A DNA stretch of 38,964 bases from Polaromonas sp. (GCA_028292045.1 JAQGMZ010000168.1:1-38964), one strand, 5' to 3'; positions 1 to 38,964 are shown, numbered from the stretch's first letter. The notes: generated by a model not told the origin, from the sequence alone. Numbers and translations: made by a program.

Positions 1-2237
1 TGGGCGGCCTGATCGTCATCGACTTCATCGACATGGAAGAGTCGCGCAACCGCCGCGACGTGGAAAACCGCCTGCGCGACGCGCTGCGCCAGGACCGCGC
101 CCGGGTGCAGTTCGGCACCATCAGCAAGTTCGGCCTGATGGAAATGAGCCGCCAGCGGCTACGCCCTGCCCTCTCGGAAGGCGCGTCCATCCCCTGCCCG
201 CGCTGCGGCGGCTCGGGCCACATCCGCGACACCGAAAGCTCGGCGCTGCAGATTCTGCGCATCATCCAGGAAGAGTCGCTGAAAGACAGCACGGCCTCGG
301 TGCTGTGCCAGGTGCCGGTCGATGTGGCCTCTTTCCTGCTGAACGAAAAACGCTCGGAGATCAGCAAGATCGAGATGAATCAGCGCATCAACTTGCTGCT
401 GGTGCCCAACAAGACGCTGGAAACGCCGAACTACAAGCTCGAGCGCCTGAAGCACGACGACCCGCGCCTGGAAAACATCGAGGCCAGCTACAAGATGGCC
501 GACGAAGCCGAGGATGCCACGACCGTGACGCGCCGTAGCCAGGAAAAACACAACCGGCAGGAACCGATCATCAAGGGCGTATTGCCCGATGCGCCGGCCC
601 CGATGGCGCCGCCAAAACCAGTGCCCGTGGCACCTGTGGCGGTCAAGGCGCCCGCGCCCGTGCCACCGGTCCAGGCGCCTGCGCCCGCTGCTGCGGAAAA
701 AGGTTTGTTTGGCTGGATCAAGACCCTGTTTGGCGCGGCCGAAACCGCCGCGCCGGCACCTGCGGCTGCAACCGTTCTGAAGGACGCGAAAAAAGACCTG
801 ACGCCAGGCGATGCGCAGCGTGAAGGCCGTTCAGGCGAAGCGCGCGGCGAACAGCGCCCAGACCGCGGCGGCCGCACCGAACGCGGCGGCCGCGATGGCC
901 GGCGTGGTGGCAGCCGTGGACGCAGCGAAGGCGCCGCCCCTGAAGGCCGCGCCGAAGCGCGCCCGGACGGCCGGGGCGGCGAACGCCGTGAACGCAACCC
1001 GGAAGGCCGCGCCGAGGGCGGCCGTCCCGAGCGCCAGGAACGCCAGGAGCGTCCGGCCGGCGACTACCGCCATGAAAGCCGCAATGCCGAAGGCCGCAGC
1101 GACAACGCCGGCGATGCCCAGCCGCGCAGCGAAGCGCCAGGGCAGGCCCGCGAAGGCCGCGGCGGTGACCGCGGCCGTTCGCGCGGCGACCGTGCAGACC
1201 GCCCGGAACGCGGCGAGCGCATCCCGCGCGATGCGGTCGAGCAGGACCAGGCACTGGCCAACCAGGCGGCCATGGCCGCGGCCATGGGCGGCGAAGCAGT
1301 TGCGCCGCGCCAGGAACGTCAGCTGGACACCTCAGGCCGCGACGGCGATCGCCGCCCGCAAGGCGGACGCGATGAGCCGAGCAGCCAGGAAGCCCGCGCC
1401 GAAGGCGGCAGCGATGAATCGTCCGGCGAAGGCCCTCGCGCCCGAAGCGAACGGGGCGGCCAACGTTCCGGCCGCCGCAGTGACCAACGGGGTGAGCGTG
1501 CTGAAGGCGTTACCGCACCCGGGGCAGGCGCGCAGGCGGACAGTTTCGATGCAGCGCACCCGGCCGTGGTGTCGATGCCGGACCAGGCGGGCAACCCAGG
1601 CGCAGCGGTGGTGTCCTCGACCGACGTCCAGGCCCGGCCGGACCAACCGGAAGACAGCGCAGAGCGCCAGCCGCGTGAACGCCGCAGCCGTGACCGTTAT
1701 GGCCGCGAGCGCCGTGAACGGGGCGAGCGCGGTGACCCGGCCGGCCAAGGCGCAGATACCCTGGCCAAGGCTGAAGCTTTCGAGCCCAACCAGCCTTATG
1801 CGCAGACCGCCCATGCGTCTTTAGCGGCCGAACCCGTGGCAGCTGAGGCACCGCCTGTCGCTGAGGCTCATCCTGCTCCAATGGCGCCGGTTGCCGCAGC
1901 CGCCTCCCAACCGGTCCAAGTACCGGTATCAGTCCCAGCGCCTGTGCCCGCTCCGGCGTTGGCAGCCCTGCCTGCCGGCCTGCCCAAGGTCCAGGCTTAC
2001 GACCTGCCCCTGCAGGACCTGGCCCAGGTTGCGCAAACCTCGGGTCTGCAGTGGGTGAATTCCGACGCGGCCAAGATCGCCGAGGCCCAGGCTGCCATTG
2101 CCGCCGAAGTCAAGCCGATCCAGGTACGGCGCGAGCGCCCCGCCCCGGTGGTGTCCCAGGAAGCGCCGCTGGTGCTGGTCGAAACCAAGCGCGACCTGGG
2201 CAGCATGACCCTGCCGTTCGAAAAATCGGCCGACTGA
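1..2237 (+). CDS. rne: Ribonuclease E/G, C-terminal part (5' truncated by window start)
   Basis: Frame is open from nt 3: GGLIVIDFIDMEESRNRRDVENRLRDALRQDRARVQFGTISKFGLMEMSRQRLRPAL, then CPRCGGSGHIRD (Zn-link), then a long Arg/Gly/Pro/Ala-rich disordered tail. Confidence 0.95.
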   Translation, partial: GGLIVIDFIDMEESRNRRDVENRLRDALRQDRARVQFGTISKFGLMEMSRQRLRPALSEGASIPCPRCGGSGHIRDTESSALQILRIIQEESLKDSTASVLCQVPVDVASFLLNEKRSEISKIEMNQRINLLLVPNKTLETPNYKLERLKHDDPRLENIEASYKMADEAEDATTVTRRSQEKHNRQEPIIKGVLPDAPAPMAPPKPVPVAPVAVKAPAPVPPVQAPAPAAAEKGLFGWIKTLFGAAETAAPAPAAATVLKDAKKDLTPGDAQREGRSGEARGEQRPDRGGRTERGGRDGRRGGSRGRSEGAAPEGRAEARPDGRGGERRERNPEGRAEGGRPERQERQERPAGDYRHESRNAEGRSDNAGDAQPRSEAPGQAREGRGGDRGRSRGDRADRPERGERIPRDAVEQDQALANQAAMAAAMGGEAVAPRQERQLDTSGRDGDRRPQGGRDEPSSQEARAEGGSDESSGEGPRARSERGGQRSGRRSDQRGERAEGVTAPGAGAQADSFDAAHPAVVSMPDQAGNPGAAVVSSTDVQARPDQPEDSAERQPRERRSRDRYGRERRERGERGDPAGQGADTLAKAEAFEPNQPYAQTAHASLAAEPVAAEAPPVAEAHPAPMAPVAAAASQPVQVPVSVPAPVPAPALAALPAGLPKVQAYDLPLQDLAQVAQTSGLQWVNSDAAKIAEAQAAIAAEVKPIQVRRERPAPVVSQEAPLVLVETKRDLGSMTLPFEKSAD

Positions 2238-2296
2238 TCTGCCAGACGCGGCGGCCTGAACCCCTGGGAGGGGGGGGCAGGCGCCGTCAAATACCC

Positions 2297-2327
2297 AAGC
2301 CGCATCCGCACAGGATGCGGCTTTTTT
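2297..2327 (+). terminator. Rho-independent terminator downstream of rne
   Basis: AAGCCGCATCC-GCACA-GGATGCGGCTT followed by a T-run (2322-2327). Confidence 0.9.
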
Positions 2328-2450
2328 GCTTTGGATCTGTTTCAAGCATGGGTTGCCAGCCAGCGGAAATTGAACCGGAACCGGCAAAAAACAGTTAAAT
2401 CAGCACCAGCCGGAGGTTTGAATCAAATTCACCCTGACTGACCAGGCCTG

Positions 2451-2537
2451 CGCCGAGCGGCAAAAGCGGGATCAGGGACGCCTCCTGTTCAAGGCGTTCG
2501 CCGAGTTTGCGCGAACCCCCGCCTTTGCCGCTCGGCG
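2451..2537. repeat. Long imperfect inverted repeat with internal hairpins
   Basis: CGCCGAGCGGCAAAAGCGGG (2451-2470) pairs with CCCGCCTTTGCCGCTCGGCG (2518-2537), 19/20 complementary. Enclosed ACGCCT/AGGCGT and GTTCGC/GCGAAC arms. Confidence 0.75.
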
Positions 2538-2621
2538 CGGGTCGCCCGCAGCGAAGCCCAAGCACCCAGCCAAGCTATGCAAACAAGCGGGCATGAATTC
2601 ACGCGAGGAAAAACAGCCGGG

Positions 2622-3911
2622 TTACGGCTGTGAAGCCTGTTTGTAGGCTTCGGCAGCGGCGGCTTCGTCGTCGCGCTGCTCGGCCAGCAAGGCTAATGCG
2701 CGCCAGGCACTGCGGTGCAGCTGGCGGTCTTGCAGCGCCGGCGTCGCCTGCGTCAGGAGCTGGCGCGCCTTGCCCCAGAGCTGGCGGCTGAGGCAGGCCA
2801 TGCCGGCCAGGTACACGAAATGGGCATCGCGCGGGTGGCTGAGCTGAGCAGCTTCAATGCGCGACAGCCATTCGGCCTCTAGCGAATCCATGCCCGCTTC
2901 CAGCACCTGGATCAGCTTGATGCGCAGCTTGTCGCCCAGGTCGGAGCGGGGCTCCAGCATGCGCTCCCAGACCGGCAGCAGCCAGGAGCGGGCCAGCGCT
3001 GCATCGCCGTTGAGGCTCATCAGGCGGGAAGCCGCATGCACGCACAACTCGGGCATGCGCCGCTCGCTGTCGTCCAGTCCGGCCCAGGCCTGCTGCAGTT
3101 GCGCCGGGTCATGCGCTTCGTTGAGCAGTTCCAGCGCCAGGCTGCGCACCAGGCTCTGGGCCGCCGCCGGCGAAAAAGCGCGGTGCTTGGCCAGCAGGCG
3201 CGCGGTTTCCAGCGCCGGCAGGCTTTGCCGGGCATGCCTGGCCGCGCGCAGCTTCATGCGCAGCGCCAGCGTGCGCCGGGCGGCGCCCTGAGGCAGCTGG
3301 CCGAGCCAGTCCAGCGCGGCGGCGGGGTCGTGGTCTTCCAGGGCCCAGCGGGCTGCGCGGAACTGCACCCCTTCGCGCACTTCCTGGGCTTGGCGGGCAG
3401 TGGAGTTTTGCAGGGCCAGCGCCAGGTGCTGGTTGCGCAGGGCCTTGTTTTGCAGCGCTTGCGCGCTTTCAGCCACCAGCAGGTGCGACAGCGAACGCAA
3501 CTGGCTGGCCAGGCTGGCACTGTGCCCGGTGGGGTGGCCGGTGGTGTCGGTCGTCACGCCCAGGCTTTGCTCCTGCGCCAGCGCGTTCTGGGCTGATTTG
3601 GCTGACCGGATGTAGCGGCCGGCCATCAGGTGGGCCAGCGCATCCATGAGGGCGCCGTACATGGCGCGTTCCTTTTGCTGCGCTCTCCAGCGCCGCGCCT
3701 CGACCGGCAGGGAAAATAGCGCCGAGAGCGCGCGTGACGCCAGGTACAGCAGCAAAAACAGGCCGACCAGCAGCAGCACCATCAGGTTGAAGGACACATC
3801 GACCCGGTGCGGCGGCCAGAAGACGGTGACGACCGCCTGGTTGTTGCCGGCAAACAGGGCAACGGCCACGGCAATGCCGAACAGGGCGATGAACCAGAGT
3901 GCGGCGCGCAT
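2622..3911 (-). CDS. hemY: HemY family protein (heme biosynthesis-associated TPR membrane protein)
   Basis: MRAALWFIALFGIAVAVALFAGNNQAVVTVFWPPHRVDVSFN; two N-terminal TM segments; follows hemX. Confidence 0.9.
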   Translation of the reverse strand: MRAALWFIALFGIAVAVALFAGNNQAVVTVFWPPHRVDVSFNLMVLLLVGLFLLLYLASRALSALFSLPVEARRWRAQQKERAMYGALMDALAHLMAGRYIRSAKSAQNALAQEQSLGVTTDTTGHPTGHSASLASQLRSLSHLLVAESAQALQNKALRNQHLALALQNSTARQAQEVREGVQFRAARWALEDHDPAAALDWLGQLPQGAARRTLALRMKLRAARHARQSLPALETARLLAKHRAFSPAAAQSLVRSLALELLNEAHDPAQLQQAWAGLDDSERRMPELCVHAASRLMSLNGDAALARSWLLPVWERMLEPRSDLGDKLRIKLIQVLEAGMDSLEAEWLSRIEAAQLSHPRDAHFVYLAGMACLSRQLWGKARQLLTQATPALQDRQLHRSAWRALALLAEQRDDEAAAAEAYKQASQP

Positions 3912-3940
3912 GGTATGACTGGACAGCCTGGCAGCAGGCG

Positions 3941-5098
3941 TCAGCGGCCCGCAGCCGCGGTGGCCAGCGCCGCCAGGGTTTCGTCGAGCCGCGGCAGCTC
4001 GGTGCTTTTGAGCTGGCCTTGCACCTGGACGAGCAATTCCCGCGCGGCCTGCGTTTTGCGCGCCGACGAGTCGAAGTACCTGCCCAGCCAGGCGTCTGCG
4101 TTGAGCAGGTCAGAGCGGGCGGCGTCGGTCTGGCGCGACAGCAGCGCCAGGCGCGCGTTGAGCAAGCGGAGCTTGAGGTTTTCGCGCAGGAAAAAAGCCT
4201 GTTCGGGCGCCAGCAAAGCCGCTTCGGGCTGGTCGATGCGGCTGACGCGCAGCAGCTGGCTGGCTTCCAGCCACAAGCTGGCGGCCACGCGGCGGGACCA
4301 GGACTGGACCGCCGTGAAGTCAAGGCCCGGCAGCCAGGAGCCGCCGGCGGCGGCCGAGGCCGGGCGCTGCGGCGCGGCAGCCACGGCGCTCACCGGACGC
4401 GCCACGCTGTTGTTCACGGCTTCATTGGCCACCGGCAGTTCATCGACCAGGCGTGCCAGTTCGTCCAGCTTGATCATCAGGGCCGGCACATCGGCAATGG
4501 TGGCATTTTTGACGCGCCCGATGTCGCGGGCGATAGCGCGCTGCAGCGGATTCAGGCGCGGCTGGGCGGCGCGCGTGAGCCGGGTTTCAGCCGACTTCAA
4601 GGCGGCCAGCAAAGGCTCGGCACTGCCGGTCAGCAAGGCGCGCTGCTGGGCCAGGCGCAGGTCGGACTCGACATCGACCACCAGGTTTTCATCGCGCGAG
4701 CGCGTCAGGCTCTGCATCAGCTCTTCAAGCTGGCTGCGCTGCAGGCTGATTTCGCCCAGGCGGGTTTCAAGCAGGGCCAGGCGCACCGACTGTTCACGGG
4801 TGCTTTCCTGGGCATCCTGCGCCAGGGTCCGGGCCTCGATCGACTGGGCGCCGGCGGTGTTCGTCCGGCCGGCGAGCTCTTCCTGGATGGCCCCCAGCTT
4901 TTGCCACAGGGCGGCACTGCCGAGCAGCCCGGCAGCGGCCAGCGCAGCGACCACCAGGGCCCAGCTGCGCGGCACCAGCCAGGCATCGTGCAGGGCGGCA
5001 GGCACGGCAGCGTAGGCCGGCAAGCCGCGCCCCGGCACCGGGTCGTCCTGGGACGGCGGATGGCTCGGCGGGGGCAGGACGGGGGGGCTGTCGCTCAT
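3941..5098 (-). CDS. hemX: HemX-like uroporphyrinogen-III C-methyltransferase family protein
   Basis: MSDSPPVLPPPSHPP..., single TM then coiled coil; lies between hemD and hemY. Start trimmed from ORF start 5176 to ATG 5098, which gives a 4-nt overlap with hemD. Confidence 0.85.
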   Translation of the reverse strand: MSDSPPVLPPPSHPPSQDDPVPGRGLPAYAAVPAALHDAWLVPRSWALVVAALAAAGLLGSAALWQKLGAIQEELAGRTNTAGAQSIEARTLAQDAQESTREQSVRLALLETRLGEISLQRSQLEELMQSLTRSRDENLVVDVESDLRLAQQRALLTGSAEPLLAALKSAETRLTRAAQPRLNPLQRAIARDIGRVKNATIADVPALMIKLDELARLVDELPVANEAVNNSVARPVSAVAAAPQRPASAAAGGSWLPGLDFTAVQSWSRRVAASLWLEASQLLRVSRIDQPEAALLAPEQAFFLRENLKLRLLNARLALLSRQTDAARSDLLNADAWLGRYFDSSARKTQAARELLVQVQGQLKSTELPRLDETLAALATAAAGR

Positions 5099-5976
5099 GG
5101 ATGGAGCGATTCTAGCGAGCCAAGGGCTTGCCGGATGTCCTGGAGCGCCGGTCGTGACGCCACAACAACACCCCATCCGGCCGCCCGCGCCGCCTGGGCA
5201 ATGCGCGGATGGGTCGCAATGGCGCGTGCCCGGCCCCAGTCCACGCCCTGGAGCCCGGGCAGGCCGACCAGGTTGGCCACGGCTTCGGAGCTGCTGAACA
5301 GCCAGGCCGAGCCATCGGCGCTGGCCTGGCGTGCCCGCGCCATTTGCGCTTCGCCAGGGCGGGGCGCGCAGCGCTGGTAGACGCCGATGAAGTCAACGCT
5401 GGCGCCCGCGTCCTGCCACTGGCGAACAATCCAGTCGCGTCCCGAGGTGACGCCTTCAGCACCGGCGCTCTGGCCGCGCACGATCAGCACTTTGCGGCCC
5501 TGCCAGTCACGCGGCTTGATAACCTGCCACAGCGCTTCCGAGTCGAACTGGCTGGCATCGGCCGCAGGCGCGTCGATTTGCGCGGCAGCCACACCGGCAG
5601 CCCGAAGCGCGGCCACGGTGCCCGGACCGGGCGCCATGCAGCGCAGGCCCGGCGGAATTCCTGAAATTGGGTTACTTGCTATTTTATTTATAGCAGTTTC
5701 AGCCGATTCCGCATCCTTAAGAGTCTTGTTTTGCCGAAAGAAATGCGTCACCGCATGGCCGCTGACAAACATGCACGCGTCATAGCTGCCCAGTGCTCGC
5801 CAGGTTTTATCCAGCGCAAGGACATCGGCGGCGTCCAGGACCGGGCCAATTTCAATCAGCGGAAAAGCCTCGGCGGCCGTGCCGGCCTCTTGCAGGGCCT
5901 GCACCCAGAGAGCGGCGTCTAGCGCGGGTCGGGTCACGATGACGCGGGCGGTCGACATGCTCAAGCGCGCCGGCAA
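5095..5976 (-). CDS. hemD: Uroporphyrinogen-III synthase
   Basis: STARVIVTRPALDAALWVQALQEAGTAAEAFPLIEI; position between hemC and hemX. Confidence 0.88.
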   Translation of the reverse strand: MPARLSMSTARVIVTRPALDAALWVQALQEAGTAAEAFPLIEIGPVLDAADVLALDKTWRALGSYDACMFVSGHAVTHFFRQNKTLKDAESAETAINKIASNPISGIPPGLRCMAPGPGTVAALRAAGVAAAQIDAPAADASQFDSEALWQVIKPRDWQGRKVLIVRGQSAGAEGVTSGRDWIVRQWQDAGASVDFIGVYQRCAPRPGEAQMARARQASADGSAWLFSSSEAVANLVGLPGLQGVDWGRARAIATHPRIAQAARAAGWGVVVASRPALQDIRQALGSLESLHP

Positions 5977-6969
5977 TCAGGCAGCAGGCGCGTTTTGGGT
6001 CCAGACCGCGCCACCGGCGCGCAGTTCAGCGGCCACCGCCTCGCCCAAGGCCTCGGCTTCGGCAAAACTGCCGACAACGGCGGTTTGGCGCGCTCGGACC
6101 AGGGGCACGGGCTGGGCCTGGGCGCTGCCCGGCAGGGCTTCTGCCGTGACCGGCTCGCCCCAGGCGGCATTGAGCTGCAAGGCGCCGCCCACCGCCGTGA
6201 CAAATGCAGCCAGCGGCATCGAGCAGCTGCCCCCCATGGCGCGCGACACGGTGCGCTCGGCCGTGACGGCCAGCCAGGTGGGCTGGTGCGCCAGCGTGGC
6301 CAGTGCGCCGATCAGGTCGGCGCGGTCTGTGCGCACTTCGATGCCCAGGGCGCCCTGTCCGGCGGCCGGCAGCATGTCGGCGGGAGAAAATGTCTGGCGA
6401 ATGCGCGATTCCAGCCCAAGCCGCTTCAAGCCGGCGGCCGCCAGCACGATGGCGTGGTAGCGGCCTTCGTCCAGCTTGCGCAGCCGGGTGTCGAGGTTGC
6501 CGCGCAGGGGCTGGATGTCCAGGTCGGGCCGCAGCGACTTGAGCAGCACCAGCCGGCGCAAGCTGGAGGTGCCGACCACCGCGCCCTGGGGTAGCCCGTC
6601 CAGCGACGAAAACTGGTTGGACACCAGGGCATCGTGCGGGTCTTCGCGCTCCAGCACGCAAGCCAGGGAAAACCCGTCGGGCAGGTCCATCGGCACGTCC
6701 TTGAGCGAATGCACGGCCAGGTCGGCGCGGCCTTCCGCCAGGGCGACTTCAAGCTCTTTCACAAACAGGCCCTTGCCGCCGACCTTGCTGAGCGAGCGGT
6801 CCAGAATCTGGTCGCCCAGCGTGGTCATGCCCAGCAGTTCGACCTGCCAGCCAAGGCGCGCCTCCAGCAGCGCCTTGACATGGCGGGCCTGCCACATCGC
6901 CAGGCGGCTTTCGCGGGTGGCGATCACCACCCGGGTCGTGTTTTGGGGAATCTGGAGCACTGCTGCCAC
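5977..6969 (-). CDS. hemC: Hydroxymethylbilane synthase (porphobilinogen deaminase)
   Basis: [61 protein letters not shown], and cofactor-Cys region [11 protein letters not shown]. Confidence 0.97.
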
Positions 6970-7063
6970 GTGTAACCTGTTGGTAATCTGGAGAGGGAGT
7001 GAATGCTAGCATGCACCCTTTCGTACCGATTTAACTTTCCGTCACCAGCCGCAAAGGGCCGCG

Positions 7064-9970
7064 ATGCCAACTTCCGCACTTACCCAAAAAGCCAGGCACG
7101 GCGACAAGCAAGTCGCCCCGGCCGCTGCGATGGAACCGGGCCGGCCCGCCAGCCCGTCGGCCCGCGTCAAGAACAACGAGCGCCCGCTGGTCGAGGACAT
7201 GCGCCTGCTGGGCCGCATTCTGGGCGACGTGATTCGCGACCAGGAAGGCGTGGCCGCTTACGAGCTGATCGAGCTGGTGCGCACGCTGTCGGTGGCTTTC
7301 CGGCGCGATGCCGACCAGGAAGCCGACAAGTCGCTCAAGACCCTGCTGAAAGACCTGAGCGGCGACCAGACGGTCAGCGTGATCCGGGCTTTCACCTATT
7401 TCAGCCACCTGGCCAACCTGGCCGAAGACCGGCACCACATTCGCCGCCGCGCCATTCACGAACGCGCCGGCGACACGCAGGAAGGCAGCATCTACGTGGC
7501 ACTGTCCCGGCTGCGCTGGGCCGGCATCGCGCCCAAGACCATCTCTGACATTCTGGCGCGCAGCTTTGTCTCGCCGGTGCTCACCGCCCACCCGACCGAG
7601 GTGCAGCGCAAAAGCATCCTGGACGCAGAGCGCGGCATTGCCCAGCTGCTGACGGCGCGCGACAGCATCAAGGCACTGGCGCTGGCGGTGAATGCCACGA
7701 AAGATGCGCTGACCCCGCGCGAGCTGGCGGCCAACGAGCTGCAGCTGCGCGCCAGGGTCATGCAGCTGTGGCAGACGCGCCTGCTGCGCTTTTCCAAGCT
7801 GACGGTGGCCGACGAGATTGAAAATGCGCTGAGCTACTACGAAGCCACCTTCCTGCGCGAGATTCCCAAAATCTATGCCAACCTGGAGCGCGAACTGGGC
7901 ATGCAGCCGGTGCACAGCTTTCTGCGCATGGGCCAATGGATCGGCGGCGACCGCGACGGCAACCCGAACGTCAACGCCGACACCCTGAACTACGCGCTGC
8001 GCCGCCAGGCCGACGTGGCGCTGCGCCACTACCTGACCGAAGTGCACCTGCTGGGCGGCGAGCTGTCGATGTCATCCATCCTGATCGACTGCAGCGCCGA
8101 CATGCAGCAACTGGCAGAGCGTTCGCCCGACACCAGCGCGCACCGCCAGGACGAGCCCTACCGCCGCGCCCTCACCGGGGTCTATGCCCGGCTGGCGGCC
8201 ACGCTGAAGGCGCTGACCGGCGGCGAGGCGGCGCGCCATGCGGTGGCGCCGCAAAACGCCTATGTCCGGGTGGAAGATTTCCTGAGCGACCTGCGCACCC
8301 TGCAAACCTCGCTGGCCGGCCACCATGGCCAGGCCCTGACGGCGCAGCGCCTGCACCCGCTGATCCGCGCGGTGGAGGTGTTCGGCTTTCACCTGGCCAC
8401 GGTCGATTTGCGCCAGAGTTCGGACAAGCACGAGGAAGTCGTGGCCGAACTGCTGGCGGTGGCGCGCATCGAGGCCGGCTATGCCAGCCTGGACGAAGCC
8501 GCCAAGCGCCTGCTGCTCTTGAGAATGCTCAACGACGCCCGGCCGCTGCGGGTGCGCGATGCCGTTTACTCCGAACTGGCCCAAAGCGAACTGGCGATTT
8601 TCGAAGCCGCCCTGGATGCCCGCAGCCGGTTTGGCAAGGAAGCGATTCGGCACTACATCATCAGCCACACCGAAACCGTGAGCGACCTGCTGGAAGTGCT
8701 GCTGCTGCAAAAGGAAGTCGGCCTGATGCATGGCGTGCTTGAAAACCCGCAGGACAAGCTTGGCTCGCGCTGCGACCTGATCGTGGTGCCGCTGTTCGAA
8801 ACCATCGAAGACCTGCGCAACGCCGCGCCGATCATGCGCGAGTTCTATGCCTTGCCGGGCGTGGCCGCGCTGCTGCAGCGCAGCGGCGCCGAGCAGGACA
8901 TCATGCTGGGCTACAGCGACAGCAACAAGGACGGCGGCATCTTCACCAGCAACTGGGAGCTGTACCGGGCCGAAATCGCCCTGGTCGAGCTGTTTGACCA
9001 GCTGGCGGTGTCGCACGGCATCACGCTGCGCATGTTCCACGGCCGGGGCGGCACCGTCGGCCGGGGCGGCGGCCCGAGCTACGAGGCGATTTTGGCGCAG
9101 CCGCCCGGCACGGTGCGCGGGCAGATCCGGCTGACCGAACAGGGCGAGGTGATCGGCTCCAAATACGCCAACCCCGAGATCGGCCGGCGCAACCTGGAAA
9201 CCCTGGTGGCCGCCACCCTGGAGGCAACCCTGCTGCAGCCGACGAAACCGGCGACCCCCGCCTACCTGCAGGCCGCCGACGAACTGTCGCGCTCAAGCAT
9301 GGCGGCCTACCGGGCCCTGGTGTACGAGACACCCGGCTTCACCGAGTATTTCTTCAGCGCCACGCCGATCCGCGAGATTGCCGAACTGAACATCGGCTCG
9401 CGGCCGGCCTCGCGCAAGCCTTCGCAGCAAATCGAGGACCTGCGGGCCATTCCCTGGGGCTTCAGCTGGGGCCAGTGCCGCCTCACCCTGCCCGGCTGGT
9501 ACGGCTTCGGCTCGGCCATCGAACAATTTCTCGCCCAGGGAAATTCGCCGGAAAGCCGCAAGGCGGCGCTGGCCCTGCTCAAGAAAATGTACCGCCAGTG
9601 GCCGTTTTTCCGGACCTTGCTGAGCAACATGGACATGGTGCTGGCCAAGAGCGACCTGGCGCTGGCGTCGCGCTATGCCGAACTGGTGGGCGACGCCAGG
9701 CTGCGCAAGAAGATCTTCACGGCCATCGATGCCGAATGGCACAAGACGGCGCAGGCCCTGAGCCTGATCAGCGGCGACAAGCAGCGCCTGGCAGACAATG
9801 CGGCGCTGCAGCGATCCATTCGCCACCGTTTCCCCTACATCGACCCGCTGCACCATCTGCAGGTTGAACTGGTGCGCCGCTACCGCGCAGGCCAGACCGA
9901 CCAGCGCGTGCAGACCGGCATTCACATCTCCATCAACGGGATTGCGGCGGGCTTGCGCAATACCGGCTGA
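7064..9970 (+). CDS. ppc: Phosphoenolpyruvate carboxylase
   Basis: [73 protein letters not shown]-terminal [13 protein letters not shown]. Confidence 0.98.
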
Positions 9971-10000
9971 CCCGGCCCGGGCAACCCGGGACGGCGCATT

Positions 10001-11173
10001 TCAGGAGCCGAGGAATTCGCCGACGGGCTTGAGGTCTTCCACCCGGTCGCACACCGATTTGACGATCATCATGATGGGAATGCCGAGCAGCAGGCCCCAC
10101 ACGCCCCACAGCCAGCCCCAGGCCAGCAGGCCCATGAACACCGCCACCGGGCTGAGCCGGCTGGCGCGGCTGGTCAGCCAGGGCGTGAGCAGGTTGCCCA
10201 CCAGGGTGTGGATGACCAGCGAGGCGCCGCCCACCGCCATGGCCATGTTGACCGAGCCGAACTGCAGAAATGCAACCAATGCCGAGGCGGCTGCGGTCAC
10301 CAGCGATCCAATGTAGGGCACCAGGTTCAGCACGCAGGCGACAACGCCCCAGACGGCGGCATTCTCGAGCCCCAGGAACACCAGGGCCAGCCCGGTCAGC
10401 ACGCCCACCAGCAGGCTGGTCAGCAGTTGCACCTGCAGGTAGCGCTGGATCTGCCCGCTGATCTCGTGCAGCGCCTGCAGCGTGATTTTTTTCTTGCTCA
10501 GGCTGGGCCCGGCCAGCTTGACCAGCTTACGCCGGAAGGTGTCGCCCGAGAGCATCAAAAAGTAGGTCAGGAACACCACCACGGCCACCTGCCCGATCAG
10601 CGCCACCAGGCCGATGGTGCCGGTCCACAGGTAGTCCTTGACGTTGAAACGCGGCGCCTCGATCACCACCCGGGTCGCGCCCCGGTTGGGGCCGCTGACC
10701 GTGCTGCTGTCCCGGGTCGCCTGTTCAATCTGGGCAGCCGCCTTTTGAACCGTGTCCAGCGCGCTGGTCGACTTGCCGCTGCTCGACCTGAGCCCTTGGC
10801 CCAGCTTTTGCGCCGCGGCCGGCAGGGCCTCGATCAGCTGCGCGGCCTCAAGCCGCAGCAGGTACGCGCCCGAACCCAGCGAGCCCAGCACGGCCAGCAG
10901 CAGCACCGCAGAACTCAGCCACCGGGGCATGCGCCGGGTCTCCAGCCAGTTGATCAGGGGTGAAAAAGCATAGCTGAGCAGCACACTGAGCATGATCGGG
11001 ATGAACACGGCCCGCGCCCACTGAAGCACAAACAAGCTGGCAAGTATCGCCAGCACCACCAGCGACACATTGCGCACATCCACCGGCATGTCCAGAAGAA
11101 ACCGGGACGGCTCGGGAAATTCCGTGATGTCGGTTTCGGACTGCGGCTCGCTTGCCAGGGTTTCGTCGGCCAT
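10001..11173 (-). CDS. AI-2E family transporter (PerM-like membrane protein)
   Basis: Multi-TM protein with NLVPYIGSLVTAAASALVAF and GNLLTPWLTSRASRLSPVAVFMGLLAWGWLWGVWGLLLGIPIMMI, typical of the family. Confidence 0.9.
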   Translation of the reverse strand: MADETLASEPQSETDITEFPEPSRFLLDMPVDVRNVSLVVLAILASLFVLQWARAVFIPIMLSVLLSYAFSPLINWLETRRMPRWLSSAVLLLAVLGSLGSGAYLLRLEAAQLIEALPAAAQKLGQGLRSSSGKSTSALDTVQKAAAQIEQATRDSSTVSGPNRGATRVVIEAPRFNVKDYLWTGTIGLVALIGQVAVVVFLTYFLMLSGDTFRRKLVKLAGPSLSKKKITLQALHEISGQIQRYLQVQLLTSLLVGVLTGLALVFLGLENAAVWGVVACVLNLVPYIGSLVTAAASALVAFLQFGSVNMAMAVGGASLVIHTLVGNLLTPWLTSRASRLSPVAVFMGLLAWGWLWGVWGLLLGIPIMMIVKSVCDRVEDLKPVGEFLGS

Positions 11174-11470
11174 TTGTCTTCCTTGTTGATGCGCAGGTGT
11201 GCCCGTGCGGCAATCTGCCGGCCACGGCGCTTGTCATTCCGTCGTGAAACCAGTTCGGGACCCGGCGTGCAACTGGGGTCAATGCCCCAGCCGGGCCAGG
11301 CAACCCCAGCCGGATAGGTTTAAAAACGGAATCTCGAGTATTGCACCCGAAAATCAGGCCTAACACCATAGGACGCCTGCCCTGAAACGGGCCATTGGCA
11401 GTCGAGTTTCTCTGCCGGCGGCGGGCGCCCGGGCCAGGCCGGCCTGCCGCATGTCCCGTATGCCCGGAAA

Positions 11471-12214
11471 TCAGGCCGTGATGGCGTCGCGGACGGCGCC
11501 CAGCTGGCGGCGCGACACGGCCAGCAGTTCGTCCAGCCCGTTCAGGCGTACCGCCCAGCCCTCGCCTTCCTCCGGATCGAAATGCTTTTCCAGCGCACGC
11601 ACCGCGCGCCTGGCGATCAGGGCATTGCGGTGTATGCGCATGAAGCGGCTGCCGTAGCGCGCCTCGAGTTCGCTGAGCGAGCCGTCCAGGATATAGCTGC
11701 GCCGCAGGGTGCGCACCGTGACGTACTTTTGCTCGGCCTTGAAATACAGCACTTCCGCCAGCGGCACCCGCTCGGTATGGCCCCGGTCCTGAATCACCAG
11801 AACCTCTTGCGCCGCGCCAGGCTCGGGCGGATAGCCGGCAAGCATTTTTCGGGCAACTTTCTGGAGCGCCTGGCGCAGGCGCTCCAGCCGCACCGGTTTG
11901 GTCAGGTAGTCGACCGCGTCCAGCTCAAAAGCCTGCACCGCGGGGCCGGCGTGGGCGGTGACGAACACCACCGCCGGCGGCTGCGGCAGCGTGGCGATCA
12001 GCCCGGCCAGCGCCAGCCCGTCTGTTCCGGGCATGTGGATGTCAAGCAGCACCGCGTCAAACGACTGGTGCTGCAGCGCGCGCATGGCCTGCAACGCATC
12101 GGCCGCCTCGGCCGCCACGATGCAGGCCGGTTCGGTGCAGTCGCCCAGCAAGGCGCGCAGGCGGGAGCGCGCCAGCGCTTCGTCATCCACCAGCAGGATT
12201 TTCAAGGTGTTCAT
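11471..12214 (-). CDS. LytTR-type response regulator (AlgR-like)
   Basis: LKILLVDDEALARSRLRALL receiver; VLLDIHMPGTDGL; C-terminal LytTR domain VLYFKAEQKYVTVRTLRRSYILDGSLSELEARYGSRFMRIHRNALIA. Confidence 0.93.
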   Translation of the reverse strand: MNTLKILLVDDEALARSRLRALLGDCTEPACIVAAEAADALQAMRALQHQSFDAVLLDIHMPGTDGLALAGLIATLPQPPAVVFVTAHAGPAVQAFELDAVDYLTKPVRLERLRQALQKVARKMLAGYPPEPGAAQEVLVIQDRGHTERVPLAEVLYFKAEQKYVTVRTLRRSYILDGSLSELEARYGSRFMRIHRNALIARRAVRALEKHFDPEEGEGWAVRLNGLDELLAVSRRQLGAVRDAITA

Positions 12215-13278
12215 AGCGGAATCTCCAGCCGGACCTGAAACAGGCCTTCCTTGCAGCTTGTCTTGAACCGGGCCTGCACGTCGTGCAGCAGGTACAAGCG
12301 GTTGCGGACATTGGCCAGTGCCAGCCCGTGGCCCGGCTGGCCGCCGCCAGCGGGCACCGAATTGGTCACCTTGACCACCACGATGCTGCCGCGCCGGGCG
12401 GTCGATATGCGGATATCCGCGCCGCTGGCGCTGGGCTCAACGCCGTGGCGCACCGCGTTTTCAACCAGGGGCTGCAGCAGCAGGGGCGGCAACCGGGCCG
12501 CATCGGCGCTGGCGTCCAGGCTCCACTGCACGCGGAGCCGGCCGCCGAAGCGGATTTGCTCAATCGCCAGGTAGCGCTCGGCCAGCAGGATTTCCTGCGC
12601 CAGCGTGACCGATTCCGCCGGGTCGGCCAGTGCGCTGCGGAACAGCTCGCTCAGGTCTTCCAGCATGGTTTCGGCGCGGGCCGGTTCGGCGCGCACCAGC
12701 GCAATGGCGCTGTTCAGGGTGTTGAACAGGAAATGCGGCCTGATGCGCGACTGCAGTTCAGCCAGCCGGGCCGCCGTGGCTGCGGGCGTGCGGGCCTGGG
12801 TGCGCCAGAAAAGTCCCGCCAGCACCATGGCCGACAGCAGCATGCCTGAGGCGCCGCTGGCCCACCACGGCGCTTCAAGCTGCAGCGCCATCAGCGTCAG
12901 CAGGCCGCAGGCGTACACGCCGGCAGCCGCGCCCAGCGCCAGGCCGGCCAGCCACTGGTGCTGGATTTTCAGCTGGTTGAGCCGGACCTTGAAAGCGCAA
13001 ACGGTGATCAGCCAGGCCAGCGTGGCCGGCAGCACACCGCCGGTCAGCATGGAAAACAGCAGCAGCCAGCCCAGCGGGTCTGCCGCGCCGAACATGGCGC
13101 CCACCCCCAGCGAAGCCTGCACGAACAAGACCACCCGAAGCACCACCCCGACATGGCAGGCGTCAAACAGGGTAGCTGGCGGAACGAAGGACGCAGCAGC
13201 GCCAGCGCCATCAAACGGCGCCAGGCTGCCAAGCAGCGTGGAATCATCCGGGTACGGGGTGTCGGTGGGGGGGTTCAT
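12211..13278 (-). CDS. Sensor histidine kinase, LytS/AlgZ (HFLFNT) type
   Basis: IRPHFLFNTLNSAIALVRAEPARAETMLEDLSELFRSAL and LLLQPLVENAVRHGVEP. Start placed at ATG 13278 (MNPPTDTPYPDD); the longer ORF track version runs antisense into argH. 4-nt overlap with the regulator. Confidence 0.9.
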   Translation of the reverse strand: MNPPTDTPYPDDSTLLGSLAPFDGAGAAASFVPPATLFDACHVGVVLRVVLFVQASLGVGAMFGAADPLGWLLLFSMLTGGVLPATLAWLITVCAFKVRLNQLKIQHQWLAGLALGAAAGVYACGLLTLMALQLEAPWWASGASGMLLSAMVLAGLFWRTQARTPAATAARLAELQSRIRPHFLFNTLNSAIALVRAEPARAETMLEDLSELFRSALADPAESVTLAQEILLAERYLAIEQIRFGGRLRVQWSLDASADAARLPPLLLQPLVENAVRHGVEPSASGADIRISTARRGSIVVVKVTNSVPAGGGQPGHGLALANVRNRLYLLHDVQARFKTSCKEGLFQVRLEIPL

Positions 13279-13482
13279 CGAGCGCGGGCGGCAAGGGTTG
13301 TGGTTCAGTATGGACTGGATTTTCAGGCCTGCGGGGGCGAATATAAAATTCGCCTCGGCAAGTATTGCACTGGCCATGACGCTTGCACCCGGTGCGAAGT
13401 CCTGTTTCAGCCCCGTGGCTGTTGTTTTTCCAGCGCAGTGTTGCTCCACCCGGCACACAGACCGCCACCATGAAAGCCCGAC

Positions 13483-14895
13483 GTGAACCAATTCGACAAA
13501 AAATCCCAAGCCTGGTCTGCCCTGTTTTCGGAGCCCGTGAGCGAGCTGGTCAAGCGCTACACCTCCAGCGTGTTTTTTGACAAGCGGCTTGCCCAAGCCG
13601 ACATTGCCGGCTCGCTGGCGCATGCCGGCATGCTCGCCGCGCAAGGCATCATCGCGCCGGCCGACCTGCAGGCCATCCAGACCGGCATGGCGCAGATCAC
13701 GCAAGAGATCGAATCCGGCGCTTTCGAATGGCAGCTCGACCTGGAGGACGTGCACCTGAACATCGAGGCGCGGCTGACCCAGCTGGTTGGCGACCCCGGC
13801 AAGCGCCTGCACACCGGCCGCTCGCGCAACGACCAGGTCGCCACCGACGTGCGCCTGTGGCTGCGCGGCGAGATCGACCTGATCGGCGGCCTGCTGGTCG
13901 AGCTGCAAAAAGCGCTGGTCGAGATGGCCGATAAAAATGTGGAAGTCATCCTGCCCGGCTTCACCCACCTGCAGGTGGCCCAGCCGGTGAGCTTTGGCCA
14001 CCACATGCTGGCCTATGTCGAGATGTTCAGCCGCGACGCCGAACGCCTGCAGGAAGTGCGCCGCCGCGTGAACCGCCTGCCGCTGGGCGCCGCCGCGCTG
14101 GCCGGCACCAGCTACCCGCTGGACCGCGAGCGCGTCGCCGTCACGCTCGGCATGGTCGATGAGAACGGCCTGCCGCAGGTCTGCCAGAACAGCCTGGACG
14201 CCGTGAGCGACCGCGACTTCGCCATCGAATTCACCGCCGCCGCGACATTGGCGATGGTGCACATCAGCCGCATGAGCGAAGAGCTGATTTTGTGGATGAG
14301 CCAGAACTTCGGCTTCATCCACATTGCCGACCGCTTCACCACCGGTTCGTCCATCATGCCGCAGAAGAAAAACCCGGACGTGCCCGAACTGGCGCGCGGC
14401 AAGACCGGCCGCGTGGTCGGCCACCTGATGGGGCTGATCACCTTGATGAAGGGCCAGCCGCTGGCCTACAACAAGGACAATCAGGAAGACAAGGAGCCGC
14501 TGTTCGACACGGTGGACACGCTGAAGGACACGCTGCGCATCTTTGCCGACATGGTGGGCGGCATCACCGTCAGGCCCGAAGCCATGGAGCGCGCCGCCCT
14601 GCGCGGCTATGCCACCGCCACCGACCTGGCCGACTACCTGACCAAAAAAGGCCTGCCGTTTCGCGACGCGCACGAAACCGTCGCCCATGCGGTCAAGGCC
14701 GCCACCGCCCAGCAGGTCGACCTGTCGGAATTGCCGCTGGCGGTGCTGCAAGGCTTCAATGCGTCGATTGAACAGGACGTGTACGGCGTGCTGAGCCTGC
14801 GCGGCTCGCTGAACGCCCGAAATACGCTGGGCGGCACGGCGCCCAGCCAGGTACGGGCGCAAATTGCGCGGCACCGGCTGCGTTTGGGCAACTAA
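13483..14895 (+). CDS. argH: Argininosuccinate lyase (GTG start)
   Basis: [83 protein letters not shown]. Confidence 0.97.
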
Positions 14896-14937
14896 CGGAT
14901 TTTGGGTTCAGCCTGCCAGTTCGCCTGGCGCACGACA

Positions 14938-14972
14938 GCCTGGCGCAACAGCTTGCAAGCCAGGCGGGTTTT
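14938..14972 (+). terminator. Likely intrinsic terminator of argH
   Basis: GCCTGGC-GCAA-CAGC-TTGC-AA-GCCAGGC followed by GGGTTTT. Confidence 0.65.
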
Positions 14973-15032
14973 GACGGTTCAAGCCATGCCCGAGCTGGAT
15001 TTTCGACATTCTTCGATCCTGAGGAACCTTGC

Positions 15033-15692
15033 ATGCGCCTGTTGCTGGTGGAAGACGACGCCATGATCGGCGAGGCGGTGCTGCAGGTGCTGCGCACCGA
15101 GCATTACGCCGTGGACTGGGTGCGCGATGGCGCCATGGCGGATGCGGCCTTGCGCAGCGAGCAGTACGACCTGGTGCTGCTTGACCTCGGCCTGCCCCAA
15201 CGCGATGGCCTGGAGGTGCTGCGCGCATTGCGGTCCCGCCATGCGTCGGTTCCCGTCCTGGTCGCCACGGCGCGCGACGCGGTGGGCGACCGCATTGCCG
15301 GGCTCGATGCCGGCGCCGACGATTATCTGGTCAAGCCGTACGACACCGACGAGCTGCTGGCGCGCATTCGCGCCCTTTTGCGCCGCAGCGGGGGCCGGGG
15401 CGAGCCGGTGTTTGAACACAAAGGCGTGAGCCTGAACCCGGCCACCCGCGAAGCCATGGTGCAGGGCCAGCCGGTGTCGCTGTCGGCGCGTGAATGGTCG
15501 GTGCTCGAAGCGCTGCTGGCCCGGCCCGGCGCCTTGCTGTCGCGCGCGCAGCTGGAGGAAAAGCTGTTCAGCTGGAAAGACGACATCAGCAGCAATGCGG
15601 TCGAGGTGTACGTCCACGGCCTTCGCAAGAAACTGGGCAATGACTTCATCCAGACCGTTCGCGGCCTGGGCTACCTGGTGCCCAGGGCATGA
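15033..15692 (+). CDS. OmpR/PmrA(QseB)-type response regulator
   Basis: MRLLLVEDDAMIGEAVLQVLRTEHYAVDWV receiver; winged-helix C-terminus AVEVYVHGLRKKLGNDFIQTVRGLGYLV. Confidence 0.93.
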   Translation: MRLLLVEDDAMIGEAVLQVLRTEHYAVDWVRDGAMADAALRSEQYDLVLLDLGLPQRDGLEVLRALRSRHASVPVLVATARDAVGDRIAGLDAGADDYLVKPYDTDELLARIRALLRRSGGRGEPVFEHKGVSLNPATREAMVQGQPVSLSAREWSVLEALLARPGALLSRAQLEEKLFSWKDDISSNAVEVYVHGLRKKLGNDFIQTVRGLGYLVPRA

Positions 15693-17035
15693 GCGGCGCG
15701 CACTCCCTCAGGCGCCGCCTGCTCGGGTTGGTGCTGGTGGCGATTTTGCTGGCCGCCGTGGTGCAGGCCGCCACCGCTTACCAGGGGGCCCTGCGCCAGG
15801 CCGACGCGCTGTTTGACGACCATCTGCAACAGATGGCGCGTTCGCTGCGCAACGGCATTGCGCCTGGAATGGCACAGGCCGAGCCCGCAGACGATCCGGG
15901 CTATGAACTGCAGATCCAGATCTGGGGCCAGGACGGTACGCAAATTTTTCGCTCCACCCGCTCGGCCCTGCCACTGCGCGCGGTGCTGGGCTTTTCCGAA
16001 ATTGAGGCAAATGGCAACCGCTACCGGGTGTACACGCTGCAAACGCCGTTGCAAACCGTCCAGATCGCCCAGGACCTGAGCGCCCGCACGGCCAGGGCCC
16101 GCGCACTGGCGCTGCGGGCGGTGCTGCCGTTTGCCTGGCTCACGCCGCTGCTGATGCTGGCGGTCTGGTGGATCATCAAGCGCTCGCTGGCGCCCATTGA
16201 ACGCACGCGCCGCGCCGTGGCCGGCCGCGCCGCCCAGGACCTCTCGCCGCTGGAGGACGCCGGCCTGCCCGACGAAGTCAAGCCGCTGGTCGATGAGCTC
16301 AACCTGCTGTTTAGCCGGGTGCGCAGTGCGTTTGAGGCGCAAAAGCATTTTGTCGCCGATGCCGCGCATGAGCTGCGCTCGCCCCTGACCGCGCTGAAGC
16401 TTCAGGCGCAGTCGCTGCGCCGCCTGGGCAGGGAACCAGAAGCACGCGAGGCCGCAGTTGCACGGCTGAACCAGGGGCTTGACCGGGCCATCCGCGGCGT
16501 CGAGCAACTGCTGCTGCTGGCGCGCGAAGAAGCCGGGCCGGAACTCGCCGGCAGCGGCCGGGTTGACTTGCAGCAGGTGGTTCAGCTGGCCGTGGCCGAT
16601 GTGCTGGCGCAGGCGCGGCAAAAAAACATTGACCTGGGACTTGCCGGCCATCCTCCCGGGGACGAACTGCATGCCCTGCCGGAGATCGCCGGCCAGGCGG
16701 ACGCCTTGCGCATCCTGCTGCGCAACCTGCTTGAAAATGCGGTCAAGTATTCGCCGCCGGGCGGCCAGGTCGATGTGTCGCTTGCGCAGCATCAAGGCCA
16801 GCCGGTGCTCACGGTCGAGGACAGCGGCCCCGGCATTGCGCCGCAAAACCGCCAGCGGGTGTTCGACCGTTTTTTCCGCATCGCCGGCACGGCGCAGGAA
16901 AGCGGCAGCGGCCTGGGGCTGGCGATCGTCAAGGCAATTGCCGACCGGCACGGCGCGGTGCTGGAACTGGACCGCTCGACGCGCCTGGGCGGACTGAAGG
17001 TCGCGCTGCGTTTTCCCGCTGCCGCACCCGGCTGA
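15689..17035 (+). CDS. Sensor histidine kinase (QseC/TctE-like)
   Basis: HFVADAAHELRSPLTALKLQAQSL H-box, LLRNLLENAVKYSPPGGQVDV N-box, GSGLGLAIVKAIADRH G-box. 4-nt overlap with the regulator. Confidence 0.95.
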   Translation: MSGAHSLRRRLLGLVLVAILLAAVVQAATAYQGALRQADALFDDHLQQMARSLRNGIAPGMAQAEPADDPGYELQIQIWGQDGTQIFRSTRSALPLRAVLGFSEIEANGNRYRVYTLQTPLQTVQIAQDLSARTARARALALRAVLPFAWLTPLLMLAVWWIIKRSLAPIERTRRAVAGRAAQDLSPLEDAGLPDEVKPLVDELNLLFSRVRSAFEAQKHFVADAAHELRSPLTALKLQAQSLRRLGREPEAREAAVARLNQGLDRAIRGVEQLLLLAREEAGPELAGSGRVDLQQVVQLAVADVLAQARQKNIDLGLAGHPPGDELHALPEIAGQADALRILLRNLLENAVKYSPPGGQVDVSLAQHQGQPVLTVEDSGPGIAPQNRQRVFDRFFRIAGTAQESGSGLGLAIVKAIADRHGAVLELDRSTRLGGLKVALRFPAAAPG

Positions 17036-17037
17036 AC

Positions 17038-17054
17038 TTTAAGTTTCGTCTAAG
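17038..17054 (+). promoter_or_regulatory. Candidate response-regulator direct-repeat box upstream of the HtrA protease gene
   Basis: TTTAAG-TTTCG-TCTAAG: half sites with 11-bp periodicity, resembling PmrA/QseB boxes. Confidence 0.4.
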
Positions 17055-17119
17055 CCTGCGTCGCCATAGTTGACAGCACCGGCACCTGTGCGTGCTGTTC
17101 AAAGGCAAGGAGTTTTTTC

Positions 17120-18631
17120 ATGGCATCAGCCGTTTCAACCAATACCCGCCTGTTTGCAGCCCTGCTGGCGGCGGGCGCCGTCGGGGGCGCCGGAGTCGGC
17201 GCCTTCAACAGCCTGCATTCGCCCGCCCAGGCCGCGCTGTCGGCCCCGGCTTTGGTGGCCGGCGTTGCGCCCGTTGCCCCCCTGGCCCTGCCCGACTTTT
17301 CGCAGATCACCGAGCGCTACGGGCCCTCGGTGGTCAACATCAGCGTGACCGGCACGCGCAAAGTCTCCAGCGATCCAGTGCAGGGCAGCGCCGACGATGA
17401 AGACGGGCAGCCCGGCGGCCCGCTGGATGAATTCTTCCGGCGTTTCCAGCAAGGCCAGGCTCCGGGCGCCGGCCGGAACAGGCAGGGCGGGCCGCAGGAG
17501 ATGCCCAGCCACGGCCAGGGCTCGGGCTTTATCGTCAGCGCGGACGGCATTATCTTGACCAATGCCCATGTGGTGCGCGGCGCCAGGGAAGTCACCGTCA
17601 AACTGACCGACAGGCGCGAGTTCCGCGCCAAGGTTTTGGGCGCTGACGCCAAAACCGACATTGCCGTGCTCAAGATCGACGCCAGCAACCTGCCGGTTGC
17701 CGCGCTGGGTAAGTCCGGCGAGTTGAAAGTTGGCGAATGGGTGCTGGCGATAGGCTCGCCCTTCGGTTTTGAAAACACTGTGACCGCCGGCGTGGTGAGC
17801 GCCAAGGGCCGGTCCCTGCCCGACGACAGCGCCGTGCCGTTCATCCAGACCGACGTGGCCATCAATCCGGGCAATTCGGGCGGTCCGCTGTTCAACGCGC
17901 GCGGCGAAGTGGTCGGCATCAATTCGCAGATCTACACCCGAAGCGGTGGTTACCAGGGCGTGTCGTTTGCCATCCCGATTGACGTGGCGAACAAGGTCAA
18001 GCAGCAGATCGTGGCCAACGGCAAGGTCGAGCATGCCCGGCTGGGCGTTTCGGTGCAGGAGGTGAACCAGGCCTTTGCCGACTCCTTCAGGCTCGACAAG
18101 CCCGAAGGTGCGCTGGTGTCGTCGGTGGAAAAAGGCAGTCCGGCCGACAAGGCGGGCCTGCAGCCGGGCGACGTGATCCGCCAGGCCAGCGGCCAGCCGA
18201 TCATTTCGTCGGGAGACCTGCCGGCGGTGATCGGCCAGGCTGCCCCGGGCGACAGCATCAAGCTCATTGTCTGGCGCCAGGGGGCGGCCAGGCAATTCAC
18301 GGCGCGCCTGATCAATGCCGACGACAAGGCGGTGGAGCTTTCCAGCAAACAGGACACGCCAGGCCAGGGCAAGCTGGGCCTGGCCTTGCGACCGCTGTCG
18401 CCCGACGAACAGCAGCAATCCGACATTGACGGCGGACTGCTCGTGCAGCAGGCCAGCGGACCGTCGGCTCTGGCCGGCGTGCTGGCCGGCGACGTGCTGC
18501 TGTCGGTCAATGGCGTTGCGGTGAAAAACATCGACCAGGTACGCGCCACCGTCGGCAGATCGCAAAAATCGGTGGCGCTGCTGATCCAGCGGGGTGACAG
18601 CAAGATATTTGTGCCGGTCAATCCGGGCTGA
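17120..18631 (+). CDS. DegP/HtrA (Do-like) periplasmic serine protease with two PDZ domains
   Basis: GQGSGFIVSADGIILTNAHVV (His), KTDIAVLKI (Asp), NPGNSGGPLFNARGEVVGIN (Ser); PDZ segments GSPADKAGLQPGDVI and SALAGVLAGDVLLSVNG. Confidence 0.95.
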   Translation: MASAVSTNTRLFAALLAAGAVGGAGVGAFNSLHSPAQAALSAPALVAGVAPVAPLALPDFSQITERYGPSVVNISVTGTRKVSSDPVQGSADDEDGQPGGPLDEFFRRFQQGQAPGAGRNRQGGPQEMPSHGQGSGFIVSADGIILTNAHVVRGAREVTVKLTDRREFRAKVLGADAKTDIAVLKIDASNLPVAALGKSGELKVGEWVLAIGSPFGFENTVTAGVVSAKGRSLPDDSAVPFIQTDVAINPGNSGGPLFNARGEVVGINSQIYTRSGGYQGVSFAIPIDVANKVKQQIVANGKVEHARLGVSVQEVNQAFADSFRLDKPEGALVSSVEKGSPADKAGLQPGDVIRQASGQPIISSGDLPAVIGQAAPGDSIKLIVWRQGAARQFTARLINADDKAVELSSKQDTPGQGKLGLALRPLSPDEQQQSDIDGGLLVQQASGPSALAGVLAGDVLLSVNGVAVKNIDQVRATVGRSQKSVALLIQRGDSKIFVPVNPG

Positions 18632-18636
18632 CAGCT

Positions 18637-18663
18637 GCAGGCCGGCAGCCAATGCCGGCCTGC
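18637..18663. other. Perfect 10-bp hairpin just after the protease stop codon, without a T-tract
   Basis: GCAGGCCGGC-AGCCAAT-GCCGGCCTGC. Confidence 0.6.
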
Positions 18664-18879
18664 GGCGCAGTCTGTAGCCACGATGAAAATTTAACAATTC
18701 CTTACCAGCAGGCACGGTTTTTGGTATTGATGGGTTCACGGCTGAGCAGGTATTATGCGGCGCTCATCCTTTCGCCTGTTTGGCCCGGCGACTGGACTTT
18801 CAGACTGCAACGACCCTGCACAAGCTGCCGGTTCCAACGCAGCACCAAGCTGTTGGCCGAAAACCCACCTTGCCTGCCC

Positions 18880-19692
18880 ATGAAACCTGTTGCCCGTTCT
18901 GCCTTTCTTCACCGCCTGACGCTGCTGGCGCTGACCGGTGCCAGCGCACTGTCCGCCCAGGCGGAAATTAACGTCTCGCCCGACATGCGGCCCGGCGGCA
19001 AGCTGGCGCTGGCCACTGCCGCCGCTGCGCCTTCGCCCGTCTATGCGCGCTGGCAGAGCACCCTGGACGCTTTCGCCGTCACCGACCAGCAGGCGCATCC
19101 CGCCAGCGACGGCGTGCTGTTTGTCGGCAGCTCGACGATTCGGCTGTGGTCCCGGCTGTCGCAGGATTTCAGGCAGGTGCCCGTCTTGCTCAACCGCGGT
19201 TTCGGCGGCTCGACCATGCGGGACTGCAATGCGCTGGTCCGCGAACTGGTCATCCAGTACAAACCCAAACAGGTCCTGGTGTATGCCGGCGACAACGACC
19301 TGGCCGAGGGCCGCACGCCTGAAGCGGTGCTGGGCAGTTTTGCAAGTTTCGTGCGCAGCGTGCAGGCTGAACTGCCGGGCGCCCGCATCAGCTACATCTC
19401 CATCAAGCCAAGCCCGCTGCGGGTGGCCCTGCTGCCAAAGGTCAGGGAAACCAACGCCCTGATCGCCAGCTACGTGAAAACCGTGCCGCAGGCGCGGTAC
19501 ATCGATATTTTCAATCCCATGCTGGCTGCCGACGGGTTGCCGCGCCCGGAATTGTTTCTGGCCGACCAGCTGCACCTCAATGATGCGGGCTACCGGCTCT
19601 GGCAGGCGGTGATTGCGGCCGATCTTTCCCTGGCGCCGCTGACGGCGGAGCCGCCAGCCCGGCCTCTGCAGCAGGCAACGGCAGGCCGCTAG
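18880..19692 (+). CDS. Secreted SGNH/GDSL-type esterase
   Basis: Signal peptide MKPVARSAFLHRLTLLALTGASALSAQA; VLFVGSSTIRLWSRL (block I), VLVYAGDNDLAEG (GxND block III), DQLHLNDAGYRLW (DxxH block V). Start trimmed to ATG 18880. Confidence 0.85.
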   Translation: MKPVARSAFLHRLTLLALTGASALSAQAEINVSPDMRPGGKLALATAAAAPSPVYARWQSTLDAFAVTDQQAHPASDGVLFVGSSTIRLWSRLSQDFRQVPVLLNRGFGGSTMRDCNALVRELVIQYKPKQVLVYAGDNDLAEGRTPEAVLGSFASFVRSVQAELPGARISYISIKPSPLRVALLPKVRETNALIASYVKTVPQARYIDIFNPMLAADGLPRPELFLADQLHLNDAGYRLWQAVIAADLSLAPLTAEPPARPLQQATAGR

Positions 19693-20812
19693 GTTTTTTC
19701 GGGGCCGCTGCCGGCTCCAGCCGCAAGCTCAACCACGCCACGCCATACAGCGCCGTGAAACTGGCCAGCACCACCCCGGCATCCACCCAGGCGGAGCGGG
19801 CCTCAGGAGCGGCGCCAAAAAAGGCCAGCACCAGCAGCACGATGACCAGGTGCGAACAAAAAACCGGCAGTGAAGCCGCGCCCAGTTGCTCCAGCGCATG
19901 CAGGCGCGGCAGACGGCGGCTGAGCGCCGGCCCGAAGCGGATGGCCAGCACCATGAGGGCAAACAGATCAAGCAGCCTGAACGGCGACAGCAGCCACTTG
20001 TCAAACAGGAGGTTGAGTGGCGCATTGTCTAAAAAAGGCGCCTGCCCGATTGCGTGGCGCCACACCATGCAGACCACGGCCACCCCGGCGGCCAGCGCAA
20101 CGACCCAGCCCGGAAAAACAAAGGGAACGGGGTTGGCCCCGGTCCGGCTGGCGCCCATCCAGAGCCCCAGCACCCACAGGAACTGCCAGGCAAATGTGGC
20201 AAAGGCGCCGGTTTCATGAAACGGCACGGCCAGGCCGGTGAACTGCACGGCCGCGCCGTGCAGCCACGGTCCCAGCCCGAACTGCGCCAGCGCCCACAGC
20301 CCCAGGCTGGCGCCCATCACCGCACGCCAGCCGCCGCGCAACCCATGCGCCAGCACCCACGGGCTGGCCAGCATGAACAGGATGTACATCGGCAAGATGT
20401 CCAGCAGCGGCGGCTTGTACACCAGCAGCAGGCCCGCCGCCAGGGCCGGCACCGGATGGGTCAGGTAATAAGAAATCAGGTCCTTCACCGCAGGCTGGTC
20501 AATGCGCAGCCCGACAGCCGCGATCACCGTGAATAAAAACAGCAGGGTTGCCGCATGCCAGGCATAGACCTTGAGCGCCCGCCGCCAGAACGCCAGGCGC
20601 ATGGCCTCGATGCCCTTGCTGTTGGCCATCTGGCCGTACACCATGCCCGCCATGTAGGCCGACAGCAGCACAAAGCCTTCGGCGGCCGAAACGTAGCCGA
20701 AGGGCTGGCCCAGCGGCGAACTCAGCCGGGTCGGCAGGTGGGTGACGGTCATCAGCACCAGCATCAGGCCGCGCAGGGCGTCGAGCTCCCATCGCCGGGT
20801 CACGGGGCGCAC
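19577..20812 (-). CDS. OpgC-domain multi-pass membrane protein (start uncertain; GTG 20812 proposed)
   Basis: RRWELDALRGLMLVLMTVTHLPTRLSSPLGQPFGYVSAAEGFVLLSAYMAGMVYG plus multiple TM segments, OpgC-like. The upstream part of the 484-aa ORF crosses a terminator-like hairpin and looks non-coding. Confidence 0.8.
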   Translation of the reverse strand: MRPVTRRWELDALRGLMLVLMTVTHLPTRLSSPLGQPFGYVSAAEGFVLLSAYMAGMVYGQMANSKGIEAMRLAFWRRALKVYAWHAATLLFLFTVIAAVGLRIDQPAVKDLISYYLTHPVPALAAGLLLVYKPPLLDILPMYILFMLASPWVLAHGLRGGWRAVMGASLGLWALAQFGLGPWLHGAAVQFTGLAVPFHETGAFATFAWQFLWVLGLWMGASRTGANPVPFVFPGWVVALAAGVAVVCMVWRHAIGQAPFLDNAPLNLLFDKWLLSPFRLLDLFALMVLAIRFGPALSRRLPRLHALEQLGAASLPVFCSHLVIVLLVLAFFGAAPEARSAWVDAGVVLASFTALYGVAWLSLRLEPAAAPKKPSGLPLPAAEAGLAAPPSAAPGKDRPQSPPARAGSPHH

Positions 20813-20890
20813 CGGGCAAAGGCCGCCAGGTCGGGCGCAGCAGAAGTTTTCATGTCGGGTGGACAGCAAGGGTGTGGGTGTGGACTGAAA

Positions 20891-20920
20891 AACCCCGGGC
20901 CGCAAAGCGGCCAGGCCCGG
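20891..20920 (-). terminator. Intrinsic-terminator-like hairpin on the minus strand, 5' of the OpgC-like gene
   Basis: Minus strand CCGGGCCTGGCCGC-TTT-GCGGCCCGG followed by GGTTTTTC. Confidence 0.6.
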
Positions 20921-21184
20921 CTCGCAAGCGCTGGCCAACTTGACCGGCAGCCGCTGGGAAATCATCATGCGGCGGCGGACCCCCGGGCCTTGCAGGCGCA
21001 GGCCCTGCAAATCGTTAGTCATTTGCCGCACGCCGGGATGCAGCCTGGCATGGCTCGATCCGGCAAAGCCGTCTTGCGCCTGGGCGGGGCTGGCAGGCTG
21101 TTGAAATAAATATATTCCCGGAAAAATTTATTCATTCGCCCCAATGGGCCATCCGCTGGCATCATGCGCCTCAGGAGACAAGCC

Positions 21185-22345
21185 ATGACCGTGATCACCA
21201 CTATCGAAGACCTGCGCGTGCTGGCGCAAAAACGCGTGCCGCGCATGTTCTACGACTATGCCGACTCCGGTTCGTGGACCGAGGGCACCTACCGCGCCAA
21301 CGAAGCCGATTTTCACAAGATCAAGCTGCGCCAGCGCGTGGCGGTGAACATGGAAAACCGCAGCACGGCCACGTCAATGGTTGGCGTGGCCGTGAAGATG
21401 CCGGTGGCGATCGCGCCGGTGGGACTGACCGGCATGCAGCATGCCGACGGCGAGATCAAGGCGGCCCGGGCGGCCGAGAAGTTCGGCATTCCGTTCATTC
21501 TCTCGACCATGAGCATCTGCTCCATCGAGGACATTGCCGCCCACACCCAGCGCCCCTTCTGGTTCCAGCTCTACATGATGCGCGACCGCGAGGCCATGGC
21601 CGCGATGATCGAGCGCACCCGCAAGGCCGGCTGCAATGCGCTGGTGCTGACGCTGGACCTGCAGGTCATCGGCCAGCGCCACAAGGACTTGAAAAACGGC
21701 CTGACCGCCCCGCCCCGGCCGACGCTGGCCAACATCGTCAACCTGATGACCAAGCCGCGCTGGTGCCTGGGCATGGCCAGCACGCGCCGCCGCACCTTCG
21801 GCAACCTGGTCGGCCATGTCAAGGGCGTGAGCGACATGAATTCGCTGTCGGCCTGGACCAACGAGCAGTTCGACCCGCGCCTGTCCTGGGCGGACGTGGC
21901 CTGGGTCAAGGAAAAATGGGGCGGCAAGCTGATCCTCAAGGGCATCCAGGATGTGGAAGACGCGCGGCTGGCGGTGCAAAGCGGCGCCGACGCCATCGTG
22001 GTCAGCAACCACGGCGGCCGTCAGCTCGACGGCGCGCCGTCCAGCATCTCGGCCCTGCCGGAAATCGTCGAAGCGGTCGGCTCCGAGATTGAAGTGTGGA
22101 TGGACGGCGGCATCCGTTCCGGCCAGGATGTGCTGAAAGCCTGGGCGCTGGGCGCGCGCGGCACCCTGATCGGCCGCGCCATGGTCTACGGCCTGGGCGC
22201 CATGGGCGAAGCCGGCGTGACCAAGGCCCTGCAGATCATTCACAAGGAACTCGACATCACCATGGCGTTTTGCGGCCGCACCGACATCAACACCGTGGAC
22301 AAAAGCATCTTGCTGCCAGGCAGCTTCGATTTCAGGAACGCCTGA
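21185..22345 (+). CDS. lldD: FMN-dependent alpha-hydroxy-acid dehydrogenase, L-lactate dehydrogenase (LldD) type
   Basis: RVPRMFYDYADSGSWTEGTYRAN, VVSNHGGRQLDGAPSSISALPEIV, VWMDGGIRSGQDVLKAWALGARGTLIGRAMVYGLGAMGE. Confidence 0.92.
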   Translation: MTVITTIEDLRVLAQKRVPRMFYDYADSGSWTEGTYRANEADFHKIKLRQRVAVNMENRSTATSMVGVAVKMPVAIAPVGLTGMQHADGEIKAARAAEKFGIPFILSTMSICSIEDIAAHTQRPFWFQLYMMRDREAMAAMIERTRKAGCNALVLTLDLQVIGQRHKDLKNGLTAPPRPTLANIVNLMTKPRWCLGMASTRRRTFGNLVGHVKGVSDMNSLSAWTNEQFDPRLSWADVAWVKEKWGGKLILKGIQDVEDARLAVQSGADAIVVSNHGGRQLDGAPSSISALPEIVEAVGSEIEVWMDGGIRSGQDVLKAWALGARGTLIGRAMVYGLGAMGEAGVTKALQIIHKELDITMAFCGRTDINTVDKSILLPGSFDFRNA

Positions 22346-22542
22346 GCGGCCACCAAGCCAAAGCCGCGTCAGCCTGGCGCAAAAAATTGACCCCGCTCAA
22401 AAGCGCGCGGCACGCAAGTGTTGAACATGCGCTTTCCCAATGGGTGGCATGGCGCAGGTCAGGCAGGGTTTCCAGCAGGGTAAATCTCGACAGCTCCAGC
22501 CTAAGCTGGATCAAAGGCAGCCCTAAAGAAAAGTCTGAACAA

Positions 22543-22577
22543 CTCAAAGCCAGGCGTGCTCCTGGCTTGAGATTTTT
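22543..22577 (+). terminator. Terminator-like hairpin about 200 nt downstream of lldD
   Basis: CTCAAAGCCAGG-CGTGCT-CCTGGCTTGAG (single bulged A) followed by ATTTTTC. Confidence 0.6.
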
Positions 22578-22794
22578 CAGAAGATGCCATCGGTTTTCAA
22601 TTCAGGCTTTTCAGGGCCAGCCTCCACAGGCCGAGTGACGCATGACGCACTTATCCAAGGGCTGCAATGCAGTGAGCCTGTAGAAACTTTTAAACTCCAA
22701 GACGCTTTCCTTGCCCACTGCCCTTCTTCCCGCATGGGCTGCTTTTCATTTTTCTTCTCACGAAAGCCGCGGCCCCCGTTGGCCCACATTGCCT

Positions 22795-24273
22795 ATGTTC
22801 CTACAGACTTTGAAACTGGACTGGTTGTCCAATGTGCACCGTGATGCGCTGGCCGGCCTGGTGGTCGCGCTGGCCCTCATCCCCGAGGCGAGTGCCTTTT
22901 CCATCATTGCCGGCGTTGACCCCAAGGTGGGCCTGTACGCATCGTTCAGCATCTGCGTCATCACCGCCTTCGCAGGCGGCCGCCCGGGCATGATTTCGGC
23001 CGCCACTGGCGCGATGGCGCTGGTGATGGTCACGCTGGTCAAGGACCACGGCCTGCAGTATTTGCTGGCCGCCACCGTGTTGACCGGCGTGCTGCAGATA
23101 CTCGCCGGGGCCTTCAAGCTGGGCGCGTTGATGCGGTTCGTCTCGCGCTCGGTGGTCACCGGCTTTGTCAATGCGCTGGCCATTTTGATCTTCATGGCGC
23201 AGTTGCCCGAACTGACTGGTGTGGGCTGGGTGGTGTACGCCATGACGGCAGCGGGATTGGCCATCATTTATGGCTTTCCCTACCTGACCAAGGCCGTGCC
23301 CTCGCCCCTGGTCACCATCGTTGTGTTGACGGCGGTGGCCATGGCGCTCAAACTGGACATTCGCACTGTGGGCGACATGGGGGAGTTGCCCGGCAGCCTG
23401 CCGGTGTTCCTGCTGCCCGATGTGCCCTTGAACCTTGAAACGCTCAAGATCATTTTCCCGTACGCACTGACTTTGGCGGCGGTGGGTTTGCTGGAGTCGA
23501 TGATGACGGCGTCCATCGTGGATGAACTGACCGGTACGCCAAGCAACAAGAATCGCGAATGCATGGGCCAGGGCGTGGCCAACATCGCCACCGGATTCAT
23601 CGGCGGCATGGCGGGCTGCGCGATGATCGGCCAGTCGGTGATCAATGTGAAGTCAGGCGGACGCGGGCGGCTGTCCACGTTATTGGCGGGCGTGTTCTTG
23701 TTGTTGATGGTGGTGTTTCTGGGTCGCTGGGTTGGCCAGATCCCCATGGCGGCGCTGGTGGCCGTCATGATCATGGTGTCCATCGGCACTTTCCGCTGGG
23801 ACTCGTTGATCGCGCTGCGCGCGCATCCCCCCAGCTCATCGGTCGTGATGGTCGCCACCGTGCTGGTGACCGTGTTCACCCATGACCTGGCCAAAGGCGT
23901 GCTGGTGGGCGTGCTGCTGTCGGCCCTCTTTTTTGCGCACAAGGTCGGCCGTATCGTCCGGGTGCATCCAAGCCGCGAAGACGAAGGCGCCCTGCATGTG
24001 TACTCGGTGATGGGGCAGGTGTTCTTTGCCTCGTCCGATTCGTTCCTGGCCGCGTTTGACTTCAAGGAGTCTGCGGGCAAAGTCCGTATCGATGTGAGCC
24101 GCGCCCATTTCTGGGACATCACCGCCGTGAGCGCCCTGGACAAGGTGGTGCTTAAATTTCGCCGCGAAGGCGCGAAGGTGGAAGTGGTGGGCCTGAACGA
24201 AGCCAGCGCAACGTTGGTCGATCGTTTCGCTGTGCACGACAAGCCCGGCGCAGCGGAGCAGTTCGTTCACTGA
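22795..24273 (+). CDS. SulP family anion transporter with C-terminal STAS domain
   Basis: [67 protein letters not shown] segment [23 protein letters not shown]. Start at ATG 22795. Confidence 0.94.
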
Positions 24274-24524
24274 TTTTTCACCTCCTGCGGGCGACCGTCA
24301 ACGAACAGGGTTTGTGCCTGGCCAGCTGATCCTGAAGCGCACCACGACTACGCTGCTGTGGCTGCGCAAATCGCTCGCGCTGGTTATGCGTTGAGCGCTT
24401 TCGGCCAGGCCCTGCTTTTTGTACGCGTGCGCGTCGGCTAAAATGGCTGCGGGTGCCATCGTCAAATCCCGCGACGGGGCAGGTTCATGCGCTGGTCGGG
24501 CCGCCACGCAGACCGAGGACGACC

Positions 24525-25796
24525 ATGAATTCATCTCCCGACCAGGCCATCCAATGGATTGCCGCAGGCATCTTTGCTATTGCGCTTGTGCACACCTTCA
24601 CGGCCAAGCAGTTCGAGCGGCTCTCGCACCGCTTTCCCCGCCATGCCGGCTTGTTCCATCTTCTGGGCGAGGTCGAGGTGGTGTTCGGTTTCTGGGCCAT
24701 CGTGCTGGTGATGGCCATGGCGCTGGTGGCCGGCGGCAGCGCCGCACTGAGCTACGCTGAAACGCGCAACTACACCGAACCGCTGTTTGTTTTCGTCGTG
24801 ATGGTGGTGGCCGCTTCCCGGCCCATTCTTCAAACCGTCCTGGGCGCGGTGGACCGGATGGCCCGAATGCTGCCCATGCCTGCCGCGCTCGCAACCGCCT
24901 GGCTCGGCTTGGCGGCCGTGCCGCTGCTGGGCTCGTTGATCACCGAGCCGGCGGCCATGACCATCGCCGCGCTCTTGCTGGCGCCGCACATCTTCAGGGC
25001 CGGCATTCCCGAGGGCGTCAAGTACCTGGCGCTCGGCGTGCTTTTTGTCAACGTGTCGATTGGCGGCACGCTGACATCTTATGCGGCGCCCCCGGTGCTG
25101 ATGGTGGCGGCGACCTGGCAATGGGACAGCGCCTTCATGCTGGCCCAGTTTGGCTGGAAGGCGGCCATAGCCGTGCTGATCAATGCCTCGGCAGCAACTT
25201 TTGTCCTTCGCAAGCATTTGCTGGCTGCGCCTGCCGTGCCGCCCGACGAGGAAACCGCCCAGCCCGTGCCCGTCCCGGTGGTGCTGGTGCACGTGCTGCT
25301 GCTGGCGGGCGTGGTCGTGTTTGCCCATCACCCGGTGGTTTTTCTCGGGTTGTTCCTGATGTTTCTGGGCTTTTCCCAGGCCTACGAGCGCCATCAAAGC
25401 CCGCTCATCCTCAAGGAAGCCTTGCTGGTCGGGTTTTTCCTGGCCGGTCTGGTGGTCTTGGGCGGCTTGCAGCGGTGGTGGCTCGAGCCCATCGTGAGCA
25501 GCTTGGCGCCAGTGGCGCTTTTCTTCAGCGCCCTGGGCTTGACGGCCATCACCGACAACGCCGCGCTGACCTACCTCGGCTCGCTGATTCCGGGCATGTC
25601 CGATGCGTCCAAATACATGCTGGTGGCCGGCGCCGTGGCGGGCGGCGGCCTGACGGTAATTGCCAACGCTCCGAACCCGGCAGGCGTAGCCCTGCTCAAG
25701 CGCGGCTTTGCCGATGAAACCATTGGCGCGGGCGGCCTGCTGCTGGGCGCGCTGGGGCCGACGGCGGTGGCCGCGGCTGCTTTTATGCTGCTTTGA
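24525..25796 (+). CDS. Putative Na+/H+ antiporter family membrane protein
   Basis: About 12 hydrophobic segments; LGLTAITDNAALTYLGSLIPGMSDASKYMLVAGAVAGGGLTVIANAPNPAG. Start at ATG 24525 (MNSSPDQAIQW). Confidence 0.8.
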   Translation: MNSSPDQAIQWIAAGIFAIALVHTFTAKQFERLSHRFPRHAGLFHLLGEVEVVFGFWAIVLVMAMALVAGGSAALSYAETRNYTEPLFVFVVMVVAASRPILQTVLGAVDRMARMLPMPAALATAWLGLAAVPLLGSLITEPAAMTIAALLLAPHIFRAGIPEGVKYLALGVLFVNVSIGGTLTSYAAPPVLMVAATWQWDSAFMLAQFGWKAAIAVLINASAATFVLRKHLLAAPAVPPDEETAQPVPVPVVLVHVLLLAGVVVFAHHPVVFLGLFLMFLGFSQAYERHQSPLILKEALLVGFFLAGLVVLGGLQRWWLEPIVSSLAPVALFFSALGLTAITDNAALTYLGSLIPGMSDASKYMLVAGAVAGGGLTVIANAPNPAGVALLKRGFADETIGAGGLLLGALGPTAVAAAAFMLL

Positions 25797-25806
25797 CAAT
25801 ACCCCC

Positions 25807-26097
25807 CTACCCAGGGCGCTTTCCCCTGCTTTCCCACGCATTTATTCCTGTGCAGCAGCACTGGTGCCGCGCCATCCACAGGTTTGACAGCGCAAACAGC
25901 GTTTTGAACTGCAGCCTGTTTTGCTTGAGTCCCCGGTAGCGCACGCGCGCAAATCCGAACTGGCGCCTGAGCACGCGCAACGGTTGCTCGACCCTGGCCC
26001 GGGTGCTGGCCTTGCGCCTCTTAACTTTGTTCATGGGTGCATCAAATGGACAATTTGCCTTGTCCAGCTTTTTGCGCTTGCCCGGGCCCATGGCCAC
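25807..26097 (-). pseudogene. IS5-family-type transposase, C-terminal remnant
   Basis: VAMGPGKRKKLDKAN...RRKASTRARVEQPLRVLRRQFGFARVRYRGLKQNRLQFKTLFALSNLWMAR matches the family's C-terminal block; no catalytic N-terminal part is present. Confidence 0.85.
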
Positions 26098-26106
26098 TGA
26101 GTTTTC

Positions 26107-26928
26107 TCAGCGCTTGAGAAAGTCCAGCAAGTCGCGCGTGACCCGCTCTTTTTCGGTCACCAGCAAGCCATGCGGCGCGCCTTCGTATTCCAGCAGGACA
26201 GACCCGGCAATGCCCTGGGCGGCGGCCCGGCCGGAAGCGTCGATGGGAACCGTCTTGTCACTGGTGCCGTGAATGATCAGCGTCGGCACCCGGAAAGCCG
26301 GCAAATCGGGGCGGAAGTCGGTCGTGGCAAACGCCGCGGCGCAGGCCAGCGTGGCCTTCAGGCTGGCCTGCATGGCAGTCTGGCGCGACCACTCGATGAC
26401 TTCCTCGCTGACCGGGCTGGAAATCATGCCGACCCCATAGAAAGCCTCGAAAAACTTGGCGAAAAACTCGGCGCGGTCTTCTTGCATGCCCTGCGTCATC
26501 TTGTCGAACACGTCCTTGGCCGTGCCCTGCGGGTTGTCGTCGGTTTTCAGCATGAACGGCACCACCGAGGAAACCAGCACGGCCTTGGACACTGACTTGC
26601 CGCCGTGGCGCGACATGTAGCGCGCCACCTCGCCGCCGCCCATGGAAAACCCCGCCAGCACGGCATTTTGCGCGCCGGTCTGCTCGATCACGGCGGCCAG
26701 GTCGTCGGCCAGCGTGTCGTAGTCGTAGCCGATCCAGGGCTGGGAAGAACGGCCAAAGCCGCGCCGGTCGTAGGAAATGGCGCGGTAACCGGCCTCGGCC
26801 AAGGCCATGGCCTGGTCGTCCCAGCTATCGGCCGACAAAGGCCAGCCGTGCAGCATGATGACGGGCTGGCCGCTGCCCCAGTCCTTGACGTACAGGCGGG
26901 TGTTGTCGGCGGTGGTGACGGTGTTCAT
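26107..26928 (-). CDS. Alpha/beta hydrolase, non-heme chloroperoxidase/arylesterase type
   Basis: VIMLHGWPLSADSWDDQ, RRGFGRSSQPW, VLAGFSMGGGEVARY (nucleophile elbow), LIIHGTSDKTVPID, GAPHGLLVTEKERV. Confidence 0.93.
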   Translation of the reverse strand: MNTVTTADNTRLYVKDWGSGQPVIMLHGWPLSADSWDDQAMALAEAGYRAISYDRRGFGRSSQPWIGYDYDTLADDLAAVIEQTGAQNAVLAGFSMGGGEVARYMSRHGGKSVSKAVLVSSVVPFMLKTDDNPQGTAKDVFDKMTQGMQEDRAEFFAKFFEAFYGVGMISSPVSEEVIEWSRQTAMQASLKATLACAAAFATTDFRPDLPAFRVPTLIIHGTSDKTVPIDASGRAAAQGIAGSVLLEYEGAPHGLLVTEKERVTRDLLDFLKR

Positions 26929-27069
26929 GGGGCGCGCTTCCTGAAATGGGTTGGACCTGCATTGTTGAAGTGGTCGCCTGTCCGGCTTGTCGGGGAAAGA
27001 GGCGGGACCTTGTCAGCCCCGTCCTGCGCTTGCGGTGCCGTCCGGCGAACTGGCGGCACAATCTGGCCT

Positions 27070-28362
27070 GTGACGCCCCAATCAGACCCCGCTTTCCCCG
27101 CCAGCGCCCTGCCCCGGCGCATTGCCCACCTGGACATGGATGCATTTTTTGCATCGGTCGAGCTGCTGCGCTACCCGCAGCTCAAGGGCCTGCCGGTGGT
27201 GATCGGCGGCGGGCGCCGGCGAGTGGACGAGGCGCTGCTGGCCGGCCATGGCGAGCGGGAACTGCGCTTCATCCCGGTGGAAGAATTTCCGCTGCTCAGG
27301 GACTATGTGGGCCGGGGCGTCATCACCACCGCCACCTACGCGGCGCGGCAGTTCGGCGTGGGGTCGGCCATGGGCATGATGAAGGCCGCAAGACTGTGCC
27401 CGCAGGCGATTGTGCTGCCGGTGGATTTCGACGAGATTCGCCGCTTCTCGCGGCTGTTCAAAGCCACGATCGCCGAGGTCGCGCCCCTGGTGCAGGACCG
27501 GGGCATCGACGAGGTGTACATCGACTTCACCGACGTGCCCGGCGGCCAGCGGGAAGGCGGCCGGGCGCTGGCCCGGCTGATCCAGCGGGCTATTTTTGAG
27601 AAAACCGGCCTGACCTGCTCGATAGGCGTGGCCCCCAACAAGCTGCTGGCCAAGATGGCGAGCGAATTCGACAAGCCCAACGGCATTTCCGTTGTCCAGG
27701 CGTCCGAACTGCAAGGCCGCGTCTGGCCCCTGCCGGTGCGCAAGATCAACGGCATAGGCCCGAAGGCCGGCGACAAGCTGGCCGGGCTGGGCATCCAGAC
27801 GATTGGCGAACTGGCCGCGCAGGACAGGCAGCAGCTGATCAGCCAGTTCGGCAAGTCCAGCGGCGCCTGGATGCATGAGGTGGCCTGGGGCCGCGACGAC
27901 AGCCCGGTGATGCTGGAGAGCGAACCCGTGAGCATGAGCCGCGAAACCACGTTTGAACGCGACCTGCATGCGGTGCGGGACAAGGCCGAGCTTGGCCGCA
28001 TTTTTACCCGGCTGTGCGAACAGGTGGCGGCTGACCTGCAGCGAAAAGGCTATGTCGCCAAGACCATCGGCATCAAGCTGCGCTACGAAGACTTCAAAAT
28101 TGCAACGCGCGACCAGACCCTGGAAACCCACACGGCCGATGCCCTGCGCATACGCAAGGTGGCCGGCCAGTGCCTGAAACGCGTTTCGCTGGCGCAACGG
28201 CTGCGCCTGCTGGGCGTACGTGCCGGAACGCTGGTGCGGATCGGGGAAGCAGGCGTTGATGCGCCAAAAAAGTTTTCTGCGGCGTCCGGAAAAGCTATTG
28301 CCGCTGCAGAAAACCCAGCCAGCTATCCACTTTTCCAGGACGGCTTCCTGCAGGGTTTTTGA
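27070..28362 (+). CDS. dinB: DNA polymerase IV (Y family), GTG start
   Basis: RRIAHLDMDAFFASVELLRYPQLKGLPVVIGGG, DRGIDEVYIDFTD, GLTCSIGVAPNKLLAKMASEFDKPNG, KINGIGPKAGDKLAGLGI. Confidence 0.95.
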   Translation: MTPQSDPAFPASALPRRIAHLDMDAFFASVELLRYPQLKGLPVVIGGGRRRVDEALLAGHGERELRFIPVEEFPLLRDYVGRGVITTATYAARQFGVGSAMGMMKAARLCPQAIVLPVDFDEIRRFSRLFKATIAEVAPLVQDRGIDEVYIDFTDVPGGQREGGRALARLIQRAIFEKTGLTCSIGVAPNKLLAKMASEFDKPNGISVVQASELQGRVWPLPVRKINGIGPKAGDKLAGLGIQTIGELAAQDRQQLISQFGKSSGAWMHEVAWGRDDSPVMLESEPVSMSRETTFERDLHAVRDKAELGRIFTRLCEQVAADLQRKGYVAKTIGIKLRYEDFKIATRDQTLETHTADALRIRKVAGQCLKRVSLAQRLRLLGVRAGTLVRIGEAGVDAPKKFSAASGKAIAAAENPASYPLFQDGFLQGF

Positions 28363-28422
28363 CCTGCCCCGTGAAGCGCCGGCCGTGCTTGTGAGGCCTG
28401 CAAGGCAAAAACTGGCTTGCAC

Positions 28423-28472
28423 AAAAAAATCCCCGATGCGCCCACCCAACAAGGGCAGGCGCAACGGGGATT
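28423..28472 (-). terminator. Rho-independent terminator of the Gly-rich protein gene
   Basis: Minus strand AATCCCCGT-TGCGCC...GGCGCA-TCGGGGATT followed by TTTTTT; two stacked stems with one internal mismatch. Confidence 0.8.
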
Positions 28473-28497
28473 CATGCGCTTTTCAAGCAGCTGGAAT

Positions 28498-28959
28498 TCA
28501 GTTCCGGTCGGCCCGGGCCTGGCGCGTGGTGCCCATGCCTGACGTGCCCATGGAACCCGAGCCGCCGCCAGTGGTGCTGGCGCTGCTGCCGCCGCTGGTC
28601 ATGCCCGAACCGGAGCCTGAACCCGTGGCCGTGCTGCCAGTGCCTGAGGTACCCGTTGCACCTGTCGTGCCAGTCATGCCTGACGTGCCCGTTGAACCCG
28701 ACGTTCCGGTCGTGCCCGTTGAGCCCGTTGTGCCCGTTGAGCCGGTGGTGCCGCCGGCAGCTGGCGAAGCGCCGGTGCCGGTGGTGCTGCCGGCAGCGCT
28801 GCTGGCACCCGGATTTGTGGCCGACTGGCCCCGGCCGCCGCTGTCGGTCGAAGTACCGCTGCCTGACGTGCCGGCGCCGGTTTGCGCATAGGCCAGTCCG
28901 AGACTGCCTGCCATGGCGGCCACGGTCAGGGCAGAGGCGATGGTTTTGAATGCTTTCAT
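28498..28959 (-). CDS. Secreted Gly/Thr/Ser-rich low-complexity protein with a Gly-X-Y tract
   Basis: Signal peptide MKAFKTIASALTVAAMAGSLGLAYAQ; tract GTTGSTGTTGSTGTTGTSGSTGTSGMTGTTGATGTSGTG; own terminator; SD-like AAGGAG near the start. Confidence 0.75.
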   Translation of the reverse strand: MKAFKTIASALTVAAMAGSLGLAYAQTGAGTSGSGTSTDSGGRGQSATNPGASSAAGSTTGTGASPAAGGTTGSTGTTGSTGTTGTSGSTGTSGMTGTTGATGTSGTGSTATGSGSGSGMTSGGSSASTTGGGSGSMGTSGMGTTRQARADRN

Positions 28960-29157
28960 GATGTGTCTCCTTGAATTTCAGCCCCGCGGGGCGAACAGAT
29001 GAACGATCCAAGCCAGCAACTTGCCAGCTGAAGTCAAATCTATGTCGCAAATAATCTCTACAGGTCGGTATCTTGCTGAACCGCCTGTAGGACAGGAATG
29101 GTTACAAATTGCATGGCTGTGGCGGGCGGCAAGCCCGGGAATCCGGGCGACGACCCC

Positions 29158-29390
29158 ATGAAAACCGATTCCCCCTTTCCCTGGCGACAGCAGGCGCCGC
29201 GCCGCTTGGCCTGCCGGCCCAGAGCGGCAAACTGCTGCTGACCGGCGGCGTCAGCACCATTGAAGACGCGCGGCCGGCGGCGGACTCACGCCCTGGGCGG
29301 TGATGGGCAGCAATGCCGCCGAAAGCGAAACCGGCGTTTCGGCCTATTGCACGAAAGCGGGCAGCCAGGCCATTGGCCGCGCGTTTACGC
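29158..29390 (+). pseudogene. Frameshifted, truncated DUF3034-like gene remnant
   Basis: Frame 0: RFPLSLATAGAAPLGLPAQSGKLLLTGGVSTIED. Then frame 2: AGGGLTPWAVMGSNAAESETGVSAYCTKAGS. Together they approximate the family N-terminus, then lose similarity. Confidence 0.6.
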
Positions 29391-29519
29391 AGCGGACCAA
29401 ATCAAGGCGCCTGCCGCCGCGCATGCAGGTAAACAACCACCGGAAACAAAAAACGGAAAACCAAGCGTTGACAAAACCTTTCGTGAAACTTACCGTGAAA
29501 GCCACGCACGAAAGCATCC

Positions 29520-29831
29520 ATGCGGCCAACATCCAAACCCCTGAAACGAAAGCCCTGGGACCGCGTCACGCTGGCGCAGTTCCAGCGCATCCATCACTGG
29601 CGCAAGGCGCAGCGCGCCACCCATCCCGTGGAAAGCTGGGCCTGGGAAGCCATGCTCACGCTGTGGATGATGGGATGGGTGGGCTGGATACCCGCTTACG
29701 AAGCGGAGGCCTACTGGGCATTTCCGCTGTGCATCATCGGGATTTTGTCACCGCGCCTGTATGTCTACTGGCGCAGCCAGGCGCATGCAGCAGAGCTGCT
29801 GCGGTGCGAATGGCTCGACTTGCTGGATTGA
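29520..29831 (+). CDS. Small hypothetical membrane protein (103 aa)
   Basis: Trp-rich, basic N-terminus then two hydrophobic segments (AMLTLWMMGWVGWIPAY, YWAFPLCIIGILSPRLYVYW). TTGACA at 29468-29473 as candidate -35. Confidence 0.65.
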   Translation: MRPTSKPLKRKPWDRVTLAQFQRIHHWRKAQRATHPVESWAWEAMLTLWMMGWVGWIPAYEAEAYWAFPLCIIGILSPRLYVYWRSQAHAAELLRCEWLDLLD

Positions 29832-29862
29832 TGGCGGGCCACCGGTCCATGCCCGCCTTTGT

Positions 29863-32800
29863 TCAGGCCGACGGCTTGGCGCCCGCCGCCATGCGGACCG
29901 GCAAGGCATCGGCGCCTGACTGCTCGTTCAAGGTTTTGGCCTGCGCGGCGGCGTTTCTGCCGGCCACAAACGCATGGTCGGAGTTGTAGTACTCCCATTC
30001 GCTGTAGCGCCCCGCCAGGATGATGTTGGACTTGGCCACCCAGCTGCGAATGGTCTCGACATGCGCGGCGCGGTCGTGGTCGTACACCACATACGCATAC
30101 GGCATGTCCACCTGGTTGGCGGCCAAAACGGTGTCTTCCGCGGTGAACATGCCCACTTCGATGCACTCGCGAATGCAGCGGTCAATCAGTTCCTGGCCGT
30201 CGCACGGCAAGGGCTTGTACTCTGAATAGGTGATCTCGCAGGTCAAACCGAACCCGCCGGGCGCATTGCAATGCGGGCTGGCGTTGCCCTGCACGAAGAT
30301 GCGGTGGAACACCGTGTCCTCGGGGTAGTAGATCCAGTGCTTGTCGGTCAGCGCTTCGCGGCCGATGCCCAGGTTGACGCAGCGCACCGACACATGGCGC
30401 AGGCCGCGGGCCGCCGCCTTGACCGATGCCGGGGCTTCGTCGCCCATGGCGTCCACCAGCTTGGGCAGGGACATGGTGCTGATCAGGGTGTCGTAGCGGT
30501 AGCTGCGGCCGTCCGTCAGCGTGACGGTGCGGCACGAGGGCGACACGGTCTGCACTTCGGACTGCATCTCGACATCGCTCTCAAGCAAGGGCAGGAAGCC
30601 GTCCATCAGCGCCTGGAATCCGCCGCGCAGGGGATAGCCGAAGCGGGCGTTGGGGCCCATGGGCTTGGTGACCGGACGCAGCGCACCGTCGATCATTTCC
30701 TCCAGGTCGGGCATCGGCACGCGGCCGCCCAGCCACGAGGTTTCCATTTCAGTCAGCGGCACGGCCCAGAGTTTCTTGTTGTAGGGAATGGCAAAGTGCT
30801 TGGCCACGCCGGCGCCCCAGACCTTGTAGATGAACTCCTCGAAGTTCTTGGGCGCTGCCGACGTGCCGGACTTGGGCAGCACGCTGGTGACGGGGCTGCG
30901 GCCCGCCGAGGCGGCAATGGTGGCCGTGGCGGCGGAAGGCGCTGAGATAGGGGCGCCGGGCAGTTCTTTCCTGACCGGGCCGAAGCGCGCTTCGATAGCG
31001 CCGATCAGGCATTCCTTGAGCACTTCCGGGGGCAGGCCGTAAAGCGCGCCTTGAAACGGGTAGCGGGTGTAGACCTCCTTGCTGTAGATCCAGGCCTCGC
31101 GGTTCTGCCAGTGCATGTTGTCGCCCAGCAGCGTCTTGTACAGCTCCAGCACATAGTTATCGTTGGAAAACATGATGTGCCCGGCATAGTCGAAGGTGAA
31201 GCCGTTGTCGACGATCGAGCGGCACCAGCCGCCCACCGTGTCGGCTTTTTCCAGCAGCAGGCTGCCTTTGCCCAGATGGTACGAAGCCGCCAGCCCGGTC
31301 GGCCCGGCGCCCAGCACCACGGTCGAGTAGCTGACCGCTTCTCCGGCCGGGGCAAAGTCCGAATTGGCCGCCTCCTGGCTCCTGGCGGCGTCCGGCCGCA
31401 GGGGCAGCGCGCCAATCTGGGCATGAATCGCCTCGGCGGTCGCATCCCAGGACGTAGCCGCCACGATGGCCTGCATCTGCGCGGCCCGGCTGGCGGCCTG
31501 GTCCGCCGACTCGCCCAGCAAGGCTTCGCAGGCGTCAATGAACTCGAGCGCCGTGTCGGCAATCGGAATCACATGGCCGTAGGGCTCGGCCACGTCCCGG
31601 ATGCGGGTGCTGACGCAGGGCCGGCCGGCCGCCATGTATTCAAGCGTTTTGGTCGGGCTGATGAAGCGTGTCGCCTCGTTGAGGGCAAACGGCAGCAGGC
31701 ACACGTCCCAGCCCGCCATGAACTGCGGCAGGTCGTCGTAGCTTTGCTGGCCCAGCCAGTGGATGTTGCTGCGCATGGGCAGTTTGTCCGCGCTGATCTT
31801 GACCACCGGGCCCACCATGACGATTTGCCACTGCGGGTGGATATCGGCCATGGCGGCAATCAGTTCCAGGTCGATGCGTTCGTCGATCACGCCGCAATAG
31901 CCCAGCCGGGGGTGCGGCAGCGAAGCCTGCGCCGGATGATCGGCCAGGCCTGGCTGCATGGCGGCTGCAAAATGCGCCGCGTCCACGCTGCTTGAAAAAC
32001 AATGCACGTTGGCGTGGCGTTCACGTTTAGAACGAAACAGGCTCGGGCCGCCCGTCAGCACCAGGTCGGCCATCTGGTAGAGGGCGTTTTCGCGCTGGAT
32101 CAGCTGGCGCGGCGCGTTCATGAACGCGGACAGCTCGTCCATGCAGTCGTAGATCACCGAACTGGGGCTCAGGTTGCCCGCCAGCGGCAGGGCCATGGGT
32201 GTGTAAAACCAGATCAGGTAGTCGTCGATGCCCCGCTCGCGCAGGAAATCGGCCAGCTGGCTTTGCAGCACGGGCAGGTGGTCGTCGTGGAAACCCGCAA
32301 TGCTGCTGGTGGTGTGCGGCCGCAGCACTTCAATGTTGGGGGCTGGCGTCAGGTGCTCCAGGTAGTCTTCGCCGTTGGGCACCGGCTCCTCCATGAAAAT
32401 GATGCGGTAATGCCGGGCCAGGCGCGACAGCAGGTGCTGGGGCCGTTGATAAACAAAGTTCCAGCGCAGGTGTGAAAAGACAATGATGGTGGGCATGGCA
32501 GATCCTCTGGAGATAATTGATTTGGAAAGGCTGGAAACTTCCGCTGCAGGCCGCGGACCGCCGGGTAACTGTTTTTGCCAGCGTTGCAGCTGGTCGGCAT
32601 ATGGCTGGCACAGGACGCGCGCATAGGCGCCGTGCAGGGCGTCGGGGCGCGGCGCATCGACTTCCCACAAGCCGCTGTTGTGCCAGTGGGAAACATCGTC
32701 CCAGCCGTGCCGGTCGATGATCGGGTACAGGCAGATGCCTTCGAGCGGCATGCCGCGCGCCCGGCACAGCCCGATTTCATGGGCCACATCGCCAAGCCAC

Positions 32801-33768
32801 TCGGCCCGACCTTCGCCCACATGGCTGGTTTCCGCCAGCATCAGCGGGCGGCCGTAGCGCTGCCAGACCGGATCGAGCAGTTCGCTCAGCGGCTTGCGGC
32901 GCGGGTCGGCCAGGTGCCAGTGCAGCGGCTCGGCGCCCTGACCCTGGTAAGCCCACTGGTTGTCGTGGTAGTAATTGATCCCGACAATGTCGAGGTGGCG
33001 CATCGAGCCCCCCAGCTGCGGCTCGGCGCGGCCGCACAGCATGTCCCAGGCCTCGTAAATGCAGGCGCTGTGCCGGCGGGCCGCCTCTGCCGCCTCCGGC
33101 GGCGCATCGGATGGGGAAGACACATGGATCAGCGGGTCGCTGTGCATGAAACGCGCGCCCGCATCAATGCTGCCAATGGCCTCGCAGGACCGCAGGGCGG
33201 CGCGCACCAGCTGGATTTTCAGCGCAGGCCCGTCCGCCCAGGCCGGGCTTTTCGAGGCGTGCTGCATCAGGCCGGTGGCTGACAGGGCCCAGGCCAGAAA
33301 GGAAATTTCATTGATCGGCTGGTAGAAGCGCCGGCTGCCCGACACCTCGCGCAGGGCACTGGCGACCTTTCGGCTGAAGGCCGCAAAGCGCTGCACGAAG
33401 GCAGGCGACAGCAGGTCGATGTCGTCGGGCCAGCCGTAGTGCATGAGCGACCAGATCACCTCGATCCCGTGCTTTTCCGCCATTTCCGCCTGTTGTTGCA
33501 GGCGCTTCAAGCCGGCGGCGCCCTGCTGCTCGGTGATGCGCCAGCCGATGCTTTCCCGCACGGTGCGAATGCCGAACTTCTCGAGCAGGGCATAGTCGGC
33601 CTCGAGCTGCTGCCAATGCTGGTTGGCTTCATTCATCGACAGGGGCAGGCCGTTGCTGTTCACATGGTCGGCGCCTTCATAGCCCGCCATCCAGAATGAG
33701 CGAAACAAGCCCTCTTGCCGTGATGGCCGGTGCTTGAAACCTGCACTGAACAATGATGAATCTGCCAT
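29863..33768 (-). CDS. Three-module protein: clan GH-A-like glycosidase, GT4-like glycosyltransferase, FAD-dependent UDP-galactopyranose mutase/amine-oxidase-like module (1301 aa)
   Basis: N-module with NE (QPINEISF) and ET (LMLAETSHVGE) clan GH-A-like acids; mid-module FSHLRWNFVYQRPQHLLSRLARH...SPTKTLEYMAAGRPCVSTRI; C-module VVLGAGPTGLAASYHLGKGSLLLEKADTVGGWCRSI. Single uninterrupted frame. Confidence 0.85.
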   Translation of the reverse strand: MADSSLFSAGFKHRPSRQEGLFRSFWMAGYEGADHVNSNGLPLSMNEANQHWQQLEADYALLEKFGIRTVRESIGWRITEQQGAAGLKRLQQQAEMAEKHGIEVIWSLMHYGWPDDIDLLSPAFVQRFAAFSRKVASALREVSGSRRFYQPINEISFLAWALSATGLMQHASKSPAWADGPALKIQLVRAALRSCEAIGSIDAGARFMHSDPLIHVSSPSDAPPEAAEAARRHSACIYEAWDMLCGRAEPQLGGSMRHLDIVGINYYHDNQWAYQGQGAEPLHWHLADPRRKPLSELLDPVWQRYGRPLMLAETSHVGEGRAEWLGDVAHEIGLCRARGMPLEGICLYPIIDRHGWDDVSHWHNSGLWEVDAPRPDALHGAYARVLCQPYADQLQRWQKQLPGGPRPAAEVSSLSKSIISRGSAMPTIIVFSHLRWNFVYQRPQHLLSRLARHYRIIFMEEPVPNGEDYLEHLTPAPNIEVLRPHTTSSIAGFHDDHLPVLQSQLADFLRERGIDDYLIWFYTPMALPLAGNLSPSSVIYDCMDELSAFMNAPRQLIQRENALYQMADLVLTGGPSLFRSKRERHANVHCFSSSVDAAHFAAAMQPGLADHPAQASLPHPRLGYCGVIDERIDLELIAAMADIHPQWQIVMVGPVVKISADKLPMRSNIHWLGQQSYDDLPQFMAGWDVCLLPFALNEATRFISPTKTLEYMAAGRPCVSTRIRDVAEPYGHVIPIADTALEFIDACEALLGESADQAASRAAQMQAIVAATSWDATAEAIHAQIGALPLRPDAARSQEAANSDFAPAGEAVSYSTVVLGAGPTGLAASYHLGKGSLLLEKADTVGGWCRSIVDNGFTFDYAGHIMFSNDNYVLELYKTLLGDNMHWQNREAWIYSKEVYTRYPFQGALYGLPPEVLKECLIGAIEARFGPVRKELPGAPISAPSAATATIAASAGRSPVTSVLPKSGTSAAPKNFEEFIYKVWGAGVAKHFAIPYNKKLWAVPLTEMETSWLGGRVPMPDLEEMIDGALRPVTKPMGPNARFGYPLRGGFQALMDGFLPLLESDVEMQSEVQTVSPSCRTVTLTDGRSYRYDTLISTMSLPKLVDAMGDEAPASVKAAARGLRHVSVRCVNLGIGREALTDKHWIYYPEDTVFHRIFVQGNASPHCNAPGGFGLTCEITYSEYKPLPCDGQELIDRCIRECIEVGMFTAEDTVLAANQVDMPYAYVVYDHDRAAHVETIRSWVAKSNIILAGRYSEWEYYNSDHAFVAGRNAAAQAKTLNEQSGADALPVRMAAGAKPSA
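32494..32508 (-). promoter_or_regulatory. Internal Shine-Dalgarno plus ATG inside the first linker of the fusion ORF
   Basis: Minus strand AGAGGA-TCTGCC-ATG (MPTIIVFSHLRWNFVYQRPQHLL). Confidence 0.6.
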
Positions 33769-34182
33769 GTCAACCTGTTGTCGAAAGCAAAACGAAAATG
33801 GATAAGCTGGTTGCCGTTGAACCTTGCAATGTCTGGAATGCCGGATGGAATGCCGTACAGAAACCTGTCCGCAAAGCAGTGGTGTGCTCAGGCAGATGCA
33901 AAGCTCGTCGAAGCAGGCATGTGCTGGATGGCGGCGATGAAAGGGGCTTGCCTGGCCTGCCCGCTAACAACCCATTACCAGCCCATTGCGCTGGCTTCAA
34001 GGTAATTGTTAAGCGTTTGTAAACGGGAAGATGTAGGAGAAGTACCGAGCGGAACGTCCGTCTTGAACCAACACCCGGTTCGGGTCAATACCAGGGCTTG
34101 ACAGCCAACAGAGCCGCTGCAGGCCCCGGCGGCAAGCTCGCCAAATGGAGCGGAGCCGCCGTTTTCAAGGAAGGTTTGGCGG

Positions 34183-35505
34183 TCAGGCGACCCGCTGCCA
34201 GAACCACCAGGACGCGAGCAGGATCAGCACGAATGAGCCGCCGCGCACCACCACGCGGTGGTACCAGGGCCTGCCGACCAGCGCCTGCGACACCGCCACC
34301 CAGGCCAGCACGGCCACCAGCTGGCCGGCTTCGACGCCCAGGTTGAACCCGGCCAGCGCCCAGGGCAGCAGCCCGCCGGGCGCCGCAGCTTCCAGCAGCA
34401 GGCCGGCAAAGCCGAAACCGTGGACCAGGCCGAATACCAGCGCCAGCAGGTCCATGCGAAGCCAGCGCACGGGGCGCAGGTTCAGCAGCGCCGTCACTGC
34501 AATCGACACGGCAATCACCGGCTCGACCCAGGCGGGCGAAGCCTGCGTCAGGCCGAAGGTGGCCAGCATCAGCGTGATGGAATGGCCCAGCGTGAAGGCG
34601 GTCACGGTGCGCAGCAGGGCCAGCCAGGTCGCGCGGTTGGCATACGCTCCGCCGGCGGATGTTGCGCTTGCCAAGGCCGTTCGCCCGATGGGCGGGCTCA
34701 CCGCAAACGCCAGGCCGGGACGGCGGCGCAGGCTCAGCTGCAGGGGCAGCACCAGCGCCAGCAGGAAAGCCAGGTGGTCATAGCCTTCGAGCAAATGGTG
34801 CATGCCCAGGTTGAAATAGTCGCGCAGCGCAGACCAGCGGCCCGAAGGCAAGGCGCCCGGCCCGCCTGCCATGGCGCCGGCTCCCTGGCCCGTGGCGGCA
34901 CGCAGCGCCAGACTGCCCTGCTGGGGCGACACCGTGCTCAGCAAGTCATTGCCGCCGATGCGCCCGGCCACCAGCAGCCGGTGGGTCGAATCCTGGTCCT
35001 TGAGCAAGGTATAGCTCAATTGCAAGGCCTGTCCGGCCGGGCAGCGGGCAAGCGCTGCCGCACGGAAATAAACGCCGTCGCTGCGCCGCTCCAGGCCATC
35101 GGCCTGCCAGTCGAGCCTGCATCCGCCTGGCACTGCAGGAGCGGCTTGCGGCCCGCCGGCCGACCCAGGCAGCGCTTGCAGCCGGGCCGCGCTGTTGAGC
35201 AAGGCCAGCACGCCGGGTGTTGCCGCCCTGGCTTCGCCCCAGGTCACGCGGGCATCTGCGTTCGCGTCGATCGGCACCACCAGGTCCAGGTCGCGAATCG
35301 CCACCGCCAACATGAATTTGAACTCGCCGGTGTCCGGAAGCGTCGGCGCTTCAAGCTGCTGCACGTCCAGGTAGGCATCGCTCCCCTTGTGCGCCTGCGC
35401 CGGGCCGAAAGCCAGCCCCAGCGCCAGCAGGCCGGCGACCTGGATGGCCTGGATGGCCTGGATGGCCTGGATGGCCTGGATCAGGCCATGCAGCCGGCGC
35501 ATCAT
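34183..35505 (-). CDS. HupE/UreJ-like membrane protein with secreted N-terminal domain
   Basis: Signal-like N-terminus ending AQAHKGSDAYL; C-terminal GMHHLLEGYDHLAFLLALVLPLQLSLRRRPG, TVTAFTLGHSITLMLATFGL, LALVFGLVHGFGFAGLL. Confidence 0.88.
   Translation of the reverse strand: MMRRLHGLIQAIQAIQAIQAIQVAGLLALGLAFGPAQAHKGSDAYLDVQQLEAPTLPDTGEFKFMLAVAIRDLDLVVPIDANADARVTWGEARAATPGVLALLNSAARLQALPGSAGGPQAAPAVPGGCRLDWQADGLERRSDGVYFRAAALARCPAGQALQLSYTLLKDQDSTHRLLVAGRIGGNDLLSTVSPQQGSLALRAATGQGAGAMAGGPGALPSGRWSALRDYFNLGMHHLLEGYDHLAFLLALVLPLQLSLRRRPGLAFAVSPPIGRTALASATSAGGAYANRATWLALLRTVTAFTLGHSITLMLATFGLTQASPAWVEPVIAVSIAVTALLNLRPVRWLRMDLLALVFGLVHGFGFAGLLLEAAAPGGLLPWALAGFNLGVEAGQLVAVLAWVAVSQALVGRPWYHRVVVRGGSFVLILLASWWFWQRVA
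35439..35481. repeat. 9-bp tandem repeat (CCTGGATGG)n, about 4.8 copies
   Basis: cctggatgg cctggatgg cctggatgg cctggatgg cctggat, encoding IQA repeats on the minus strand. Confidence 0.97.
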
Positions 35506-36695
35506 TTGGCAGCCTTGGCGGAGGACGCCACCGGCACCAGCCGCGCATCGTGCAGGCCGGCAGCCCGGATGGCGGTTTCTATTTCTGCCAGCGCAGCGCC
35601 GTCATTGGCCAGCCGGGCGCTCTGCAGGGCGGCCCACCAGTCCAGCGGCTCGCGCTGGAGCTGCAGGTTGCTGCGGGCGAATCGCAGCGCGGCGGGCCCA
35701 TCGGCGTCCAGCCACAGGGCGGCCAGCGCCAGCTCGCGGCCATGCAGCGCCGCGTCGTCGCCGCGCCTTTTCAGCTCATCGACCCGGGTCTGCAGCACCT
35801 GGCGCGCGCCAGTCCAGCGCGCATCGCCCAGGCGTTTCCAGGCGGCTGCGCGGCGCAGCAGCACGGCGTCGGTTTCCGGCAGGGGCGCCAGGATTTGCAG
35901 CGCCTGCCCGGTTTTTCCGGTGCGCAGCAGCAGGTCGCTGAAGGCTATGGCGGTGTACAGGTCGTGCTCGGCTTTCAGGCTGCCCGCATAACTGGCGCCA
36001 GCCGCTGCGTCCTGGCCGGCGCGCTCCTGGCTTTCGGCCAGCAGCGACAGCAGCCAGCTGCGCTGGCCTGGCTCGGTGGTCTGGCTGATCAGGGCCTGCA
36101 GCCCCTGCCCTGCTTGTTGCTGGCCGCCCTGCAGCGACCGGGTTTCCAGCCGGCAGGCCTCGGCATACAGCGACTGGCCGGCGCGCGCCACGGCATCGCA
36201 TGCATCCAGCGCTTGGGCATAGCGGGCGGACAGCCGCTCCAGCGATGCCAGGTTGAGCCAGCCCTGGGCATGGCCCGGGGCGCGCGACAACGCCGACGCC
36301 AGCACGGCGCGGGATGCGGCAAATTCGTGCCGGCCCTGCTGCACCGTGGCCTGCAGCACGGCCAGGTCGACCGGTGCTTCGGGCCGGTCCCACCAGGGCG
36401 CCAGCACCGCCTGGGCGCGCCCCCAGTAACGGGTGTCGCCGGTCTGGCGGGCCACGGAAATGGCCTCCCTGGCCTGCAGCGCGGCGGTCCGCACGTCTGT
36501 TGTCGCCGGTTTGGCAAGCGGCATGGCGCCCGGCGGCACAGGCCGGTCATGGGTCACCGCAGGCAGCACTTCCAGCAGGTCTTCATCGCGCTGGGGCTGG
36601 AGCGCGGCTGCCGCCAGCGCAGGCATTTGCCCGGCGGCCAGCAGGCCCGCCAACGCCACAGCCCTGGCCAGATCGGGCAGTTTGAAAACAGGCAT
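35502..36695 (-). CDS. Secreted TPR-like repeat protein
   Basis: Signal peptide ARAVALAGLLAAGQMPALAAA; Ala/Leu-rich helical repeats (APGHAQGWLNLASLERLSARYAQALDACDAVARAGQ). 4-nt overlap (ATGA) with the HupE-like gene. Confidence 0.8.
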   Translation of the reverse strand: MPVFKLPDLARAVALAGLLAAGQMPALAAAALQPQRDEDLLEVLPAVTHDRPVPPGAMPLAKPATTDVRTAALQAREAISVARQTGDTRYWGRAQAVLAPWWDRPEAPVDLAVLQATVQQGRHEFAASRAVLASALSRAPGHAQGWLNLASLERLSARYAQALDACDAVARAGQSLYAEACRLETRSLQGGQQQAGQGLQALISQTTEPGQRSWLLSLLAESQERAGQDAAAGASYAGSLKAEHDLYTAIAFSDLLLRTGKTGQALQILAPLPETDAVLLRRAAAWKRLGDARWTGARQVLQTRVDELKRRGDDAALHGRELALAALWLDADGPAALRFARSNLQLQREPLDWWAALQSARLANDGAALAEIETAIRAAGLHDARLVPVASSAKAAK

Positions 36696-36783
36696 GGTGG
36701 CGTCTTTCGTGGTTGGAGCCGTCGGAGGTCAAATGATTTGCATGCTGCGGCTTGAAAAGCCAGCGGCTCGCCAGAATACACAT

Positions 36784-36825
36784 AAAAAAAGCCCGGCAAT
36801 TGAGGATTTTCAATTGCCGGGCTTT
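36784..36825 (-). terminator. Perfect 16-bp-stem intrinsic terminator downstream of the small lipoprotein gene
   Basis: AAAGCCCGGCAATTGA-GGATTT-TCAATTGCCGGGCTTT; A-run on the plus strand gives a T-run on the minus strand. Confidence 0.92.
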
Positions 36826-36837
36826 GCCAGACCGCCG

Positions 36838-37095
36838 TTAAGGCAGCGGTGCGGAGTCCGCCTCGTCGCTGGCCACCAGCGTCAGCGCGTTGATGTCGAC
36901 CGGCTCGTTGATGTCATTGTTCCCGGCGAACAGGCCGGTGATGTAGCCTGACACATCGGTGATTGTCTGGGCGACAGGCCCGGGAGGCGCGCCCCCGCTG
37001 CCGGCGTTGTCGGCATGGTCGCTGCCGCCGCAACCTGCCAGCAGCGCGGCGGACAGCGCCGCAGCGGCCATCAGTCTTGAGTTCATGTTCAGCAT
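36838..37095 (-). CDS. Small lipoprotein (85 aa)
   Basis: MNSRLMAAAALSAALLAGCGGSDHADNAG: lipobox LLAGC; immediately downstream of the DUF4331 gene, followed by a terminator. Confidence 0.8.
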   Translation of the reverse strand: MLNMNSRLMAAAALSAALLAGCGGSDHADNAGSGGAPPGPVAQTITDVSGYITGLFAGNNDINEPVDINALTLVASDEADSAPLP

Positions 37096-37119
37096 GATGT
37101 TTCCTTTGATGCCCGTTGT

Positions 37120-38646
37120 TTACTTGGCGCCTGGCAACGGTGTGTTGAGGTACGGAAAGACCTGCTTGAAGTCAGTGGCGCTGGCGCGCACGCCGTCGAC
37201 AAATGGAATATTGCCGGCGGGCGCGTCGGACGGCTTGCAGCCGACCTTCAGCGCATCGGCATCGCCCGTCAGCACGCACAGCGCGCCCATGGCCACACGC
37301 AGCGACACGTCCACCACGTCGTCGCCCAGGCGGCGTCCGTTCGGGAAGCCCGAGGCATCGCCCGCGGCCACGCCCAGGGAGTTTTGCTGCGCCGCCGGCT
37401 TGGCGGCAATCGACGTGTTCAAACGCAGCATTTCAGACAGCGGACCGCCGACGCCCAGGCCGGTCACGTTCGCCGGGCGGTTGACCGTGGGCAGGCCGGT
37501 CAGGAAAGCGGTCATCAGGTCGGTGCGCGGGAAGTTGGTCGGCGCCTTCACGCCAAACAGGCTTTCCAGCAACGCGGGCAGCGTCGGGTTGGTCACATAG
37601 TCGGCAAAGTTGGTGGCGTCGCTGGCCGGCTTGCTGCCGTTGAACTTGTCCTTGTCTTTCAGGCCGATCACCACCTCATTGACCAGGGGCATGCCCAGAC
37701 GGGACACCTGCGTCCAGGCGCCGCCGGCTTTTTCGCTGGCCTGCAGGCCGGACTTGGGCGCGCCGTTCAGCAGGCGGCCCTGGCGCAGGCTGGCCGTGGT
37801 CCAGCCGCCAATGATTTTTTCACTGCCTTGCGTCAGGCAGCTGGCGGGCACTTCGAGCGCCAGCGAGGTCACGTTCTTGTTGTCCAGCTCGCCGAACTTG
37901 CCGGCGGCCGCCGCATTGGCCTCATTGGTGATGAAGGCGGCGGGCGCATTCACCAGGTCGAAGATGGCGCCGAGGTTGACTGAGAACGCTTCCTTGCGCT
38001 GGCCGACAAATACCTTGCCCGGTGTGGCGCAGCCCGGAATGTTGATGGTCTGGATGTAGGAATTGGCATAAGCCTCATAGCTGCCGCCCGGAAACGTCTT
38101 GGTGCCGATGTAGTCGATCGGCTTGCCGAAGGTGTTGCCGCCGCCGGTCGTGGTGACCGCCGCGCGGGTGCCGCCGCGGCGGTCGCCGCGCACCACGTTG
38201 AGGGTGAAGCTTTCGGTGTAGCTCAGTGGTGCGTTGGGCGAATTGGTCACGGCGCCGGCCTGGCGCAAGGGGATGGCAACATTTTTGCCGCCGATGGGCA
38301 GGGTGATGCCGTTGCCGTTGTTGGCCAGTTCGTTCTTGAACTGGAACTGGAAGGTCAGGTCTTCCTTGCCGTCGCCGTTGTTGTCCACATGGATTTCATA
38401 CAGCGCGTTCGGATCGAGCGAGAAATAATTGGGGCCGCCGTAGGCATCCTGCAGCGGCAGGTAGTTGGCGATCAGCGTGACGTTGCTGGCCTTGTCCGTT
38501 TCGTAGCTGTTGAACATGTAGAAATCGGTACCGTCCACTTTCGGGGCGGTGGTGATGAACGGCGCTTCCCGGTGGCTTGAAGCCATGGCGCTACCGGCGG
38601 CTAGCAAAAGGCATGCGCTGGCGATATGCCCGATTTTCATTTTCAT
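37120..38646 (-). CDS. DUF4331 domain-containing secreted protein
   Basis: MKMKIGHIASACLLLAAGSAMASSHREAPFITTAPKVDGTDFYMFNSYE; SSHREAP and DFYMF are characteristic; SD AGGAGA upstream of the ATG. Confidence 0.92.
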   Translation of the reverse strand: MKMKIGHIASACLLLAAGSAMASSHREAPFITTAPKVDGTDFYMFNSYETDKASNVTLIANYLPLQDAYGGPNYFSLDPNALYEIHVDNNGDGKEDLTFQFQFKNELANNGNGITLPIGGKNVAIPLRQAGAVTNSPNAPLSYTESFTLNVVRGDRRGGTRAAVTTTGGGNTFGKPIDYIGTKTFPGGSYEAYANSYIQTINIPGCATPGKVFVGQRKEAFSVNLGAIFDLVNAPAAFITNEANAAAAGKFGELDNKNVTSLALEVPASCLTQGSEKIIGGWTTASLRQGRLLNGAPKSGLQASEKAGGAWTQVSRLGMPLVNEVVIGLKDKDKFNGSKPASDATNFADYVTNPTLPALLESLFGVKAPTNFPRTDLMTAFLTGLPTVNRPANVTGLGVGGPLSEMLRLNTSIAAKPAAQQNSLGVAAGDASGFPNGRRLGDDVVDVSLRVAMGALCVLTGDADALKVGCKPSDAPAGNIPFVDGVRASATDFKQVFPYLNTPLPGAK

Positions 38647-38796
38647 GGTTGATCTCCTGGTTGACTGGATACAGCGGTCGCTGTTCAGGAGATACGCGGC
38701 TAATTGCTAACCAGATTCACCAGAATGACAAATAACTTTACACGCGGAGTTGTCCTACAAAAAGGGCTGTGCCGGGCATTCCATCGAATTTTCCAC

Positions 38797-38964
38797 TTAT
38801 TGCCGCGCCGTGCGCACATTGGACGGAATTGCCTGCGGGTGGCTGGTGCGAAACGGGTTGATGTCCAGGCCGCCGCGGCGGGTATAGCGCGCATACACCG
38901 TCAGCTTGACCGGCCGGCAGCGCGTCCAGATGTCCATGAAGATGCGCTCGACGCATTGCTCGTG
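38797..38964 (-). CDS. queF: NADPH-dependent 7-cyano-7-deazaguanine reductase, C-terminal 55 codons plus stop (truncated by window end)
   Basis: Minus strand reads [55 protein letters not shown]; absent from the ORF track (no in-window start, short). Confidence 0.93.

Follow-up and report, generated by a model that had tools for sequence, protein, structure and literature searches.

A fused glycosidase, glycosyltransferase and UDP-galactopyranose mutase gene of Polaromonas, one form of a widespread cassette with a predicted galactofuranose-containing product

Can a glycosidase (GH), a glycosyltransferase (GT) and a UDP-galactopyranose mutase (UGM) be encoded in a single bacterial gene, and what would such a gene make? 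The question was raised by 38,964 nucleotides of DNA from Polaromonas sp. (GCA_028292045.1, JAQGMZ010000168.1:1-38964; the whole stretch is called the window), for which a preliminary description had proposed one open frame uniting three enzyme classes. The frame was present and intact, but on the minus strand: it started with ATG and ran uninterrupted for 1301 codons from 33768 to 29863, and the plus-strand frame over 29863-33768 was interrupted by stops (Table 1). The source genome assembly was 81% complete and in 279 contigs. The same single frame was found in Polaromonas glacialis, Polaromonas CG9_12, CG_9.7 and other genera, including isolates, and the closest orthologues of the fused gene were those of P. 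glacialis R3-9 and other Polaromonas. When compared with the Polaromonas orthologues, dN/dS was 0.22-0.28 for the GH module, 0.12-0.15 for the GT module and 0.07-0.14 for the UGM module (insert excluded), values by which all three modules are judged to be under purifying selection. The fused frame is real, as shown by the single-frame orthologues in isolates and the selection on all three modules, and an assembly or frameshift artefact as the origin of the fusion was ruled out on the same two grounds.

Table 1. Features of the fused gene, with positions counted from the first nucleotide of the window
Feature	Position	Strand	Basis
Complete fused gene GH-GT-UGM, 1301 aa, positions including the stop codon	29863..33768	(-)	single-frame orthologues
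Divergent GH1-like (clan GH-A) glycosidase module, residues 1-400	32569..33768	(-)	profile and structure model
Predicted GH acid/base E154	33307-33309	(-)	invariant in alignment, GH1 comparison
Predicted GH nucleophile E313	32830-32832	(-)	invariant in alignment, GH1 comparison
GH-GT linker, residues 401-424, variable	32497..32568	(-)	ORF comparison and dN/dS
Shine-Dalgarno-like AGAGGA within the fused frame	32503..32508	(-)	
Internal ATG (Met425), predicted second start of an 877-aa GT-UGM protein	32494..32496	(-)	
TuaH-like GT4 glycosyltransferase module, residues 425-790	31399..32496	(-)	Pfam and NCBIfam profiles
GT-UGM linker, residues 791-811, predicted disordered, without internal Met start	31336..31398	(-)	structure model
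Eukaryotic-type UDP-galactopyranose mutase module, residues 812-1280	29929..31335	(-)	PDB sequence match, residues, fold
Low-complexity insert in UGM module, residues 930-970, predicted disordered	30859..30981	(-)	
R1016 (AfUGM R182)	30721-30723	(-)	alignment to AfUGM
R1156 (AfUGM R327)	30301-30303	(-)	alignment to AfUGM

Module-wise profile and structure searches bore out the three proposed enzyme classes, as a divergent GH1-like glycosidase, a TuaH-like GT4 glycosyltransferase and a UGM, whose limits (residues 1-400, 425-790 and 812-1280) lay near those first given. The motifs quoted for the protein were found in it (QRPQHLL, SPTKTLEYMAAGRPCVS, VGGWCRSI, YNKKLW and GYPLRGGFQALMDG), and in both the GH and the UGM module the catalytic residues were conserved and not lost. 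The structure model of GT-UGM had a pTM of 0.52 with disordered linkers, so no module interface is claimed.

The C-terminal module displayed both the GxGxxG FAD-binding motif and the UGM fold. Its nearest solved relatives in a PDB sequence search were the T. cruzi and A. fumigatus UGMs (~3e-46), and the top 34 structural matches of its predicted structure were all eukaryotic UGMs (best ~1e-30); protoporphyrinogen oxidases came about 10 orders of magnitude later, at ~1e-19. In A. fumigatus UGM (AfUGM), UDP-Galp is contacted by Y104, F106, Q107, F158, R182, N207, Y317, R327, Y419, Y453 and N457 (PMC3624792), and R182 and R327 are essential (PMC3893270). These eleven uracil, diphosphate and Galp contacts were all identical in the module, as were H63, F66, R91, N163, W167, W315 and R447; overall, 18/18 compared AfUGM active-site positions were identical in the window protein and were kept in 85-87 of 87 family members, with R1016, R1156 and H864 (AfUGM R182, R327 and H63) invariant in all 87. 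Among the flavin contacts, S461 is replaced by Ala and G456 stands opposite a gap. In the more distant PRK07208-type flavoproteins the core arginines were present, whereas Q107, N163 and N207 were missing. The preliminary description had spoken of a UGM/protoporphyrinogen-oxidase-like flavoprotein; UGM and the direction towards galactofuranose (Galf) stood, whereas protoporphyrinogen oxidase did not, and identity as a protoporphyrinogen or amine oxidase was ruled out by the active-site residues and the fold ranking.

The module, known here from sequence and model, has 25-27% identity to A. fumigatus UgmA (3ute) and T. cruzi UGM (4dsg), with which it shares the fold, the FAD motif, the histidine loop, the essential arginines and the substrate contacts. 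Unlike them, it is bacterial, is fused behind a GT and contains the insert at residues 930-970, and its histidine loop reads A862-G863-H864 where eukaryotic UGMs have G-G-H, a sequence said to occur in them alone. Because of this A-G-H loop the module is classed as a UGM whose active site is of eukaryotic type, but which stands outside the eukaryotic group proper. Canonical bacterial Glf (PF03275) is distantly related: a Pfam search with the window protein gave no PF03275 match at E < 1, and the Azospirillum Glf matched this family at 1e-80.

The GT module scored 50.3 bits against Pfam Glyco_trans_1_4, above the cut-off of 27. It has the GT-B, GT4-type domain in common with TuaH, a teichuronic acid biosynthesis glycosyltransferase (NF047676), and the alignment covers most of the length, but the pathway is different and the score of 78.6 lies below the equivalog cut-off of 550. 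For the N-terminal module, the window protein alone scored 20.1 against Pfam GH1 (gathering cut-off 22.6), and relatives with GH fused to an RmlD-type reductase scored 34-49 bits. A profile of 38 GH sequences matched GH1 beta-glucosidase structures (best 4.6e-30), and GH1 structures ranked first (TM ~0.7) for the AlphaFold model of the module (pLDDT 90). N153-E154, E313, R71, H110, N265, Y267 and W356 were invariant in the 38 sequences, and E154 and E313 adjoin barrel strands 148-152 and 309-313 of the model. The fold, both catalytic glutamates and the flanking residues are common to the GH1 beta-glucosidases of PDB entries 4hz8 and 1ug6, although the GH module is shorter and has 14-18% structure-based identity to them. 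The alignment and the model suggest a retaining-type glycosidase with both catalytic glutamates.

Two points of the preliminary description found no support, namely that the product is a single chain only and that the fusion is a one-off. At the GT boundary, a conserved internal Shine-Dalgarno sequence and ATG suggest two products; the signal in the window reads AGAGGA-TCTGCC-ATG (32508-32494). An ATG occurred within 8 codons of the GT start in 61/61 trimodular ORFs analysed, and a Shine-Dalgarno identity of at least 4 nt was present upstream of it in 58 of the 61, in most cases with its end 5-7 nt ahead of the ATG. When each genus was represented by a single locus, the match was found in 27/29 genera versus 16% at other in-frame ATGs of the same ORFs (p = 2e-18). 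The codons that bear it vary (RG, EG, QG, KE, QE and EE), so the conservation is at the nucleotide and not the protein level. The GH-GT linker, in the dN/dS comparison, was fast-evolving. From the conserved internal start, a 1301-aa chain and an 877-aa GT-UGM protein are predicted from the same locus, which probably makes both. We infer that the fused frame arose by loss of the stop codon between GH and GT-UGM, with the internal ribosome site, and thus initiation of the second protein, being retained.

A scan for relatives in 85,462 species genomes yielded 350 candidates, the best 80 loci of which were inspected. GH-GT-UGM occurred as one ORF, in constant domain order, in about 60 of these 80 loci, representing about 30 genera of beta- and gammaproteobacteria (Burkholderiales, Nitrosomonadales, Enterobacterales, Xanthomonadales, Shewanella and Rheinheimera); a unique fusion was thereby ruled out, and as unfused genes the trio is spread more widely again. 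Close relatives can differ in having the fused or the split form, since one Polaromonas MAG and some Nitrosospira carry a GT-UGM ORF apart from GH. Further arrangements were GT-UGM with GH fused to an RmlD-type reductase (Noviherbaspirillum, Steroidobacter), separate GT, Glf and GH genes (Skermanella, Mesorhizobium, Chryseobacterium), a GT-Glf fusion with GH (Azospirillum, Gloeothece, Sphingobium) and a GH-GT fusion with Glf (Comamonas and relatives). Members of the trio lay next to each other, or were fused in four different arrangements, in Proteobacteria, Cyanobacteria, Bacteroidota and one Acidobacteriota MAG, and in Deinococcota the GT was paired with Glf. Some genomes contained solo GH, solo UGM or solo GT genes, so the trio is not obligatory. 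Relatives of at least one module were found, at a loose cut-off, in about 8% of the genomes sampled (27/349 Burkholderiales, 31/399 Pseudomonadota). A DNA search for E. coli carriers with the copy from an Escherichia sp. gave no match. In the Polaromonas source genome itself, a short contig carried another GT, which belonged to the Glf-type clade and followed what was left of a GH reading frame.

The UGM slot was occupied by the eukaryotic type in one large GT set and by canonical Glf in the rest (Azospirillum, Comamonas, Gloeothece, Skermanella and others), never by both in one locus. Since two very different enzymes with the same function fill this slot, supply of UDP-Galf would be a required step; the replacement is the strongest indication that the cassette depends on UDP-Galf.

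The gene had been described as standing apart from any polysaccharide operon, and within the window this holds: its neighbours include HupE/UreJ, DUF4331, a Y-family polymerase, an alpha/beta hydrolase, a Na+/H+ antiporter, PEP carboxylase, porphobilinogen deaminase and similar genes. The cassettes in general were mostly outside polysaccharide operons. Optional neighbours were GH2, GH43-like enzymes, an ABC exporter, Mn-catalase, which adjoins the cassette in several loci, and galT and galK, which lie inside the Methylomagnum cassette. No shared neighbour that would reveal the acceptor was found in the best 80 loci beyond GH2 (19/80).

A link to stress came from the alphaproteobacterial loci. 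The element GGAAC-N16/17-NGTT, which matches the EcfG consensus of the alphaproteobacterial general stress response (PhyR-NepR; PMC3892343, PMC7083833, PMC6599016), was present upstream of the GT in 18/26 of them versus ~0.2 expected, several of the 26 being closely related, so that the effective number is below 26. It was found in 8/12 loci of the initial set and in 10/14 loci of the replication set (0.1 expected by shuffling), compared to 3.4% of tiles of the same DNA (p = 1e-19). In Sphingomonas melonis, #1750 ('Glycosyltransferase') and #1751 ('Glycosidases') depend on EcfG (PMC6599016), and these two genes might be the same cassette. Outside Alphaproteobacteria the element was detected in 1/84 loci, which means that this promoter class does not apply to the window gene, and no EcfG-type promoter was found in the Polaromonas loci. 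A stress role in Polaromonas is thus extrapolated.

Bacterial galactofuranose is known chiefly from LPS, capsules and the mycobacterial cell wall, and enzymes of the UGM family convert UDP-Galp to UDP-Galf by a flavin nucleophile mechanism. We consider it reasonably likely that this gene represents, in fused form, a three-enzyme cassette which is widespread and whose product contains Galf, probably made in response to stress or for survival. In this scheme, UDP-Galp would be converted to UDP-Galf by the C-terminal UGM; the GT4 module would most likely take this UDP-Galf as donor, as its UGM partner suggests, and place Galf on an acceptor; and the GH1-like module may trim, remodel or transglycosylate the acceptor or the product by retaining chemistry.

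The flavoprotein could instead be a UGM relative acting on another UDP-sugar, such as UDP-arabinopyranose or UDP-GalNAc, and the cassette would then yield another furanoside or a modified sugar. The UGM assignment draws on sequence-level evidence, and the RmlD-type reductase fused to GH in several cassettes means that another nucleotide sugar may be involved; yet the presence in the module of every AfUGM contact to Galp and uracil, the canonical Glf in the same slot in many lineages and galT and galK in one cassette make this improbable. The role of the glycosidase leaves more room for debate. GH1 includes SFR2, which remodels galactolipids in frozen plants, and by this analogy the GH1-like module might act as a transglycosidase, assembling the product with the help of a glycosyl donor, and not as a pathway hydrolase. 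Both glutamates are retained, a cytosolic hydrolase next to a synthase would otherwise be wasteful, and other GH families (GH2, GH43-like) have been recruited too, but the nearest relatives in sequence and fold are ordinary beta-glycosidases, and we regard an SFR2-like role as rather unlikely.

About equally doubtful is that the fusion is neutral read-through of neighbouring genes, with separate GH and GT-UGM enzymes as the working units. The conserved internal Shine-Dalgarno sequence and ATG, the alternation of fused and split forms among close relatives and the fast-evolving GH-GT linker would all fit neutral read-through, whereas the retention of the fused frame in most of the inspected loci and across so many genera, with the GH-GT-UGM order constant, speaks against it. 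More tentative than the Galf cassette proposed above, although more plausible than either the transglycosidase or the read-through, is a wider view in which a 'Galf cassette' of the general stress response, so far unrecognised, present across phyla and in some cases on plasmids, would make a new protective galactofuranosyl conjugate; two very different UGM classes would have been swapped in it, and its fused form would encode nested 1301- and 877-aa proteins through a conserved internal ribosome-binding site.

NCBIfam contained no model naming the fused protein, the best being 'hypothetical protein' models with TuaH far under its cut-off, and relatives are publicly annotated as 'FAD-dependent oxidoreductase' or 'NAD(P)-binding protein', with no specific name. 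Searches of the open-access literature gave no description of the fusion or the cassette, and an earlier one in subscription papers is possible. The nearest comparison was the pamABC galactan locus of Kingella kingae, in which a UGM and Galf transferases give a Galf product, but which, unlike the fused gene, is unfused, has GT111 and GT2 transferases and is without a GH module (PMC12269835).

The conserved internal start offers a compact model of gene fusion that proceeds while the original second product stays. The prediction from the cassette is that bacteria possess a UGM class with the active site of the fungal and protozoan enzymes, and that many environmental bacteria would make an unknown Galf compound under stress.

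Within the window, the features listed in the table lie on either side of the fused GH-GT-UGM gene. The 153-aa protein was compared with Pfam without a match. At Polaromonas locus L026, a HupE-like gene is likewise found immediately upstream of the fused gene.

Neighbours of the fused gene in the window
Feature	Position	Strand
Low-complexity protein, Gly/Ser/Thr-rich, signal-peptide-like, 153 aa	28498-28959	-
HupE/UreJ_2, unassigned 397-aa protein and DUF4331 in tandem, upstream of the fused gene	34183-38646	-

A second, diverged cassette GT (57% identical) was detected in the genome that contains the window, on contig C155 (L143:1969-3402), and it falls with the Comamonadaceae clade in which GH-GT is fused and Glf is a separate gene. 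A short GH-frame remnant, NFWIGAFEGADHVN, lies upstream, and the contig stops shortly past this GT.

An RmlD-type reductase was joined to the C-terminus of the GH1-like domain in several phyla (loci L112, L116, L108, L102 and L103), possibly representing an extra nucleotide-sugar step of the pathway. On rhizobial plasmids (L146, L150 and L154), GT-Glf is followed by very large 'glycosyltransferase' genes (>1000 aa), which suggests that rhizobia have further fusions.

An unfused GT-Glf-GH trio was present on a 57-kb Chryseobacterium oryzae plasmid (L109:7959-11282), where genes of a conjugative transposon and one for a Y-family polymerase lie close by. The cassette can therefore travel on mobile DNA.
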